64,000 nucleotides of DNA from Winogradskyella sp. PC-19 (GTDB lineage: Bacteria; Bacteroidota; Bacteroidia; Flavobacteriales; Flavobacteriaceae). Of this stretch, positions 1 to 64,000 are shown piece after piece (the stretch's first letter is position 1; every line of letters starts with the position of its first letter). The notes under the pieces were generated by a model. It ran no database searches and had not been told where the DNA came from. It was given only the letters and a program-made list of their open reading frames with translations. The stretch spans positions 909,145-973,144 of the forward strand of contig NZ_CP019332.1 of assembly GCF_002163855.1 (NCBI RefSeq), written 5' to 3'. The position numbers and the translations under genes were made by a program.

Positions 1-1524
1 ACACTCGGCAAAAACACACAAGGTCTTAGTAATTATTTAAAGCAATCGTTTCCTGACGAACAAGTAAAAGTTGCAATTGCATATGATTGTAGACACAACA
101 GTAAAGTCTTCGGAAAAGTAGTTGCAGATGTGTTTTCGGCTAATGGCATACAAGTTTTCTTATTTGAAGACTTACGCCCTACTCCAGAGCTATCTTTTGC
201 TTTAAAACATTTAGATTGCCATTGCGGTATTGTATTGACTGCATCACATAATCCACCAGAATACAACGGTTACAAAGTGTATTGGCAAGATGGCGGACAA
301 TTGGTGCCTCCTCAAGATGCTGAAATCATTTCTGAAATAAATAGTCTTGATTATTCTGAAATAAAATTTGAATCAAATGCAGATTTAATAAAATACATTG
401 GTGAAGATGTCGATGATGTATTCATAAATGCATCTGTAAAAAATGGAAGCTTTGATACATCAGCAGAAGCTCGAAACAATTTAAATATTGTTTTTACTTC
501 TTTACACGGTACGTCAATTGTTTCGATTCCTGAGACTCTAAAACGTGCAGGATATAACAATGTTCATATTGTACAAGAACAAGCAGAACCGAATGGTGAT
601 TTCCCAACAGTTGATTCACCAAACCCAGAAGAACCTGCTGCTCTTAAAATGGCTATGGAATTAGCAGAGAAAGTTAATGGAGATATAGTTATTGGTACTG
701 ACCCAGATAGTGACCGCGTTGGTATTGCAGTAAAAAACTCAGAAGGTAAAATTACATTACTCAATGGTAACCAAACCATGATTGTAATGACAGAGTTCCT
801 TTTAAAACAATGGCAGAATAAAGGTAAATTAAAAGGGAAAGAGTTTATTGGCTCTACAATAGTTTCAACACCAATGATGAGTGTTTTAGCGGATTCATAT
901 AACACAGAATGCAAAATTGGATTGACTGGTTTTAAATGGATTGCAAAAATGATTAAAGACTTCCCAGAACTCGATTTTGTAGGTGGTGGTGAAGAAAGTT
1001 TTGGTTTTATGGTTGGTGATTTTGTACGTGACAAAGATGCCGTTACGTCGACATTATTAGCTTGTGAAATCGCTGCACAAGCAAAAGCAAATAGTAGTTC
1101 ATTTTATGAGGAATTAATCAAACTTTACACAAAGCATGGCTTTTATAAAGAGCGTTTAATTTCATTAACAAAAAAAGGTATTGAAGGTGCCAATGAAATC
1201 AAACAGATGATGGTTGATGCTAGAGAAAATCCTTTAAAAGAAGTCAACGGCGAAAAAGTTGTCCTAATCGAAGATTACAAATTATCAGTTGCAAAAAATC
1301 TTCAAACACATGAAAGTTCTAAGCTAGATATTCCTGAGTCTAATGTCTTGATATATTATACCGAAAATGGAAGTAAAATAGCTTTAAGACCTAGCGGAAC
1401 AGAACCAAAAATAAAATTTTACATCAGTGTAAATACAGAACTAGACAATGTGTCTGATTTTGATAAAACGGAGCAATTGTTGGAATCTAAGATTGATGCT
1501 ATTCTAAAAGACATGAATATTTAG
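1..1524 (+). CDS. phosphoglucomutase/phosphomannomutase family enzyme, 5' end cut by window
   Basis: The frame is open from base 1, so the gene begins before the window; about 507 residues are visible. Four family landmarks appear in order: TASHNP with the phospho-serine around codon 82, the metal-binding loop [10 protein letters not shown] (about 691-723), the sugar-binding loop GGGEESFG (about 982-1005), and the phosphate-binding RPSGTEPK (1387-1410). Members of this alpha-D-phosphohexomutase family interconvert hexose 1- and 6-phosphates in the cytoplasm. The length and order fit the long bacterial phospho-sugar mutases of about 570 residues. The exact sugar (glucose or mannose) cannot be read from the motifs. 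The ABC exporter gene starts on the base after its stop codon, which suggests co-transcription. Confidence 0.93.
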
Positions 1525-3351
1525 ATGAACTATTTTAAACAAATCATACGCTTTGCGCTGCCTTACAAAACATACGCGGTACTAAACGTTATATGTAATA
1601 TTTTTTACGCTTTATTTTCGGGACTATCCTTTATGGTATTAATGCCATTATTAGAGGTTTTATTTAATCCTGAAGCCGAAAAGCCAACATCAAAACCAGT
1701 TTATGAAGGTTTTACAGAGTTTGGGAATTATTTCAGTAATAGCCTTAATTATTACATTACAGATATAGCTGGGTCTGATGCTTCTAAAGCGTTAATTTTT
1801 GTTATAGTACTCATATTAAGTGTTTTCTTTTTAAAGAATCTTTTCAACTATTTAGCGATGTATTTTATTACGTTTTTACGTAATGGTGTTCTTAAAGATT
1901 TACGTAACGACTTATATGACAAAACATTAGAGCTTCCAGTTTCATTTTATTCTGAAAAGCGTAAAGGTGATATTTTAGCTCGTTTTGGGACTGATGTATT
2001 AGAAATTCAACACTCTTTTCTTTCAATTTTAGAATTGATATTTAGAGAACCGTTAACTATAATATTCACAATTCTTTTCATGCTTACAATTAGTGTAAAG
2101 CTGACAATATTTGTGTTTATTTTTATTCCAATTTCGGGATTTATCATCTCACTGATTGGCAAAAGTCTTAAACGTAAATCCGATAAAGTTCAAAAGGAAC
2201 AAGGCACTTTTTTATCTATTTTGGAAGAGACTTTAGGCGGACTTAAGGTTATAAAAAGTTATAATTCTGAAAATAATTTTGCATCAAAGTTTCAAAATTC
2301 TACAAATCGTTTTTTTAAATTTTCAAATTCATTATTAAACCGAACAAATCTAGCAAAACCAACAAGCGAATTTTTAGGAATCGGTGTTATTGGTGTTTTA
2401 CTTTGGTTTGGTGGTCGTATGGTTTTAGTTGATGGCACATTAGACGGCAAACAGTTCATCGTATTTATGGGACTTGCCTACAACATCTTAACACCTGCAA
2501 AAGCAATTAGTAAAGCTAGTTACAGTGTTAAAAAAGGTAATGCTGCAGCAGAACGAGTTTTAGAGATTTTAAATACTGAATCTCCAATAAAAGATAAAAA
2601 TAATGCTAAGTCCAAAGACGACTTTAATTCCGAAATTGGTATTAATAACATCTCTTTTAAATATGAAGACGATTTAGTTTTAAAGGATTTCACACTAAAA
2701 GTCCCAAAAGGAAAAAGTGTTGCACTTGTTGGACAGTCAGGTAGCGGAAAAAGTACCATTGCTAACTTGGTGACACGTTTTTACGATGTTAATCAAGGTG
2801 ATATTTCTATCGATGGTAATGATATTCGTGATTTGAAAAAATCCTCACTTCGCGGATTAATGGGATTAGTTACTCAAGACTCAATTCTATTCAACGATAC
2901 TGTAAAAAATAATATCCTTATTGGAAAAGAAGATGCATCTGATGACGACGTTATTGAAGCTTTAAAAATAGCTAATGCTTGGGAGTTTGTTAAAGATTTA
3001 AAAGGTGGCTTAAATTTTAATATTGGTGATGGTGGAACTAAGATTTCTGGTGGACAAAAGCAGCGTCTTAGTATTGCACGTGCAGTTTTAAAAAATCCAC
3101 CGATTATGATTTTGGATGAGGCTACCTCAGCTCTAGATACTGAGAGTGAACGTTTAGTACAAGTAGCTTTAGAAAACATGATGAAAAACAGAACATCAAT
3201 TGTTATTGCACATCGCTTATCTACTATTCAAAATGCAGATCAGATTGTTGTAATGTCAAAAGGTCAAATAGCCGAACAAGGTACACATACCGAACTTTTA
3301 GCAAAAGATGGTGTCTACAAAAAACTTGTTGAGATGCAGAGTTTTGAATAA
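1525..3351 (+). CDS. ABC exporter, fused permease and ATPase (MsbA-like)
   Basis: This 608-residue half-transporter has an N-terminal membrane domain (about residues 1-330, six predicted hydrophobic helices) followed by an ATPase domain. Walker A is GQSGSGKS from about residue 403, the signature SGGQKQ is at about 508, and the Walker B glutamate of MILDEAT is at about 532, followed by the H-loop IAHRLST. Homodimers of this class flip lipids, lipid A or drugs across the inner membrane. The ATG directly follows the stop of the phosphohexomutase gene with no gap. MsbA-type lipid export is plausible given the length and the N-terminal architecture, but a multidrug role cannot be excluded from sequence alone. 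Confidence 0.92.
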   Translation: MNYFKQIIRFALPYKTYAVLNVICNIFYALFSGLSFMVLMPLLEVLFNPEAEKPTSKPVYEGFTEFGNYFSNSLNYYITDIAGSDASKALIFVIVLILSVFFLKNLFNYLAMYFITFLRNGVLKDLRNDLYDKTLELPVSFYSEKRKGDILARFGTDVLEIQHSFLSILELIFREPLTIIFTILFMLTISVKLTIFVFIFIPISGFIISLIGKSLKRKSDKVQKEQGTFLSILEETLGGLKVIKSYNSENNFASKFQNSTNRFFKFSNSLLNRTNLAKPTSEFLGIGVIGVLLWFGGRMVLVDGTLDGKQFIVFMGLAYNILTPAKAISKASYSVKKGNAAAERVLEILNTESPIKDKNNAKSKDDFNSEIGINNISFKYEDDLVLKDFTLKVPKGKSVALVGQSGSGKSTIANLVTRFYDVNQGDISIDGNDIRDLKKSSLRGLMGLVTQDSILFNDTVKNNILIGKEDASDDDVIEALKIANAWEFVKDLKGGLNFNIGDGGTKISGGQKQRLSIARAVLKNPPIMILDEATSALDTESERLVQVALENMMKNRTSIVIAHRLSTIQNADQIVVMSKGQIAEQGTHTELLAKDGVYKKLVEMQSFE

Positions 3352-3454
3352 TTAATGTCATTTAGAACATAGCGAAAAATCTAAACTTATTGCTTTTTAC
3401 TAATTCAAATTAAACCATTTCTAATTACCTTAGTCAAAGTTTCAAATAACAGAT

Positions 3455-4000
3455 TTGTTGACAGAAGAATTAGATTTAATATCACGTTTACAAAACGATG
3501 ACACTAAAGAAACCGCTTTTAGAGAGTTATTATCTCTTTACAAAGAAAGGCTCTATTGGCATATTCGTAAAATTGTGATAAATCATGACGATACCGATGA
3601 TGTACTTCAGAATACTTTTATTAAAATTTTCCGAAGTATAGATAAGTTCAAAGGAGATAGTAAGCTTTATTCTTGGATGTACCGAATAGCTACAAACGAA
3701 TCGATTACACATATCAATAAAAATGCAAAACGATTAAAAATCTCTAACGAAGAAGTTCAGAATAACGTCATAAATAATTTGCAAGCCGATATTTACTTTG
3801 AAGGTAATGATATTCAAATCAAACTTCAGAAAGCTATTGCAACTTTACCGCAAAAACAACAATTAGTATTTAATATGCGCTATTTTGACGATATGAAATA
3901 TAAAGATATTGCCAATGTATTAGAAACCAGCGAAGGTGCTTTAAAAGCTTCCTATCATATAGCAGCAAAAAAAATTCAAACCTTTTTAACCTCTGATTAG
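3455..4000 (+). CDS. ECF-type RNA polymerase sigma factor
   Basis: This is a sigma-70 family protein of about 181 residues. Region 2 lies at about residues 48-95 (DVLQNTFIKIFRSIDKF, then YSWMYRIATNES). Region 4 lies at about 128-176 (LPQKQQLVFNMRYFDD, then a helix-turn-helix around DIANVLETSEGALKAS). There is no ATG near the start: two consecutive TTG codons at 3455 and 3458 are the only reasonable starts, and a near-consensus -7 element (TACCTTAG) lies just upstream, so the leader would be very short. It heads a three-gene set with a single-pass membrane protein and a periplasmic Spy-like protein, the usual layout of a sigma factor with its anti-sigma and envelope sensor. Confidence 0.9.
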   Translation: MLTEELDLISRLQNDDTKETAFRELLSLYKERLYWHIRKIVINHDDTDDVLQNTFIKIFRSIDKFKGDSKLYSWMYRIATNESITHINKNAKRLKISNEEVQNNVINNLQADIYFEGNDIQIKLQKAIATLPQKQQLVFNMRYFDDMKYKDIANVLETSEGALKASYHIAAKKIQTFLTSD

Positions 4001-4103
4001 TTCTTAGAAATTTTATAAAGAAGAATTAAACCTTTTAGAAAATTAATAGTCAAAGAAACAGAAAAAGATACTGAAAAAGATACTGAAACAAGTTCAGCAC
4101 AAA

Positions 4104-4604
4104 GTGAAAGAAGATAAATTACATAGCGTCAATTCAACTGGGTTTAAAACTCCAAAAGATTATTTTGAATCATTTGATGAAAAGTTAATGCAACGATTAA
4201 ATGAAGAAAAATTAATGGAAGGCATTTCATCACCTGGTTTTACAGTACCAAAAGATTATTTTGCATCTGTTGAAACAGAGATTCTTAATAAAGTAACTTC
4301 TGAAAGTAACACTAAAGTTGTTCGTCTATTTTCAAGAAAACAATTGTATTTCGTTTCCGGAATTGCAGCTTCTCTCCTACTGATGCTTGCTATTTTTAAT
4401 GGTTCGACCACTGAAGAGTTATCTGTAGAAATGGTAGAATCGTATTTTGAAAGTAGTGATATTAATAGTTACGAATTAGCTCAGATGATGTCAGATACAG
4501 ATTTTTTAGAAGACGACTTTATTGTTACAGAAACAATTTATACTGAAGAAAATCTTGAAACTTATCTATTAGAAAATACAGATATAGAATCAATTATAGA
4601 ATAA
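4104..4604 (+). CDS. probable anti-sigma membrane protein with a duplicated GFxxPKDYF motif
   Basis: I do not recognise a named family. The 166-residue product has a polar N-terminal part, one membrane helix at about residues 75-92 (VSGIAASLLLMLAIF) and an acidic C-terminal part that would face the periplasm. The N-terminal part carries two copies of a short repeat, GFKTPKDYFESFDEKLM and GFTVPKDYFASVETEIL, about 30 residues apart. There is no ATG in the open frame, so the GTG at 4104 is the best start; the stop at 4047 limits extension upstream. Topology and position directly after an ECF sigma gene point to an anti-sigma factor. This is inferred from context, as no zinc anti-sigma motif is visible. 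Confidence 0.75.
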   Translation: MKEDKLHSVNSTGFKTPKDYFESFDEKLMQRLNEEKLMEGISSPGFTVPKDYFASVETEILNKVTSESNTKVVRLFSRKQLYFVSGIAASLLLMLAIFNGSTTEELSVEMVESYFESSDINSYELAQMMSDTDFLEDDFIVTETIYTEENLETYLLENTDIESIIE

Positions 4605-4611
4605 AATAATT

Positions 4612-5049
4612 ATGAAAAAAATACTACTCATACTATCACTATTCTTTGGCTTAGTAAGCTTTGCGCAAAGAGGTCAAATGAAAGAACGAATAAAAGCACA
4701 AAAAGTAGCTTTTATTACTGAAAAACTAAGTTTAACTGCAGATGAAGCTGAAAAATTTTGGCCAATTTATAATGCTTTTGAAACCACAACAGATAATATT
4801 AGGTCAAAAGATCTTAGAGATGTTAAACAATCTGTAAGACGTAATCCTGACATGTCTGACGCTGAAGCTAATAAAGTATTAGACAAACTTCTTAAAGCTG
4901 AGAATAATATGCATAAAGCTAAGGTTAAATTAATTTCAGATTTAAAAGGCGTTATACCTGTAAAAAAAATTATTCGTCTCAAAAGAGCCGAAGATGAATT
5001 TAACAGAGAGCTATTAAAAAAATTAAGAGATAGACGAAAAAGAGATTAA
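4612..5049 (+). CDS. Spy/CpxP-like periplasmic protein, likely sensor partner of the ECF sigma factor
   Basis: This is a 145-residue protein with a clear signal peptide (MKKILLILSLFFGLVSFAQ). The mature part is highly charged and helical, with the motif LSLTADEAEKFWPIYNAFE. That resembles the LTxxQ-type helices of Spy/CpxP periplasmic chaperones and the proteins usually annotated in Flavobacteriaceae as sensor of ECF-type sigma factor. It starts 8 bases after the probable anti-sigma gene and is followed by a strong hairpin terminator, so it is the last gene of the sigma operon. It probably reports envelope protein stress to the membrane anti-sigma, but this role is inferred. Confidence 0.82.
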   Translation: MKKILLILSLFFGLVSFAQRGQMKERIKAQKVAFITEKLSLTADEAEKFWPIYNAFETTTDNIRSKDLRDVKQSVRRNPDMSDAEANKVLDKLLKAENNMHKAKVKLISDLKGVIPVKKIIRLKRAEDEFNRELLKKLRDRRKRD

Positions 5050-5077
5050 AAAAAGAAGCCAATTGGCTTCTTTTTTT
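5049..5077. terminator. bidirectional intrinsic terminator
   Basis: A perfect stem GAAGCC/GGCTTC with an AATT loop is flanked by an A-run on the left and a T-run on the right, so it can end transcripts from both sides. It lies between the sigma operon (plus strand) and the convergent YCF48-like gene (minus strand), whose stop codon touches its edge. Confidence 0.88.
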
Positions 5078-6158
5078 ATCTAAACAGTAGTTTGCTAATT
5101 CTTCCTCGACCTGCAGTATAAGCAGTAGAGTCGTTCACAAATCTTAGAGCATAAAAACCTTCATCACTAAGATGTGTCCAAGATTGACCAGCGTCATTAC
5201 TGTAGTCAATACCTTTAAAACCAACTGCAACTAATTCTTTAGCATTACTATTAGGCACATATTGGACGCAACTACGGTAACCAGGATTTTCTCCATCAGC
5301 AACTAATTGCCAGGTTTCCCCACCATCATTTGTTCTTATTTTGTTTCCAATATTTCCATCAGCATCTGTATAATCACCACCAATAGCAAACCCATTTTTT
5401 ACATCATAAAAATCTAAAGAATATATGCCAGTAGTCGGTTTACCTTGCACAATTGGAGTATTAAAAATCTCCCATGTTTTGCCTTTGTTTGGTGAGTACA
5501 AAATGCGGCTAGCCATTCCACCAGTAGCAATCCAAGTTTCGTCACCTACAATGGCAATGTTTGTGTCACTTGCTGCAAAAGCGGCTTCACCTTCAACGGA
5601 TTTCGGCAAAATATCGCATGATAATTTTTGCCATGATTCACCAGAATCTCTAGTGATAATAATACTTATACAATCGTCAGTTGGATCACCCATTGCGATA
5701 CCTTCTTTATCATTCCAAAACTTAATTGCATCATAAAAAACCTTGTCGTGACGTTCTTCATAAACCATTTCAACACGTTTTGCCTTTTTGGATAATTTAT
5801 AAAGTCTTGCTGGGTTTGCAATTGATAAAGCAAATAGATGACCATTAATTTCTTCTACAGCTCTAAAGTGTAAAGGTAAACTATCACCTTTGTAAACGTA
5901 TTTAAAATGATTTTTACCATTTTTAACTTTAAAATCAGTGATGTCGATTTTTAATTCTTTATTCAATGCTCTTTTACCAAAATGGTCAGCACTTCCGTAA
6001 AACAAGTACTCCTCATTAAAATCTATGGCTCTAACGCTTAATGTAGAATCTACCATTATGTCTTCTACAACAATTTTTGAAATTAACTCAGGTCGCTTAT
6101 AATCTTCTTGACAAGAAAAGAGGCAAATCACAAGAAATATTAAAATAAGGTTTCGCAT
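5076..6158 (-). CDS. YCF48-like/Asp-box beta-propeller lipoprotein
   Basis: This 360-residue protein has a lipoprotein signal peptide (LIFLVICLFSC, lipobox cysteine about residue 16). Several W-containing propeller motifs follow: SGESWQKL, NKGKTWEIF, DGGETWQL and DAGQSWTHL. They match the BNR/Asp-box and YCF48-type repeat in which an Asp-box turn precedes T-W. In plants and cyanobacteria YCF48 helps photosystem II assembly; in heterotrophic Bacteroidota such proteins are of unknown function and are often loosely called oxidoreductases. It is a lone gene, convergent with the sigma operon and sharing its terminator. It may be an exported scaffold or ligand-binding propeller; no catalytic residues can be named. 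Confidence 0.8.
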   Translation of the reverse strand: MRNLILIFLVICLFSCQEDYKRPELISKIVVEDIMVDSTLSVRAIDFNEEYLFYGSADHFGKRALNKELKIDITDFKVKNGKNHFKYVYKGDSLPLHFRAVEEINGHLFALSIANPARLYKLSKKAKRVEMVYEERHDKVFYDAIKFWNDKEGIAMGDPTDDCISIIITRDSGESWQKLSCDILPKSVEGEAAFAASDTNIAIVGDETWIATGGMASRILYSPNKGKTWEIFNTPIVQGKPTTGIYSLDFYDVKNGFAIGGDYTDADGNIGNKIRTNDGGETWQLVADGENPGYRSCVQYVPNSNAKELVAVGFKGIDYSNDAGQSWTHLSDEGFYALRFVNDSTAYTAGRGRISKLLFR

Positions 6159-6308
6159 TGGTTTTTAATTTTTGATAAAATTAATAAAATTAAAATCGTA
6201 GTTAATTACTCATTTATTTATCTTTCTACTGTTCAATAAATAAAGAAAAATAGAAGTATTAAACGTTTAATTACAAAGTAATTAATTAGTAGAATCATTA
6301 AATAATAC

Positions 6309-6316
6309 TAACTTTG
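6309..6316 (+). promoter_or_regulatory. -7 promoter element TAACTTTG
   Basis: This is an exact match to the Bacteroidota housekeeping -7 consensus TAnnTTTG, 22 bases before the ATG at 6338. An in-frame TTG at 6314 lies inside this element and is therefore unlikely to be translated. No clear -33 TTG is visible at the expected distance. Confidence 0.6.
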
Positions 6317-6337
6317 CACGCTGAATTTTTTTATACT

Positions 6338-7549
6338 ATGCGACTACACAGAAACTTATGCTTTGCAGTAATTGATGGCTTACACCTAATCTTTAATGAA
6401 GGTGAATATGCCGACAAAGTGGTTCAAAAACTTTTGAAACGCGATAAGCGCTGGGGAAGTCGTGATCGCGGTTTTGTAGCAGAAACGGTGTACCAAATCG
6501 TTAGATATAAAAGATTATATGCAGAAATTGCTGATGTTAAGGAGCCTTTTCATAGAGATAATTTATGGCGGATTTTTGCTGTTTGGGCTACATTAAGAGG
6601 TATTACACTTCCCGATTGGAAATATTTTACAGATACACCAACACGAAAAATCAAAGGACGTTTTGACGAGCTTTCTAAAACAAGAAAACTAAGAGAATCT
6701 GTACCTGATTGGATGGATAACTTAGGACTTGAAGAACTTGGTGAAAAATTATGGACTGCAGAAATAGCTATGCAAAACCAGCAAGCCGATGTTATTCTTA
6801 GGGTTAATACTTTAAAGACAAATAAAAAAGATTTGCAAGCCAAATTGGCCTCTGAAGATATTGAAACCGAGTTTTTACCAAATCATCCATCTGCTTTAAA
6901 ATTAGTAGAACGTGCAAATGTTTTTAAGACTGAAGCTTTTAAAAATGGTTGGTTCGAAGTACAAGACGCTTCTTCACAATTGGTTGCAGATTTTCTAGAC
7001 GTAAAGCCGGGCATGAAAGTTGTGGATGTTTGTGCAGGTGCTGGTGGTAAAACATTGCATTTGGCGTCTTTAATGGAAAATAAAGGACAAATCATTGCTA
7101 TGGATATTTACGAGAGTAAATTAAAGAAACTTAAAATACGAGCACGTAGAAACGGTGTTCATAATATTGAGTTAAAGGCAATTGAAAACACAAAACCTGT
7201 TAAGAAATTACATGGCAAAGCAGACAGATTATTAATTGACGCACCATGTTCTGGCTTAGGCGTTTTAAGACGTAATCCAGATGCTAAATGGAAATTACAA
7301 CCTGAATTTATTGAGAATATTAAAAAAACTCAAGAAGAGGTTTTAGAACAATACTCTAAAATGGTAAAAGATGGCGGTAAAATGGTATATGCTACCTGCT
7401 CAATTTTACCATCTGAAAATGAAAAACAAGTTGAAAAATTCTTAACTTCGGAAAATGGAAAGAATTTTAAACTTGTAAAAGACAAAAAAATATTAGCCCA
7501 CAAATCTGGCTTTGATGGTTTTTACATGGCCTTACTGGAAAAAAATTAA
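6338..7549 (+). CDS. RsmB/NOP2-family RNA cytosine-C5 methyltransferase
   Basis: This protein of about 403 residues has an N-terminal NusB-like helical region (to about residue 150) and a C-terminal SAM-dependent methyltransferase domain. The SAM loop is DVCAGAGGKT at about 230-239. The two cysteines of this family are seen in DAPCSG (about Cys304) and YATCS (about Cys354): one forms the covalent RNA adduct and the other releases it. Such enzymes methylate C5 of a cytosine in rRNA (C967 of 16S rRNA for E. coli RsmB). I start it at ATG 6338 because the longer in-frame TTG start at 6314 falls within the promoter. The exact RNA target is not certain. Confidence 0.88.
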   Translation: MRLHRNLCFAVIDGLHLIFNEGEYADKVVQKLLKRDKRWGSRDRGFVAETVYQIVRYKRLYAEIADVKEPFHRDNLWRIFAVWATLRGITLPDWKYFTDTPTRKIKGRFDELSKTRKLRESVPDWMDNLGLEELGEKLWTAEIAMQNQQADVILRVNTLKTNKKDLQAKLASEDIETEFLPNHPSALKLVERANVFKTEAFKNGWFEVQDASSQLVADFLDVKPGMKVVDVCAGAGGKTLHLASLMENKGQIIAMDIYESKLKKLKIRARRNGVHNIELKAIENTKPVKKLHGKADRLLIDAPCSGLGVLRRNPDAKWKLQPEFIENIKKTQEEVLEQYSKMVKDGGKMVYATCSILPSENEKQVEKFLTSENGKNFKLVKDKKILAHKSGFDGFYMALLEKN

Positions 7550-7554
7550 TTCTT

Positions 7555-8553
7555 ATGAAACACATTTACCAACTCTTTTTATTATTAGCAACTGGTGTTT
7601 TTAGCCAAACAGTTGTTCCTCCTGCAAATTTATCTACTTACTACGACAGTAGTAATATAGAATATTCCGCATCAAATTCAGACTTATATGATGAATTAGC
7701 AACTATCATTATAGGAAGTCACTCAACCTTCTTAACATATGGGCAAAGACATAATTTTTTATATGACGCAGACACTTCATCTAATGATCCAAATAATGTA
7801 ACTCTTATTTACAGTGGTGACGTTCAACCAGACGACCAATGGTTATCAGGTAATAATCCTAACACACCTCAGACTTACAATACAGAGCATGTATATCCAC
7901 GTTCTTTACTAGGCTCTGGAACTGCAGAAGCTGATTTACACTTGTTACGTGCTTGTATCATAAGTGTTAATTCGTTAAGAGGTAATGATCCTTTTAGAGA
8001 TGGCTCAGGAAACTATTTCTCATCAAATAACGAGTTTTTTCCAGGTAATGACTGGCGTGGAGATGTTGCTAGAATAATAATGTACGTTAATCTTAGGTAT
8101 AATGAACCATTTACTGATGTGGGTTCGCTTGCTTTATTTTTAGAATGGAACGCCGCTGACCCAGTAGTTGATAACGGAATAGAAGATAACAGAAATACAG
8201 TTATAAGCGGAGCACAAGGAAATAGAAATCCATTTGTAGATAATCCTTATTTAGCAACTTTAATTTGGGGAGGCACACCAGCACAAAACAGATGGACAGT
8301 TTTATCAACAGAAGATTTTGAGCAAGAGAAAATCAAAGTATACCCAAATCCTGTTCAAGGAAATGAAGTTACAATACTTTCTAACAAAGCGATTATAGCA
8401 GAAGTTTATGATGTGCTTGGAAAAAAAGTCAAAAAGCAAAATTTAACATCAAATCAAAAAAAGCTTAATATTGCTAACCTAAAAAAAGGTGTATACTTAT
8501 TAAGACTAAAAACAGACAATGGCATAGTTACAAAGAAATTAATAAAACAATAA
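7555..8553 (+). CDS. secreted endonuclease I family nuclease with type IX secretion sorting domain
   Basis: This is a 332-residue exported protein with an N-terminal signal peptide ending near FSQ. The nuclease core contains NTEHVYPRSLLG (Glu111-His112), then DLHLLRACIISVNSLRGNDPF, which correspond to the EHxxPxS and DLHHLxPxxxxVNxxRGN blocks of the His-Me finger endonuclease I family. The last 75 or so residues (KVYPNPVQGNE, then YDVLGKKV and LKKGVYLLRL) form a typical type A sorting domain used by the Por/type IX system for export and cell-surface attachment. It begins 6 bases after the methyltransferase gene. It likely degrades extracellular DNA for nutrients or in biofilm. Confidence 0.92.
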   Translation: MKHIYQLFLLLATGVFSQTVVPPANLSTYYDSSNIEYSASNSDLYDELATIIIGSHSTFLTYGQRHNFLYDADTSSNDPNNVTLIYSGDVQPDDQWLSGNNPNTPQTYNTEHVYPRSLLGSGTAEADLHLLRACIISVNSLRGNDPFRDGSGNYFSSNNEFFPGNDWRGDVARIIMYVNLRYNEPFTDVGSLALFLEWNAADPVVDNGIEDNRNTVISGAQGNRNPFVDNPYLATLIWGGTPAQNRWTVLSTEDFEQEKIKVYPNPVQGNEVTILSNKAIIAEVYDVLGKKVKKQNLTSNQKKLNIANLKKGVYLLRLKTDNGIVTKKLIKQ

Positions 8554-8564
8554 TTTATCATTTT

Positions 8565-8592
8565 AAAAGCGACTCATAAAGTCGCTTTTTTT
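8565..8592 (+). terminator. intrinsic terminator after the endonuclease gene
   Basis: A stem AAAAGCGAC/GTCGCTTTT with a 7-base loop is followed by a T-run, 12 bases after the stop codon. Confidence 0.88.
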
Positions 8593-8597
8593 ATGCC

Positions 8598-8605
8598 TAT
8601 TTTTG
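8598..8605 (+). promoter_or_regulatory. -7 promoter element TATTTTTG
   Basis: An exact TAnnTTTG match lies just after the terminator and 20 bases before the ATG at 8626. It decides the start of the next gene, because the ATG at 8593 lies upstream of this promoter element. Confidence 0.6.
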
Positions 8606-8625
8606 AATACACTAATAATCAAATC

Positions 8626-9108
8626 ATGAAATCAATTTTATTCTCATTTCTTTTTTTATTAACTATAAATTTAAATGCTCAAAAAACTGTTTTTTCAAAA
8701 GAATACGGTATCTCACTTACTGTACCTAATGACGTTTACAAATATGAAACTGAAGCAGTAACAGTATTAGGCTACGAGTCCGAAGATGAGAATTTATCAG
8801 TAGATATTGAGGTCTTTAACATAAGTGAACAACTAGAAAGCTTTATAAAATCTCAAAAAAATGGTGCCGTCAATACCGCCAAAGGCTTAGGCTTAAAGAA
8901 AGTAACTTATGGAGGAATCGTTCCAAATATTAAAAATGCACATTATGCTATTGCCCATGATTATTATGATGGTGAAGATAACCTAGTTTATGTTATTGCT
9001 GCCATCAACCCAAAAAAACAATTAGCATACGAAATCACAATTTACATGTACGATAATAATACCTCTGTTGGCAAAGACATTCTTAATAGTTTCAGGCTTA
9101 TCAATTAA
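8626..9108 (+). CDS. small exported protein of unknown function
   Basis: I do not recognise a family. With the start at ATG 8626 the product is 160 residues and opens with a good signal peptide (MKSILFSFLFLLTINLNAQ). The ATG at 8593 would add 11 residues and lies inside the promoter and terminator region, so I reject it. The mature part looks like a compact mixed alpha/beta fold (YGISLTVPNDVYKYE near the start, DILNSFRLIN at the end), reminiscent of PsbP/DcrB-like small periplasmic proteins, but this is only an impression. It stands alone between the endonuclease gene and purL. Confidence 0.7.
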   Translation: MKSILFSFLFLLTINLNAQKTVFSKEYGISLTVPNDVYKYETEAVTVLGYESEDENLSVDIEVFNISEQLESFIKSQKNGAVNTAKGLGLKKVTYGGIVPNIKNAHYAIAHDYYDGEDNLVYVIAAINPKKQLAYEITIYMYDNNTSVGKDILNSFRLIN

Positions 9109-9227
9109 TAGTCATTTACAAGTTTTAATAACCCGTGAATAACTCTAAATTTTCGATGGAATAATTTGCTTTTAATAGACTTAAAAAAACTAAATTTACA
9201 CCTTCATAACTCAACAAAATTCACATA

Positions 9228-12200
9228 ATGATTCATTTCTTCGGAAACCAAAACAGTAACGTATTTGCTGTTCAAGCAACAAAAGAATTATCAACAGAAA
9301 CCATCTCAAAATTAGTATGGCTATTTGGCGACCAACCAAAAATAGAACAAGCATCAATCGATGCTTTTTTTGTTGGACCACGAGCAGCAATGATTACGCC
9401 TTGGAGTACAAATGCTGTCGAAATCACTCAAAACATGGGAGTTTCTGATATAATCCGTATTGAAGAATTTAAAGCTATAGATTCAGACTTTTCAGACTTT
9501 GACCCAATGATTTCTGAAAAATATAATAGTTTAACTCAAGATATTTTTACAATAGAAATTCAGCCAGAAGCCATTTTAAATATTGAAGATATTTCAGTAT
9601 ACAACCAACAAGAAGGTTTATCATTAAGTGAAGAAGAAGTTGCGTACTTAGAAGATGTATCAAAGAAAATAGGACGTCCATTAACAGACTCTGAAGTTTT
9701 TGGATTTTCTCAAGTAAATTCTGAGCACTGTCGCCATAAAATTTTTAACGGCACATTTGTTATCGATGATGAAGAAAAACCAACATCGCTTTTTAAGTTA
9801 ATCAAAGAAACTTCGAAACAAAATCCTAACGATATTGTTTCAGCATATAAGGATAACGTAGCGTTTATAAAAGGGCCAAAAGTGGAGCAATTTGCACCAA
9901 AACGTGCCGATGTTCCAGATTTTTATACAACTGAAGATTACGATTCTGTAATTTCCCTAAAAGCCGAAACACATAATTTTCCAACAACTGTAGAACCTTT
10001 TAACGGTGCAGCCACAGGTTCTGGTGGAGAAATTAGAGACAGACTTGCTGGCGGAAAAGGGTCTCTACCTTTGGCAGGCACAGCGGTTTATATGACTTCA
10101 TATTCGCGATTAGAGCAAGACAGACCTTGGGAACAAAAATTTGAGGCTCGTAAATGGCTTTATCAAACACCTATTGATATTTTAATTAAAGCATCAAACG
10201 GAGCTTCAGACTTTGGAAACAAATTTGGGCAACCGCTTATTTGTGGTTCAGTCTTAACTTTTGAACATGAACAAAATGACAGAAAGTTAGGTTACGACAA
10301 AGTTATCATGCAAGCTGGTGGTATTGGTTACGGAAAAGCTGACCAAGCTTTAAAAGACACCCCAGAAACTGGTGATAAAATCGTCATTCTTGGTGGTGAA
10401 AATTATCGTATTGGTATGGGTGGCGCAGCCGTTTCATCGGCAGATACTGGTGAGTTTTCTTCAGGAATTGAATTAAACGCTGTGCAACGCTCTAACCCAG
10501 AGATGCAAAAACGTGCAGCTAATGCAGTTCGTGGTATGGTTGAAAGCGAAGAGAATTTTATAGTTTCTATTCATGACCATGGTGCTGGTGGACATTTAAA
10601 TTGCCTATCGGAATTAGTTGAAGATACTGGTGGGAAAATAGACTTAGACAAACTACCTGTTGGTGACCCTACATTATCAGATAAAGAAATTATTGGCAAC
10701 GAATCTCAAGAACGTATGGGATTAGTTATTGCTGATAAACACCTCGATACATTACACAAAATAGCAGACAGAGAACGCTCGCCAATATACGATGTTGGTG
10801 AAGTTACTGGTGACCATAGGTTTACATTCAAGTCTAAAACAAATGGTAATTCGCCAATGGATTTGGCTTTAGAAGACATGTTTGGGAGTTCTCCAAAAAC
10901 TATAATGACTGACAAAACTGTTGAACGTAATTATGGAGGAATTTCATACAATCCAGATGATATTTACGACTACCTAGACCAAGTGCTTCAGCTTGAAGCT
11001 GTAGCATGTAAAGACTGGCTGACTAATAAAGTTGACCGTTGTGTTGGCGGAAAAGTTGCCAAGCAACAATGTGTTGGCGCATTACAATTACCACTAAATA
11101 ACGTTGGTGTTATGGCACTGGATTATAATGGTAAAGAAGGTATTGCTACCTCAATTGGACACTCGCCTATTTCTGGTTTAATTGACCCTATTGCAGGAAG
11201 TCGTAATAGTATTACTGAAGCATTAACCAACATCATTTGGGCACCACTAAAAGATAATTTAAAAAGTGTTTCATTATCTGCAAACTGGATGTGGCCTTGT
11301 AAAAATGAAGGTGAAGATGCTAGATTATATGAAGCAGTAAAAGCCATTTCAGAATTCTCTATCGATTTGGGTATTAACGTACCGACTGGTAAAGATTCAT
11401 TATCAATGAAGCAAAAATACCCAGATGGCGATGTGATTTCTCCTGGTACGGTTATTATTTCTGCTGCTGCAAATTGTAATGATATTACAAATGTGATTGA
11501 GCCCGTTTTTCAGCATGGAAAAGGAGATATTTATTACATCAACATATCTCAAGACAATTTTAAACTAGGAGGAAGTTCATTCGCTCAAATCAACAATAAA
11601 ATTGGCAGTAATACGCCAAGTGTAAAAAGCGCAGCTTACGTAAAAACTGTCTTTAACACAACACAGAAACTAATAAAAACTAAGAAAATTGTTGCAGGAC
11701 ATGATGTTGCTTCTGGTGGTTTAATAACAACTTTGTTAGAACTATGTTTTGCTGAAAATAATTTGGGTGCAGAACTAGACTTAACTGCATTGCAACAAAA
11801 AGATTCTATTAAAGTATTATTTGCTGAAAATTCTGGAATAGTGTTCCAATCCTCAGACAACAGTATTGAAGCTGAATTATCTGCAGCTAATATAGACTTC
11901 CATAATATTGGAAAAGTTACTAAAAGTGACACGCTAAGCGTGATTAACCAAAACGATGTTTTTACCATGACTGTTTCTAGATTAAGAGATATGTGGTACA
12001 AGACTTCATATTTACTAGACCAAAAACAAACGGCAAATGGTTTAGCAAAAGACCGTTTTAAAAATTATAAAAATCAGCCATTAGCTTATACGTTTCCTGA
12101 AAAATTTACAGGCGTTTTAGAAGATTACAAAAACAATACAAACAAACCGAAAGCTGCTATTATCCGCGAAAAAGGAAGTAACTCAGAACGAGAAATGGCA

Positions 12201-12890
12201 AATGCGATGTATTTAGCTGGTTTTGATGTAAAAGATGTACACATGACAGATTTAATATCTGGTCGTGAAACTTTAGAAGACATTCAATTCATAGGTGCTG
12301 TTGGCGGATTCTCTAATTCTGACGTTTTAGGTTCGGCAAAAGGTTGGGCAGGTGCTTTTAAATACAATGAAAAAGCAAACAAAGCACTAAAAAACTTCTT
12401 TAAAAGAGAAGATACCTTATCTGTAGGTATCTGTAATGGCTGTCAATTATGGATGGAACTAGACCTTATTAATCCAGACCATGATCTACACGGAAAAATG
12501 ACGTACAATAATTCTGGTAAACACGAAAGCGCATTTACATCTGTAGAGGTTCAAGAAAACAATTCTATAATGCTTTCAACTTTAACAGGCACTACATTGG
12601 GTGTTTGGATTTCTCACGGTGAAGGTAAATTTAGCTTACCATATTCAGAAGACAAGTATGATATCGTTGCTAAATATGCTTATGAAGCCTATCCACACAA
12701 CCCAAATGGCTCGGACTTTAATACAGCGATGTTGTGTGATAAAACAGGTCGTCACTTAGTAACTATGCCACACATTGAGCGTTCTACGTTTCCATGGAAT
12801 TGGGCGAACTATCCAACCGACAGAAATGATAAAGTGTCACCTTGGCTAGAGGCGTTTGTAAATGCAAGACTATGGATTGAAAAGCAATAA
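9228..12890 (+). CDS. purL: phosphoribosylformylglycinamidine synthase, large single-chain form
   Basis: This 1220-residue enzyme carries out the fourth step of purine biosynthesis: FGAR plus glutamine and ATP gives FGAM. The N-terminal and central parts hold the two ATP-grasp-like AIR synthetase-related halves, with motifs such as SEHCRHKIFNG, KAETHNFPTTVEPFNGAATG and GAGGHLNCLSE. The C-terminal part is a class I glutamine amidotransferase with nucleophile Cys1069 (GICNGCQLW) and His1182/Glu1184 in PHIERSTFPW. Length and fusion match the proteobacterial and Bacteroidota single-chain type rather than the separate PurS/PurQ/PurL subunits. It is a lone gene with about 120 bases upstream and no obvious purine operator that I could identify. 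Confidence 0.97.
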   Translation: MIHFFGNQNSNVFAVQATKELSTETISKLVWLFGDQPKIEQASIDAFFVGPRAAMITPWSTNAVEITQNMGVSDIIRIEEFKAIDSDFSDFDPMISEKYNSLTQDIFTIEIQPEAILNIEDISVYNQQEGLSLSEEEVAYLEDVSKKIGRPLTDSEVFGFSQVNSEHCRHKIFNGTFVIDDEEKPTSLFKLIKETSKQNPNDIVSAYKDNVAFIKGPKVEQFAPKRADVPDFYTTEDYDSVISLKAETHNFPTTVEPFNGAATGSGGEIRDRLAGGKGSLPLAGTAVYMTSYSRLEQDRPWEQKFEARKWLYQTPIDILIKASNGASDFGNKFGQPLICGSVLTFEHEQNDRKLGYDKVIMQAGGIGYGKADQALKDTPETGDKIVILGGENYRIGMGGAAVSSADTGEFSSGIELNAVQRSNPEMQKRAANAVRGMVESEENFIVSIHDHGAGGHLNCLSELVEDTGGKIDLDKLPVGDPTLSDKEIIGNESQERMGLVIADKHLDTLHKIADRERSPIYDVGEVTGDHRFTFKSKTNGNSPMDLALEDMFGSSPKTIMTDKTVERNYGGISYNPDDIYDYLDQVLQLEAVACKDWLTNKVDRCVGGKVAKQQCVGALQLPLNNVGVMALDYNGKEGIATSIGHSPISGLIDPIAGSRNSITEALTNIIWAPLKDNLKSVSLSANWMWPCKNEGEDARLYEAVKAISEFSIDLGINVPTGKDSLSMKQKYPDGDVISPGTVIISAAANCNDITNVIEPVFQHGKGDIYYINISQDNFKLGGSSFAQINNKIGSNTPSVKSAAYVKTVFNTTQKLIKTKKIVAGHDVASGGLITTLLELCFAENNLGAELDLTALQQKDSIKVLFAENSGIVFQSSDNSIEAELSAANIDFHNIGKVTKSDTLSVINQNDVFTMTVSRLRDMWYKTSYLLDQKQTANGLAKDRFKNYKNQPLAYTFPEKFTGVLEDYKNNTNKPKAAIIREKGSNSEREMANAMYLAGFDVKDVHMTDLISGRETLEDIQFIGAVGGFSNSDVLGSAKGWAGAFKYNEKANKALKNFFKREDTLSVGICNGCQLWMELDLINPDHDLHGKMTYNNSGKHESAFTSVEVQENNSIMLSTLTGTTLGVWISHGEGKFSLPYSEDKYDIVAKYAYEAYPHNPNGSDFNTAMLCDKTGRHLVTMPHIERSTFPWNWANYPTDRNDKVSPWLEAFVNARLWIEKQ

Positions 12891-12989
12891 ATATTTGTTA
12901 AAAACTCATTCTCATTTTTAATCATTCAAAATACTAATGTTAATTTTCATATTTTCGTAATATTGCTTTCCTATAATTGAATTTTGACT

Positions 12990-14765
12990 ATGACAGAAAT
13001 AAAACGACTTTTTGATTTTCCGTACCACCAATTAAAGCATAATCCAAATGATAGCGCCTTGGTAACTAAATATGATGGAAAATGGACACCTATGTCTACA
13101 CAAGAATATTTAGATAAGGCAAATGCGATAAGTCGTGCACTTTTGAGAATGGGAGTTCAAAAAGGTGATAAAATTGCCTTAATTTCTTCAACAAATCGTA
13201 CCGAATGGAATATCATGGATATAGGTACATTACAAGTTGGTGCTACCAATGTACCAATTTATCCTACTATTTGTGCAGAAGATTATGAATATGTCTTAAA
13301 TCATAGTGAATCTACATATTGCTTTGTATCTGATGCCGAAGTATTAGAAAAAGTAAATAAAATAAAAGCAAAAACTCAGCTTAAAGAAGTATATTCTTTT
13401 AACCAAATCGATGGGTGTAAGCATTACTCAGAATTATTTGAACTTGGAAAAGACGACAGTAACCAATCTGAGGTTGAAGCCCGTAAAGATAAAGTTAAAT
13501 CTGAAGATTTAGCAACTATCATTTATACTTCTGGTACTACAGGAAAACCAAAAGGTGTTATGTTGAGCCACTGGAATATTACAAGTAATGTATTAGCAAG
13601 TTCACCTAGAGTACCTCTTCCAGAAACTGGAGGAACACGTGTATTAAGCTTTTTGCCTATTTGCCACATTTTTGAGCGTGTCCTAATTTATGTATACCAG
13701 TATGCTGGTACATCAATTTATTTTGCTGAAGCTTTAGATAAAATCGGCGACAACGCTAAAGAAATAAAACCTAACCTTATGAGTGTTGTACCTAGACTAC
13801 TTGAAAAGGTTTTTGACAAAATAATGCTTAAAGGCGAAGACCTAACTGGTATAAAAAAAGCATTATTCTTTTGGGCTGTAAGACTAGGTGAAAAATGGGA
13901 ACCTTACGGCGCCAATGGTGCTTTTTATGAATTTAAATTAAAGATAGCAAACAAACTTATCTTTAGTAAATGGAGAGACGCTTTAGGCGGAAATCTATAC
14001 ACTATGGTATCCGGAAGTGCAGCGCTTCAACCACGATTAGCTAGAGTCTTTGGAGCAGCTGGCATGAGAGTCATGGAAGGTTATGGGCTAACAGAAACCT
14101 CACCTGTCGTTTCCGTAGGATTATACAAGGACAATATGTACCAAGTAGGTACTGTAGGTAAACCAATACCAGATGTTGAAGTTAAAATTGCAGATGACGG
14201 AGAACTTTTAATAAAAGGGCCAAATGTAATGATGGGTTATTATAAAGACCCTGAAAAAACGGCTTCAGTAATGACTGACGATTATTTTCATACTGGAGAT
14301 AAAGGAGAAATCACCCATGACGGATTCTTAAAAATTACTGGACGTAAAAAAGAAATGTTTAAAACTTCTGGAGGAAAATATGTCATTCCGACACTTCTAG
14401 AAAATGACCTTAAACAATCTTTATTTATAGAACAAGTTATGGTTGTCGGTGAAGGCGAAAAAATGCCGGGTGCAATCATTCAGCCTAACTTTGAGTTTAT
14501 AAAAGACTGGATAGAACATAAAGGTCACGAAATTGGTACATCTGAAAGTGAGATTGCATCTTCAGAAATTGTAATAAAACGCATTCAAAAAGAAGTCGAT
14601 AAATACAATAAAAACTTTGGGAAATGGGAACAAATAAAACGTTTTGAGCTCACACCTACTGTTTGGTCTATTGATAACGGTGAATTAACACCGACTATGA
14701 AAATGAAAAGAAACGTGATTAAAGAGATGTATAATCATCTCTATGAAAAAATTTATAGACCTTAA
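12990..14765 (+). CDS. long-chain acyl-CoA synthetase (AMP-forming), FadD-like
   Basis: This adenylate-forming enzyme of about 591 residues activates fatty acids to acyl-CoA with ATP and CoA. The ATP-binding loop IIYTSGTTGKPKG lies around residues 178-190. The adenylation motif GYGLTETSPV and the hinge motif YFHTGDKGEI followed by GRKKEMFKTSGGKYV are clear. The size and the early TSGTTGKPKG loop match bacterial long-chain ligases of the Bacteroidota type. I use ATG 12990; the in-frame TTG six bases earlier has no support. A terminator separates it from the beta-oxidation operon that follows, so it is probably transcribed alone but works in the same pathway. Confidence 0.92.
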   Translation: MTEIKRLFDFPYHQLKHNPNDSALVTKYDGKWTPMSTQEYLDKANAISRALLRMGVQKGDKIALISSTNRTEWNIMDIGTLQVGATNVPIYPTICAEDYEYVLNHSESTYCFVSDAEVLEKVNKIKAKTQLKEVYSFNQIDGCKHYSELFELGKDDSNQSEVEARKDKVKSEDLATIIYTSGTTGKPKGVMLSHWNITSNVLASSPRVPLPETGGTRVLSFLPICHIFERVLIYVYQYAGTSIYFAEALDKIGDNAKEIKPNLMSVVPRLLEKVFDKIMLKGEDLTGIKKALFFWAVRLGEKWEPYGANGAFYEFKLKIANKLIFSKWRDALGGNLYTMVSGSAALQPRLARVFGAAGMRVMEGYGLTETSPVVSVGLYKDNMYQVGTVGKPIPDVEVKIADDGELLIKGPNVMMGYYKDPEKTASVMTDDYFHTGDKGEITHDGFLKITGRKKEMFKTSGGKYVIPTLLENDLKQSLFIEQVMVVGEGEKMPGAIIQPNFEFIKDWIEHKGHEIGTSESEIASSEIVIKRIQKEVDKYNKNFGKWEQIKRFELTPTVWSIDNGELTPTMKMKRNVIKEMYNHLYEKIYRP

Positions 14766-14787
14766 CTTACACAGAAAATAATAATAC

Positions 14788-14816
14788 AAACCTGCTCTTA
14801 TAGCAGGTTTTTTTGT
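14788..14816 (+). terminator. intrinsic terminator after the acyl-CoA ligase gene
   Basis: A stem AAACCTGCT/AGCAGGTTT with a short loop is followed by a T-run. It isolates the ligase gene from the MarR-led operon. Confidence 0.9.
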
Positions 14817-14842
14817 TCTTCTTATTTACTAGAAGATAAAAA

Positions 14843-14862
14843 ATACTATGCGTGCATAATTT
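14843..14862. promoter_or_regulatory. upstream copy of a 20-bp palindromic operator (imperfect)
   Basis: The sequence is ATACTATGC, a GT spacer, then GCATAATTT. The left half and inner right half match the perfect downstream copy at 14871-14890, and the start-to-start distance is 28 bp. It is probably a MarR-family binding site upstream of the MarR gene. Confidence 0.7.
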
Positions 14863-14870
14863 ATTCACAT

Positions 14871-14890
14871 ATACTATGCGTGCATAGTAT
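14871..14890. promoter_or_regulatory. perfect 20-bp palindromic operator
   Basis: ATACTATGC and GCATAGTAT are exact reverse complements separated by two bases (GT). The site ends 7 bases before the -7 element TATATTTG, so it covers the -33 region. A dimeric MarR protein bound here would block transcription. I infer autoregulation by the gene at 14932. Confidence 0.78.
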
Positions 14891-14897
14891 TTTTTAT

Positions 14898-14905
14898 TAT
14901 ATTTG
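14898..14905 (+). promoter_or_regulatory. -7 promoter element TATATTTG of the beta-oxidation operon
   Basis: An exact TAnnTTTG match lies 7 bases after the perfect palindrome. A transcription start is expected near 14911, giving a short leader before the TTG start at 14932. Confidence 0.65.
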
Positions 14906-14931
14906 TTTCCCTAACACGAAAACGTTTGAGT

Positions 14932-15387
14932 TTGAAAGACAAAACTATAGACTATGTATTGAGAACAACTTGGTTGGCTATCAATAAAATGTATAACGAA
15001 GAAGCTGCGCAATTTGGTGTTACCATGGCTACAGGCTTTGCTTTGTTAAGTATAGATCCAGAAGAAGGAACACCTTCTACTTCTTTAGGTCCTAAAATGG
15101 GTATGGAAGCAACTAGCCTTTCACGAACACTTAAGACTATGGAAGAAAAAGGTCTCATCGTACGTAAACCAAATCCCGAAGATGGTCGTGGTGTACTAAT
15201 CCATTTAACCGATTTCGGTAAAGAAAAACGAAACTATTCTCGTGATCGCGTTTTGACATTCAATAATGCAATAAGAGAAAATGCTTCTGAAGAAGAGTTA
15301 TTAGGCTTCTACAAAGTCGCAGAGGTTATCAATCGCATGATTTCAAATAAAAAAATATACAATCAAAAAGAAACAATTCTAAAATAA
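14932..15387 (+). CDS. MarR-family transcriptional regulator of the beta-oxidation operon
   Basis: This winged-helix regulator has about 151 residues. The recognition segment MGMEATSLSRTLKTMEEKGLI is followed by the wing VRKPNPEDGRGVLIHLT. There is no ATG before the conserved region; TTG 14932 (reading KDKTIDYVLRTTW) or TTG 14926 are the candidate starts, and I prefer 14932. Its stop overlaps the ATG of the next gene by one base (TAATG), so it is translated together with the fatty-acid genes. Two palindromes in its promoter suggest that it represses its own operon. MarR-type regulators of fatty-acid pathways usually respond to acyl-CoA; the ligand here is inferred, not shown. Confidence 0.88.
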   Translation: MKDKTIDYVLRTTWLAINKMYNEEAAQFGVTMATGFALLSIDPEEGTPSTSLGPKMGMEATSLSRTLKTMEEKGLIVRKPNPEDGRGVLIHLTDFGKEKRNYSRDRVLTFNNAIRENASEEELLGFYKVAEVINRMISNKKIYNQKETILK

Positions 15388-17795
15388 TGAGTAAACGTAG
15401 AATTAATAAAATAGCAATTATTGGCTCTGGTATAATGGGTAGCGGTATTGCTTGTCATTTTGCCAATATTGGTGTTGATGTCTTGTTATTAGACATTGTA
15501 CCAAGAGAATTAAACGACAAAGAAAAAGCCAAAGGCTTAACTCTTGAAGACAAAATAGTCAGAAACAGGTTAGTAAACGATGCTCTAACAGCGTCTTTGA
15601 AGTCAAAACCTTCTCCTATTTATAAACAGTCTTTCGCAAAACGAATTACCACTGGTAATTTAGAAGATGATATTGCAAAAGTTGCTCATGTCGATTGGAT
15701 TATGGAAGTTGTTGTTGAGAGATTAGATATCAAGCAACAAGTTTTTGAAAAACTTGAGAAACATAGAACTCCAGGCACACTAATAACATCAAATACCTCT
15801 GGTATTCCTATTAAGTTTATGAATGAAGGACGAAGTGAAGATTTCCAGAAACACTTCTGTGGTACACACTTCTTTAACCCTGCGCGTTACTTAAAATTAT
15901 TCGAAATCATTCCAGGACCAAAAACAGATGCTTCGGTTTTAAAATTCTTAAATGGATATGGAGAACAATTCTTAGGAAAAACATCTGTAATTGCTAAAGA
16001 TACACCTGCATTTATTGGAAACCGTGTTGGTATTTTCTCAATCATGAGTTTATTCCATACCGTAAAGGAAATTGATTTAACCATCGAAGAAGTTGATAAA
16101 TTATCTGGCCCAGTAATTGGTCGTCCAAAATCAGCAACTTTTAGAACAGTTGATGTCGTTGGTTTAGATACGTTAGTTCATGTGGCTAATGGTATTGCAG
16201 ACAATTGTAAAGATGACGAACGCTTAGAGCTTTTCAAACTTCCAGATTTCATCAATACTATGATGGAAAATAAATGGTTAGGAAGTAAAACTGGGCAAGG
16301 TTTTTACAAAAAAAATGTTTCTGCAGATGGTAAAAAAGAAATTTTAAGTCTTGATTTAAACACTTTAGAATATAGAGAAAAGAAACGTGCAAAATTTGCA
16401 ACGTTAGAATTGACTAAAACTATTGATAAAGTTGCAGACCGTTTCAAAGTATTGGTAAAAGGAAAAGATAAAGCAGGAGAATTCTATAGAAAAAGTTTTT
16501 CGGCATTATTTGCTTACGTATCTAACCGTATTCCTGAAATATCAGATGAATTATATAAAATTGATGATGCTATGAAAGCTGGATTTGGTTGGGAACATGG
16601 TCCTTTCCAAATTTGGGACGCCATTGGTGTTGAAAAAGGAATTGAAATGATGCAAGCCGAAGGTTTAAAACCTGCTGATTGGGTTGCAGATATGCTAGAA
16701 TCTGGAAGCGATAGCTTCTACTCTATCAAAGACGGTGCAACATACTTCTATGATATTCCAAAGAAAGAACAAGAAAAAGTTCCTGGACAGGATGCGTTTA
16801 TAATTTTAGATAATATTAGAAAAACAACAGAAGTATTTAGTAATTCTGGAGTTTCAATTCAAGATTTAGGTGATGGTATTCTTAATGTAGAATTCCAATC
16901 TAAGATGAATACTATTGGTGGTGATGTTCTAGCAGGTATTAATAAAGGTATTGATTTAGCAGAAAAAGATTTTGCTGGATTAATCGTAGGTAATCAAGGT
17001 CCAAATTTCTCAGTTGGCGCAAACATCGGAATGATATTCATGATGGCTGCAGAGCAAGAATATGACGAGCTTAATATGGCTATCAAATACTTCCAAGACA
17101 CAATGATGCGTATGCGTTATTCTTCAATACCAACAATTTCTGCACCTCACGGTATGGCACTTGGTGGTGGTTGCGAAATTTCATTACACGCAGATAAAAT
17201 TGTTGCTGCAGCAGAAACTTACATGGGACTTGTAGAGTTTGGTGTTGGTGTGATTCCTGGTGGTGGAGGCTCTAAGGAAATGGCCTTAAGAGCATCAGAC
17301 ACTTTCAGAAAAGGTGATGTTCAATTAAATACACTGCAAGAATACTTCCTAACTATTGGTATGGCTAAAGTGTCTACCTCTGCATACGAAGCTTTTGATT
17401 TAGGTTTAATGCAACAAGGAAAAGATTTTGTTGTGGTTAATAAAGACCGTCAAATAGCAACAGCAAAGGCACACGCAAAACTAATGGCTGATGCTGGATA
17501 CACGCAACCAGTAAAACGAAATGATGTTTTAGTATTAGGAAAGCAAGCACTAAGTATGTTTATGGTTGGTACAGATTCTATGCAAGACAGTAAATACATT
17601 AGCGAACACGACCGTAAAATTGCAAATAAATTAGGTTATGTAATGGCTGGAGGAGATTTGTCTGAACCAACTAGAGTATCTGAACAATACCTATTGGATA
17701 TTGAAAGAGAAGCTTTCTTGAGTTTATGTACAGAACGTAAAACATTAGAGAGAATCCAACACATGCTAACAAAAGGTAAACCTTTAAGAAACTAA
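15387..17795 (+). CDS. 3-hydroxyacyl-CoA dehydrogenase / enoyl-CoA hydratase fusion
   Basis: This 802-residue protein carries the second and third steps of the beta-oxidation cycle. The dehydrogenase comes first: an NAD-binding GSGIMGSGIA at residues 12-21, then SNTSGIPI and HFFNPARYLKLFEIIPGP. The enoyl-CoA hydratase (crotonase) domain is C-terminal, with the oxyanion-hole segments FSVGANIG and MALGGGCEIS and a likely catalytic glutamate at about 617 in GLVEFGVGVIPGGGG. The domain order is the reverse of E. coli FadB/FadJ. The start overlaps the MarR stop by one base and the thiolase follows after 7 bases, so the four genes form one operon. Confidence 0.94.
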   Translation: MSKRRINKIAIIGSGIMGSGIACHFANIGVDVLLLDIVPRELNDKEKAKGLTLEDKIVRNRLVNDALTASLKSKPSPIYKQSFAKRITTGNLEDDIAKVAHVDWIMEVVVERLDIKQQVFEKLEKHRTPGTLITSNTSGIPIKFMNEGRSEDFQKHFCGTHFFNPARYLKLFEIIPGPKTDASVLKFLNGYGEQFLGKTSVIAKDTPAFIGNRVGIFSIMSLFHTVKEIDLTIEEVDKLSGPVIGRPKSATFRTVDVVGLDTLVHVANGIADNCKDDERLELFKLPDFINTMMENKWLGSKTGQGFYKKNVSADGKKEILSLDLNTLEYREKKRAKFATLELTKTIDKVADRFKVLVKGKDKAGEFYRKSFSALFAYVSNRIPEISDELYKIDDAMKAGFGWEHGPFQIWDAIGVEKGIEMMQAEGLKPADWVADMLESGSDSFYSIKDGATYFYDIPKKEQEKVPGQDAFIILDNIRKTTEVFSNSGVSIQDLGDGILNVEFQSKMNTIGGDVLAGINKGIDLAEKDFAGLIVGNQGPNFSVGANIGMIFMMAAEQEYDELNMAIKYFQDTMMRMRYSSIPTISAPHGMALGGGCEISLHADKIVAAAETYMGLVEFGVGVIPGGGGSKEMALRASDTFRKGDVQLNTLQEYFLTIGMAKVSTSAYEAFDLGLMQQGKDFVVVNKDRQIATAKAHAKLMADAGYTQPVKRNDVLVLGKQALSMFMVGTDSMQDSKYISEHDRKIANKLGYVMAGGDLSEPTRVSEQYLLDIEREAFLSLCTERKTLERIQHMLTKGKPLRN

Positions 17796-17802
17796 GAAAA
17801 AG

Positions 17803-18996
17803 ATGAAAACAGCATATATAGTGAAAGCATATAGAACCGCAGTTGGTAAAGCACCAAAAGGCGTGTTCCGTTTTAAAAGAACAGATGAGTTGGCAGCAGA
17901 AACCATCAAACATATGATGAAAGAGCTACCAAATTTAGATCCAAAACGTATTGACGATGTTATTGTTGGTAATGCAATGCCAGAAGGTTCTCAAGGATTA
18001 AATATGGCGCGTTTAATCTCTTTAATGGGATTAGAAGTTATTGATGTTCCTGGTGTAACCGTAAACCGTTTTTGCTCTTCTGGAGTTGAAACAATCGGTA
18101 TGGCTACAGCAAAAATACAAGCTGGCATGGCAGATTGTATCATCGCTGGTGGTGCAGAAAGTATGAGTAGCGTTCCAATGACAGGTTTTAAACCAGAATT
18201 GAATTACGATGCTATTGTAAAAACTGGTAACGAAGATTATTATTGGGGAATGGGTAATACTGCTGAAGCAGTTGCAAATCAATTCAATGTATCTCGTGAA
18301 GACCAAGATGAGTTTGCATACAAATCACACATGAAAGCGTTACGCGCACAAGCCGAAAACCGTTTTCAAGACCAAATTGTACCAATAAATGTTGAACAAA
18401 CTTACATTGATGCGAACGGAAAGAAAGCGACAAAATCATATACCGTAACTAAAGACGAAGGTCCAAGAAAAGGGACCAGTAAAGAAGCATTAGCTAAACT
18501 AAGGGCTGTTTTTGCAGCTGGCGGAAGTGTTACTGCAGGTAACTCATCACAAATGAGTGATGGTGCAGCATTCGTAATGGTTATGAGCGAAGACATGGTT
18601 AAGGAGTTAAACTTAGAGCCAGTTGCACGTATGGTAAACTATGCTGCTGCAGGTGTTGAACCTCGTATTATGGGTATTGGTCCAGTAAAAGCTATTCCCA
18701 AAGCACTGAAACAAGCTGGTCTAAAACAAGATGATTTATCATTAATTGAATTGAATGAAGCCTTCGCTTCTCAATCTCTTGCTGTTATTAGAGAATTAGA
18801 CTTAAATCTGGATATCATTAACGTTAATGGTGGCGCAATTGCTCTTGGTCATCCACTAGGATGTACTGGCGCTAAATTGTCAGTGCAATTATTTGACGAA
18901 ATGCGTAAACAAAATATGCAAGGTAAATATGGTGCAGTTACCATGTGTGTAGGTACTGGTCAAGGTGCTTGTGGCCTATTTGAATTTTTAAATTAA
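17803..18996 (+). CDS. acetyl-CoA C-acyltransferase (thiolase, FadA-like)
   Basis: This is a 397-residue thiolase. The acyl-accepting cysteine is Cys91 (NRFCSSG), the histidine of [11 protein letters not shown] is about His350, and the proton-transfer cysteine of CVGTGQG is about Cys382. It cleaves 3-ketoacyl-CoA to acetyl-CoA and a shortened acyl-CoA, the last step of the cycle. It follows the dehydrogenase/hydratase fusion by 7 bases and precedes the acyl-CoA dehydrogenase, giving a complete degradative set. Biosynthetic acetoacetyl-CoA thiolase activity is the alternative, but the operon favours degradation. Confidence 0.95.
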
Positions 18997-19028
18997 GAAA
19001 GTAAAGAAATTAAGATTATATAGTAGTT

Positions 19029-20840
19029 ATGGAAGCAACTCAAGAAAAAGAATTACTAAGAGGCGGACAGTTCTTAGTAAAAGAAACAAAATGCGAAGAC
19101 GTATTTACTCCTGAAGATTTTTCAGAAGAACAGAATATGATGAAAGAAGCGGTGATGGAATTCAACGAGCGTGAAATCATTGCACACAAACCAAGATTTG
19201 AAGCTAAAGATTATGCATTAACTGAAGAAGTTATGCGCAAAGCCGGAGAATTAGGATTCTTAGGTGTAGCAGTTCCTGAAGCTTATGGTGGATTAGGAAT
19301 GGGATTTGTTTCTACCTGCTTAACCTGTGATTATATTTCTTCTGGAACAGGTTCTTTTAGTACTGCTTTTGGAGCGCATACAGGAATTGGCACTATGCCA
19401 ATAACATTATATGGAACTGAAGCTCAAAAACAAAAATACGTACCTAAATTGGCTTCTGGTGAGCAGTTTGGTGCTTATTGTTTAACTGAACCGGGTGCAG
19501 GTTCGGATGCTAATTCTGGTAAGACAACTGCTGAGTTAACTGCAGATGGAAAGTCTTATAAAATTAACGGACAGAAAATGTGGATATCCAATGCAGGTTT
19601 CTGTAGTGTGATGATAGTTTTTGCTCGTATAGAAGATGACAAAAATATTACTGGTTTCATCGTTGAATATGATGGAGATAATCCAAACGGAATTACTTTA
19701 GGAGAAGAAGAACACAAATTAGGTATTAGAGCAAGTTCTACACGTCAAGTATTCTTTAACGATACTGTTGTACCTGTAGAAAATATGTTAGCAGGTCGTG
19801 GCGAAGGTTTTAAAATTGCAATGAATGCTTTAAATGTTGGACGTATTAAATTAGCGGCTGCGTGTTTAGATTCTCAAAGACGTATAATCACTACTGGTGT
19901 AGAATATGCTACGGAAAGAAAACAATTTAAAACACCTATCGCTGATTTTGGTGCTATTAAAATGAAATTAGCCAAAATGGCAACAGACGCCTATGCTGGT
20001 GAATCTGCAACGTATCGTGCTGCTAAAAATATTGAAGACCGTATCGCTTTACGTGAAGCTGCTGGTAATACTCACCAAGAAGCAGAACTTAAAGGCGTTG
20101 AGGAATATGCTATTGAATGTTCCATCTTAAAAGTAGCCGTATCAGAAGACGTACAGAATTGTGCTGACGAAGGTATCCAAATTTTTGGTGGTATGGGATT
20201 CTCTGAAGAAACACCTATGGAAGCTGCTTGGAGAGATGCGCGTATAGCACGTATCTACGAAGGAACTAACGAAATTAATAGAATGCTTTCTGTTGGTATG
20301 TTAGTGAAGAAAGCAATGAAAGGTCATGTAGATTTATTAGGTCCTGCACAAGCTGTACAAAGTGAACTGATGGGTATTCCTTCTTTTGAAACGCCAGACT
20401 ATTCAGAGTTATTCTCAGAAGAAAAAGCAATGATTGCGAAACTTAAAAAAGTATTTTTAATGGTTGCAGGTGCTGCGGTTCAAAAATTTGGTCCAGAAAT
20501 GGAGAAACATCAACAATTATTAATTGCTGCTTCTGATATCTTAATCGAAATATATATGGCAGAATCTACAATTTTAAGAACTGAGAAAAATGCCAAACGT
20601 ACAAGCGAAAAAGAACAATCCGTACAAATTGCTATGTCTAAATTATATTTATACAATGCTGTAAATATCATTGAAGATAAAGGAAAAGAAAGTATTATTT
20701 CTTTTGCAGAAGGCGACGAGCAACGTATGATGTTGATGGGACTTAAACGTTTTACGAAGTATACAAACTATCCAGATATCGTTGATTTACGTAACGAGAT
20801 TGCTGAAAAAGTAAAAGCAGAAAACAAGTATTGCTTTTAA
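19029..20840 (+). CDS. acyl-CoA dehydrogenase
   Basis: This is a 603-residue flavoprotein for the first oxidation step of beta-oxidation. The FAD/substrate blocks CLTEPGAGSDANSGKT and KMWISNAGFCSVMIVFAR are clear. The catalytic glutamate is about Glu411 in RIYEGTNEINR. The extra C-terminal domain of about 170 residues after the core resembles the VLCAD-type, long-chain-specific enzymes, which have a helical C-terminal extension. It starts 32 bases after the thiolase gene and is followed by a strong terminator, so it ends the MarR-led operon. The chain-length preference is inferred. Confidence 0.94.
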   Translation: MEATQEKELLRGGQFLVKETKCEDVFTPEDFSEEQNMMKEAVMEFNEREIIAHKPRFEAKDYALTEEVMRKAGELGFLGVAVPEAYGGLGMGFVSTCLTCDYISSGTGSFSTAFGAHTGIGTMPITLYGTEAQKQKYVPKLASGEQFGAYCLTEPGAGSDANSGKTTAELTADGKSYKINGQKMWISNAGFCSVMIVFARIEDDKNITGFIVEYDGDNPNGITLGEEEHKLGIRASSTRQVFFNDTVVPVENMLAGRGEGFKIAMNALNVGRIKLAAACLDSQRRIITTGVEYATERKQFKTPIADFGAIKMKLAKMATDAYAGESATYRAAKNIEDRIALREAAGNTHQEAELKGVEEYAIECSILKVAVSEDVQNCADEGIQIFGGMGFSEETPMEAAWRDARIARIYEGTNEINRMLSVGMLVKKAMKGHVDLLGPAQAVQSELMGIPSFETPDYSELFSEEKAMIAKLKKVFLMVAGAAVQKFGPEMEKHQQLLIAASDILIEIYMAESTILRTEKNAKRTSEKEQSVQIAMSKLYLYNAVNIIEDKGKESIISFAEGDEQRMMLMGLKRFTKYTNYPDIVDLRNEIAEKVKAENKYCF

Positions 20841-20904
20841 TAAAATTTTGTTCTGAAGGATTAATTGCCGACAGATTGAAGTGGTTAAGTTTAAATTAGA
20901 TTTT

Positions 20905-20942
20905 TAAAAGCCGATTTGTTTAAATACAAATCGGCTTTTATA
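20905..20942 (+). terminator. intrinsic terminator of the beta-oxidation operon
   Basis: A 15-bp perfect stem (TAAAAGCCGATTTGT and its complement) encloses a 6-base loop and ends in TTTTA. It closes the operon that begins at the MarR gene. Confidence 0.9.
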
Positions 20943-20976
20943 TTTCCGTATATTTAGATTTCAAATTACTTGCAAT

Positions 20977-22155
20977 ATGAAATTCAGATTACTAATACTC
21001 TCATTTTTTGTTATTACTACTACTCTAGCCCAAAACACAGAAGTTCATCTTTTTGATATTAAAAATACGGATGGCGAATTATCCTTAATCAATCAACGCA
21101 ATGTGTCAAACAACGAAGGTTACGATAACCAACCTAGTTTTTATAACGATAATATCTTAACCTATGTTTCTACAAGAAATAATCAGACAGATATTGCCAA
21201 GTATAACATAAGAGATAAAGTTTCAAGCTTTATAAATAGTACACCAAATGGTGGTGAGTATTCTCCTGTAAAAATTCCAAATTCAAAAGATGTATCTGCT
21301 GTACGATTAGATAATGATGGTAAACAACGCTTATATCGTTATAATTTTAAAACAAGAGAATATACTGAACTAATAAAAGACTTAGTTGTAGCCTATTACA
21401 CATGGTATGATAGTAACACTGTAGTTTCGGCAGTAATAGTAGATGATGGCTTAAATCTATTTGTAACAGATATCAAAACTCAAAAAAGCCGAAAATATGC
21501 CACTAATGTAGGGCGCTCGTTTCATAAAATCCCAAATTCTAAATTAGTAAGCTTTATCTCAAAAGAAGATGATAAATGGCTTATAAAATCTTTAGATCCA
21601 TTAACGGGTGAGATAAAAACAATTATCCAAACAGTACCAGATGTCGAAGACATGTGCTGGCTTATTGATGGTAGTATTTTAATTCCAACAGCGAATAGAA
21701 TCTACAAATTTAATCCAGAAAAAGATTCTCGGTTTTCGATTCTTAAAGATTTTGAAGATGATAATATCCAGAATATAACGCGTATTACCACAAATGAAAT
21801 TGGCACGATGCTCGCTTTAGTATCAGAAGTATCACCAGAAGTTATTGTACAAAAACAATTAGACGCTTATAACGCAAGAGATATTGATGCATTTATGACC
21901 ACTTACACCAAAGACATTAAGCTCTATAACTTTCCGAATGAATTACGTTCTGAAGGTCAAGAAGCTATGAAAAACTCTTACAAAGGCTTTTTTGAGAGCA
22001 CACCTGATTTACATTGCAAAATATTATACCGTATCGTTACGGGCAATAAAGTCATTGACCATGAATTAGTGACTGCCAATGGCAGCACCTTTAAAGCAGT
22101 TGCCGTTTATGAGGTCGAAAATGGTTTGATTAGCAAGGTGACTTTTATAAACTAA
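20977..22155 (+). CDS. exported PD40-type propeller protein fused to an NTF2/SnoaL-like domain
   Basis: This 392-residue protein has a signal peptide (LLILSFFVITTTLAQ). Residues about 30-280 form a WD40-like/PD40 beta-propeller with repeated short blades (for example FYNDNILTYVSTRNNQTDIAKYN, read in parts). From about residue 285 comes a SnoaL/NTF2-like domain: VQKQLDAYNARDIDAFMTTY, then FFESTPDLHCKI, and YEVENGLISKVTFI at the end. SnoaL-like domains are small-molecule-binding cones, sometimes with isomerase activity. The combination is not one I can name with a function. It is convergent with the M24-like gene, with only 6 bases between stops and no hairpin. Confidence 0.8.
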   Translation: MKFRLLILSFFVITTTLAQNTEVHLFDIKNTDGELSLINQRNVSNNEGYDNQPSFYNDNILTYVSTRNNQTDIAKYNIRDKVSSFINSTPNGGEYSPVKIPNSKDVSAVRLDNDGKQRLYRYNFKTREYTELIKDLVVAYYTWYDSNTVVSAVIVDDGLNLFVTDIKTQKSRKYATNVGRSFHKIPNSKLVSFISKEDDKWLIKSLDPLTGEIKTIIQTVPDVEDMCWLIDGSILIPTANRIYKFNPEKDSRFSILKDFEDDNIQNITRITTNEIGTMLALVSEVSPEVIVQKQLDAYNARDIDAFMTTYTKDIKLYNFPNELRSEGQEAMKNSYKGFFESTPDLHCKILYRIVTGNKVIDHELVTANGSTFKAVAVYEVENGLISKVTFIN

Positions 22156-22161
22156 TTTCTG

Positions 22162-23502
22162 TTACTTAGAACCAATCAAAATCAAATCCTTTTGTGGTGC
22201 AATTAAATATTCTGCACCATCTTTTTTTACAACTGCCATCTCCTCTACCGAAATGGTTTTCACACCACCGTTGTCTAATTTCCAAGCATGGAAACCATCA
22301 AAAGCAAAGGTCATACCTTCTTTAATTAGCTTCTCTGAAGCTGGTCTTACATGTGAGGTTTGTGAGCCTCCAAGATTAGGACCAACATCGTGCGCCACAT
22401 AACCTACAGGATGTCCTGTACTCCACATCACATAATCAGAACCTGCTTTTTCCATCAATACACGTTGTACTCTATCGACATCTACACCTTTTACGCCAGG
22501 TTTCATAGCAGTTAACGCTGCACGATTTCCTGCTTTACCGCTTTCCCAATAATGTAAAATATCATCTGGTGCTTTAGTTTCGCCATCTTCTAATACATAA
22601 GCAAAACGTTGTATATCGCTTACCCAACGGTCATAAACCTTTATACCAAAATCTATTTGTATCACATCGCCAGGCATAATCACTTTATCTGTAGCGTGCG
22701 AATGCCCACGGTCTTCACCAGAATTTACATTAGGATTTTGGTCTGGTGCCCAACCATCTTTGACACCATATTCAGTCATTTTTTGTTTTAAAAACTTAGC
22801 AATATCAGCGTCTGTTGACTTACCTGGAACAACTTGTTTATAAGCTTCAATTTGCCAATCGGCAGTAAGTTGTGCTGCTTTCTTTAAAATTTTAACTTCT
22901 GCTGGTAGTTTTATGGACAACCATTCGTAAACAACATCTGTTGATGGCACCAAACGGTCGGTATCTTCGCCAAGAAAATCTTCTAAATTTTGACGTTGCG
23001 TAAATGATAAACCATCAGCAACAGAATTGCTATCAGAGGAATTTACAGCAATAGCCTTAAAATCTTTTTTCTTAATAAAATCGACAGCCATTTTTACAGC
23101 AGACGTACCACGTTCAACAGAAACCACCTCATCATGGATATCTAAATCATCTAAAGCTGTGGCTTCACCAGATGGTGAAAATACTTTGGAGTGAAACCCT
23201 TCTGCATCGTTATAGAACAAAAATACCGCAGTACCACCAGCATTTTCGCCTCCGATATGGTCTGCCATTGGATCATTATTATTTTCTCTACAAATGGTTA
23301 ACCATGCATCTACATTCGCATTTTTTAAAGCATTAGGCAGTAATGTATTTATGCGCTCCTTTCTAATCTCTGGCCATGGACTCTCACCCCAATACGTTTC
23401 AGGGTTAATTTCAGCAACTTCAGAGTTAGAAGATATTTTTGAATCTGTACAACCAATAATTAAGATGGTAATAAGAAGTAATAATGGATAAAATCGTTTC
23501 AT
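22162..23502 (-). CDS. M24 (Xaa-Pro aminopeptidase-like) lipoprotein
   Basis: This 446-residue protein has a lipoprotein signal (LLLLITILIIGC). The C-terminal half has the pita-bread fold of M24 peptidases: the two Asp ligands in IQIDFG and VSDIQRF, the His of HPVGYVAHDVG and the last Glu in ISVEEMAVV. The Glu normally found in a VEPG-like motif is an Asp here (TFAFDGFHAW). Related proteins are annotated as M24 family metallopeptidases. It would sit on the periplasmic face of a membrane and could act on proline-containing peptides, or the altered ligand may mean changed or lost activity. It is divergent from the CBM9 protein gene, with 61 bases between starts. Confidence 0.88.
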   Translation of the reverse strand: MKRFYPLLLLITILIIGCTDSKISSNSEVAEINPETYWGESPWPEIRKERINTLLPNALKNANVDAWLTICRENNNDPMADHIGGENAGGTAVFLFYNDAEGFHSKVFSPSGEATALDDLDIHDEVVSVERGTSAVKMAVDFIKKKDFKAIAVNSSDSNSVADGLSFTQRQNLEDFLGEDTDRLVPSTDVVYEWLSIKLPAEVKILKKAAQLTADWQIEAYKQVVPGKSTDADIAKFLKQKMTEYGVKDGWAPDQNPNVNSGEDRGHSHATDKVIMPGDVIQIDFGIKVYDRWVSDIQRFAYVLEDGETKAPDDILHYWESGKAGNRAALTAMKPGVKGVDVDRVQRVLMEKAGSDYVMWSTGHPVGYVAHDVGPNLGGSQTSHVRPASEKLIKEGMTFAFDGFHAWKLDNGGVKTISVEEMAVVKKDGAEYLIAPQKDLILIGSK

Positions 23503-23516
23503 TTTTTAACTTTATA

Positions 23517-23534
23517 GTATCTTGACGAAGATAC
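23517..23534. promoter_or_regulatory. perfect inverted repeat in a divergent promoter region
   Basis: GTATCTT and AAGATAC flank a 4-base centre (GACG). The site lies in the 61-base gap between the divergent starts at 23502 and 23564, where it could be an operator for either gene. No regulator gene is adjacent. Confidence 0.4.
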
Positions 23535-23563
23535 ACATTAAAAGAAAAAATAATTAAATACAA

Positions 23564-24715
23564 ATGAAGTACATTTCAATTTTCACACTTCTCTTTTCTA
23601 TTTGCTTTTATGCTCAGAACAAAACATTAGAACCAAAACTAGAAAACATCGCTTGGATTTCTGGCACATGGCATGGTGAAGCTTTTGGTGGTATAACCGA
23701 AGAAATTTGGAGTGAACCTTCTGGTGGCTCAATGATGGCAACCTTTAAACTTATTAATGATGGTAAAGTAACATTCTACGAAATTGAAATTATTCGTGAG
23801 ATAGAAAACTCGCTTATACTCCAACTTAAACATTTTGGAGCAGATTTAAAAGGCTGGGAAACCAAAGATGAAACAGTAGATTTTCCACTCATAGAAATTA
23901 CAGAAAATAAAGTAGTTTTTGAAGGTATGAGCTTTGAGCGTGTATCTAATACTGAAATGAATGTCTATGTAGACATAAAAGAAAACGGACAAACAGAGAT
24001 AGTAAAATTTAACTATAAAAAGAAAATTAAAAAGCCTCTAAAACAACTTATTAAAGTAAAACAGGCAAGGATAAATCCAATAATTGATGGCGTCGCCAAT
24101 GAAGATATTTGGAACACTTCAGAATGGTTACCCATTAATCAACTATGGCTAGGAGATTTATATACACCACAAGATTTTCAAGGACGTTATAAATTAGCTT
24201 GGACGTCTGATGCACTGTATTTGTTGGCTGAAATAAAAGATGATATTTTAATTGACAACGAAAAAGACCCATTAAAAACTTGGTGGAACGATGACTGCCT
24301 AGAAATATTTATTGATGAAGATAATAGTGGTGGAAACCATCAGTACAATCATAATGCGTTTGCTTATCATATTGCTTTAGATGGTAACGTCGTAGATATG
24401 TCACCAGATCAAAAAGGTAAACTCTATAATTCTCATATTAACTCGAAACGAATTACAACTGGTAATACTTCTATATGGGAAGTCAAAATTTCACTTTTTG
24501 ATGACAGTTATAAGGACAATACCAAAAACAAACCCGTAAAACTAACCGCAAATAAAAATATAGGTTTTGCACTAGCCTATTGTGATAACGATAAAAGTCA
24601 AAATCGTGAAAATTTTATAGGATCAGTTGCTGTCCACGGTGATGATAAAAATCGAGGTTGGATTGATGCTAATATTTTTGGGACCTTATTATTATCCAAA
24701 GACCAAAAAAAGTAA
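23564..24715 (+). CDS. exported DUF6265 plus CBM9-like protein
   Basis: This 383-residue protein has a signal peptide (FTLLFSICFYAQ). Residues about 25-150 look like the DUF6265 domain (ISGTWHGEAFGGITEEIWSE, GMSFERVSNTEMNVYV). The C-terminal part from about residue 165 looks like a family 9 carbohydrate-binding domain: ARINPIIDGVANEDIW, YKLAWTSDALYLLAEI and WWNDDCLEIFIDEDN. CBM9-like domains bind sugars or sit on the cell surface beside glycan enzymes; no catalytic domain is present. It is probably transcribed on its own, ahead of the M28-M23-M1 string by 69 bases. Confidence 0.8.
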   Translation: MKYISIFTLLFSICFYAQNKTLEPKLENIAWISGTWHGEAFGGITEEIWSEPSGGSMMATFKLINDGKVTFYEIEIIREIENSLILQLKHFGADLKGWETKDETVDFPLIEITENKVVFEGMSFERVSNTEMNVYVDIKENGQTEIVKFNYKKKIKKPLKQLIKVKQARINPIIDGVANEDIWNTSEWLPINQLWLGDLYTPQDFQGRYKLAWTSDALYLLAEIKDDILIDNEKDPLKTWWNDDCLEIFIDEDNSGGNHQYNHNAFAYHIALDGNVVDMSPDQKGKLYNSHINSKRITTGNTSIWEVKISLFDDSYKDNTKNKPVKLTANKNIGFALAYCDNDKSQNRENFIGSVAVHGDDKNRGWIDANIFGTLLLSKDQKK

Positions 24716-24784
24716 TTAACAAATATTTAAAAACTATTTCTTTACTAAAGACCTATTTTTAGAACGAATAAACACCATCAACTT

Positions 24785-26116
24785 ATGAGAAAAATAATTT
24801 TAGCCATTGCATTACTAAATTTTACCTTCGGCCAATCCCAAACCGACCCAAAAATCTATGATATTATTGATGATGTATCAGAAGAACGCTTACGAAGTGA
24901 CGTTAAGACATTAGCAGATTTTGGAACAAGACACACCTTGAGTGATACAATTTCTGAAACAAGAGGTATTGGCGCAGCACGTCGTTGGATAAAAGGACAA
25001 TTTGATAATATCTCAAAAGATTGTAACGACTGCTTAGAGGTTTTTTACCAACAAGATTTAGTGAAAAAAGGCACTAATCAGCGTATCGTTAAAGATGTTA
25101 TGGTGGTTAATGTGGTAGCCATTCAACGTGGTACAAAATACCCCAACCGATATGTGATTATGAGTGGTGATATAGATTCGCGTGTCTCAAATCCTGCAGA
25201 CTATACATCAGATTCGCCAGGTGCAAACGACAATGCTACAGGAATGGCTGGCGCAATTGAAGCAGCTCGTGTATTAAGCAAATATAAGTTTGAAAGCAGT
25301 ATTATTTATGTAGGACTTTCGGGTGAAGAACAAGGTTTATTTGGTGGGCAAGGTTTAGCTAAATACGCTCAAGATAACAACTGGGATATTGTTGGTGTAT
25401 TAAATAACGATATGATTGGAAACATTAAAGGCGTAGATGGCGTTATTGATAATCGAACGTTCAGAATATTTTCAGAACCTGTTCCTGCTAATGAAAGTGA
25501 ACGCGCAAGACGCGCAAGACGTTTTTATGGTGGAGAAGTTGATGGTATTTCGCGTCAATTAGCCCGTTATATTCATAAAAATGTAAAAACATACATGCCT
25601 GAAATGAATCCAATGATGGTATACCGTCTAGACCGTTTTGGTCGTGGTGGACACCATAGACCTTTTAATGATGTTGGTTTTGCAGGTATTCGTATTATGG
25701 AAGCTCACGAAAATTACACGCAACAGCATCAAGATATTCGTACCGAGAACGGCATCAATTACGGCGACACTTTTGAGCATGTAAATTTTCCATACTGTAA
25801 AAAAATAACTGCTGTAAATGCTATTAATCTGGCAAGCATTGCTTCTGCTCCACCAGCACCAAAAAATGTTGGTATTGGCGGTATCGTTCAGCCATCAGCT
25901 AAATTTAGTTGGGAAAAAGTAGATGGTGCTGTGGGTTATAAGATTTATTGGAGAGATACTACATCTCCAACTTGGGACAATAGTCGTTTTGTTGGTGATG
26001 TCAACCAATTTACATTAGATGGTATTGTCGTCGATAATTTTTTCTTTGGTGTAGCTGCAGTTGGTAAAGATGGGCACGAAAGTATAGTAGCATTCCCAAG
26101 TAAAATAATCAGATAA
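24785..26116 (+). CDS. exported M28-family zinc peptidase with C-terminal Fn3-like domain
   Basis: This 443-residue protein has a signal peptide (IILAIALLNFTFGQSQ). The M28 aminopeptidase core shows the bridging aspartate of GANDNATG, the catalytic Glu pair of GLSGEEQGLFG, the ligand Asp in LNNDMIG and a late His in IMEAHENY. The first ligand, normally His in a GAHxDS-like motif, is Asp here (SGDIDSR). The last 90 residues have a fibronectin III flavour (SAKFSWEKVDGAVGYKIYWRD). It likely digests peptides in the periplasm or at the surface. The M23 peptidase starts 2 bases after its stop, so they are co-transcribed. Confidence 0.9.
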   Translation: MRKIILAIALLNFTFGQSQTDPKIYDIIDDVSEERLRSDVKTLADFGTRHTLSDTISETRGIGAARRWIKGQFDNISKDCNDCLEVFYQQDLVKKGTNQRIVKDVMVVNVVAIQRGTKYPNRYVIMSGDIDSRVSNPADYTSDSPGANDNATGMAGAIEAARVLSKYKFESSIIYVGLSGEEQGLFGGQGLAKYAQDNNWDIVGVLNNDMIGNIKGVDGVIDNRTFRIFSEPVPANESERARRARRFYGGEVDGISRQLARYIHKNVKTYMPEMNPMMVYRLDRFGRGGHHRPFNDVGFAGIRIMEAHENYTQQHQDIRTENGINYGDTFEHVNFPYCKKITAVNAINLASIASAPPAPKNVGIGGIVQPSAKFSWEKVDGAVGYKIYWRDTTSPTWDNSRFVGDVNQFTLDGIVVDNFFFGVAAVGKDGHESIVAFPSKIIR

Positions 26117-26118
26117 AC

Positions 26119-26922
26119 ATGATTAGAAATTGTTTCTGTATTTGCTTTATAATACTAGTGTTTGTGAGTTGTTCAAAAAAAATAACATCACCTAGCTTTA
26201 TAGATTTCAAAGTCGAAAACGATTCTATTTATGTGATTTCAAAAAATAAATTACACTGTCCACTTTATGTAAAAGCTATACATAGAAAAACAAATAAAGA
26301 AATATTGAATCAACTCGAGTCAAAAGGGGAATCTGTAATCCTTAAATATCCGAAGAACGAAATTGATTCTAATAAGATACTTAAGCGTTACAAATTTGCA
26401 GGATATTACGGAAGATATCCATATCAAGAAAATGATACCAATCAAATGTATACTTTACCTTTTCAAAAAGGATATGAATCACTTGTGATACAAGGCTATG
26501 ATGGCGATTTTTCTCATCATGGCTCTTTTTCGGCTAAATGTTTAGATTTCGAAATGGCAGTTGGTGATACTATTGTAGCTGCAAAAGATGGTATTGTTGT
26601 AAAAATTGTATCTGAACATAATAAACAAGGAACTACAGAAAGCTTCAAAAAATATGGCAATTATGTTATGTTGTATCATAAAAACAATACATTCTCCCAA
26701 TATGTACATATCAAACAATATGGCAATTTGGTAAAAGTTGGAGATTCTGTAAAAGCTAAACAACCTATAGCATTATCCGGATTTACAGGATGGTCTACGT
26801 CTCCACATTTACACTTTGGTGTATATAAACCCGAAGTAAATGGACTAGAGTCAATTCCTATAATTTTAGATTCTATACCCGCAAAAAATATAAAACGTGG
26901 TCATATTTTAACCAAGAACTAA
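26119..26922 (+). CDS. M23-family (LytM-like) peptidase lipoprotein
   Basis: This 267-residue lipoprotein has a lipobox in LVFVSCSKK. The M23 zinc site is visible: His in HHGSFSAKCLDFEM with the paired Asp, and PHLHFGVY for the second pair of His. Intermediate strands VAAKDGIVVKIV and LVKVGDSVKAKQPIALSG are typical of the LytM fold. Such enzymes cut peptidoglycan crosslinks or glycine-rich peptides. It lies within a string of exported peptidases with 2-base gaps on both sides. Confidence 0.9.
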   Translation: MIRNCFCICFIILVFVSCSKKITSPSFIDFKVENDSIYVISKNKLHCPLYVKAIHRKTNKEILNQLESKGESVILKYPKNEIDSNKILKRYKFAGYYGRYPYQENDTNQMYTLPFQKGYESLVIQGYDGDFSHHGSFSAKCLDFEMAVGDTIVAAKDGIVVKIVSEHNKQGTTESFKKYGNYVMLYHKNNTFSQYVHIKQYGNLVKVGDSVKAKQPIALSGFTGWSTSPHLHFGVYKPEVNGLESIPIILDSIPAKNIKRGHILTKN

Positions 26923-26924
26923 AA

Positions 26925-28565
26925 ATGAAAATATTAAAACACATTCTGTTTACAGGAATAATCTTATCCTCTTCTTTAGGCATGGCTCAAGGTTTGCTTA
27001 ATAAAAAAAATAATTTCACAAGACAAGACACACTTAGAGGAAGTATTACTCCAGAGCGCGAATGGTGGGATTTAACTTACTACCATCTAGATATTGAGGT
27101 AAAACCTGATGAAAAATTTATTTCAGGAAAAAACACCATTCAATATAAAGTTTTGAAACCTAATCAGTCTATACAGATAGACTTACAGTCACCCATGGAA
27201 ATTACCAAAGTCGTTCAAAACGGTAAAGAACTAGATGTAAATCATGATGGAAATGCGCATTTTATTCAACTTGAAGAAAAGCAAAACATAGGCGATGTTA
27301 ATTCGGTAATAGTGCATTACAAAGGTTTTCCTAGAGAAGCTAAACGTGCACCTTGGGATGGCGGGTTTTCATGGAAAAAAGATAATAACGGAAAGCATTT
27401 TATAGCCACGTCTAATCAGGGTTTAGGCGCCAGTGTTTGGTGGCCAAATAAAGACCACATGTACGACGAAGTAGACAGTATGCTTATAAGTGTTACTAAC
27501 CCAAAAGGCTTAACAAACATATCTAACGGTAGATTGCGTAAACTCGAAGATTTAGGAGACAAAGTAAAGTCTCATTGGTATGTTAATAATCCAATCAATA
27601 ACTATGGCGTCAATGTAAACATAGGAGATTACGTAAACTTTTCAGAAGTTTATAAAGGTGAAAATGGTAACCTTGACATGGATTACTGGGTACTAAAAGA
27701 TAATCTTGAAAAAGCAAAAGAGCATTTTAAAGATGCTCCTAAAATGATTAAAGCTTTTGAGCATTGGTTTGGACCTTATCCATTTTACGAAGACAGCTTT
27801 AAGTTGGTTGAAGTTCCATATCTTGGTATGGAACATCAAAGTTCTGTAACCTATGGTAATCAATACAAAAAAGGCTACTTGGGAAGCGATTTGTCGCGAA
27901 CTGGTTGGGGTTTAAAATTTGACTTTATAATTATACATGAAGCTGGTCATGAGTGGTTTGCAAATAACATCACTAATAAAGATGTTGCCGATATGTGGAT
28001 TCATGAAGGTTTTACCGCTTATTCAGAAAATTTGTTTTTAGACTATTACTACGGTAAAGAAGCGTCTGCTGATTATGTTATTGGCACTAGAGCTAATATC
28101 AGAAATGACAGACCATTAATCGGCAAATACAATGTTAATAAAGAAGGCTCTAGTGACATGTATTATAAGGGTGCTAATTTATTGCATACCATCAGACAAA
28201 TCATTGAAGATGACGATTTATGGCGTGAAATTCTAAGAGGACTAAACGAAGAATTTTACCATCAAACAGTAACAACTAAACAGGTCGAAGATTATATTAA
28301 CAACTACTCATGGACTAGTCTTACATCCATATTTGACCAATATTTAAGAACTGAAAAAATCCCAAGACTAGACTATAAATTTGAAGACGATAAATTCTTC
28401 TACAAATGGTCTAATGTTATAGATGGTTTTGATATGCCAGTAAAAATAACTTTAGATAACGAGACGTCATTATTTTTTCCTGAAACCAAATGGAAATCTA
28501 CACCTATAAAAACAGAAGTAATTGTTGTAGATAGAAACTTCTATATTGATACTAAAAAATTATAA
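26925..28565 (+). CDS. exported M1-family metallo-aminopeptidase
   Basis: This 546-residue protein has an N-terminal signal peptide (ILFTGIILSSSLGMAQ). The zinc site HEAGHEW has ligands His338 and His342 with catalytic Glu339, and the third ligand Glu361 sits 19 residues later in WIHEGFTAYSE, the exact M1 spacing. The exopeptidase motif usually written GAMEN is GMEHQS here, as in LTA4H-like and ColAP-type M1 members. It removes N-terminal residues from peptides in the periplasm. It follows the M23 gene by 2 bases and overlaps the YdeI-like gene by one base (TAATG). Confidence 0.93.
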   Translation: MKILKHILFTGIILSSSLGMAQGLLNKKNNFTRQDTLRGSITPEREWWDLTYYHLDIEVKPDEKFISGKNTIQYKVLKPNQSIQIDLQSPMEITKVVQNGKELDVNHDGNAHFIQLEEKQNIGDVNSVIVHYKGFPREAKRAPWDGGFSWKKDNNGKHFIATSNQGLGASVWWPNKDHMYDEVDSMLISVTNPKGLTNISNGRLRKLEDLGDKVKSHWYVNNPINNYGVNVNIGDYVNFSEVYKGENGNLDMDYWVLKDNLEKAKEHFKDAPKMIKAFEHWFGPYPFYEDSFKLVEVPYLGMEHQSSVTYGNQYKKGYLGSDLSRTGWGLKFDFIIIHEAGHEWFANNITNKDVADMWIHEGFTAYSENLFLDYYYGKEASADYVIGTRANIRNDRPLIGKYNVNKEGSSDMYYKGANLLHTIRQIIEDDDLWREILRGLNEEFYHQTVTTKQVEDYINNYSWTSLTSIFDQYLRTEKIPRLDYKFEDDKFFYKWSNVIDGFDMPVKITLDNETSLFFPETKWKSTPIKTEVIVVDRNFYIDTKKL

Positions 28566-29137
28566 TGGAATTCCCTGAACTCTATTTTGAGCGTGATATC
28601 GATTGGTACGATTGGTTACTTACTAATCATGATAGTTACAAAGCTGTGTATTTGGTCTTCTACAAACTTGAAACCAAAAGACCAACCATGCGTTGGGAAG
28701 AGGCAGTAAAAGTAGCATTGTGTTTTGGTTGGATTGATGCCACTGTAAAGAGTTTAGGTGATGGAAAACGCATCCAATACTTCACTCATCGTAACCCGAA
28801 AAGTACTTGGAGTGCTCTAAACAAAAAGTATATTATCGAGCTTGAAGAAAAAAAATTAATTCAAGATGCTGGATGGAAAATGATTGATTTAGCAAAAAAA
28901 ACTGGTACGTGGACAGCTATGGATGATGTTGAGAATGGCATTATCCCAGAGAATCTTCAGCAAGCTTTAGATAACAACCAACGCGCTTTTGAAAACTATC
29001 AAAACTTCTCTAAAGGTTATAGAAAAAGTTACTTATCATGGTTAACTAGTGCAAAACGTGAAGACACAAAACAAAAAAGAATCGCAGAAATAATAAGACT
29101 CTGCGATGCTAATATAAAAAGTCGAGATACTTGGTGA
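28565..29137 (+). CDS. YdeI/OmpD-associated family protein
   Basis: This is a 190-residue cytoplasmic protein with the family landmarks DWYDWLLTNHDSYKAVYLVFYK, read in parts, and the central WEEAVKVALCFGWIDATVKSL, GKRIQYFTHRNPKSTWS, and a C-terminal YRKSYLSWLTSAKREDTKQKRI segment (also in parts). Proteins of this family are small alpha-helical proteins of uncertain role, sometimes called bacteriocin-protection proteins. The start overlaps the stop of the M1 peptidase by one base, so it is the last gene of that operon. It is convergent with the AAA+ gene, 6 bases apart, with no clear terminator. Confidence 0.88.
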   Translation: MEFPELYFERDIDWYDWLLTNHDSYKAVYLVFYKLETKRPTMRWEEAVKVALCFGWIDATVKSLGDGKRIQYFTHRNPKSTWSALNKKYIIELEEKKLIQDAGWKMIDLAKKTGTWTAMDDVENGIIPENLQQALDNNQRAFENYQNFSKGYRKSYLSWLTSAKREDTKQKRIAEIIRLCDANIKSRDTW

Positions 29138-29143
29138 ATTTTT

Positions 29144-30607
29144 TTACAACCCATTAATATAGCTTCCGTACGGATCTTGAAACTTTAATCCTTCTGAATA
29201 TTTGTATTTACTCAATTTTTTAAATTGTGTTAGTCCCCAAAGAATAAACTCTTTTTCAAAATAGACGTCTTCTTTTTCAATATCTGGTTGGTAATCTGCA
29301 AGCAAAGCGTCAAGCGGTGTTACCTCATCTAATTTAGCTTTATATACAGCATCATTGAGGTTGTCTAAAAGCTCAAAACCATCGCTATTAAAAAACCATG
29401 ACACTAAATCATCATAGGGTGTTTCTTCGTCTTGTTTCTGTAGTTTTTCAACCTTCGGAAAATACCTTGGGAATAAGGTTTTAATGGCACTATCTAATAA
29501 AGCATTCGCTACAAAATCGGCGCCTTCTTGCTCTCCTTCGTAAACCAATTCTACCTTACCAGTTATTGCAGGAATAATCCCAGTAAAATCAGATAATCTT
29601 ACAGACGTATTAGTATCACCGTTAAGTAATGAACGACGCTCTGCAGTACTTAATAAATTCTGAAATGCTGTGATGCTCATTCTTGCGCTCACACCACTTT
29701 TTACATCTACGTATTCGCTTTCGCGAGCTTCGAAACTGATCTGTTCTAATAAGTCTTTTGCTAAATCTGGAATATGAATTGCTTCTGACTGTCGCTCATC
29801 TAATCGTGCTTCTTGTGCTGTTATAGTTCTTGCCGTATCTACATTATCTGGGTAATGCGTCAAAATCTGACTTCCAATTCTATCCTTTAAAGGCGTTACA
29901 ATACTACCACGATTGGTATAATCTTCAGGGTTTGCTGTAAACACAAATTGCATATCTAAAGGCAAGCGTAACTTAAATCCTCTTATCTGTATATCACCTT
30001 CTTGTAGAATATTAAACAATGCTACTTGGATTCGAGCCTGCAAATCTGGTAATTCATTTATTACAAAAATACAACGATTCGCTCTTGGAATCATGCCATA
30101 GTGAATCACACGGTCATCGGCATAACTCAGTTTTAAATTAGCTGCTTTTATAGGATCAACATCTCCAATAATATCTGCCACAGTAACATCTGGTGTTGCT
30201 AACTTTTCAGCAAAACGCTCATCACGATGCAACCATGTGATTGGTGTATTATCGCCTTTTTCTTCGATTAATTCTGTAGCAAATCTCGAAATCGGTTGTA
30301 ATGGGTCATCATTAATTTCAGAACCTTCTACAACAGGAATATATTCATCTAATAATTTAACCATCATACGTGCCAAACGCGTTTTTGCTTGACCACGTAA
30401 TCCTAATAAATTAATATTATGTCTTGATAAAATCGCCCGTTCCAATTCAGGAATCACGGTATTCTCATAACCATGAATTCCTTCAAAAGTTGTGACTTTG
30501 TTCTTAATATTTTCAATTAAATTATCTCTCAATTCATCTTTTATTGATTTTGATTGATAACCCGCTTTTTTTAATTCGCCTAGTGTTTTTATATTTTCTA
30601 TTTTCAT
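29144..30607 (-). CDS. AAA+ ATPase of the magnesium-chelatase/MoxR-like class
   Basis: This 487-residue protein has Walker A in LLGLRGQAKTRLARM (about residues 72-86) and a Walker B-like segment CIFVINELPDL, followed by LQARIQVALFNILQEGDIQIRG, read in parts, and VFTANPEDYTNRGSIVTPLKDR, the sensor region typical of the magnesium chelatase I and MoxR ATPases. It partners with the VWA-domain protein encoded just upstream (30694-31848). AAA+/VWA pairs of this kind act in metal insertion or in remodelling and activating target protein complexes. No cobalt or magnesium chelatase large subunit is nearby, so the target is unknown. Confidence 0.9.
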   Translation of the reverse strand: MKIENIKTLGELKKAGYQSKSIKDELRDNLIENIKNKVTTFEGIHGYENTVIPELERAILSRHNINLLGLRGQAKTRLARMMVKLLDEYIPVVEGSEINDDPLQPISRFATELIEEKGDNTPITWLHRDERFAEKLATPDVTVADIIGDVDPIKAANLKLSYADDRVIHYGMIPRANRCIFVINELPDLQARIQVALFNILQEGDIQIRGFKLRLPLDMQFVFTANPEDYTNRGSIVTPLKDRIGSQILTHYPDNVDTARTITAQEARLDERQSEAIHIPDLAKDLLEQISFEARESEYVDVKSGVSARMSITAFQNLLSTAERRSLLNGDTNTSVRLSDFTGIIPAITGKVELVYEGEQEGADFVANALLDSAIKTLFPRYFPKVEKLQKQDEETPYDDLVSWFFNSDGFELLDNLNDAVYKAKLDEVTPLDALLADYQPDIEKEDVYFEKEFILWGLTQFKKLSKYKYSEGLKFQDPYGSYINGL

Positions 30608-30693
30608 AATTCAATTTTAGAGAAAATAAGATAAAGAGACATAGACATCTATTTGTGGTTTAATTTCTTTTTTCTATTCTCTTATTTCTTTTT

Positions 30694-31848
30694 TTATCCT
30701 TTAATCCTCTTTTTTCTATTATTCTCGTAATCTTCAAAAATCATTTCTCCCAATCCTTTCAAACCTGTATAAAATGCTTTACCTCTATTGGCTTGGGTAA
30801 ACTCACGCACAAATTGCATCAAATATGGGTCTTCTGCAATCATAAATGTGGTAATTGGAATGTGTAAACGCCTCGCTTGTTGCGCCATAGCATAACACTT
30901 GTTAGTGATGTATGGGTCTAGCCCATTACTATTTTTATAATATTGACCATCAGGCAAACGCAAACAACTTGGTTTACCATCAGTTATCATAAAAATTTGC
31001 TTATTGGTGTTTCGCTTACGTCGAAGCATATCCATAGCTAATTGTAAACCTGCAACTGTATTTGTGTGATATGGTCCAACTTTGAGATATGGCAAATCCT
31101 TAATTTTAATTGGCCAAGCATCGTTCCCAAAAACTAGAATCTCAATAGAGTCTTTAGGGTAACGTGTGGTTATCAATTCTGACAACGCCATAGCAACTTT
31201 CTTTGCTGGCGTAATACGGTCTTCGCCATATAAAATCATACTATGGCTGATGTCAATCATCAAAACCGTACTCATCTGGCTTTTATGAAGTGTTTCTTCA
31301 ACAACCAAATCGTCTTCAGTAAGATTAAAATCTCCTATTCCATTGTTAACTTGAGCATTTCGTAAACTTTCAGTCATTGATACTTTATCTAAAGCATCTC
31401 CAAACTGATACGCTCTAAAATCGCCAGTATGTTCATCTCCTAAGCCAACACCTTTACTTTTATGATTGCCTGCACCACTTCGTTTTATTTTACCAAAAAT
31501 ATGATCTAGCGCTTGTTGTCGGATAGCGCGTTCTGTTTTAGCAGTAATTGTTAATCTACCCTTTCCATCGCCTTCTCCATCGCCTTGACCAGTAGGGTCA
31601 ATTTCTTCGCGGATATAACCTTTGTTCTTTAAATCTTCAATAAAATCATCAATACTATAATCTGGCGTAGTTAATTCATATTCTTTATCCAATTGACGTA
31701 ACCAATCAATAGCTTCGTCAAAATCACCTGAAGTATAAGTGATTAACTCTTTAAAAATTTCAAAAAGCTTGTCAAAAGGTGACTGATGTGGCGCTTCGTA
31801 TGTTTTAAATACAAAGCCCGTTTTTTTCTTTTTTTCCTGCATAGCCAT
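30694..31848 (-). CDS. VWA-domain protein, partner of the AAA+ ATPase
   Basis: This 384-residue cytoplasmic protein starts with a lysine-rich helix and has a central glycine-rich GQGDGEGDGKGR linker. The von Willebrand A domain occupies about residues 190-370. Its MIDAS motif is DISHS (in MIDISHSMILYG), with TITDG-like ITDGKPS later. It is the first gene of the pair; the AAA+ gene lies 86 bases downstream on the same strand. The pairing resembles the I and D subunits of chelatases and MoxR/VWA complexes. The binding partner cannot be told from sequence. Confidence 0.88.
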   Translation of the reverse strand: MAMQEKKKKTGFVFKTYEAPHQSPFDKLFEIFKELITYTSGDFDEAIDWLRQLDKEYELTTPDYSIDDFIEDLKNKGYIREEIDPTGQGDGEGDGKGRLTITAKTERAIRQQALDHIFGKIKRSGAGNHKSKGVGLGDEHTGDFRAYQFGDALDKVSMTESLRNAQVNNGIGDFNLTEDDLVVEETLHKSQMSTVLMIDISHSMILYGEDRITPAKKVAMALSELITTRYPKDSIEILVFGNDAWPIKIKDLPYLKVGPYHTNTVAGLQLAMDMLRRKRNTNKQIFMITDGKPSCLRLPDGQYYKNSNGLDPYITNKCYAMAQQARRLHIPITTFMIAEDPYLMQFVREFTQANRGKAFYTGLKGLGEMIFEDYENNRKKRIKG

Positions 31849-31856
31849 GTAAAAAT

Positions 31857-31887
31857 AATGCTTTTATAAGTGGTTACTAAAAGCATT
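31857..31887. promoter_or_regulatory. inverted repeat between divergent genes
   Basis: AATGCTTTTA and its exact complement TAAAAGCATT flank an 11-base centre, starting 8 bases before the VWA gene. The 111-base gap also contains CTTTTATAA twice. It may be an operator or a leader hairpin of the VWA transcript; I cannot tell which. Confidence 0.4.
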
Positions 31888-31959
31888 AACATCACTTTTA
31901 TAAATCCTTCAATAGTTTTCCTTAATTTTAAGCATTACTCTAACTAACCAATTTTTAAA

Positions 31960-34900
31960 ATGAAACAATTTTTCTCTTTTGTTATGCTAATATGCATAAC
32001 ATTCCTTTCTGCTCAAGAATTCTCAATGGACATGGTTAAAAACATGGAACCTAGAAACATTGGTCCAGGTGGCATGTCTGGTCGTGTAACTGCGATTGAT
32101 GTTGTAAACAATAATCCCGATGTAATGTACGTAGGTACTGCATCTGGTGGTCTTTGGAAATCTACTTCTGGAGGAATTAAATGGGAACCGATTTTTGACA
32201 AAGAATTAACGGCTTCTATTGGTGCTGTCGAGATACAACAATCTAACCCTAGCGTCATTTGGGTTGGAACAGGAGAAGGAAATCCACGTAACTCACTTAA
32301 TGGCGGTTATGGCGTTTATAAATCACTTGATGGTGGGAAAACTTGGATGGCTATGGGCTTAGAAAAAACCCGTCATATTCATAGAATCATTGTAGACCCA
32401 ACAAATCCAGACGTAGTTTATGTCGGTGCCATTGGTTCTCCTTGGGGTGAACATCCAGAGCGTGGTGTTTTTAAAACGACTGATGGTGGAAAAACATGGG
32501 ATAAAATCTTATTCGCTAATAATAAAACTGGGGTTGCAGATTTAGTTATGGACCCAACAAACCCAAACAAGCTGTTTGTTGCAATGTGGGAACATAAACG
32601 TGACCCATGGTTTTTTAAATCAGGTGGCGAAGGTTCTTCATTACAAATGACACATGATGGCGGAAAAACATGGAAAAAAATTACTGATAAAGAAGGTTTT
32701 CCTAAAGGAGATTTAGGAAGAATTGGAGTTGCAATAGCTCCTGGGAAACCAAATGTTGTATATGCATTAGTTGAAGCAAAAAAGAATGCACTTTATAAGA
32801 GTGAAGATGGTGGCTTTAACTGGAAAATGATAAACAAAAAAAGCGATATTGGAAATAGACCTTTTTATTACTCTGAAATCTATGTCGACCCCCAGAATGA
32901 AAATCGTGTATACTCTGTTTTTACTTATGTAAATGTTTCTGAAGATGGTGGAAAAAACTTTAATCAACTAATGCCTGCTTATGGCGCAAATAATGGTGTG
33001 CATCCTGACCATCATGCTTGGTGGATTCATCCAGAGAATGGAAACTTTATGATAGACGGAAACGATGGCGGCATGAATATCACAAAAGATGGTGGCAAAA
33101 CGTGGCGCTTTATAGGTAATTTACCTGTAGCTCAATTTTATCATATTTCAGTTGATAACGAATATCCTTATAATGTATATGGCGGTATGCAAGATAACGG
33201 TTCTTGGCGTGGCCCAGCATATGTTTGGCGTGCTCAAGGAATTCGGAATAGCTATTGGCAAGAGATTAGTTTTGGAGATGGTTTTGATGTAGTACCGGAC
33301 AAAGACGATAGTCGTTATGGTTGGTCAATGAGTCAACAAGGATTTGTTAGTCGTTATGATTGGCAAACTGGAAATAATTATGGTGTTCGTCCAACACATC
33401 CAGATGCTGATGTGCAATTGCGTTTCAACTGGAATTCAGCAATAAATATTGATCCTTTTGATAATAGCACTATTTATTTCGGAAGCCAATTTGTACATAA
33501 ATCAACAGATAAAGGCGAAACTTGGACAGTTATATCTGGCGATTTATCAACTAACAACCCAGAAAAGCAAAAACAATCTGAAAGTGGTGGGTTAACTATG
33601 GACGCTACTGGTGCTGAAAATCACTGTACTATTTTAGTAATTGAACCATCACCTGTAGAAAAAAATATGCTTTGGGCTGGCACTGATGATGGTCGCGTCC
33701 ATTATACAACAGATGGTGGAAATTCTTGGACGGATGTGTCAAAAAACCTAAAAGGTTTACCAGAAGGTAGTTGGATTGCACAAATTAAAGCGTCTAATAA
33801 AAATAAAGGTGAAGCTCTATTGATAGCTAACGATTATAGACGTTTTAACTACACACCTTATGCCTATCGAACAAAAAACTACGGAAAAACATGGGAACGT
33901 ATTGTAGATGAAAATGATGTACAAAGCTACACATTAGCAATTGTAGAGGATTTAGAAGAGTCAAACCTCATGTTCTTAGGTACTGATGATGGATTATATG
34001 TTTCTGTAAACGCAGGTGAAAAATGGACTAAATGGACCAATGGTTTCCCAACAACTTCGGTTAAAGATTTAGTAATACATCCTCGAGAACATGACTTAGT
34101 CATCGGAACTTTTGGACGCGCTGCTTGGGTCTTAGATGATATTAGACCTTTACGTGAAATGGCAAGTAACTCTTCAGTGATGAAGTCAAATATTACATTA
34201 TTTGATCCACCAACAGCGTATCAAGCGTCATACCAACAACCAACAGGAAGTCGTTTTGGTGCAGACGCTATGTATCATGGCGAAAATAGAGCTGGTGGTG
34301 CTCGTTTTGCTTATGTTTTTAATAAAAAAGAACAGCCAAAAAAAGAGAAAAAAGATAATACCTCTGAACAAGAAGAAACAAAAGTAAAATGGGATTCTCT
34401 CAGTTTAAAGATTTATGATGGCACACGTTTAATTAGAACCTTAAAAAGAAAAGCGCCTAAGGAAAATGGATTGCAACGATGGACTTGGTATATGGATGAA
34501 GCTGGTGGAGATAGACCTTCTAGACGTATTAGAAAATCGACTAGAGAACCAGGTGGTGTTTCAGTGAAACCAGGTACTTATAAAGCAGTATTGCATTATG
34601 GTGACCAGACTTCTGAAACTATGGTCGAAGTAGCATCTGACCCAAGACTTAATGTTTCTCAAAAAAATATAGATGAAGTTTATGCGGCATCAAAAGAGTT
34701 AGAAAATATTTCGCAAACCCTTGCAGATGCTTCAAAACAACTAGTCGAAAGCAAAAATATAGCTTCAAAATATCAATCAGAACTTAAAAAGCTAGATAAA
34801 GAGACATATAAAGACCAAATGAAAGCCTCAGATTCTGTAGTTAAGTCTATTGATAAACTATTAAATAAATACTTCGGTAAAGTTGATAAACGTCAAGGTA

Positions 34901-35145
34901 TTACTCGTAATCCAGAAGTAACAGCGTTACAACGTTTACGAACAGCTAGCGGTTATATTAGAAGTAGTCAAACTGGTTTGACAACAACAGAAACAACTTT
35001 AATGAAACATGCAAAAGACGCCGTTAAAGAATTACTTAACGAAACTAATACATTCTTTAACAATGAATGGAAATCTTACGAAGCTGATATGAAAACTTTG
35101 AAGACTAATCCATTCAAGGATACCAAAACATTTGGGATTGATTAA
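31960..35145 (+). CDS. large exported Asp-box (BNR/sortilin-like) beta-propeller protein
   Basis: This 1061-residue protein has a signal peptide (SFVMLICITFLSAQ). At least eight Asp-box turns are seen, such as SLDGGKTW, TTDGGKTW, THDGGKTW, SEDGGFNW, TKDGGKTW, STDKGETW and TTDGGNSW, spread over residues about 110-700. This makes one or two seven- to ten-bladed propellers, as in sortilin/Vps10 and BNR sialidase-like proteins. Residues 800-1061 are charged and helical with no sorting domain. Such proteins are often called glycosyl hydrolases, but I see no catalytic residues to support that. An S9 peptidase gene follows after 20 bases and may be co-transcribed. Confidence 0.85.
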   Translation: MKQFFSFVMLICITFLSAQEFSMDMVKNMEPRNIGPGGMSGRVTAIDVVNNNPDVMYVGTASGGLWKSTSGGIKWEPIFDKELTASIGAVEIQQSNPSVIWVGTGEGNPRNSLNGGYGVYKSLDGGKTWMAMGLEKTRHIHRIIVDPTNPDVVYVGAIGSPWGEHPERGVFKTTDGGKTWDKILFANNKTGVADLVMDPTNPNKLFVAMWEHKRDPWFFKSGGEGSSLQMTHDGGKTWKKITDKEGFPKGDLGRIGVAIAPGKPNVVYALVEAKKNALYKSEDGGFNWKMINKKSDIGNRPFYYSEIYVDPQNENRVYSVFTYVNVSEDGGKNFNQLMPAYGANNGVHPDHHAWWIHPENGNFMIDGNDGGMNITKDGGKTWRFIGNLPVAQFYHISVDNEYPYNVYGGMQDNGSWRGPAYVWRAQGIRNSYWQEISFGDGFDVVPDKDDSRYGWSMSQQGFVSRYDWQTGNNYGVRPTHPDADVQLRFNWNSAINIDPFDNSTIYFGSQFVHKSTDKGETWTVISGDLSTNNPEKQKQSESGGLTMDATGAENHCTILVIEPSPVEKNMLWAGTDDGRVHYTTDGGNSWTDVSKNLKGLPEGSWIAQIKASNKNKGEALLIANDYRRFNYTPYAYRTKNYGKTWERIVDENDVQSYTLAIVEDLEESNLMFLGTDDGLYVSVNAGEKWTKWTNGFPTTSVKDLVIHPREHDLVIGTFGRAAWVLDDIRPLREMASNSSVMKSNITLFDPPTAYQASYQQPTGSRFGADAMYHGENRAGGARFAYVFNKKEQPKKEKKDNTSEQEETKVKWDSLSLKIYDGTRLIRTLKRKAPKENGLQRWTWYMDEAGGDRPSRRIRKSTREPGGVSVKPGTYKAVLHYGDQTSETMVEVASDPRLNVSQKNIDEVYAASKELENISQTLADASKQLVESKNIASKYQSELKKLDKETYKDQMKASDSVVKSIDKLLNKYFGKVDKRQGITRNPEVTALQRLRTASGYIRSSQTGLTTTETTLMKHAKDAVKELLNETNTFFNNEWKSYEADMKTLKTNPFKDTKTFGID

Positions 35146-35165
35146 ATCAACTAAAAACAATCATT

Positions 35166-37118
35166 ATGAAAACAAAGATTTTAAGTTTTTGTATTGCTGT
35201 ACTCTTATTTTCCTGTAAGGAAGATGCTAAAAAAACAGATGAAGCACAAAGAGAAGTTAAGCAATACTCTATTGAACAATTTATGGATAACGAAGCTATT
35301 GGTGGTGGAAGTTTTTCATACGACAACTCACAACTACTAGTTTCTAGTAACCGTTCGGGAATTTATAATGTCTACACAGTTCCTACAAAAGGAGGAGAAA
35401 TGACAGCTATTACCCAATCAGATAGTACCTCTGTTTTTGCAAATGCTTTTTTTCCAGAAGACAACCGAATGTTACTTAGTGCAGATGGAAATGGTGATGA
35501 AATAAATCATCTTTTTGTAAGAGATTTAGAAGGAAACGTAAAAGATATTACTCCAGAAAAAGGTGCTAAATCAGATTTTTATGGCTGGTCAAAAGACAAT
35601 AAGAGTTTATACTTTGGTTCTAATAAAAGAGATCCAAGATTTTTTGACGTTTATAAAATGAATTTAGAGGATTTTTCATCAGAAATACTATACCAAAATG
35701 AAGACAACTTAACGTTTAGCGGTATGTCCGATGATGAAAACTATTTTGCCCTAACTAAAAGCGTTAATACAAATGATAGTGATTTATTTATTTATAACTC
35801 AAAAACAAAAGAGAACATAAAAATTAATGAAAATCAAAGTGCTAATAGTTCTCAAGATTTTTCTGCAGATAATTCATTGTTTTATTACACCACAGATGAT
35901 GGTGGAGAATTTTCGGTTTTAATGTCTTATAATTTTAACACTAAAGAACGTAAAAAAGTTCTTGAAAAGAAATGGGACATCAGCAGTAGTTATTTTACAA
36001 AAAACAATAAGTACATGGTTGTTTTTGTCAATGAAGATGGTAAAAATGCTATTGAAGTTTTGGATTCAGAATCCATGCAACCAATAAATTTACCAGATTT
36101 TGAAGGTAAAAGCATAACTAGTGTTGGTTTTAGTAACGATGAAAAATTAATGCGTATGTATGTTGGTGGTTCGAATGCACCTTCTGACTTATATACTTAT
36201 AATTTTGAAACTAAAGAACAACATAGAATTAGTAATGTACTAAATAAAGATATTAATGCAGAAGATTTAGTCACTGCCAAAGTTGTACGTTTTAAGTCTT
36301 TTGACGGTGTAGAAATCCCAGCTATTTATTACTTACCTCATCAAGCATCTGCAGAAAATAAAGTACCAGCTATGGTTTGGGTACATGGTGGTCCAGGTGG
36401 ACAAACACGTCAAGGATTTAGTTCTTTGATTCAGTATATGGTAAATCAAGGTTATGCGGTTTTAGCTGTAAATAATAGAGGAAGTAGTGGATACGGAAAA
36501 ACATTTTATCAAATGGATGATAAAAACCATGGCGAAAAAGATTTACAAGACTGTGTAGAAGGTAAAAATTGGTTAGCTGAGCAAACTGAAATTGATGGTG
36601 ATAAAATTGGAATCATTGGTGGTTCATATGGTGGCTATATGACCATGGCTGCCTTAACTTATACACCCGAAGAATTTGCCGTAGGTGTTAATCTATTTGG
36701 GGTTACAAATTGGATGCGGACTCTAAAAAGTATTCCTCCATATTGGGAGTCGTTCAGAGAATCTTTATATAAAGAGTTAGGTGATCCATACTCTGCGGAC
36801 TCAACAAGATTAAAACGTATTTCTCCACTTTTTCATACAGATAAGGTAACAAAACCCTTGATTGTATTGCAAGGTGCACAAGACCCACGTGTTTTGCAAG
36901 TAGAATCTGATGAAATTGTCGCTGGTGTGAGAAAAAATAATGTTCCTGTCGAATATGTTTTATTTGAAGATGAAGGTCATGGTTTTGTGAAAAAAGAAAA
37001 CCAAATTGAAGCCAATGAGCGTATCGTACAATTTTTAGACAAATACCTCAAAAAAGATGGTGCACCAAAAGATGGACAAGAACCTATGAACGAAAAGATT
37101 GAAGTTGAAACTAATTAG
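35166..37118 (+). CDS. S9-family prolyl oligopeptidase-like lipoprotein
   Basis: This 650-residue lipoprotein has a lipobox in IAVLLFSCKED. The N-terminal part is a seven-bladed propeller. The C-terminal alpha/beta hydrolase has the triad Ser487 (GGSYGGYM), Asp573 (QGAQDPRV) and His605 (DEGHGF). It is close to dipeptidyl peptidase IV and acylaminoacyl peptidases of subfamily S9C. It would degrade short, often proline-containing peptides at the membrane surface. It ends 20 bases before a long terminator. Confidence 0.94.
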   Translation: MKTKILSFCIAVLLFSCKEDAKKTDEAQREVKQYSIEQFMDNEAIGGGSFSYDNSQLLVSSNRSGIYNVYTVPTKGGEMTAITQSDSTSVFANAFFPEDNRMLLSADGNGDEINHLFVRDLEGNVKDITPEKGAKSDFYGWSKDNKSLYFGSNKRDPRFFDVYKMNLEDFSSEILYQNEDNLTFSGMSDDENYFALTKSVNTNDSDLFIYNSKTKENIKINENQSANSSQDFSADNSLFYYTTDDGGEFSVLMSYNFNTKERKKVLEKKWDISSSYFTKNNKYMVVFVNEDGKNAIEVLDSESMQPINLPDFEGKSITSVGFSNDEKLMRMYVGGSNAPSDLYTYNFETKEQHRISNVLNKDINAEDLVTAKVVRFKSFDGVEIPAIYYLPHQASAENKVPAMVWVHGGPGGQTRQGFSSLIQYMVNQGYAVLAVNNRGSSGYGKTFYQMDDKNHGEKDLQDCVEGKNWLAEQTEIDGDKIGIIGGSYGGYMTMAALTYTPEEFAVGVNLFGVTNWMRTLKSIPPYWESFRESLYKELGDPYSADSTRLKRISPLFHTDKVTKPLIVLQGAQDPRVLQVESDEIVAGVRKNNVPVEYVLFEDEGHGFVKKENQIEANERIVQFLDKYLKKDGAPKDGQEPMNEKIEVETN

Positions 37119-37138
37119 ATGCAGTCTTAAACAATAAA

Positions 37139-37175
37139 TTAAAAGAGCCGATAACTAAGTTATCGGCTCTTTTAA
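37139..37175. terminator. bidirectional intrinsic terminator
   Basis: A 17-bp perfect stem (from TTAAAAGAGCCGATAAC) encloses a 3-base loop. Runs of A and T at its base allow termination from both sides, between the S9 peptidase and the convergent FNR-like gene. Confidence 0.92.
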
Positions 37176-37195
37176 TTTAATAGTGAATTATAAAA

Positions 37196-37873
37196 TTATT
37201 GAATCCACTTTAAAGATTTTGGGTCTTCTATCTTTATCTTCTTACCAGATGTCGATATATATCCTGATTTTTTGAACAGTGACAAAATACGAATAGCAGA
37301 CTCAGTTGCAGTTCCAACTATACTAGCATAATCTTCTCTAGATATTACGATACTTAAATAACCTTCATCATCAGTACCAAAATCATCTAAAATGTAGAGT
37401 AATGTTTCTGCCATACGTTGTTTTACTGGCTTTTGTGCCATGTCAACTAAAGTATTTTCAGATTCTCTTAAATCTGATGCCATCTTTTGTAAAACATCAA
37501 AAGTGAAGTTAGTATTTTTCTGTAAATCTGTCATGATTTCACTTTTAGGAATAAAACACATTTCCATATCATTAAGTGCGGTTGCACTTAAATTCGAAAT
37601 TTCGTTAGATACTATTGAGCGTTTTCCTAATAAGCCACCTTTGACAACCAGTTTGACAACTTGGTCTTTTCCATTTTCACTAAGCTTAGATAATTTACAA
37701 ACACCATCTTTTACACAGTAAACACCGTTTATAGATTCGCCTTCTTCAAAAATAACTTGACCTTTTTTGTAAATGTTACCTGTTTTACAAGCGGATACAC
37801 GCATTAACTCATCTCTGGTTAATGCTTTTAAAGAGTTAAACTCTTTAACTATACAGGATTCACATCTACTCAT
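37196..37873 (-). CDS. FNR-type transcription regulator (Crp/Fnr family)
   Basis: This protein has 225 residues with the start at the ATG at 37873. A longer in-frame reading would overlap the divergent ccoI gene and lie upstream of the promoter. The cyclic-nucleotide-like fold is followed by a C-terminal helix-turn-helix with recognition helix TATESAIRILS (Glu191, Ile194, Arg195). Cysteines 4, 7 and 29 in the N-terminus and Cys106 (EMCFIP, matching Cys122 of E. coli FNR in MVCEIP) could hold an oxygen-sensitive iron-sulphur cluster. It stands next to the cbb3 oxidase genes, as expected for a regulator of microaerobic respiration. Confidence 0.9.
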   Translation of the reverse strand: MSRCESCIVKEFNSLKALTRDELMRVSACKTGNIYKKGQVIFEEGESINGVYCVKDGVCKLSKLSENGKDQVVKLVVKGGLLGKRSIVSNEISNLSATALNDMEMCFIPKSEIMTDLQKNTNFTFDVLQKMASDLRESENTLVDMAQKPVKQRMAETLLYILDDFGTDDEGYLSIVISREDYASIVGTATESAIRILSLFKKSGYISTSGKKIKIEDPKSLKWIQ

Positions 37874-37896
37874 ACCTTTTGTTTTAACAACTATTT

Positions 37897-37904
37897 CAAA
37901 TATA
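37897..37904 (-). promoter_or_regulatory. -7 promoter element TATATTTG of the FNR-like gene
   Basis: On the minus strand this reads TATATTTG, an exact consensus, 24 bases before the ATG. The FNR-type palindrome centred at 37919.5 then lies near -28 relative to this start, a position that would suit repression. Confidence 0.6.
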
Positions 37905-37912
37905 ATAATTAC

Positions 37913-37926
37913 ATGACAAATATCAT
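37913..37926. promoter_or_regulatory. FNR-like operator, site 1 (fnr/ccoI)
   Basis: ATGACAAATATCAT is followed by ATTTTAAA toward ccoI. The site lies between the divergent fnr-like and ccoI genes. Its centre is 36.5 bp from the G of the ccoI -7 element, the same as at sites 2 and 3. Confidence 0.8.
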
Positions 37927-37947
37927 ATTTTAAAGTGAGATGAAATG

Positions 37948-37956
37948 TAATCTTTG
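37948..37956 (+). promoter_or_regulatory. -7 promoter element TAATCTTTG of ccoI
   Basis: The element is a nine-base variant of TAnnTTTG, with one extra base. No -33 TTG is present at the usual distance, which fits a promoter that needs an activator. Confidence 0.5.
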
Positions 37957-37981
37957 TTACAGGTATAAATGAGCAAATTTT

Positions 37982-40354
37982 ATGGATAATACATCCTGTT
38001 TTCACTGTGGAGACGATTGTGGTAAACATCCAATCGAGTTTCAAGAAAAATCATTTTGTTGTAATGGTTGTAAGACTGTTTTCGAAATCTTTAGCGAAAA
38101 TGAGCTAACATGCTATTACGATTTACAAAATTCTCCTGGAGCAATCCCAAAAGAGGTCGAAGGCAAATACGACTTCTTATCTCAGGAAAATATTATTGAA
38201 AAACTTACTGAATTTAGAAGTGATACTGTAGAAATTGCTACGCTATATATTCCGCATATCCATTGTAGTTCGTGTATTTGGATATTAGAAAACCTCAACA
38301 AGTTGAATCCAAATATTACAGACTCTCAAGTAAATTTTGGAAAGAAAACTGTTAGGGTTACCTATAAATCGGAAGAGACTGACTTAAGATCAGTTGTACT
38401 CCTTTTAAGTACCATTGGTCACGAACCCTATATAAGTTTGGACGATTTTAAGTCTACAGAAAAACATATAAACCGTTCGCTAATCTACAAATTTGGTGTT
38501 GCCGGATTTGGATTTGGTAATATTATGTTTTTGTCTTTTCCTGAATACTTTGAAGTTAATGAGTATTGGTTAGAGCAATATAAACATCTTTTTAGATGGC
38601 TTATGTTTGCATTGTCTCTACCGGTGGTTTTCTACTCTGCCCAAGACTATTTTATTTCAGCATATAAAGGACTAAGAGCAAAGATTTTAAATATTGACGT
38701 GCCGATTGCTCTTGGGGTTTCGGTGTTATTTATAAGAAGTAGTATTGAAATAGCTTTTGACCTAGGTTCAGGATTTTTTGATAGTTTGGCCGGTTTAGTT
38801 TTCTTTTTATTAGTTGGAAAATTCTTTCAGCAAAAAACCTATGATTTTTTATCTTTTGAACGTGACTACAAATCATACTTTCCAATCGCTGTAACTAAAA
38901 TAAAAGACAACCAAGAAGAAACTATCCAAGTTTATGATATAAAAAAAGGTGATAGAATCCTTATTAGAAATGAAGAGCTTATACCTATGGATGGTATTTT
39001 AATTAATGGTCGTGCTAAAATTGATTATAGTTTTGTAACAGGAGAATCACAATCTGTATCCAAAAAATCTGGAGATAAACTATTTGCAGGCGGAAAACAA
39101 ACTGCTGGAGTTATAGAACTAGAAGCTCTTAAGTCTGTAGAACAAAGTTATCTCACACAGTTATGGAGTAACGATGTATTCAATAAAAATAAAGAAGACG
39201 GTTTTACCAATATAACTAATAAAATAAGTAAACACTTTACGATTGCAATTTTGGCAATAGCTTTTATAGCAACGGCATACTGGCTCTTTTTCGATGCTAG
39301 TAAAGCAATAAATGTTTTTACAGCAGTTTTAATAATTGCATGTCCATGTGCTATTGCATTATCTGCACCATTTACTTTTGGAAATCTACTACGGATTTTA
39401 GGCAAACAAAAATTCTACATTAAAAATGCGAGTGTTATCGAACAGTTAGCACAAATAGATACTATTATTTTTGACAAAACTGGTACGATAACTTCTAATA
39501 AAACTAGTACAGCCGAATATGATGGTGAGACGTTATCTGATGACGAATCGCTGGTACTAAAAAACTCTCTTCGTGGCTCTAATCATCCGCTTAGTAGAAC
39601 ACTTTATGACATATTAAAAGCAAATGATATTGTTAGTTTAGATACTTTTGAAGAGTACATAGGTCAAGGTATTGAAGCCAAACACAATGATATAAATCTT
39701 AAAATTGGCTCAGCAAATTTTGTGGGTAATACAACCGAAAAAAAAGTTTTAAACACAACTGTTCATATTAGCAGCAATAATACTTATAAGGGAAAATTCA
39801 CCTTTTATAATAGTTATAGAAAAGGTGTTTCTAAATTATTTAATCAACTAAAATCTAACTACGACCTAGTTATTTTGTCAGGAGATAATGAAGGAGAACG
39901 CGAAAATTTAAAAAAATTATTACCGTCAAAAACGAAACTAATATTTAATCAAAAACCAGAGGATAAACTCGATTATATCAAACACCATCAAAACGAAGGC
40001 GCAAAAGTCTTAATGATTGGTGATGGACTAAATGACGCTGGTGCACTAGCTCAAAGTAATGTCGGTATTGTCATTTCTGAAGATGTCAATGTCTTTTCGC
40101 CTGCTTGTGACGGGATTTTAGATGCCTCAAAATTTAAACAGTTATTCAATTACATAAGAGCTTCAAAATCAGCTATAAAAATTATAAAGTGGAGTTTTTT
40201 ACTTTCATTCTTTTATAACATAATCGGATTATATTTTGCAGTTACTGGCCAATTAGCGCCTGTCGTTGCTGCGATTTTAATGCCCTTAAGTTCTATTAGT
40301 ATCGTTGTATTTACAACGCTTGCTACTAACGTTTTGGGTAACCGATTAAAATGA
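37982..40354 (+). CDS. ccoI: cbb3 oxidase copper-exporting P-type ATPase CcoI/FixI
   Basis: This 790-residue P1B-type ATPase has a cysteine-rich N-terminal domain (CFHCGDDC, FCCNGCKTVF), a heavy-metal-associated domain with CSSC (Cys95, Cys98), membrane helices with the ion-binding CPC at residues 454-456 (IIACPCAIALS), the phosphorylation site DKTGT (Asp498) and the hinge GDGLNDAGAL. Proteins with this N-terminal domain deliver copper for cbb3 oxidase assembly rather than for copper efflux. The gene begins the cco region, is divergent from the FNR-like regulator, and has an FNR-type site in its promoter. Confidence 0.94.
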   Translation: MDNTSCFHCGDDCGKHPIEFQEKSFCCNGCKTVFEIFSENELTCYYDLQNSPGAIPKEVEGKYDFLSQENIIEKLTEFRSDTVEIATLYIPHIHCSSCIWILENLNKLNPNITDSQVNFGKKTVRVTYKSEETDLRSVVLLLSTIGHEPYISLDDFKSTEKHINRSLIYKFGVAGFGFGNIMFLSFPEYFEVNEYWLEQYKHLFRWLMFALSLPVVFYSAQDYFISAYKGLRAKILNIDVPIALGVSVLFIRSSIEIAFDLGSGFFDSLAGLVFFLLVGKFFQQKTYDFLSFERDYKSYFPIAVTKIKDNQEETIQVYDIKKGDRILIRNEELIPMDGILINGRAKIDYSFVTGESQSVSKKSGDKLFAGGKQTAGVIELEALKSVEQSYLTQLWSNDVFNKNKEDGFTNITNKISKHFTIAILAIAFIATAYWLFFDASKAINVFTAVLIIACPCAIALSAPFTFGNLLRILGKQKFYIKNASVIEQLAQIDTIIFDKTGTITSNKTSTAEYDGETLSDDESLVLKNSLRGSNHPLSRTLYDILKANDIVSLDTFEEYIGQGIEAKHNDINLKIGSANFVGNTTEKKVLNTTVHISSNNTYKGKFTFYNSYRKGVSKLFNQLKSNYDLVILSGDNEGERENLKKLLPSKTKLIFNQKPEDKLDYIKHHQNEGAKVLMIGDGLNDAGALAQSNVGIVISEDVNVFSPACDGILDASKFKQLFNYIRASKSAIKIIKWSFLLSFFYNIIGLYFAVTGQLAPVVAAILMPLSSISIVVFTTLATNVLGNRLK

Positions 40355-40370
40355 TAAAAAATGATTAGAT

Positions 40371-40384
40371 ATGATAAATGTCAT
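40371..40384. promoter_or_regulatory. FNR-like operator, site 2 (ccoS-ccoNOQP)
   Basis: ATGATAAATGTCAT is followed directly by GTTTTAAA. The palindrome centre (40377.5) is 36.5 bp from the G of the -7 element at 40414, equal to a class II activator position near -41.5 if transcription starts about 5 bases later. Confidence 0.85.
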
Positions 40385-40406
40385 GTTTTAAAAAAAGGTT
40401 CAACAG

Positions 40407-40414
40407 TATTTTTG
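40407..40414 (+). promoter_or_regulatory. -7 promoter element TATTTTTG of the cco operon
   Basis: This is an exact TAnnTTTG match, 21 bases before the ccoS ATG at 40435. There is no -33 TTG. A 7-bp inverted repeat GGTTCAA/TTGAACC (40397-40418) frames it, but I do not assign it a role. Confidence 0.7.
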
Positions 40415-40434
40415 AACCATAACTTCAAATAGGT

Positions 40435-40599
40435 ATGAGCGTTATATATATATTATTAGCAGTCAGTATTATAGTTGCTATTGTTTTTTTTGCAGTCTTT
40501 GTTTTTGCTGTAAAATCAGGACAATACGACGATAGTTATACGCCATCTGTGCGTATGCTTTTTGAAGACGAATTGGTAAAACCAGAAAAAAAGAAATAA
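40435..40599 (+). CDS. ccoS: cbb3 oxidase assembly protein CcoS
   Basis: This is a 54-residue single-pass membrane protein. It opens with MSVIYILLAVSIIVAIVFF, then has the conserved cytoplasmic tail KSGQYDDSYTPSVRMLFED, as in CcoS of other bacteria. CcoS is needed to insert cofactors (heme and copper) into the catalytic subunit. It is easy to miss because of its size, but position and motif are decisive: it lies 24 bases before ccoNO and behind the FNR-regulated promoter. Confidence 0.9.
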   Translation: MSVIYILLAVSIIVAIVFFAVFVFAVKSGQYDDSYTPSVRMLFEDELVKPEKKK

Positions 40600-40623
40600 C
40601 TAAATAAATCAATTACACTAACT

Positions 40624-42816
40624 ATGGAAATTCAACAATTTTATTACGATAACAAAATCGTTAAAAAATTCCTCTATGCGACGATACTTTGGGGAGTTGT
40701 TGGTATGCTTGTGGGTCTTATACTCGCATTTATGTTTTTATTCCCTAACATGACTGACGGTATTTCGTGGCTAAGTTTTGGACGTTTAAGACCATTACAC
40801 ACAAACGCAGTTATATTTGCCTTTGTAGGTAACGCTATTTTTGCAGGTGTCTACTACTCTACCCAACGTCTCTTAAAAGCTAGAATGTTTAGCGATATGC
40901 TAAGTAATTTTAATTTTTGGGCTTGGCAATTACTTATAGTTGGTGCAGCAATTACATTGCCTTTAGGTTATACAACATCAAAAGAATATGCAGAACTAGA
41001 ATGGCCTTTTGATATTGCTATTGCATTAATTTGGGTAGCCTTTGGTGTTAACTTAATTGGTACTATACTAAAACGTCGTCAACGTCACCTTTATGTGGCT
41101 ATTTGGTTTTACTTAGCAACTTTTGTGACAGTAGCTGTACTTCATATTTTTAATAGCTTAGAAATTCCTGTTAGTGGTCTAAAAAGTTATTCTGTATATG
41201 CTGGCGTACAAGATGCATTAGTACAATGGTGGTACGGACACAATGCGGTTGCATTCTTCTTAACAACACCATTCTTAGGTTTAATGTATTACTTTGTACC
41301 AAAAGCTGCCAATAGACCTGTATATTCTTACAGACTATCTATTGTTCACTTCTGGTCGTTAATATTTATTTATATCTGGGCTGGACCTCACCACTTATTA
41401 TACACAGCTTTACCAGAATGGGCACAACATTTAGGTGTAGCATTCTCTGTAATGCTTATCGCACCGTCTTGGGGTGGTATGATTAATGGACTGTTAACTC
41501 TACGTGGAGCTTGGGACAAAGTACGTACTGATCCCGTTTTAAAATTCATGGTAGTCGCAATTACTGGTTATGGTATGGCAACTTTTGAAGGCCCAATGCT
41601 TTCATTAAAAAATGTTAATGCAATTGCACACTTTACGGATTGGATTATTGCTCACGTACACGTAGGTGCTTTAGCATGGAATGGGTTCTTAGCCTTTGGT
41701 ATGATATACTGGCTAATACCGCGATTATTTAAAACAAAACTATACTCAATAGGCTCAGCCAATGTACATTTCTGGATTGGTACATTAGGTATCATATTAT
41801 ACGCATTACCAATGTATGTTGCTGGATTTGCACAAGCAAGTATGTGGAAACAATTTCAGCCAGACGGAACATTAGTTTATGGTAACTTCTTAGAAACTGT
41901 TACTGAAATTATGCCAATGTATTGGATGCGAGCTATTGGTGGTACACTTTACATAACCGGTATGTTAGTTCTAGTTTATAACGTTATTATGACTGTAAGA
42001 CGTGCTGAAGTTAAAGTTACTGACGAGCTTGCTGAAGCACCAGCTTTAAAGCGTGTTTCAAAACGTCGTGTCGCTGGCGAGGGTTGGCACACTTGGTTAG
42101 AACGTAAGCCAGTTCTGTTAACAGTTTATGCAACAGTTGCTATTTTAATTGGTGGTATAGTACAAATTATTCCAACACTGGTTGTCGAATCTAATATTCC
42201 AACAATTAGTAGTGTAAAGCCATACACACCTCTAGAATTAGAAGGACGAGACATTTACATCCGTGAAGGTTGTGTTGGCTGTCACTCACAAATGGTACGT
42301 CCTTTTAGAAGTGAAGTAGAGCGTTATGGCGAATACTCAAAAGCAGGAGAATATGTGTATGATCACCCATTCCTATGGGGAAGTAAACGTACAGGTCCTG
42401 ATTTACATCGTGTTGGTGGAAAATATACAGACAGTTGGCACTTAAGTCACATGTACGACCCACAGGCGATGAACGAAAAATCAATTATGCCACGTTACCA
42501 ATGGCTTATTAAAAATGAGTTAGATAAATCCATGACCGAAAAGAAAATGGAAGCTATGGTAACATTAGGTGTTCCTTACTCTGAAGAAGAAATTGCTAAC
42601 GCACAAAAATCTATGTTAGAGCAAGGTGCCAGTATAGAAAAGAATCTTTACGATGACCCTGACTTTGTAAAAAGTTATGAGGCAGATAAAGCTTCAGGTG
42701 ATTCTGATTTTGTAGAAATGAAGAATCGTGAAATTGTAGCGCTTATAGCTTATCTACAGCGTTTAGGCACAGATATAAAAGTGAAAGAAATTATTGAAGA
42801 AACTACTAAAAACTAA
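40624..42816 (+). CDS. ccoNO: cbb3-type cytochrome c oxidase, subunits I and II fused
   Basis: This is a 730-residue fusion. Residues about 1-460 are CcoN, the heme-copper catalytic subunit, with heme and copper His ligands in RPLHTNAVIF, WWYGHNAVAF, WAGPHHLLYT and IIAHVHVGALAW. From about residue 490 follows CcoO, a membrane-anchored monoheme cytochrome c with its heme site CVGCHSQMVRPF (Cys550, Cys553, His554). The enzyme is a high-affinity terminal oxidase for low oxygen. This fusion of the two subunits into one chain is common in Bacteroidota. It lies in the operon ccoS-NO-Q-P. Confidence 0.97.
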   Translation: MEIQQFYYDNKIVKKFLYATILWGVVGMLVGLILAFMFLFPNMTDGISWLSFGRLRPLHTNAVIFAFVGNAIFAGVYYSTQRLLKARMFSDMLSNFNFWAWQLLIVGAAITLPLGYTTSKEYAELEWPFDIAIALIWVAFGVNLIGTILKRRQRHLYVAIWFYLATFVTVAVLHIFNSLEIPVSGLKSYSVYAGVQDALVQWWYGHNAVAFFLTTPFLGLMYYFVPKAANRPVYSYRLSIVHFWSLIFIYIWAGPHHLLYTALPEWAQHLGVAFSVMLIAPSWGGMINGLLTLRGAWDKVRTDPVLKFMVVAITGYGMATFEGPMLSLKNVNAIAHFTDWIIAHVHVGALAWNGFLAFGMIYWLIPRLFKTKLYSIGSANVHFWIGTLGIILYALPMYVAGFAQASMWKQFQPDGTLVYGNFLETVTEIMPMYWMRAIGGTLYITGMLVLVYNVIMTVRRAEVKVTDELAEAPALKRVSKRRVAGEGWHTWLERKPVLLTVYATVAILIGGIVQIIPTLVVESNIPTISSVKPYTPLELEGRDIYIREGCVGCHSQMVRPFRSEVERYGEYSKAGEYVYDHPFLWGSKRTGPDLHRVGGKYTDSWHLSHMYDPQAMNEKSIMPRYQWLIKNELDKSMTEKKMEAMVTLGVPYSEEEIANAQKSMLEQGASIEKNLYDDPDFVKSYEADKASGDSDFVEMKNREIVALIAYLQRLGTDIKVKEIIEETTKN

Positions 42817-42822
42817 CGTATT

Positions 42823-43008
42823 ATGTTCAAATTTATAAAAGGCCATCTCGAAACTATCACAGGTATAGAAATATACCCTATGATATCGCTACTCATATTT
42901 TTTATCTTTTTTGTAACACTCTTTTATTGGGTATTTACAGCAAAGAAAGACTACATCACTAAGGTGAGTAATCTACCTTTAGATAACCAAAACGAAACAT
43001 TATCATGA
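42823..43008 (+). CDS. ccoQ: cbb3 oxidase small subunit CcoQ
   Basis: This is a 61-residue single-span membrane protein (ISLLIFFIFFVTLFYWVF) with a short polar tail. Its position between ccoNO and ccoP and its size fit CcoQ/FixQ, a small subunit that stabilises the oxidase. Its stop overlaps the ccoP start (ATGA). Confidence 0.85.
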   Translation: MFKFIKGHLETITGIEIYPMISLLIFFIFFVTLFYWVFTAKKDYITKVSNLPLDNQNETLS

Positions 43009-43985
43009 GAAAGTTAATCCCTTCATACATAAGAATACCAGCTATATTTTTTATTATCGCTGGTCTGACAGAATATTTTGTAGAATCAGGAGACCAACCT
43101 GCATTCATGGAAAAACCAGTAGTATTGGTATTTTTATTACTCGTTTTGGTCATATTGATTGCAATTGAAAGTATCGTGTCCGCAATGGAAAATGTGCTTT
43201 TTCAAAGTTTAGATGAAGAAGCCAAAGCAAGATATCTAGCAAAACAAAAAGAACCTTCTAAACTCGTATTATGGTTAAAAAATACTTACACGAAACTTGT
43301 AGGTACAAAACCTATAGAAGAAGAAGGCGAAATTATACTTGATCATAATTACGATGGCATAAAAGAGCTAGATAACAACTTACCGCCATGGTGGGTTTAT
43401 AGCTTTTACATTACCATAATTTTTGGTATTATATATATGGTACGATATCATGTATTAAATGCAGATGACCAATTTGTAGAATTCGAAATCGAATATGCAG
43501 AAGCCCAGCGTGCCATTGAAGAATACAAAAAGAACGCAAAAGACTTGGTAGGTGTAAATACAGTAGAATTATTAGCTGATGCATCAGATTTAAAAGCTGG
43601 AGAAGCAATTTTTGTTGCCAAATGTGCAGTTTGTCATAAAGCCGATGGTGGTGGTGGAATTGGTCCTAATTTAACGGATAAACATTGGATACTTGGCGGT
43701 GGCATCAAAAATGTATTTAAAACAATTTCTGAAGGTGGTCGTGACGGAAAAGGTATGGTATCATGGAGAACTGAAGGTCTAAAACCATTTGAAATGGCAC
43801 AGGTAGCTAGTTATGTCTTACAATTTGAAGGCACAAGTCCTGCAGAACCTAAAGCTGCTGAGGGTGAAATCTGGGTTGATGAAACAGCAGCAGAAGAAGC
43901 TCCTAGTACTGAAAGTGAAGAAACTACTGAAGATACAGAAGCAGATGTTATTACTGAAGGTAAAACCATTGCATCTAATAAATAA
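43005..43985 (+). CDS. ccoP: cbb3 oxidase cytochrome c subunit CcoP (monoheme)
   Basis: This 326-residue protein has three hydrophobic helices. The CcoP N-terminal motif LPPWWVYSFYITIIFGIIY is at about residues 126-144. One cytochrome c heme site, CAVCH (Cys207, Cys210, His211), is followed by GPNLTDKHW. Proteobacterial CcoP has two heme sites; only one CXXCH is visible here. The last 50 residues are rich in Glu, Ala and Thr, a low-complexity acidic tail. The start overlaps the end of ccoQ by 4 bases, so translation is coupled. Confidence 0.92.
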   Translation: MRKLIPSYIRIPAIFFIIAGLTEYFVESGDQPAFMEKPVVLVFLLLVLVILIAIESIVSAMENVLFQSLDEEAKARYLAKQKEPSKLVLWLKNTYTKLVGTKPIEEEGEIILDHNYDGIKELDNNLPPWWVYSFYITIIFGIIYMVRYHVLNADDQFVEFEIEYAEAQRAIEEYKKNAKDLVGVNTVELLADASDLKAGEAIFVAKCAVCHKADGGGGIGPNLTDKHWILGGGIKNVFKTISEGGRDGKGMVSWRTEGLKPFEMAQVASYVLQFEGTSPAEPKAAEGEIWVDETAAEEAPSTESEETTEDTEADVITEGKTIASNK

Positions 43986-43993
43986 AGTAAAAA

Positions 43994-45418
43994 ATGGAGA
44001 CCCCAAGTAACGAAGTCTTTAGAGATTCTATTGGAACCATCGGTGAAGATGGCAAACGTAGTTGGGTGTTTCCAAAAAAACCGTCAGGTCCGTTTTGGGA
44101 AAAACGAAAACTAGTAAGTTATATTTTACTTGCATTTTTATTTGCTGCACCATTTGTAAAAATTAACGGCAATCAGTTTTTGATGTTTAATGTTTTGGAG
44201 CGTCGTTTCAATATTTTTAGTTTTCCGTTTTGGCCTCAAGATTTTCATTTGTTTGTAATCTCAATGATAATTTTAGTCATTTTTATTACATTTTTCACTG
44301 TTGGATTTGGACGTATTTTCTGTGGTTGGGTTTGCCCACAAACCATTTTTATGGAAATGGTGTTTCGCAGAATTGAATTCTGGATTGATGGTGACAGAAA
44401 CAAACAACGTAAGTTAGCTAAGCAAAAATGGGATGCCGAAAAGATAAAAAAGCGTGTCTTTAAATGGTTCATTTTCTTAGTGATTTCCTTTTTAATTGCC
44501 AATGTGTTTTTAGCTTATTTAATTAGTGGAGACAAACTACTAAGCTATATTTCGGAAGGTCCATTACAACACTCAAGCACCTTAATTTCATTACTAATAT
44601 TTACTGCTGTATTTTATTTTGTTTTTGCTTGGTTTAGAGAGCAAGTTTGCATTATTGCCTGTCCATATGGACGCTTACAAGGTGTCTTATTAGATACAAA
44701 ATCTATAGTTGTCGCTTATGACTACAAACGTGGTGAAGCAGAAAATGGCAGAAAGTCTTTCCGAAAAAATGAAGATAGACAAGCACTAGGTCATGGTGAT
44801 TGTATTGATTGTATGCAATGTGTCCATGTCTGCCCAACAGGAATTGATATCCGAAACGGTACCCAATTAGAGTGTGTAAACTGTACCGCTTGTATTGATG
44901 AGTGTGATACCGTAATGGAAAAAATAAATCTTCCAAAGGGATTAATTCGTTATGCTAGCGAAGAAAATATTGAGAACAAAACAAAGTTTAAGATAACAGC
45001 TAGAATGAAGGGTTATATCGCAGTCCTTACAATTTTAACTGGTATTTTATTTGGTATGCTAATGCTTCGAAATGATGTAGAAGCAAATATATTGAGATTA
45101 CCAGGACAACTATATGAGCAAAAGGGAGAAAATATTATTAGTAATGTCTACACCTATAAATTGGTCAATAAGACATCACAAGATATCGAAAACATAAGCT
45201 TTAAAATTAGAAATAAAGAAGGCGAAATTAAATTAGTCTCTAATTCAGATAGTTTTAGCTTAAAAGCACAAGACATTGCAGAAGGCACACTTTTTATAGA
45301 ATTAAACAAAAGTGATTTGTCTGGTGATAAAAACAAATTAACAATAGACGTTTATAGCAACAAAAAACTTATTGAAACTACTAGTATAGGTTTCTTAGGT
45401 CCAAGAAGTTACAATTAA
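43994..45418 (+). CDS. ccoG: cbb3 oxidase accessory iron-sulphur protein CcoG
   Basis: This 474-residue polytopic membrane protein has two 4Fe-4S clusters in a ferredoxin-like segment: CIDCMQCVHVC and CVNCTACIDEC. Additional cysteine motifs CGWVCPQ and CIIACPYGR lie in the membrane part, and the C-terminal third is an IgFixG-like domain. CcoG/FixG reduces copper during oxidase assembly. The gene follows ccoP by 8 bases and is followed by ccoH after 10 bases. Confidence 0.93.
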   Translation: METPSNEVFRDSIGTIGEDGKRSWVFPKKPSGPFWEKRKLVSYILLAFLFAAPFVKINGNQFLMFNVLERRFNIFSFPFWPQDFHLFVISMIILVIFITFFTVGFGRIFCGWVCPQTIFMEMVFRRIEFWIDGDRNKQRKLAKQKWDAEKIKKRVFKWFIFLVISFLIANVFLAYLISGDKLLSYISEGPLQHSSTLISLLIFTAVFYFVFAWFREQVCIIACPYGRLQGVLLDTKSIVVAYDYKRGEAENGRKSFRKNEDRQALGHGDCIDCMQCVHVCPTGIDIRNGTQLECVNCTACIDECDTVMEKINLPKGLIRYASEENIENKTKFKITARMKGYIAVLTILTGILFGMLMLRNDVEANILRLPGQLYEQKGENIISNVYTYKLVNKTSQDIENISFKIRNKEGEIKLVSNSDSFSLKAQDIAEGTLFIELNKSDLSGDKNKLTIDVYSNKKLIETTSIGFLGPRSYN

Positions 45419-45428
45419 AAATAGAATT

Positions 45429-45875
45429 ATGAAAATCAACTGGGGAACAGCAATAGTCATAGCATTCGTGGCATTTATTTCTTTTATCATGTACTTTGTT
45501 ATAAGCATGAGTACTGACAAAAAGTTTGACCATGATTTGGTAACTGAAGATTATTATCAACAAGAATTAAAATACCAGGATGATATTAACAAGGTCGAAA
45601 ATGCAAAAAAACTAAATCAAAACATAGAATTTAAGAAAACTAATGAAGGCATTATTTTAAGTTTTCCCAAAGACCTAAATACCAATAATATAAAAGGAAA
45701 AGTGTTCCTATATAGACCATCTAATAAGCAACTAGATTTTGAGATGCCTATCTCATTGTCTAATCACAATTTGCTCATACCTGACAATAGTTTGTTAGAT
45801 GGTCGTTGGAACATTAAAATTGATTGGTCTTATAAGGCTGATGAATTTATGTTTAAAAAAGAATTTAATTACTAA
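45429..45875 (+). CDS. ccoH: FixH/CcoH family cbb3 assembly protein
   Basis: This 148-residue protein has an N-terminal membrane anchor (IVIAFVAFISFIMYFVI) and the FixH-type motif HDLVTEDYYQQELKYQDDIN, then a periplasmic beta-rich part. FixH/CcoH is needed for stable oxidase assembly with CcoI and CcoS. It lies 10 bases after ccoG and 5 bases before the DsbD/UreH-like gene. Confidence 0.88.
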   Translation: MKINWGTAIVIAFVAFISFIMYFVISMSTDKKFDHDLVTEDYYQQELKYQDDINKVENAKKLNQNIEFKKTNEGIILSFPKDLNTNNIKGKVFLYRPSNKQLDFEMPISLSNHNLLIPDNSLLDGRWNIKIDWSYKADEFMFKKEFNY

Positions 45876-45880
45876 AGATA

Positions 45881-46582
45881 ATGTTAGCAACAGCTTTTGC
45901 ATTAGGCCTTTTAGGAAGTTTACATTGCGTTGGTATGTGTGGGCCTATTGCCTTTATGTTACCTGTTGATCGTTCTAATTCTTTTAAAAAAGTTACGCAA
46001 ATTGCTATTTACCATTTTGGGCGGTTATTAGCTTATAGTCTTATTGGTTTGGTATTTGGTATTGTTGGCAAAAGCCTTTATATTTTTGGTTTACAGCAAC
46101 AATTATCAATAATTATAGGAATATTAATGATTGTTTTAGTCATAATACCATACAAGACTATTGGTAAATACAATTTATCAAAACCTCTACATCGTCTCAT
46201 TTCAAAGGTGAAATCGTCACTAGGAAAAGCTCTAAAAAAGAAAACTGCCGACACCTTTTTAACCATAGGTTTTTTAAATGGATTTCTCCCATGTGGTTTG
46301 GTATACATGGCAGTTTTTGGAGCTATTGCTTCAGGAAGTTTGGCTAAAGGAAGCTTATATATGTTGCTATTTGGACTGGGAACTATTCCGCTAATGACTA
46401 CGGCAATTTACATTGGTAAATTCTTAAATAGTTCAGTAAAACAACACATTCAAAAAGCAATTCCAATATTTGTTGTAGTGATTGGTGCATTATTCATTGT
46501 AAGAGGTTTAGGGCTTGGTATTCCTTATATTTCACCAGAACCGGTTGTAGAAATGGTTACAGGTAATATTGATTGTCATTAA
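45881..46582 (+). CDS. DsbD/UreH-like membrane protein (sulfite exporter TauE/SafE annotation group)
   Basis: This 233-residue protein has six hydrophobic helices and the motif GLLGSLHCVGMCGPIAFML near the N-terminus, with a second conserved stretch FLNGFLPCGLVYMAVFGAIA. These match the DsbD_2/UreH-like (PF13386-type) family. In cco operons this protein is often paired with CcoI and thought to handle metal or reductant for cytochrome assembly. The common label sulfite exporter is not supported by the gene context. It is the last gene of the cco run. Confidence 0.85.
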   Translation: MLATAFALGLLGSLHCVGMCGPIAFMLPVDRSNSFKKVTQIAIYHFGRLLAYSLIGLVFGIVGKSLYIFGLQQQLSIIIGILMIVLVIIPYKTIGKYNLSKPLHRLISKVKSSLGKALKKKTADTFLTIGFLNGFLPCGLVYMAVFGAIASGSLAKGSLYMLLFGLGTIPLMTTAIYIGKFLNSSVKQHIQKAIPIFVVVIGALFIVRGLGLGIPYISPEPVVEMVTGNIDCH

Positions 46583-46621
46583 AAATTTTAATTTTAGAGT
46601 TATATTCTAAATTAAAAATTG

Positions 46622-47101
46622 ATGCAACAAAATCTGACAAATACATCACCAAAACATATTATAAAAACGCTAACTATTATTCACGCTGCTTTTATAGCTG
46701 GCCCTTTTATTTTTAGCTTAGTTATTCTTTTTATCTCATCAGAAATATCAATATTCAATACCGATAATATCCCAGCAGCTTATTATATCATTCCTTTTGT
46801 TGCTCTAATAATTATATATGCAGGTTTAAGGTTTTTTAGAAATCAATTATCTAAAATTGACAAACAGTCACCGCTAAATCAAAAGTTAGTCAATTATCAA
46901 ACAGCATTTATTATAAAATGTGCATCTATTGAAGCTCCTGCATTTTTATGCATCATGCTAACTATATTATCTGGAGAAACTGTTTTCTTAATAATAACCT
47001 GGTCTATTTTATTGTTCTTATATACAATAAGACCAAAAAAAGAAAAGGTTATTGCAGACTTAAGTCTAAGCTTTGATGAACGTAAATTATTGAATGCATA
47101 A
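46622..47101 (+). CDS. small four-helix membrane protein of unknown function
   Basis: I do not recognise the family. It has 159 residues and four hydrophobic segments (about 20-40, 55-75, 98-115 and 120-137), with a short polar C-terminus. I use the ATG at 46622, because the TTG at 46619 only adds one residue. It lies 39 bases after the DsbD/UreH-like gene and before a strong terminator, so it may share the cco transcript; its function could then be in respiration or membrane assembly, but there is no direct sign. Confidence 0.75.
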   Translation: MQQNLTNTSPKHIIKTLTIIHAAFIAGPFIFSLVILFISSEISIFNTDNIPAAYYIIPFVALIIIYAGLRFFRNQLSKIDKQSPLNQKLVNYQTAFIIKCASIEAPAFLCIMLTILSGETVFLIITWSILLFLYTIRPKKEKVIADLSLSFDERKLLNA

Positions 47102-47140
47102 AAAAACACCAACGTTATTAAACGCTGGTGTTTTTTTTTA
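47101..47140 (+). terminator. intrinsic terminator
   Basis: A hairpin AAAACACCAACGTT/AACGCTGGTGTTTT with one mismatch is followed by a long T-run. It ends the run of genes that begins with ccoS. The minus-strand A-run also allows some termination of uspA transcripts. Confidence 0.85.
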
Positions 47141-47180
47141 CTTAAATAATTGCTAAATAATTATTTACCCATTTTAGGTA

Positions 47181-48014
47181 TTAAATTTTAAATGTCATTA
47201 CTGGTAATGTTGAGTGGTTAGCAATATCCTCAGAAATACTACCTTCAAAGAAATGTGCTAAACCTTTTCTACCATGAGTAGCAACGGCTATTAAATCTGC
47301 GCCAATGTTATTAGCAAAATTAAGAATACCTTGCTCTACAGAATAATCAGATACTACATGTACATCAGATAAAGACTCAAGATTACCATCCGCTTTTTTC
47401 AAAAAAGAAGATACCAATCTGTCAATTTCAATAGAACTTTTAAAGCTTGTATCTGGCGTATTTACATAAATCAAATTCATAGTGGCATCTAACTTATTAA
47501 AAACAGCCTTAGCTTTTAAATAAGCTTCTACTGCTTCCTCAGAGAAGTCACTAGCAAATATCGCTGTATCAAACTCTACTAAAATAGGATTCTGTTTAAC
47601 GATAAGTACTGGTATATCAGCGTGTCTAACTACTTTTTCTGCATTCGAGCCAATAAGCACCTCTTTAACGCCACTTGCACCATGAGATCCCATAACGATC
47701 AAGTCTACTTGTTGCTCATCAACTATATCATTGATCTCTTTAAAAACCTTAAAGTGTTTAATTACTGGTGTAATCTCAACACCTTCCAAGAATGGACGGT
47801 CTAGAAATTTACTCATCTTTTGTTCTGCTAGTTTTAAATAAAAAACAGCTTCTTCTCCAATAGAACTTCTACTTGCTGTATAGACAGCGTTTGATAGCTC
47901 TAGCATGTGTAATACTATAAGTTCTCCATTATGTTTTTTTGCAATTGAAGCAGCAGTTTCTAAAGCATATTCAGAATGTTCAGAAAAATCTATGGGTACA
48001 ATAATTTTTTTCAT
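47181..48014 (-). CDS. universal stress protein with two Usp domains
   Basis: This 277-residue protein is a tandem of two UspA domains. Each half shows the nucleotide-binding pattern G-2x-G-9x-G(S): GSHGASGVKEVLIGS in the first and THGRKGLAHFFEGS in the second. Such proteins are induced in growth arrest or low oxygen. It follows hemN by 43 bases on the same strand, with no terminator between, so it probably belongs to the same FNR-controlled transcript. Confidence 0.93.
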   Translation of the reverse strand: MKKIIVPIDFSEHSEYALETAASIAKKHNGELIVLHMLELSNAVYTASRSSIGEEAVFYLKLAEQKMSKFLDRPFLEGVEITPVIKHFKVFKEINDIVDEQQVDLIVMGSHGASGVKEVLIGSNAEKVVRHADIPVLIVKQNPILVEFDTAIFASDFSEEAVEAYLKAKAVFNKLDATMNLIYVNTPDTSFKSSIEIDRLVSSFLKKADGNLESLSDVHVVSDYSVEQGILNFANNIGADLIAVATHGRKGLAHFFEGSISEDIANHSTLPVMTFKI

Positions 48015-48057
48015 GATTTATATTTTTTTAATTTATACTAGATTGATTTCTAAAATA

Positions 48058-49422
48058 CTAAATTGTCATAGAAAACAGTTGTGTTTCTGGCTTTTTTCGT
48101 TGTAATAACAAATCAAAAGCCATACAAATATTTCTTATAAAAGGTTTTCCTTTTTCTGTGACCTGTAATCCTTCACTTTCGAAAAATAACAAACTATCAT
48201 TTTCAAACTCCCTAAGTTTTATAATCACTTCAGGAAGCTCATTAAATTTTGTGTTTGAAGTATTCCAATATGTTTTAAATTGACACATAAGATTCAAAAC
48301 ATGACTTCTAATAATCAAGTCTTCGTCATTAAGGCCATGACCTCTGTATACCGGAATAATATTAGCATCTAACAAATGATAATACTCTTCAATAGATTTT
48401 ACATTTTGAGCAAATGCATACCAACTATCACTAATAGCAGAAACACCAAGTCCAATCATTCCTTTAGTTTTTGATGCTGTATATCCCATGAAATTACGGT
48501 GAAGTTTACCGCTCTTCATCACAGTATATAGACTGTCAGACGTTAAAGCAAAATGATCCATTCCAATTTCTTTATAACCTATAGTCTCTAGCAGTCTTTT
48601 ACCTATATCGTATTGTTGGCGCTTGCCTTCTCCTGATGGTAAGTCTTCACTTTTGTATCCACGCTGACCATTACCTTTAATCCATGGCACGTGGGCATAA
48701 CTGTAAAATGCAATTCGGTCTGGTGTTAATAGATTTGTTTTGGCAATAGTCTCAATTACATCAGCTTCGGTCTGAAATGGTAATCCAAAAATAATATCAT
48801 GACCGACAGATGTATAACCAATTTTTCTGGCTAACTCAGTTACTTTTTTTACATTTTCAAAAGGCTGAATACGATTTATAGCCTTCTGAACTTTAAGATT
48901 ATAATCTTGTACACCAAAACTAACACGTCTAAATCCTAAATCGAATAGCGTTTTTAGGTGTGCTTCTGTGGTATTATTTGGATGGCCTTCAAAACTAAAC
49001 TCATAGTTTTCCGCCAAGTCTGAAGTTAATAATAATTCAGAGATTAGAAATTTTAAATTTTCAGGCGAAAAAAATGTCGGCGTACCTCCACCAAGATGTA
49101 ATTCCTTAATTCTTGGTCTTCCTCCTAAAACATCTCTATAAAGTTTCCATTCTTTTAAAAGTGCTTTTATATAAGGTAACTCTACATCATGTCTTTTTGT
49201 AACACGCTTATTACATCCACAAAATGTACACATACTTTCGCAAAACGGTAAATGCAAATACAAGCTTAGACCTTCGGTAGTATTACTTTGTAAAAAAGTC
49301 TGTCTTAGAGATGATTTCCATTTGTTTAACGAAAATGAATTAACATCCCAATATGGCACCGTCGGATAGCTTGTATATCTCGGTCCTGCCACGTTATATT
49401 TATTTACAAGTGAATTGCACAT
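48058..49422 (-). CDS. hemN: oxygen-independent coproporphyrinogen III dehydrogenase HemN
   Basis: This is a radical-SAM enzyme of about 454 residues. The cluster motif CESMCTFC (Cys61, Cys65 and Cys68 in this numbering) is followed by GC. Other HemN landmarks are RYTSYPTVPYW near the start and LHLGGGTPTFFSP. It makes protoporphyrinogen for heme when oxygen is short. The start is set at the ATG at 49422: the upstream in-frame TTG at 49443 falls within the -7 element of the promoter. It heads a hemN-uspA unit behind an FNR-like operator. Confidence 0.95.
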   Translation of the reverse strand: MCNSLVNKYNVAGPRYTSYPTVPYWDVNSFSLNKWKSSLRQTFLQSNTTEGLSLYLHLPFCESMCTFCGCNKRVTKRHDVELPYIKALLKEWKLYRDVLGGRPRIKELHLGGGTPTFFSPENLKFLISELLLTSDLAENYEFSFEGHPNNTTEAHLKTLFDLGFRRVSFGVQDYNLKVQKAINRIQPFENVKKVTELARKIGYTSVGHDIIFGLPFQTEADVIETIAKTNLLTPDRIAFYSYAHVPWIKGNGQRGYKSEDLPSGEGKRQQYDIGKRLLETIGYKEIGMDHFALTSDSLYTVMKSGKLHRNFMGYTASKTKGMIGLGVSAISDSWYAFAQNVKSIEEYYHLLDANIIPVYRGHGLNDEDLIIRSHVLNLMCQFKTYWNTSNTKFNELPEVIIKLREFENDSLLFFESEGLQVTEKGKPFIRNICMAFDLLLQRKKPETQLFSMTI

Positions 49423-49440
49423 ACCTATTTTATTGATACT

Positions 49441-49448
49441 CAAAATTA
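49441..49448 (-). promoter_or_regulatory. -7 promoter element TAATTTTG of hemN
   Basis: On the minus strand this is an exact TAnnTTTG match. Transcription would start near 49435, leaving about 13 bases before the ATG. No -33 TTG is seen; an FNR-like site takes its place. Confidence 0.7.
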
Positions 49449-49470
49449 CTAGTGTAACTTTGTTTAAAAT

Positions 49471-49484
49471 ATGATATTTATCAT
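49471..49484. promoter_or_regulatory. FNR-like operator, site 3 (hemN-uspA)
   Basis: Read toward hemN the sequence is ATGATAAATATCAT, then ATTTTAAA. Both half sites are perfect (ATGAT/ATCAT). The centre (49477.5) is 36.5 bp from the G of the hemN -7 element. Confidence 0.88.
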
Positions 49485-49514
49485 ATAGGTGATTTTTACG
49501 AAAAAATTAAGTAT

Positions 49515-49545
49515 TTGCATAGCCGATACAATCTGTGTAACTTTA
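49515..49545 (+). promoter_or_regulatory. candidate sodC promoter (TTG and TAACTTTA)
   Basis: A TTG at 49515-49517 and a near-consensus -7 TAACTTTA at 49538-49545 are separated by 20 bases, within the usual -33/-7 spacing. The sodC ATG lies 22 bases further on. Confidence 0.5.
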
Positions 49546-49567
49546 CTTCAAACCAAAAAACTGAATA

Positions 49568-50149
49568 ATGAAAAATTTAAAATTAATAGCCTTTCTTATA
49601 TCCTTAACCTTTGTATTCGCTTGTAAAAACGAGAAAAAGACTGAAGAAGTCATTGAAGTAGAAGAAATTGAAGAAATAAAAACACCAGAAAAAGAACAGT
49701 CTGGCATGGTTATGACTTTATCTCCTAAAAGTGGCAGTACAGTCAACGGAACTGTAAATTTCATATACGAAAACGGAACTGTAAGTATGACTGCTAATAT
49801 GACTGGTTTAACGGAAGGAACGCATGCCATTCACATTCATGATAAAGCAGATTGTTCGTCTGATGATGGGAAATCAACTGGAGGTCACTGGAACCCAACA
49901 GCACAACCTCATGGTGAATGGGGAGACGAAAAAGGGTATCACAAAGGTGATATAGGAAATTTTGAAGTTGGTACAGATGGTATTGGTAAGGTTCAGTTTA
50001 AGACTGACCAGTGGTGTATTGGATGCGGAGACCCTAACAAAGATATATCAGGAAAAGCAATAATTGTTCACCAAGGTACTGATGATTTCGTATCCCAACC
50101 AAGTGGAGCAGCTGGTAAACGTATCAGTTGTGCTGGAATTATTGAATAA
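49568..50149 (+). CDS. sodC: Cu/Zn superoxide dismutase lipoprotein
   Basis: This 193-residue protein has a lipoprotein signal (LISLTFVFACK) and an acidic linker (EEVIEVEEIEEIK). The metal ligands are recognisable in GTHAIHIHDKADC, STGGHWNPTAQPHGEWGDE, HKGDIGNF and IVHQGTDDF, with the active-site arginine in AGKRISCAG. It removes superoxide outside the cytoplasm. It is divergent from hemN and ends before a terminator. Next to an oxygen-responsive locus, its role in microaerobic life is plausible; control by the shared site 3 is possible but not proved. Confidence 0.93.
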   Translation: MKNLKLIAFLISLTFVFACKNEKKTEEVIEVEEIEEIKTPEKEQSGMVMTLSPKSGSTVNGTVNFIYENGTVSMTANMTGLTEGTHAIHIHDKADCSSDDGKSTGGHWNPTAQPHGEWGDEKGYHKGDIGNFEVGTDGIGKVQFKTDQWCIGCGDPNKDISGKAIIVHQGTDDFVSQPSGAAGKRISCAGIIE

Positions 50150-50169
50150 TAAACCTTTCTGACTAATCA

Positions 50170-50202
50170 TAAAAAAGCTACTTTTATGGTAGCTTTTTTA
50201 TT
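50170..50202 (+). terminator. intrinsic terminator after sodC
   Basis: A 12-bp perfect stem (TAAAAAAGCTAC and its complement) encloses a 7-base loop, with a T-run in the right arm, 20 bases after the stop codon. Confidence 0.88.
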
Positions 50203-50219
50203 TTAAATTAACCAAACCC

Positions 50220-51392
50220 ATGAATCCTTCTGCCAGCGGCTGGATAAAAAAAATACTCACTGTACTTCCTAAAAGTTCAATTTTAAAATTTGATAAACAT
50301 CAATTTTACAATAAACTTAAGGATACCGGTTTTATATACGGTAGTAACATTAGCTGCCTTTGTGGTTTGGTTAAAGACAAAGATTTTAATCAAGAAGAAC
50401 GCTGTAAAGTTAATCTAGTTAGTGCTTTTTATTACATACATCATACAGAAAAAAATAGTACAGACTTTACACAAAGTATCGTTGATTTTTATAAAGCAAC
50501 TGACGAGCATAAACGCTCTTTCTTATCAGGACTTTTTGGTGAGCCTGAAAAAGACAGACTCCTTGAGCAGATTATCCATAAACGTATTCATATAGATGAT
50601 AATATCATTACTAAAAATTTTAATTATTTTTTAATTAATGCCTTTCTCTTTATTGATATTATCGGATACCATCATTTTTTGACATCCCCAGATGACACCA
50701 AAACTTACATCTCAGATTTTGAGTCGGATTTAGAAACAATTGTGTTTGCTGTTTTGGACTCAAAAACTAACAAAACTGAGTATGACAATAATTTGGTGAA
50801 ACTTTTTGAAGCTTCATTAGGTCACAAAAACAGAAAGCGTAGTGATGGTAATGATGTCGCAAAAACAATAACAGAACCTTTAGAAAAACTTTATGTTATT
50901 GATACGGTTTGTATGGCATCTTGGAGTGATAAACAAATTGATAAAGAAGAATATATATATCTAAATCAGTTACGTAAAGATTTACAAGTTGACACAGAAA
51001 CTTTAATACAATCAGTCGATGATATTAATACGTTTTATGAGCTTAATAAAGAAAATATTTCGTTTTTAAGTGCAAAAAATCTTGCACAAAGTTTCTATGA
51101 CAATAGTAGCAGTATTGTTACTAGACTTATAAAACGAAATAGTAAGCGTTTACTTAAAGAACTTTCTCAGAGTAAAGAAGCCATGCTTTTATTATCGCAA
51201 TCTACAACTCGAAACCTAACTGATGAAGAGCAAAAAAAGATTCAGAATCAGTTATTAGACATCTTTAAATCTATACCTAGCTTAGCGATATTTATGTTAC
51301 CTGGAGGTATGTTATTACTACCATTATTTGTAAAGTTCATTCCTAAATTGTTACCATCTGCTTTTGACGAAAATCGTATTGAAGACGATTAA
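50220..51392 (+). CDS. LETM1-related biofilm-associated protein
   Basis: This is a 390-residue protein, mostly helical. The C-terminal part has LTDEEQKKIQNQLLDIFKSI, then a hydrophobic segment LAIFMLPGGMLLLPLFVKFI, which resembles the LETM1 membrane motif. In Bacteroidota such proteins are known as LETM1-related biofilm-associated proteins. The N-terminal 300 residues include TerB-like acidic helices (SWSDKQIDKEEYIYLNQLRKD), with the membrane segment near the end. Its molecular function is not known; ion exchange by analogy with mitochondrial LETM1 is speculation. A J-domain gene follows after 49 bases. Confidence 0.82.
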   Translation: MNPSASGWIKKILTVLPKSSILKFDKHQFYNKLKDTGFIYGSNISCLCGLVKDKDFNQEERCKVNLVSAFYYIHHTEKNSTDFTQSIVDFYKATDEHKRSFLSGLFGEPEKDRLLEQIIHKRIHIDDNIITKNFNYFLINAFLFIDIIGYHHFLTSPDDTKTYISDFESDLETIVFAVLDSKTNKTEYDNNLVKLFEASLGHKNRKRSDGNDVAKTITEPLEKLYVIDTVCMASWSDKQIDKEEYIYLNQLRKDLQVDTETLIQSVDDINTFYELNKENISFLSAKNLAQSFYDNSSSIVTRLIKRNSKRLLKELSQSKEAMLLLSQSTTRNLTDEEQKKIQNQLLDIFKSIPSLAIFMLPGGMLLLPLFVKFIPKLLPSAFDENRIEDD

Positions 51393-51441
51393 TTGTAACA
51401 ATTTTAATGTATCTGTGACTTACAGATAAAGCCTTTACAAA

Positions 51442-51870
51442 ATGATTACTGACTATTACTCTATACTTAGTGTTGATAAAAATGCTGATTTAGAAACCAT
51501 TAAAAAAGCATTTAGGAAACAAATTGCTTTATATCATCCAGAAAATAATAAATCACCAGAAGCGAAAGAGAAGTTTGATATAATAATCGAAGCGTTTAAT
51601 GTACTTTCTAACAACAAAAAACGTGCTGAATACGATATCATCCTAGAAAAAAGCTTTTCTAACAAACCGATGGTTATTACTCCCAAAGAAGAAAAAACTT
51701 ATGAAAATTGGCAAAAAGAAGCCAAGAAGAAGTCTAAAAAGTCTTGGGAGTCTGACTTAACAGATTTATTACTTCTTGATTTATTTTTGGATGTCAGCAT
51801 GTTTGGTGTCTTTGATGATTTTGGAGATATCATCGGAGATAGCCTAGGTGATGTATTCGACTTATTCTAA
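51442..51870 (+). CDS. J-domain protein with degenerate HPD motif (HPE)
   Basis: This is a 142-residue protein. Residues 4-65 are a J-domain: DYYSILSVDKNADLETIKKAF, read in parts, then RKQIALYHPENNKSPEAKEKF and IIEAFNVLSNNKKRAEYD. The invariant HPD of J-proteins, needed to stimulate the DnaK ATPase, is HPE here. The C-terminal part has a lysine-rich linker and a short acidic/hydrophobic tail (DDFGDIIGDSLGDVFDLF). It lacks the G/F-rich and zinc domains of DnaJ. Its stop overlaps the end of the convergent response-regulator gene by 9 bases. Confidence 0.88.
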   Translation: MITDYYSILSVDKNADLETIKKAFRKQIALYHPENNKSPEAKEKFDIIIEAFNVLSNNKKRAEYDIILEKSFSNKPMVITPKEEKTYENWQKEAKKKSKKSWESDLTDLLLLDLFLDVSMFGVFDDFGDIIGDSLGDVFDLF

Positions 51871-52617
51871 CCAGTTTTTAAAATCTTTTACACGCTCTCT
51901 TGCTACAATAATATCTTGCTCCTTAAAAGTATTCAACTTTATTTGTAATCGAGAGTTTGTATAACTCACCATGTCTTTTATAGCATTAACATTGACATAA
52001 AACTTTCGACTAATACGAAAGAATACGTGTGGTTCTAATTCATTTTCTAGTTGGTCTAAAGTCGAATCTAAAAGATAATTTCTTCCTTCATTAGTGTAAG
52101 CATAAGTACCCTTATTTTCACTATAAACACATTCAATATCCTCTATGTTAATTAGTTTGAGATGCTGTCCGACTTTTACAGAAAAACGCTTCTTATATTC
52201 ACGTTCAATTGGATTAACCAAAAGATTTTTTATGTCATTAAAATCTAGTGTGACTGCTTGTTTTTTTGGAGCATGCTCTTTGAATTTATCTACAGCGATT
52301 TTTAAATCTTCGTCATCTATTGGCTTTAATAAATAGTCAATACTATTGAGTTTAAAAGCCTGCAGCGCATACTCATCGTAAGCTGTTGTAAAAATTACAG
52401 CAGACTTAATCTCTACAGCGTCAAAAATCTCAAATGATAACCCATCACTTAACTGTATATCTAAGAATATTAAATCAGGATGTGTATTATTCTGAAACCA
52501 GTCTATAGCCTCTTCAACAGAATGCAACATCGTTTCTGCATTAATATCAATTGCGTTGAGCATACGTTGTAATCGTCTTGCTGATGGTTTTTCGTCTTCT
52601 ATAATTATAACATTCAT
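51862..52617 (-). CDS. LytTR-family response regulator
   Basis: This 251-residue regulator has a receiver domain with the acceptor Asp in LIFLDIQLSDG (about residue 55) and the Lys of YLLKPID, then a LytTR DNA-binding domain (KRFSVKVGQHLKLINIEDIEC to the end, in parts). It is the last gene of a minus-strand operon that starts with a DUF2141 gene and includes the cognate histidine kinase and 2TM proteins. LytS/LytR-type systems often sense membrane or cell-envelope state. Confidence 0.94.
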   Translation of the reverse strand: MNVIIIEDEKPSARRLQRMLNAIDINAETMLHSVEEAIDWFQNNTHPDLIFLDIQLSDGLSFEIFDAVEIKSAVIFTTAYDEYALQAFKLNSIDYLLKPIDDEDLKIAVDKFKEHAPKKQAVTLDFNDIKNLLVNPIEREYKKRFSVKVGQHLKLINIEDIECVYSENKGTYAYTNEGRNYLLDSTLDQLENELEPHVFFRISRKFYVNVNAIKDMVSYTNSRLQIKLNTFKEQDIIVARERVKDFKNWLE

Positions 52618-52652
52618 AGTACTACTTTCAGTAAATTAAATTTTAAACTTTT

Positions 52653-52967
52653 TTATTCCCAGTTTTTATGGTCTTTTCCCATAAATTCTTTGAGTTTTTT
52701 GTCTTCCCATTTTTTATTAAAAATAAAGTCACTTTTAAAGACTCTTATTCCGTGAAGCAAAATAAAAAAGCCCCAAACGAAAAGCGTAGAATAGTTTATA
52801 GCGAGAATGGCATCAGTATACTCTGTATCACCAATTATAATATTATTCCAGATAATAAATCCAGTCATCACTAAATATCCAGCTAAATGAACATAGAAAA
52901 TCCTAAGTTTAGAAACTTTTTTTTGAGCTTCTAGATACATACGTTTATTCTTTTCCTGTTGATTCAT
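52653..52967 (-). CDS. 2TM-domain protein C
   Basis: This 104-residue protein has two membrane helices (about residues 26-44 and 60-80) flanked by charged helices. The 2TM signature reads LRIFYVHLAGYLVMTGFIIWN, in parts, W before the second helix and KKWEDKKLKEFM at the end. Its ATG is 2 bases after the stop of 2TM protein B, so it is translationally linked. It lies between two further 2TM copies and the response regulator. Confidence 0.88.
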   Translation of the reverse strand: MNQQEKNKRMYLEAQKKVSKLRIFYVHLAGYLVMTGFIIWNNIIIGDTEYTDAILAINYSTLFVWGFFILLHGIRVFKSDFIFNKKWEDKKLKEFMGKDHKNWE

Positions 52968-52969
52968 GA

Positions 52970-53326
52970 TTATTCGTATTCGTTAAATTTATTACGCTCT
53001 TTCTCTATAAATTCATCAATTTTACGTTGTTCCCAATTTTTTCCTAACAAAAAATTAAAACCAAAGACTCCTATAAAATGGAACGCTAAACCAATACCCC
53101 AAAAGAAAGCAGTTGCGTAAGTACCAAAGCCTGTAAATCCTTCATTTGAATTAAGAGCAATTAGTAAGATTAAAAATATATTAACAATTACATAAGCTGC
53201 TAAGTGCCAATAAAAGCCTATAATAGCTTCTACTCGTTTTTTGGCGCGAATGTAAGCATCTTCATTTCTATAATCTTGTCCAGAAGACTGTTCGTTTTTG
53301 TAAGGTTCTATACTATACTTTTCCAT
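52970..53326 (-). CDS. 2TM-domain protein B
   Basis: This 118-residue protein has the same pattern as its neighbours: AKKRVEAIIGFYWHLAAYVIVN, in parts, two membrane helices, and GKNWEQRKIDEFIEKER at the end. It begins 4 bases after protein A and ends 2 bases before protein C. Confidence 0.88.
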   Translation of the reverse strand: MEKYSIEPYKNEQSSGQDYRNEDAYIRAKKRVEAIIGFYWHLAAYVIVNIFLILLIALNSNEGFTGFGTYATAFFWGIGLAFHFIGVFGFNFLLGKNWEQRKIDEFIEKERNKFNEYE

Positions 53327-53330
53327 AATT

Positions 53331-53657
53331 CTATTTTTTTTGTGCGTTTTTTTCCTCTTCCATGATTTGCTGAATTTTTCGTTCTTCCCAATCGTAACCT
53401 AATAGTGATGGTAAAATAAATACTGTAAAGGCATGCACTAATAAGATAAGTCCCCATATTATCCATGAACTTAGTGTACTAAAGCTAAATAAATCTGCTG
53501 TAAAAGCATCCCAACTATCTAAGTTGTTATAAACTTTGAATCCCGTGATGATAGAATTTATTACTAGATAAACAGTAAGGTGCGAGTAAAATTTTCTTAA
53601 TTTTTCTACTCTATTTTTTGCGCGCTGAAATTTTGAAATTGATTCTTGATTTTTCAT
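53331..53657 (-). CDS. 2TM-domain protein A
   Basis: This protein has 108 residues with the start at the ATG at 53657. A TTG start at 53672 is possible but would overlap the kinase reading frame. The pattern is AKNRVEKLRKFYSHLTVYLVIN, in parts, two membrane helices, and YDWEERKIQQIMEEEK. It begins 5 bases after the kinase stop codon. Confidence 0.88.
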   Translation of the reverse strand: MKNQESISKFQRAKNRVEKLRKFYSHLTVYLVINSIITGFKVYNNLDSWDAFTADLFSFSTLSSWIIWGLILLVHAFTVFILPSLLGYDWEERKIQQIMEEEKNAQKK

Positions 53658-53662
53658 AATCT

Positions 53663-55024
53663 TTAGTTCCAACGGTTATTATTTTCTTCTTTACGCATAA
53701 ATTCTTCAATTTTACGTTCTTCCCACTTGGCACCAAATGCGCCATCATTTACAAATACTTTATAGGCTTGAAAACATAAACTTAATCCCCAACCTAGCAT
53801 CGGAAACCAAAACCATTGAATCGTATTACTTGAATAGCGGTACCAAATAAATATTAAAAAAGGTATAACTAAGCAATACGATACTAAGCTACCGTAAAAG
53901 CCTTTAAGTTCTTCAAGACGTTTACGTGCTTTTACGTAACTATCGTCTAGTCTGTTTTGAGGTAATTGTGATTGTCTCATGATTGATACTTGTTTTGTGA
54001 GCATTGGTATTGCGACTGCAAAGTCTTCTGCTCGTTGATTGATGATAACTTTTTTATTTGATAACAGTTGATAACGCTGCTTTATATTTTCTAATCCTAC
54101 ACCACTACTCTTTTTTACAATTTGCTTTTTCTGAAGGTTATTCATAACTACCAAATAACCACCATCTTCGTATATTTTAATATGCAGTGGTTTACTTGAT
54201 GTAACCATATTATGCTTTACTGCATTTTCTAAAAGTAACTGTAATGATAGTGGCACTACACGACTTTCTGGATTTGAAGCTTTCTCTGGTATTTCGAAAA
54301 TTATACTGTCTTCGAAACGCATCTTCAGTAAAGACATGTAAGTTTTGGCAAACTGTAACTCTTCATCTACTGTAACTAAATCCTTACTTTTTTGTTCTAA
54401 AACATATCTATATACTTTAGATAAAGCTGTTGTAAACTTCTGAGCACTGTCCGGGTTTTCTTCTATTAAGCTTGTTAAAACATTTAAACTATTAAATAAG
54501 AAATGTGGGTCTAACTGATTTTTTAAAGCATCGAACTTAGCACTTGCTGCACCTGCAATAACTTTTTGCTCTTTTATTTTTGTTTTTTGATACCTATTGT
54601 AAAAATAGATGACATAAAAAACTGAAATTATTGTAAGTGTAATCCATAAAGCAAAAGAATAATCCTGCCAGCTAGTCGTTTCAATAAATCTTTTGAACGA
54701 AACTCCTTCAACAAATCTAGAAATCATAACTCTCAAAATAAATATTGTAATTAGAGTTACTAAAATTGCCCCTGTTATCCCATATGAAATTCTCTTTATA
54801 ATTTCATAACTAGTAAATTTGAGTTTTAATACATAATTAAAATAAATTGAATTAACATAACTTATGGCAAATGTATAGACTTGATAAAATGCAAATTCAA
54901 TCACAAACTGATTAACATCTTTATAGGTAAACATATCTTTTGATAATAGCTCACCAATAATAAATATTAAGCAACCTATAAGAAATGTTATTACTACACT
55001 TTTAATTGATTTTAGATTTAGCAT
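53663..55024 (-). CDS. LytS-type sensor histidine kinase with C-terminal 2TM domain
   Basis: This 453-residue protein has four N-terminal membrane helices and a HisKA_3-like (His_kinase) motif LKNQLDPHFLFNSLN at about residues 190-205. An ATPase region follows, with LLLENAVKHNMV and GVGLENIKQRYQLL. From residue 349 it continues into a 2TM domain (KARKRLEELKGFYGSL, two helices, KWEERKIEEFMRKEE). In related systems the 2TM protein is often a separate gene, so this is a fusion; an internal ATG at 53980 marks the junction. It is the sensor for the LytTR regulator of the same operon. Confidence 0.92.
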   Translation of the reverse strand: MLNLKSIKSVVITFLIGCLIFIIGELLSKDMFTYKDVNQFVIEFAFYQVYTFAISYVNSIYFNYVLKLKFTSYEIIKRISYGITGAILVTLITIFILRVMISRFVEGVSFKRFIETTSWQDYSFALWITLTIISVFYVIYFYNRYQKTKIKEQKVIAGAASAKFDALKNQLDPHFLFNSLNVLTSLIEENPDSAQKFTTALSKVYRYVLEQKSKDLVTVDEELQFAKTYMSLLKMRFEDSIIFEIPEKASNPESRVVPLSLQLLLENAVKHNMVTSSKPLHIKIYEDGGYLVVMNNLQKKQIVKKSSGVGLENIKQRYQLLSNKKVIINQRAEDFAVAIPMLTKQVSIMRQSQLPQNRLDDSYVKARKRLEELKGFYGSLVSYCLVIPFLIFIWYRYSSNTIQWFWFPMLGWGLSLCFQAYKVFVNDGAFGAKWEERKIEEFMRKEENNNRWN

Positions 55025-55038
55025 TTTTGATTTTTTAA

Positions 55039-55662
55039 TTACTCTTTACAGCCTTTAATAGCTTGTTTCGCTCTATTTTTCCCCCAAGTTGGATGGTATT
55101 TACTTTCTACTTCAAAAGCATCAAATAATACTAGTGAACTTTCTAACTCTTCACAATAAGGTTTTGGGTCTTGACCAAAATATTTTGCAGAACCCATTGC
55201 CCAATCCGCTTTACACATAACAACTCTAGGATTTTCAGGAGCAATCTTGTAAGCGTTATTATACAATTCCGAAACCTTTGCCGCATACTTCATTCCGTAA
55301 GTCCTACCGTCAAATGCTACCCAATTAGTATATATCTGCCCTTGCATCACTAAAAGCTCTGGATTATTCTTACTTAAAGCCATTGCAGTATTCAAATGCT
55401 CTTGCGCTTTTTCTAATTGGGCTTTTAATACAGTTTCGTCTTTTACATTCCAACTTTTTATACTATTGATTTGTGCAATGTAGTAATGAGGTAACCAGTT
55501 GTCTTTTTCTGCATTTGCTATACGCTCAAACAAATTTATAGCTTCATCTGGTTTATCAGATTGCCATAGCTCAAAGGCCTTATCCATACCTTTTTCAAAC
55601 TGTGTTTGGGCTTGATTAAAACCAGAAACTAGAATTGTACAGATGATGATTAATTTTTTCAT
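55039..55662 (-). CDS. exported TPR protein of the 2TM/LytTR operon
   Basis: This 207-residue protein has a signal peptide (KKLIIICTILVSGFNQAQ). Repeats of the TPR type are seen (KAFELWQSDKPDEAINLFERI, read in parts, KAQEHLNTAMALSKNNPEL and ELYNNAYKIAPENPRV). It binds other proteins in the periplasm. It starts after DUF2141 by 25 bases and ends 14 bases before the kinase, so it is part of the operon. Confidence 0.85.
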   Translation of the reverse strand: MKKLIIICTILVSGFNQAQTQFEKGMDKAFELWQSDKPDEAINLFERIANAEKDNWLPHYYIAQINSIKSWNVKDETVLKAQLEKAQEHLNTAMALSKNNPELLVMQGQIYTNWVAFDGRTYGMKYAAKVSELYNNAYKIAPENPRVVMCKADWAMGSAKYFGQDPKPYCEELESSLVLFDAFEVESKYHPTWGKNRAKQAIKGCKE

Positions 55663-55687
55663 GATGATGTATTTTATTGATTGATGT

Positions 55688-56110
55688 TTATAATGTAATA
55701 TCTATAGTTTTATCGCTTTTTAATTCAAACTTGGCATCTTTCCATTTTGGTGGCCCCATAAATCCTTTAGCATTATTTGAGCATCCATAATCTTCTTTAG
55801 GTATACCCATAAAATTGGTGTCCATTTTTCCATTATCATTTTCGTCATGTATAAAAGATATAGCATAAGTTCCTTCTGGGATATCAGTAAATGTTATTGT
55901 ACTCTTCTCTTGGTCTATTTCACCAATTGCATCTTTAAAACGGTCTTTTAAAAACTTGTTTTCTTCATCGTATAGACCGATTAATATTTTACCGTCATTA
56001 CTTTCTAGTCCACTGATATTGACAGTAATATCGTGACTAGTTACATTTTGCATTCCAAAAAAAGCAGCCTTAATAGCTAACATGATTAATATTTTAACGA
56101 GTGTTGACAT
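55688..56110 (-). CDS. exported DUF2141 protein
   Basis: This 140-residue protein has an N-terminal hydrophobic export segment (LVKILIMLAIKAAFFGM) and the DUF2141 core: HDITVNISGLESNDGKILIG, in parts, FTDIPEGTYAISFIHDENDNGKMD and NNAKGFMGPPKWKDAKFEL (in parts). DUF2141 proteins are small beta-sandwich exported proteins of unknown function. It is the first gene of the minus-strand operon leading to the kinase and LytTR regulator. Confidence 0.88.
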   Translation of the reverse strand: MSTLVKILIMLAIKAAFFGMQNVTSHDITVNISGLESNDGKILIGLYDEENKFLKDRFKDAIGEIDQEKSTITFTDIPEGTYAISFIHDENDNGKMDTNFMGIPKEDYGCSNNAKGFMGPPKWKDAKFELKSDKTIDITL

Positions 56111-56246
56111 GATGATTATTTTTTATTTGATTCAAATATCCGAAGGTCTTCTTGATAAAAAAACCAATATTTACTCAATTGTAGTTTTTTTATGATGAAT
56201 TGTAATATACTAAAAAAAGCATCTGAAAAATGTAATTTTTGAGCAC

Positions 56247-56273
56247 AAAAAAAGCAGCTATTATAAGCTGCTT
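56247..56273 (-). terminator. intrinsic terminator of the TPR lipoprotein gene
   Basis: On the minus strand the stem AAGCAGCT/AGCTGCTT with a 6-base loop is followed by a T-run, 21 bases after the stop codon of the gene at 56294. Confidence 0.85.
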
Positions 56274-56293
56274 AAAAGAGATTTGGTTGAATA

Positions 56294-56989
56294 TTACTTA
56301 CTATCGTAAGCATCTATATATTTTTTTGCTCTTCGATTTCCATTATTAATTTTATAAGCTTTTTTATAATTTTTATAAGCATTAAGGCTATCACCGGTAA
56401 CCAAATACGCTTGACCTAAACTATCATAAACATTATGTTTATTAGGGTGCAGTTTTGTATTCATTTCAAAAATAGCAATAGCATCTTCAAAATTTTCTTC
56501 TCTAATATATTTATAACCTATTCTATTAAATTTATACTGGTTTATAAACTCACTTAATGAGTCTTCTGCTTTAATCTTCAGTAAACCTTCGAGTGCCTTA
56601 TCAAAATTCTTTTCTGCGATATATTGACTGGGTGTTTTGTAACCATTAGGTGCTTTAAGATAGTCATAACTTAAACTATCTGAATTAGTTTCCGATATTA
56701 TAGAAAGGTAACGTTGGTTGGTTTCAGGATGCTTCAAAAAACGCAATTTTTTATACATATCTGGAACAAAAAACTCGTTTAACTCAGTAACAACTGGCTT
56801 TGTTTTCACACCGCGCCAGTTCATAAACATTGTATTGCCTTCATAAGAAATAGCAATAACATCATCGGCATTATATAAATAAGAGCCCTCTGTTTCTTTT
56901 TTGAAAGCTTCCGTGTATTCAATGGATTTTGTACAACTATATACTAGAAACAAAAGCATTAGAACTGAAAAATAAGTTTTGATTTTCAT
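56294..56989 (-). CDS. TPR lipoprotein
   Basis: This 231-residue protein has a lipobox in LFLVYSCTKS. The N-terminal part is a mixed segment and the C-terminal half has TPR-like repeats (NFEDAIAIFEMNTKLHPNKH, in parts, and YDSLGQAYLVTGDSLNAYKN, in parts). The YDSLGxAY repeat is typical of TPR tails in Bacteroidota beta-lactamase-like and stress proteins. It is a single-gene unit with its own terminator. Confidence 0.83.
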   Translation of the reverse strand: MKIKTYFSVLMLLFLVYSCTKSIEYTEAFKKETEGSYLYNADDVIAISYEGNTMFMNWRGVKTKPVVTELNEFFVPDMYKKLRFLKHPETNQRYLSIISETNSDSLSYDYLKAPNGYKTPSQYIAEKNFDKALEGLLKIKAEDSLSEFINQYKFNRIGYKYIREENFEDAIAIFEMNTKLHPNKHNVYDSLGQAYLVTGDSLNAYKNYKKAYKINNGNRRAKKYIDAYDSK

Positions 56990-57020
56990 TTTTAATATGG
57001 ATTGATTGGTTAACTAAAAG

Positions 57021-57046
57021 CAAAAAAGTCTCACTATTACTGAGAC
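57021..57046 (-). terminator. intrinsic terminator of the hypothetical gene at 57083
   Basis: On the minus strand a 6-bp stem GTCTCA/TGAGAC is followed by TTTTTTG. Confidence 0.7.
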
Positions 57047-57082
57047 GAATATTTCAGAAAAATGTTACTCTAAAGTCTAATA

Positions 57083-57511
57083 TTATTCCGCAGCCTCTGT
57101 AATTCCCTTATTCCTAGCCCAATCTATAGCAACTTCAAGGCTTTCGAAACGTTGAATTTTTTTATTGAAAAATAAATTTTCTATCATAGTATTCATTACA
57201 CCATCTTTAGTTTTTGAAACAATACCATAACCTCTTATACTATAACTATGAGAAAAGAACTTTAACCAATCATTTGGTTTTACTGCGTAAGAATTAATGC
57301 GATTGGAAATATAAACTAAATTATTACCTGTTTTTCCAAAAAAATCCACAATATCATCGACAACCTTTTTTCCATGGTTATCCCATGAGTATGTAATACC
57401 ATAGTTGTTTTCTGAAACTACAAATCCTTCAAAAATGTAGACGTCTCCGTGACTATAATTAAACTCTTTTATAACGTCCTTATAAAAAGGAGAATCTTTT
57501 ACATGCATCAT
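57083..57511 (-). CDS. small cytoplasmic protein of unknown function, possibly SpoIIAA-like
   Basis: I do not recognise the family with confidence. It has 142 residues, no signal peptide and no membrane segment. The layout (FVVSENNYGITYSWDNHGKK, a middle helix, and FESLEVAIDWARNKG at the end) is reminiscent of SpoIIAA/STAS-like folds found in Bacteroidota, but there is no sure motif. It has two possible Met starts (the first is at 57511). It is a single gene with its own terminator. Confidence 0.65.
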   Translation of the reverse strand: MMHVKDSPFYKDVIKEFNYSHGDVYIFEGFVVSENNYGITYSWDNHGKKVVDDIVDFFGKTGNNLVYISNRINSYAVKPNDWLKFFSHSYSIRGYGIVSKTKDGVMNTMIENLFFNKKIQRFESLEVAIDWARNKGITEAAE

Positions 57512-57572
57512 TATTTGGGGTTATAATGGAACACTAAATTAGAAAAAAATAATCGGCAAATAAATTTAAACT

Positions 57573-57603
57573 AAAAAAGCTCTGAGTTATAAAACATCAG
57601 AGC
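57573..57603 (-). terminator. intrinsic terminator of the dual immunophilin gene
   Basis: On the minus strand GCTCTGA/TCAGAGC form the stem with a T-run beyond it, 24 bases after the stop codon of the gene at 57627. Confidence 0.85.
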
Positions 57604-57626
57604 CTTTATATAGTTTAATTAGGTAT

Positions 57627-58559
57627 TTACTTTACATCCATTAACTCAACATCAAATACTAATGTTGCATCTGGTGGTATAACACCGCCAGCACCAGCAC
57701 TACCATAGCCTAAATCACTAGGGATAACCAAACGTGCTTTATCACCAACATTAAGCAAGCAGATACCTTCATCCCAACCTGCTATTACTTGTCCTACACC
57801 AACTTGAAAATCTAATGGCGCATTTCTTTTGTATGAAGAATCAAAAACCGTACCGTCTGCTAATTGACCTTTATAGTGTACAGAAACTGTATTCCCTTTT
57901 TCAGCTTTTTTACCTTCTCCTTTTTGGATGACTTGGTAACGTAAACCAGAGGCTGTTTCTTCAAAACCAGCAGATATTTTATCTAATTCTGCTTTTTTTG
58001 CTTCACGCTCAGCAGCTACTCTTTTTTCTCTAGCACCTTCAAAAGTTCTAAATGCCTCTACAGCATTAAATTTTTCAGCTGCATCTCCTACTCTTACAAT
58101 TTCTAAGCTTTCGATTGTATCGCCTTGTGCAACAGTATCTACAATATTTTGTCCTTCAACAACATTTCCAAAAACAGTATGCTTACCATCTAACCAATCT
58201 GTAGCTATGTGAGTAATAAAAAACTGGCTACCGTTTGTTCCTGGACCAGCATTGGCCATTGATAATTTTCCTGGAGCATCGTGCTTTAAATCTGGGTGAA
58301 TTTCATCATCAAATTTGTAACCTGGATTACCAGTACCTGTACCTTGTGGGCAACCACCTTGAATCATAAAATCAGGAATAACTCTATGGAATTTTAAACC
58401 ATCATAGTAAGGCGTTCCTTGAGGTTTAGCTGAATTTTCTAAATTTCCTTCTGCTAAAGCCACAAAGTTACCAACTGTACCAGGTGTTTTTTCAAATTCT
58501 AGATTAACTAAAATTTTACCTTTTGAAGTATTGAATTTTGCGTATAAACCGTCTTGCAT
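57627..58559 (-). CDS. dual peptidyl-prolyl isomerase: cyclophilin plus FKBP
   Basis: This 310-residue protein combines a cyclophilin domain (about residues 1-160: FHRVIPDFMIQGGCPQGTG, MANAGPGTNGSQFFIT, WLDGKHTVFG) and an FKBP domain (about residues 205-310: VSVHYKGQLADGTVFDSSY, GQVIAGWDEGICLL, YGSAGAGGVIPPDATLVFDVEL, read in parts), joined by a charged helical linker. Such cyclophilin-FKBP fusions are known from Flavobacterium-type bacteria as CFBP dual immunophilins. There is no signal peptide, so it acts in the cytoplasm as a folding helper. It is a lone gene with its own terminator. Confidence 0.93.
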   Translation of the reverse strand: MQDGLYAKFNTSKGKILVNLEFEKTPGTVGNFVALAEGNLENSAKPQGTPYYDGLKFHRVIPDFMIQGGCPQGTGTGNPGYKFDDEIHPDLKHDAPGKLSMANAGPGTNGSQFFITHIATDWLDGKHTVFGNVVEGQNIVDTVAQGDTIESLEIVRVGDAAEKFNAVEAFRTFEGAREKRVAAEREAKKAELDKISAGFEETASGLRYQVIQKGEGKKAEKGNTVSVHYKGQLADGTVFDSSYKRNAPLDFQVGVGQVIAGWDEGICLLNVGDKARLVIPSDLGYGSAGAGGVIPPDATLVFDVELMDVK

Positions 58560-58660
58560 TGTTCTATGTTTTATTTAAAGCTGCAAAGATAATGCTTTAA
58601 GTTACAAGTAAAAAGTCGAAAGTGTAAAGTTTACCTGTACTGCAAAATGGAAAATAATCT

Positions 58661-58668
58661 TAGTTTTG
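58661..58668 (+). promoter_or_regulatory. -7 promoter element TAGTTTTG
   Basis: This is an exact TAnnTTTG match, 15 bases before the ATG at 58684. The TTG at 58666, an alternative start, is part of this element. Confidence 0.6.
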
Positions 58669-58683
58669 TTGAAAAAAAAAGAG

Positions 58684-59142
58684 ATGAATTTTATCACCAA
58701 AATAAAAGCTGCTTTTGGTAATCCTAGAGCAATGGAAAAGTTACATGTCGATGACCATACAGAAGCTATAATAAAAGATGTTGAAAATACACCTTTTGGG
58801 GTTTCTGAAAATAATGTTCTGTATGCAGGTTTGAATGAATTGGGTGGTTATTTCTTTTTTCAGACTGTTGTTGTTGGACAGTTTCATATCAAAACCATAA
58901 AAGGTGCTACACTGACTTTAAAAGGTGAAGAGATAGAATTACAGTTAAATTCTGATATGTTAGAGTTAGAATCAGATTACTCTAACGTTTCTAATAGAAG
59001 TATTACTAAAATAGACTTCCAAATTGAAGAAGCTGATATCAAAATGCTTCAAAATAGTAAGATTAAAAGTATTCAATTAAAAGCTAAGAAGCAGGATATT
59101 TTGTTCACGAAGTATGTTGGTGACAGTGATGAGGAAGAGTAG
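58684..59142 (+). CDS. small cytoplasmic protein of unknown function
   Basis: I do not recognise the family. It has 152 residues with the start at ATG 58684; the upstream TTG at 58666 lies in the promoter. The N-terminus is MNFITKIKAAFGNPRAMEKL; the rest looks like a beta-rich small fold (YAGLNELGGYFFFQTVVVG, then GATLTLKGEEIELQLNSD) with an acidic tail. It has no signal peptide or membrane helix. It is convergent with the next gene, 2 bases apart. Confidence 0.7.
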   Translation: MNFITKIKAAFGNPRAMEKLHVDDHTEAIIKDVENTPFGVSENNVLYAGLNELGGYFFFQTVVVGQFHIKTIKGATLTLKGEEIELQLNSDMLELESDYSNVSNRSITKIDFQIEEADIKMLQNSKIKSIQLKAKKQDILFTKYVGDSDEEE

Positions 59143-59144
59143 AA

Positions 59145-59690
59145 TTATTTTAATTTATTTTTAAATTCAATCTCAAATTTTCTTAATATTTTTTTATTAG
59201 AAAAGTAAAGCAATGGATTGGGAGTTTTCCCTAAAGCGAAAGAAATACAGTTCACAAAAACTTTGTTTTCGTTATAAAGTATTACAATTTGCTTACCATA
59301 ACCTGAAAACGATTTTAATTCATTGACTTCTATAATACTAACCTTGTCTTCTGTCTTTATTGCCCATTTTGCATTATCACTTATCTGTTTAATAACTTCT
59401 AAATTCTCTATTTCAGAAATTCCTGATAGTTCTTTAAAATTATACATTTTTGCAATAAAATAAATCACATAAACCAACAAAGAAAATATTAATAAAGACA
59501 TAAATAGAGATGACAAATAATTTTCATTATTTACCATATTATTATAAAGATATGATGTAGCGATGCATAATAATAAAGTAATATGAAGTGGTATCAATCC
59601 ATGTTCCCATATTTTAGTTACCAGTGTTTTGTTTGAAACTAATTTTTTATTATCGATAGATTTTTTAAAATCAATACTCTCGAAATTCAT
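59145..59690 (-). CDS. membrane protein of unknown function
   Basis: I do not recognise the family. It has 181 residues with two membrane helices (about residues 32-50 and 60-82) and a C-terminal cytoplasmic part of about 95 residues that looks beta-rich (ELKSFSGYGKQIVILYNENK). The helices-then-PH-like-domain layout recalls YcxB-type membrane proteins, but this is only an impression. It precedes recQ on the opposite side, 18 bases downstream of the recQ stop, so it may be transcribed with recQ. Confidence 0.7.
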   Translation of the reverse strand: MNFESIDFKKSIDNKKLVSNKTLVTKIWEHGLIPLHITLLLCIATSYLYNNMVNNENYLSSLFMSLLIFSLLVYVIYFIAKMYNFKELSGISEIENLEVIKQISDNAKWAIKTEDKVSIIEVNELKSFSGYGKQIVILYNENKVFVNCISFALGKTPNPLLYFSNKKILRKFEIEFKNKLK

Positions 59691-59708
59691 CTAAAAACTA
59701 TAAAGTAA

Positions 59709-61910
59709 TTAATTCGCAACCTCACTCATAAACTTAATACGATACAAGCGTAGTTCCTCGTCATCGTAATCGCCATCAAACTCATCAATGGCAACGTCTA
59801 TTTTATCAGTTTCAGACTCCATAAAGTAGTCATGGATTTCTTCTTGCTGGTCTTCGTCCAAAATATCGTCTATCCAATAACTAATATTCAGTTTAGTTCC
59901 AGAAAAGACAATTGCTTCCATCTCTTTTATAAAATCAGGCATTTCCATTCCTTTTGCAGATGCAATATCTGATAGTGGCAACTTTCTATCTACGTTTTGG
60001 ATAATATATAGTTTTAATGCGGAGTTACTTCCAGTAGATTTTACGACCATGTCTTCTAAACGCTCAATATCATTTTCTTCGACATAGTCAGCAATCATAC
60101 TCACAAAAGGTTTTCCAAATTTTTTGGCTTTTCCTTCTCCGACACCGTTTACATTAGACATTTCTTCTAATGTTGTTGGATATTTTAGTGTCATATCCTC
60201 CAAGGAAAATTCTTGAAAAACTGCATATGGCGGCACATCGTTTTGTTTTGCTACGCGACGCTGTAAATCTTTTAGCATTTTCATTAGCGTTTCGTCAACA
60301 ACAGCTCCACGAGATTTTGAATTCGTAATAATATTATCGTCTGTAGTTTCGTCAAACGTATGGTCTTCTGCCATCATAAAAGATGTAGGAGACGCAATAA
60401 ATTTTTGACCAGCATCAGTTATCCGTAAAACACCATAAGTCTCGATGTCTTTTTTTAGAAGTTTACCAACTAAAATCTGACGTATCAATGCCATCCAATG
60501 TCTAGCGTCTTTATCTTTACCAATACCAAAAAATGGTTGTTGGTCAGTTTTATGAGAGGAAATTAAAGCATTGGCATTACCAACAATTACTTGTACTAAA
60601 TCTTTAGCCTTGTATTTTTGGTTGGTCTTATCAACCACGTCTAAGACAATTTTTACATCGTCTTTAGCTTCTTTTTGTGGTTTAGGAAAACGCACATTAT
60701 CATCCATATCGCCACCATCTCCAGTTTCGTTATCAAATTCTTCGCCAAAATAATGTAGAATAAACTTACGTCGCGACACTGAAGTTTCTGAGAATGCAAC
60801 GACTTCTTGTAAAAGCGCATGTCCAATCTCTTGCTCTGCGACAGGTTTTCCTGCCATAAATTTTTCGAGCTTCTCAATGTCTTTATATGCATAATAAGCC
60901 AAACAATGACCTTCGCCACCATCTCGACCTGCACGACCAGTTTCTTGATAATAACTCTCAATACTTTTTGGGATATCATGGTGAATCACAAAACGTACAT
61001 CTGGTTTATCAATTCCCATCCCAAATGCTATTGTCGCAACAACAACATCAGTATCTTCCATCAAAAACATATCTTGATGTTTCACACGAGTTTTTGCATC
61101 TAAACCAGCATGATAAGGCACAGCTTTTACACCATTGACTTGTAATACTTGTGCTAATTCTTCAACACGTTTACGACTCAAGCAATAAACAATTCCAGAT
61201 TTTCCTTCGTTTTGTTTTACAAAACGAATAATATCTGCATCAACATTTTTTGTTTTTGGACGTACTTCGTAATATAAGTTTGGGCGATTAAATGATGCTT
61301 TAAACTTTACAGCCTCAGGAATACCTAAACTCTTTAAAATATCTTCTTGTACCTTTTCTGTAGCTGTAGCAGTTAATCCCACAATTGGAATATTATCACC
61401 AATACGCTTTATAATATGTCTTAGATTTCTGTATTCTGGTCTAAAGTCATGACCCCATTCGCTTATACAATGTGCTTCGTCAACAGCCATAAAAGATATG
61501 GTAACTGTTCTTAAAAACTCTACATGCTCTTCTTTAGTCAGTGATTCTGGTGCGACATACAAAAGTTTTGTGACACCATTAGTAATGTCATCTTTAACTT
61601 GTCTGACTTGTGTTTTATTTAATGAAGAATTTAAAACGTGAGCAACACCTTCATTTTCTGATACACCTCTAATAGCATCTACCTGATTTTTCATCAATGC
61701 GATTAAAGGCGAAACCACGATAGCAGTACCTTCTTTAATCAATGCAGGCAATTGGTAGCATAAAGATTTTCCTCCACCTGTTGGCATAATAACAAAGGTA
61801 TTATTACCTGCTACTACATTTTTTATAACGTCTTCTTGTAATCCTTTGAATTGTGAAAATCCAAAGTATTTTTTTAGTTCGGCATGTAAGTCAATTTGTG
61901 CAACGTTCAT
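59709..61910 (-). CDS. recQ: ATP-dependent DNA helicase RecQ
   Basis: This is a 733-residue superfamily 2 helicase. Motif I is IMPTGGGKSLCYQLPAL (about residues 40-55), motif II is MAVDEAHCISEWGHDFRPEYR, in parts, and motif VI is YYQETGRAGRDGGEG. The zinc-binding/RQC region and an HRDC domain (about 545-625, FQEFSLEDMTLKYPTTLEEM) follow. The extra C-terminal segment to 733 contains a second helical region and an acidic end. RecQ unwinds recombination intermediates and restarts forks. It is divergent from kdsD with 96 bases between starts. Confidence 0.96.
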   Translation of the reverse strand: MNVAQIDLHAELKKYFGFSQFKGLQEDVIKNVVAGNNTFVIMPTGGGKSLCYQLPALIKEGTAIVVSPLIALMKNQVDAIRGVSENEGVAHVLNSSLNKTQVRQVKDDITNGVTKLLYVAPESLTKEEHVEFLRTVTISFMAVDEAHCISEWGHDFRPEYRNLRHIIKRIGDNIPIVGLTATATEKVQEDILKSLGIPEAVKFKASFNRPNLYYEVRPKTKNVDADIIRFVKQNEGKSGIVYCLSRKRVEELAQVLQVNGVKAVPYHAGLDAKTRVKHQDMFLMEDTDVVVATIAFGMGIDKPDVRFVIHHDIPKSIESYYQETGRAGRDGGEGHCLAYYAYKDIEKLEKFMAGKPVAEQEIGHALLQEVVAFSETSVSRRKFILHYFGEEFDNETGDGGDMDDNVRFPKPQKEAKDDVKIVLDVVDKTNQKYKAKDLVQVIVGNANALISSHKTDQQPFFGIGKDKDARHWMALIRQILVGKLLKKDIETYGVLRITDAGQKFIASPTSFMMAEDHTFDETTDDNIITNSKSRGAVVDETLMKMLKDLQRRVAKQNDVPPYAVFQEFSLEDMTLKYPTTLEEMSNVNGVGEGKAKKFGKPFVSMIADYVEENDIERLEDMVVKSTGSNSALKLYIIQNVDRKLPLSDIASAKGMEMPDFIKEMEAIVFSGTKLNISYWIDDILDEDQQEEIHDYFMESETDKIDVAIDEFDGDYDDEELRLYRIKFMSEVAN

Positions 61911-61935
61911 TAATCCCTATTCGTAATTTTATATT

Positions 61936-61943
61936 TACCTTTG
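61936..61943 (+). promoter_or_regulatory. -7 promoter element TACCTTTG of the kdsD-tatC unit
   Basis: This is an exact TAnnTTTG match, 63 bases before the likely TTG start of kdsD. Confidence 0.6.
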
Positions 61944-62006
61944 CATGAAGTTTAAAGATAACAAAAATCTTTAGAATTAAACATTATATCAAAATACGAA
62001 TTGATT

Positions 62007-62972
62007 TTGAAAACTGAATCCTCTATTCTAGATATCGCAAAGTCTACAATAACTATGGAAAGCAATGCAATTGCTAACCTTGTTGACTTATTAACTGATG
62101 ATTTTGCAAATGCTACCGAACTCATTTACAACTCCAAAGGCCGTGTTATTATTACCGGAATTGGAAAAAGCGCAATCATAGCCAATAAGATTGTCGCCAC
62201 TTTAAACTCTACAGGAACGCCATCTGTTTTTATGCACGCCGCAGATGCAATACATGGAGATTTAGGACTAATCTTGGAAGATGATGTGGTCATTTGTATT
62301 TCAAAAAGCGGAAATACACCAGAAATTAAAGTTTTAGTTCCTCTTATAAAAAATGCTAAGAATAAAATGATTGCTATTACAGGCAACAAAGATTCATTTT
62401 TAGGACAGCAAGCCGATTATGTACTTAATGCTTATGTAGAACAAGAAGCTTGTCCAAACAACTTAGCACCTACCACAAGTACAACAGCGCAATTAGTTAT
62501 TGGTGACGCTTTGGCTGTTTGTCTTTTAAAACTCCGTGGATTTTCGAGCAGAGATTTTGCAAAATACCATCCTGGTGGCGCATTAGGAAAACGTTTATAT
62601 CTCAGAGTTAATGATTTGTCATCGGTAAATCAAAAACCTGAAGTGACATTAGATGCTAGCCTAAAAGAAGTTATCATAGAAATTTCTGAAAAAATGTTAG
62701 GCGTCACTGCTGTTACACAAGACTCAAAAATAGTAGGCATAATTACTGATGGCGATTTGAGACGTATGCTTAGTAAAAGTGATGATATTGCACATTTGAC
62801 TGCTAAAGAAATTATGGGTAGCAGCCCAAAAAGCATAAGCGAAGATGCCATGGCCGTAGACGCTAAGGAAGTTATGGAAGAGTTTGGTATTTCTCAATTA
62901 TTAGTTGAAAAGGACGGAAAGTATGCTGGTGTTGTTCACTTACACGATTTAATAAAAGAAGGCATAATCTAA
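62007..62972 (+). CDS. kdsD: arabinose-5-phosphate isomerase (KpsF/GutQ/KdsD family)
   Basis: This enzyme of about 321 residues converts ribulose 5-phosphate to arabinose 5-phosphate, the first step toward KDO of lipopolysaccharide. The SIS domain (GRVIITGIGKSAIIANKIVAT, in parts, CISKSGNTPEIKVLVP, and EACPNNLAPTTSTTAQLVIG in parts) is followed by GGALGKRLYLRV and two CBS domains (about 210-320). There is no early ATG: TTG 62007 or 62001 are the candidate starts, as the next ATG at 62055 would remove conserved residues. tatC starts on the last base of its stop. Confidence 0.93.
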   Translation: MKTESSILDIAKSTITMESNAIANLVDLLTDDFANATELIYNSKGRVIITGIGKSAIIANKIVATLNSTGTPSVFMHAADAIHGDLGLILEDDVVICISKSGNTPEIKVLVPLIKNAKNKMIAITGNKDSFLGQQADYVLNAYVEQEACPNNLAPTTSTTAQLVIGDALAVCLLKLRGFSSRDFAKYHPGGALGKRLYLRVNDLSSVNQKPEVTLDASLKEVIIEISEKMLGVTAVTQDSKIVGIITDGDLRRMLSKSDDIAHLTAKEIMGSSPKSISEDAMAVDAKEVMEEFGISQLLVEKDGKYAGVVHLHDLIKEGII

Positions 62973-63808
62973 TGGCAAAAAAACCTGTTGACGAAATGTC
63001 TTTTCTTGACCATCTTGAAGATTTAAGGTGGCATCTTATTAGAATTACAATAGCTATTCTCATAGCTGGTATTGTAGCATTCTGTTTTCCTAAGATTCTG
63101 TTTGGTGTTATTATTTTCGGGCCAACAGAAATGACTTTCCCAACATACCAATGGTTATGTGAAATGTCACAGATGATGGGTATTCAAGATACGACCTTTT
63201 GTGCAGACAGGTTTCCATTTGACTTACAAAACAGAGCTGTTGCAGGACAATTCTCAACTCATATATGGACATCGATATATGCCGGTTTTATAATAGCATT
63301 TCCTTATGTCTTATATCAATTATGGCGATTTATTAGTCCAGGTTTAAAGAAAAATGAACGTAAAAATTCAAGAGGATTTATTATTGTTGCTTCTTTTTTA
63401 TTCTTTACAGGTGTCTTATTTGGATATTATGTCATTACACCGTTATCCTTTAACTTTTTAGCTAATTATAGCATAAGTGATTTGGTTGTTAACGACTTTG
63501 ATTTAGACTCTGTTATAGCTGTTGTAAAGTCTTCTTCGTTGGCTTCAGGATTAGTATTTGAACTTCCAATTATTGTTTATTTCTTGACTAAAGTCGGTTT
63601 AGTCACTCCTGAAATAATGAAAAAATACAGGAAATTCGCCCTAGTCATTGTATTAATAATATCAGCAGTAATTACTCCACCAGACCTTAATAGTCAGGTA
63701 ATTGTAGCTGTTCCAATTTTAATACTATATCAAGTTAGTATATTAATTTCGCGAATAGTTGTAAGGAATCAAAAAAGAAAAGAACGAAAACAGAAAGCAA
63801 AAGCATAA
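62972..63808 (+). CDS. tatC: twin-arginine translocase subunit TatC
   Basis: This is a 278-residue membrane protein with six predicted helices. The N-terminal FLDHLEDLRWHLIRITIAI and the central FIISPGLKKNERK-like stretch (RFISPGLKKNERKNSRGF) are TatC hallmarks, and FELPIIVYFLTKVGLV matches the fifth helix region. The first periplasmic loop is longer than in E. coli TatC, as is usual in Bacteroidota. TatC recognises twin-arginine signal peptides. The start overlaps the kdsD stop by one base. Confidence 0.95.
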   Translation: MAKKPVDEMSFLDHLEDLRWHLIRITIAILIAGIVAFCFPKILFGVIIFGPTEMTFPTYQWLCEMSQMMGIQDTTFCADRFPFDLQNRAVAGQFSTHIWTSIYAGFIIAFPYVLYQLWRFISPGLKKNERKNSRGFIIVASFLFFTGVLFGYYVITPLSFNFLANYSISDLVVNDFDLDSVIAVVKSSSLASGLVFELPIIVYFLTKVGLVTPEIMKKYRKFALVIVLIISAVITPPDLNSQVIVAVPILILYQVSILISRIVVRNQKRKERKQKAKA

Positions 63809-63812
63809 AAAA

Positions 63813-64000
63813 ATGTCAGACGTTGTAAAAGAATTTAATGAGTACCGTTCTAAAATGAACGATAAAATATTAGCAGATAAAAATAAGATTGTAAGACGCA
63901 TCTTCAATTTAGACACCAATGCATTTGCAGCTGGTGCTTTAGATGTAAAAACAAAAGAACTACTTGGTCTGGTTGCCTCTACAGTATTGCGTTGTGATGA
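63813..64000 (+). CDS. carboxymuconolactone decarboxylase/AhpD-like protein, 3' end cut by window
   Basis: Only the first 62 codons are in the window. They begin at ATG 63813, 4 bases after tatC. The visible part reads as a helical segment (VVKEFNEYRSKMNDKILADK) ending in LDVKTKELLGLVASTVLRCD, which matches the start of the carboxymuconolactone decarboxylase family just before its CxxC motif. The gene is probably in one transcript with kdsD and tatC. Confidence 0.75.
   Translation, partial: MSDVVKEFNEYRSKMNDKILADKNKIVRRIFNLDTNAFAAGALDVKTKELLGLVASTVLRCD

Follow-up and report, generated by a model that had tools for sequence, protein, structure and literature searches.

A palindrome at fixed spacing in low-oxygen promoters of Flavobacteriaceae and the CRP/FNR-family proteins that may read it

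In Escherichia coli, FNR acts at class II promoters through the palindrome TTGATN4ATCAA, positioned near -41.5, and OmpW is one of its targets. How transcription is activated in Bacteroidota is little understood, their -33/-7 promoters being unlike the E. coli type. Among published systems, Rhizobium leguminosarum is described in passages of PMC7888657 as having two pathways, hFixL-FxkR-FixK and FnrN, which share an anaerobox at fixNOQP, with FnrN regulating itself in both directions. For Flavobacterium psychrophilum, passages of PMC9723704 report that the cbb3 oxidase and haem biosynthesis genes are raised under oxygen limitation. A different view of CRP/FNR proteins in Bacteroidota comes from PMC8510549, where the homologues of a Flavobacteriales MAG are predicted to respond to carbon sources. 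An FNR site for Bacteroidota is named in none of the titles and abstract openings listed by our searches of the open-licence literature.

Three promoters with one spacing

Within the 64 kb stretch of DNA analysed here, called the window throughout, one palindrome recurs as ATGACAAATATCAT on the ccoI side (37913..37926, plus strand; centre 37919.5), as ATGATAAATGTCAT 5' of ccoS-NOQP (40371..40384, plus strand) and as ATGATAAATATCAT 5' of hemN-usp (49471..49484, minus strand), each copy being kept in orthologues. The first precedes a gene for a ccoI-type heavy-metal P-type ATPase of 790 aa (37982..40354, plus strand), recognised by profile scan and named from its locus context, and the second precedes ccoS, ccoNO, a ccoQ-like gene, ccoP and ccoG (40435..45418, plus strand), named from family knowledge and conserved order. 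The third stands before hemN (48058..49422, minus strand), encoding oxygen-independent coproporphyrinogen III oxidase (TIGR00538 at 426 bits, cut-off 325), with a universal stress protein gene downstream on the same strand (47181..48014, minus strand), to which Usp models matched below their cut-offs.

The corresponding -7 elements are AATCTTTG for ccoI (37949..37956, plus strand; predicted start 37961), which agrees with the orthologue consensus, TATTTTTG for ccoS-NOQP (40407..40414, plus strand; predicted start 40419) and TAATTTTG for hemN-usp (49441..49448, minus strand; predicted start 49436). Re-reading of the sequence bore out the original prediction as regards the palindrome coordinates, the RTTTTAAA adjoining all three palindromes and the G of the -7 element at 37956, 40414 and 49441, the distance from palindrome centre to this G being 36.5 bp in all three promoters. 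The ccoI element departs from TAnnTTTG at its first base, where T is absent; among ccoI promoters with TTTG at -7, the window counted, the first base is T in 3/38 and the next base is A in 36/38.

ATGAYN4RTCAT has three exact matches in the window against 0.27 expected, and a shared site at ccoI, ccoS-NOQP and hemN-usp with one exact spacing is confirmed as real. Since the Flavobacterium sigma-A -7 box has been placed at -12 to -5 with G at -5 (passages of PMC9723704), the 36.5 bp would put the palindrome centre at -41.5, a position that follows only with the numbering of this one species. The predicted CRP/FNR-family element, with a probable class II geometry, is supported.

The site class across Flavobacteriaceae

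A scan of 60 Flavobacteriaceae genomes, a sample outside which the window's own genome lies, returned 318 sites of the form MTGAYN4RTCAT-N22-TANNTTTG and 2 with a reversed control. When gaps of 7-37 were allowed in 20 genomes (179 matches in total, 150 of them listed; 16 in the reversed control), gap 22 accounted for 102 of the 150 matches listed, gap 21 for 9 and gap 23 for 10. The half-site is short and AT-rich, as would suit palindromes arising by chance in AT-rich intergenic DNA, but at least three matches occurred in 0/100 shuffles of the window, and the paucity of control matches, the sharp spacing peak and the retention of sites in orthologues likewise speak against chance, to which we give a negligible probability.

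Loss of motif or spacing from orthologous promoters had been set as the refutation of the prediction, and this test favoured it, G lying exactly +36.5 from the centre at most of these promoters: 37/45 for ccoI, 38/58 for ccoS (47 with TTTA counted) and 18/18 for hemN. Genes predicted to lie under such sites include those for Usp, HemN, c-type cytochromes, NirK, cbb3 oxidase, Pta, PEPCK and OmpW, which fit low-oxygen metabolism and lend support to the shared low-oxygen regulon originally envisaged. Of the 54 target clusters, 38 are singletons, and no Pfam match was obtained for 10 of the 39 cluster representatives scanned.

The internal features of the site required revision. A variant outer base was rightly foreseen; its A/T form needs correction, the clear asymmetry being A or C distally and T proximally, and the outer pair T..A occurs in only 10/147 gap-22 matches (14 genomes). 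The central AAAT keeps its orientation at the three window sites but not in general, and as a rule it was rejected: among the 102 gap-22 sites listed, AAAT was found in 11, AAAA in 11 and TTTT, ATTT and AATT in 9 each. TTGAYN4RTCAA was likewise rejected as the FNR site of the family: it matched 63 times across 20 genomes (23 times in the reversed control), with 15 of these 63 at gap 22. Several of its matches precede ribB-like, TolC-like and old-yellow-enzyme-like genes (names assigned by eye), and because of these downstream genes its matches probably belong to another paralogue.

The RTTTTAAA block is represented by ATTTTAAA at ccoI (37927..37934, plus strand; inferred -34 to -27, covering the -33 position), GTTTTAAA at ccoS-NOQP (40385..40392, plus strand) and ATTTTAAA again at hemN-usp (49463..49470, minus strand). 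Exact at these three promoters, it fails as a general rule, following only 3/113 sites fetched genome-wide. The original prediction treated it as an extra downstream block, that is, a separate protein-binding element, and positional enrichment is indeed detectable, with TTTT directly past the first spacer base at 29/113 fetched sites (0-13 at other offsets) and RTTTTAAA with at most one mismatch at 16/113 (0-5 at slid offsets). However, besides the rarity of exact copies, the block coincides with the -33 position, at which a -35-type element is poor or absent (TTG within -36 to -29 at 9/113 fetched sites), and it has a weak mirror upstream of the palindrome, AAA at the mirrored distance in 23/113 sites against 1-17 at other upstream offsets. 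A degenerate -33 contact together with A/T flanks accounts for the block, so no new protein is needed and a separate element appears improbable; from these alignments RTTTTAAA is best described as a weak, partial positional block.

Candidate regulators of the site

The FNR-like regulator of the window (37196..37873, minus strand; 225 aa), recognised by profile scan and orthologue alignment, has matches above cut-off for both a cNMP_binding sensor domain (PF00027, 62.7 bits) and a Crp-type HTH (HTH_Crp_2, PF13545, 50.5 bits). Of the 11 models listed the best was the curated Fnr model NF008365, but its 69.2 bits fell short of its cut-off of 228. C4, C7, C53 and C106 are invariant in 37/37 FNR orthologues (window counted). 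Aligned with E. coli FNR (cysteines 20, 23, 29 and 122), these include the equivalents of C20, C23 and C122, whereas the position-29 equivalent is N, S or T and the third invariant cysteine is displaced, to C53. The invariance of four cysteines suggests an oxygen-labile Fe-S cluster. The recognition helix in the window is TESAIR, and the pattern ExxIR is found in all 37 FNR orthologues (window counted) in place of the ExxSR that goes with TTGATN4ATCAA.

The same pattern occurs in 18/18 members of a second group, hybrids of a receiver and a CRP module whose genes adjoin that of a PAS kinase. All four hybrids scanned contain Response_reg, cNMP_binding and HTH_Crp_2, and the four adjoining kinases contain PAS, HisKA and HATPase, a FixL-FixJ-like arrangement. 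Genomes with FNR, the hybrid or both have sites in 47/48 cases, those with neither in 5/12, and the mean number of sites per genome is 1.0 with neither, 4.26 with FNR only, 6.55 with the hybrid only and 9.7 with both (60 Flavobacteriaceae genomes). Whether a genome has FNR did not by itself predict its density of sites, either across all 60 genomes (p=0.06) or when only genomes of 2.5 Mb or more were counted (p=0.71).

Individual cases also weigh against the mechanism proposed below. Genome G047 has an FNR orthologue and zero sites, genome G069 has neither regulator and six sites, and Myroides (L041) has an FNR orthologue and lacks the cco site. At L055 the ccoS palindromes are kept in a small genome without a relative at E up to 1e-30.

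Eight family loci in genomes without an FNR orthologue keep the cco site, each genome having a hybrid-length relative, and FNR is therefore not required for the site. FNR as sole reader was rejected as a general statement, since genomes without it keep sites and many of these have the hybrid. Could the hybrid, or another paralogue, be the main reader and the FNR-like protein beside ccoI a minor one? Those eight loci favour this, as do the sites present in 11/11 hybrid-only genomes at the higher mean and the gap-22 site flanked by the hybrid gene and a Usp-like gene (by eye) in 10/18 fetched loci; yet 22/23 FNR-only genomes also have sites, fnr and ccoI diverge from the very site in 34/34 loci examined, and the window sites carry outer A, the dominant form in FNR-only genomes (59/71 sites against 14/36 in hybrid-only genomes, among the matches listed and with kinship ignored). 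We consider such a division of roles unlikely. The FNR-like protein stands as the likeliest activator at the window, as predicted, but not as the only candidate, because the hybrid has a matching helix and tracks the sites; across the family the hybrid is probably a reader of this class of site, with FNR or without it.

Proposed mechanism and comparison with known systems

We regard it as very probable that the three palindromes are sites for a CRP/FNR-family activator at -41.5 (class II) on Bacteroidota sigma-A promoters, with the FNR-like protein of the window as the likeliest reader. At low oxygen this protein would dimerise, bind MTGAYN4RTCAT and contact sigma region 4 and the alpha-CTD, recruitment by the activator replacing the -33 TTG, and copper loading (ccoI), cbb3 oxidase (ccoS-NOQP) and anaerobic haem synthesis (hemN-usp) would rise together. 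The hybrid beside the PAS kinase, with the same recognition-helix pattern, probably acts on the same site class, alone or with FNR.

The promoter of the divergent fnr-like gene, whose -7 element is TATATTTG (37897..37904, minus strand), overlaps the same ccoI palindrome. With 22.5 bp between the G of this element and the palindrome centre, the site would be at -27.5 for fnr, where it probably represses this gene. Over 34 loci, the fnr-ccoI palindrome has autorepression geometry in 17 and self-activation geometry in 4, varying among genera.

A broader reading, to which we assign even chances, is a two-input low-oxygen switch in Flavobacteriaceae, in which a four-cysteine FNR with a new ligand spacing and a PAS-kinase-fed receiver-CRP fusion would both act through a single class II element whose outer base is asymmetric. 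The hybrid would hold the cco promoters where FNR is absent, the fnr-ccoI palindrome would alternate between autorepression and self-activation geometry among genera, and the contrast of distal A or C with proximal T would arise where the proximal half-site runs into the missing -33 box. For one class of Bacteroidota activator, the results provide a spacing rule that is exact and family-wide, together with a predicted regulon for low-oxygen respiration that is open to testing, and a natural experiment in which two sensors apparently act on one site, in genomes with one, both or neither.

With E. coli FNR the window protein has in common the CRP/FNR fold, the N-terminal CxxC and the C122-equivalent cysteine, and the sites have in common a dyad with four bases between its TGAY half-sites, the -41.5 geometry (inferred here) and OmpW among the predicted targets. 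The two systems differ in the outer bases (T...A there, A/C...T here), in the helix (ExxSR there, ExxIR here), in C29, which is without counterpart here, C53 being invariant instead, and in the promoter, which here has the Bacteroidota -7 TAnnTTTG and no -33 TTG. F. psychrophilum has cbb3 and haem genes in its low-oxygen response and the same -7 element; "FNR" has 0 occurrences in the main text of PMC9723704, and its passages name no site or regulator for the response. From R. leguminosarum, as presented in passages of PMC7888657, our proposal differs in site sequence and phylum, in the union of receiver and CRP module in one protein (REC-cNMP-HTH_Crp) adjoining the kinase, and in that the kinase here is only a candidate oxygen sensor, but common to both would be the convergence of two oxygen inputs, one through a cysteine-cluster FNR and one through a kinase, on one palindrome driving cbb3 oxidase.

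Promoter geometry in the window

The palindrome ATGAYN4RTCAT occurs exactly three times in the window, with 0.27 occurrences expected and three reached in none of 100 shuffles, and the motif search placed it where the original prediction had it: upstream of ccoI (37913..37926, plus strand), ccoS-NOQP (40371..40384, plus) and hemN-usp (49471..49484, minus). The predicted distance of exactly 36.5 bp from palindrome centre to the G of the -7 element is present at all three. That element had been given as TAnnTTTG, which does not hold at ccoI, where it reads AATCTTTG, with the first T absent. Across the ccoI element (37949-37956 in the window) and its orthologues, the A and TTTG are kept, the first T being found in 3 of 38 promoters.

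According to the published start-site map of Flavobacterium psychrophilum, the sigma-A box TAnnTTTG lies at -12 to -5 (PMC9723704), which puts the -7 G at -5 and the palindrome centre at -41.5, the class II position; transcription starts are predicted at 37961, 40419 and 49436. The same paper, in whose main text the term FNR is absent, reports that under oxygen limitation cbb3 oxidase is strongly up and haem biosynthesis up (PMC9723704). Divergent from hemN lies a gene (49568-50149) whose product, by eye, resembles a Cu-Zn superoxide dismutase lipoprotein.

Conservation, spacing and predicted targets

For orthologue comparison, 80 loci were gathered with CcoNO, and the best site was scored in the first 30 bp of each gene and the 260 bp before it; with the window included, a site with at most one mismatch was obtained for 47/61 ccoI, 60/74 ccoS and 19/30 hemN regions, although one-mismatch sites in distant outgroups can be due to chance. 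The expectation that orthologous promoters share the spacing was upheld: once the window was set aside and only sites retaining TGA..TCA in full were counted, the G stood exactly at +36.5 in 37/45 ccoI, 38/58 ccoS (47 if TTTA is counted) and 18/18 hemN promoters. Full TANNTTTG occupies this position at just three of the 45 ccoI sites, because the first T is missing.

A scan of 20 genomes, five from beyond the neighbourhood of the Flavobacteriaceae, let the gap between palindrome and -7 element vary from 7 to 37 bases. It found 179 matches versus 16 with the reversed control, and among the 150 matches listed the gap was 22, equivalent to 36.5 bp, in 102, 21 in nine and 23 in 10. The pattern MTGAYN4RTCAT-N22-TANNTTTG matched 318 times in 60 Flavobacteriaceae genomes versus two reversed-pattern matches, with at least one match in 52 of them; in a phylum-wide draw 45/198 genomes matched (reversed control, two hits).

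A second palindrome class, TTGAYN4RTCAA, likewise peaks at gap 22 (15 of 63), and the -41.5 rule may extend to other CRP/FNR paralogues. Such gap-22 sites were seen at loci L217, L219, L223, L224, L226 and L228, ahead of genes that by eye are ribB-like, TolC-like and old-yellow-enzyme-like. Four GTGAYN4RTCAC sites, with a CRP-like outer base, lie at gap 22 from TAnnTTTG in genomes G001, G002 and G016.

Round the listed sites 116 loci were fetched, of which L081, L083 and L105 were dropped for having other gaps, leaving 113 sites picked non-randomly from the listed gap-22 matches. A first open frame was called downstream of 110, falling into 54 clusters (38 singletons). Named by cluster representative or likeness to window genes, these 110 frames include Usp (19), HemN (8), small c-type cytochromes (7), CcoN (5) and copper nitrite reductase-cytochrome c (5), with Pta, pyridine-nucleotide oxidoreductase, OmpW, NADH dehydrogenase chain 3, PEPCK and PPDK as smaller groups or singles. 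A Pfam scan of 39 of the 54 representatives left 10 without a match at 1e-5.

Form of the site and the FNR-like regulator

With every outer base permitted at gap 22, 14 genomes gave 147 matches (six reversed-control hits), the outer pair being A..T in 68, C..T in 34, T..A in 10 and A..G in five; the imbalance of C..T versus A..G (p=2e-6, sign test) indicates that A or C is accepted at the promoter-distal end, whereas T is favoured at the proximal one. The proposed orientation of a central AAAT was not borne out as a general rule, the centre being A/T-rich and roughly symmetric. RTTTTAAA follows the palindrome at all three window sites, but fails as a general rule (exact in 3/113). The T block is nevertheless real, if partial: T occupies +8.5 to +11.5 in 71, 63, 56 and 55% of the 113 sites, and TTTT stands there in 29, versus 0-13 at other spacer offsets. 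AAA at the mirrored upstream place (23/113, versus 1-17 at other upstream offsets) forms a weak mirror, and TTG within -36 to -29 was found at 9/113 sites. In our reading, the T block combines what is left of the -33 contact with the site's own A/T flank.

The FNR-like regulator (37196..37873, minus; 225 residues) carries cNMP_binding and HTH_Crp_2 domains, and the curated Fnr model is the best of 11 listed NCBIfam matches, yet at 69 bits against a cut-off of 228. Among 37 orthologues sharing 42% identity or more, the window's protein counted, C4, C7, C53 and C106 never vary, and the four recur in relatives further off, namely from Roseivirga, from Pontibacter and from one Bacteroidetes MAG (L068). 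C4, C7 and C106 align with C20, C23 and C122 of E. coli FNR, whose C29 lacks a counterpart, C53 being extra. E. coli FNR uses a helix serine near the outer base; since the recognition helix is TES-x-IR here and VET-I-SR in FNR, isoleucine takes that serine's place, a substitution that fits the changed outer base and proves nothing.

The regulator gene's own -7, TATATTTG (37904-37897, minus), has its G 22.5 bp from the ccoI palindrome. Where a ccoI site is accompanied by a divergent fnr (34 loci, window included), this G lies at 22.5-24.5 bp in 17, at 36.5 bp in four and elsewhere in nine, TAnnTTTG not being found in four. In the first arrangement the palindrome covers the -33 region of fnr, so that autorepression is predicted at those 17 loci, and the 36.5-bp geometry predicts self-activation at the four.

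A proposed second reader and known parallels

FNR orthologues (E ≤1e-90) were found in 37/60 Flavobacteriaceae genomes; sites also occur in those without one, and site density could not be predicted from FNR presence alone (p=0.06 over 60 genomes, p=0.71 over those of at least 2.5 Mb). At eight family loci from genomes without an FNR orthologue, at least one cco site is kept, each genome holding a relative of hybrid length. The hybrid, the candidate second reader, is a protein of about 350 residues that combines receiver, cNMP-binding and Crp-HTH domains and adjoins a PAS histidine kinase (four pairs scanned). All 18 fetched copies have the helix E-S/T-x-I-R and none the FNR cysteine set; at 10/18 loci, all fetched for holding the hybrid, the stretch separating the hybrid gene from a Usp-like gene contains a gap-22 site. 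The kinase stands beside the hybrid at L197-L214, with runs of Usp-like genes after it at several loci. The pair is a candidate one-step FixL-FixK-like system.

The hybrid (E ≤1e-45) was found in 25/60 genomes, though with at most 34 candidates scored per genome some absences may be misses; for nine of the 12 'neither' genomes the scoring covered every candidate. Mean sites per genome were 1.0 with neither (12), 4.26 with FNR only (23), 6.55 with hybrid only (11) and 9.71 with both (14), the last arrangement also being that of the close relative G001 (Winogradskyella, L001). Sites occur in 47/48 genomes with either or both versus 5/12 with neither (Fisher p=1.5e-5, confounded by size and kinship), a difference that remains at 2.2 Mb or more (p=0.006, 47 versus 6 genomes, kinship confounded). 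There are counter-examples: G047 and Myroides L041 have FNR and lack, respectively, any site and a cco site; G069 has six sites with neither protein, and L055 has ccoS palindromes with no relative at E up to 1e-30. Among listed sites, outer C was present in 12/71 from 16 FNR-only genomes and 22/36 from seven hybrid-only genomes, so the two readers may differ in outer-base preference; the contrast could also come from shared ancestry.

Most likely, a putative cluster in FNR would be stabilised as oxygen falls and, judging from the geometry, the dimer would bind at -41.5 and bring polymerase to promoters that lack a -33 box. Copper loading, the oxidase and anaerobic haem synthesis would then increase jointly, which for the oxidase and haem is in line with expression reported in a related genus (PMC9723704). 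Among titles and abstract openings of open-licence literature, no description of a Bacteroidota FNR site was found. We assign these elements to a probable class II CRP/FNR system that differs from the known ones in its site, its cysteine spacing, its type of promoter and a proposed second reader. Its nearest working parallel, in the portion of the literature covered, comes from Rhizobium leguminosarum, in which a single anaerobox at fixNOQP serves both hFixL-FxkR-FixK and FnrN (PMC7888657).
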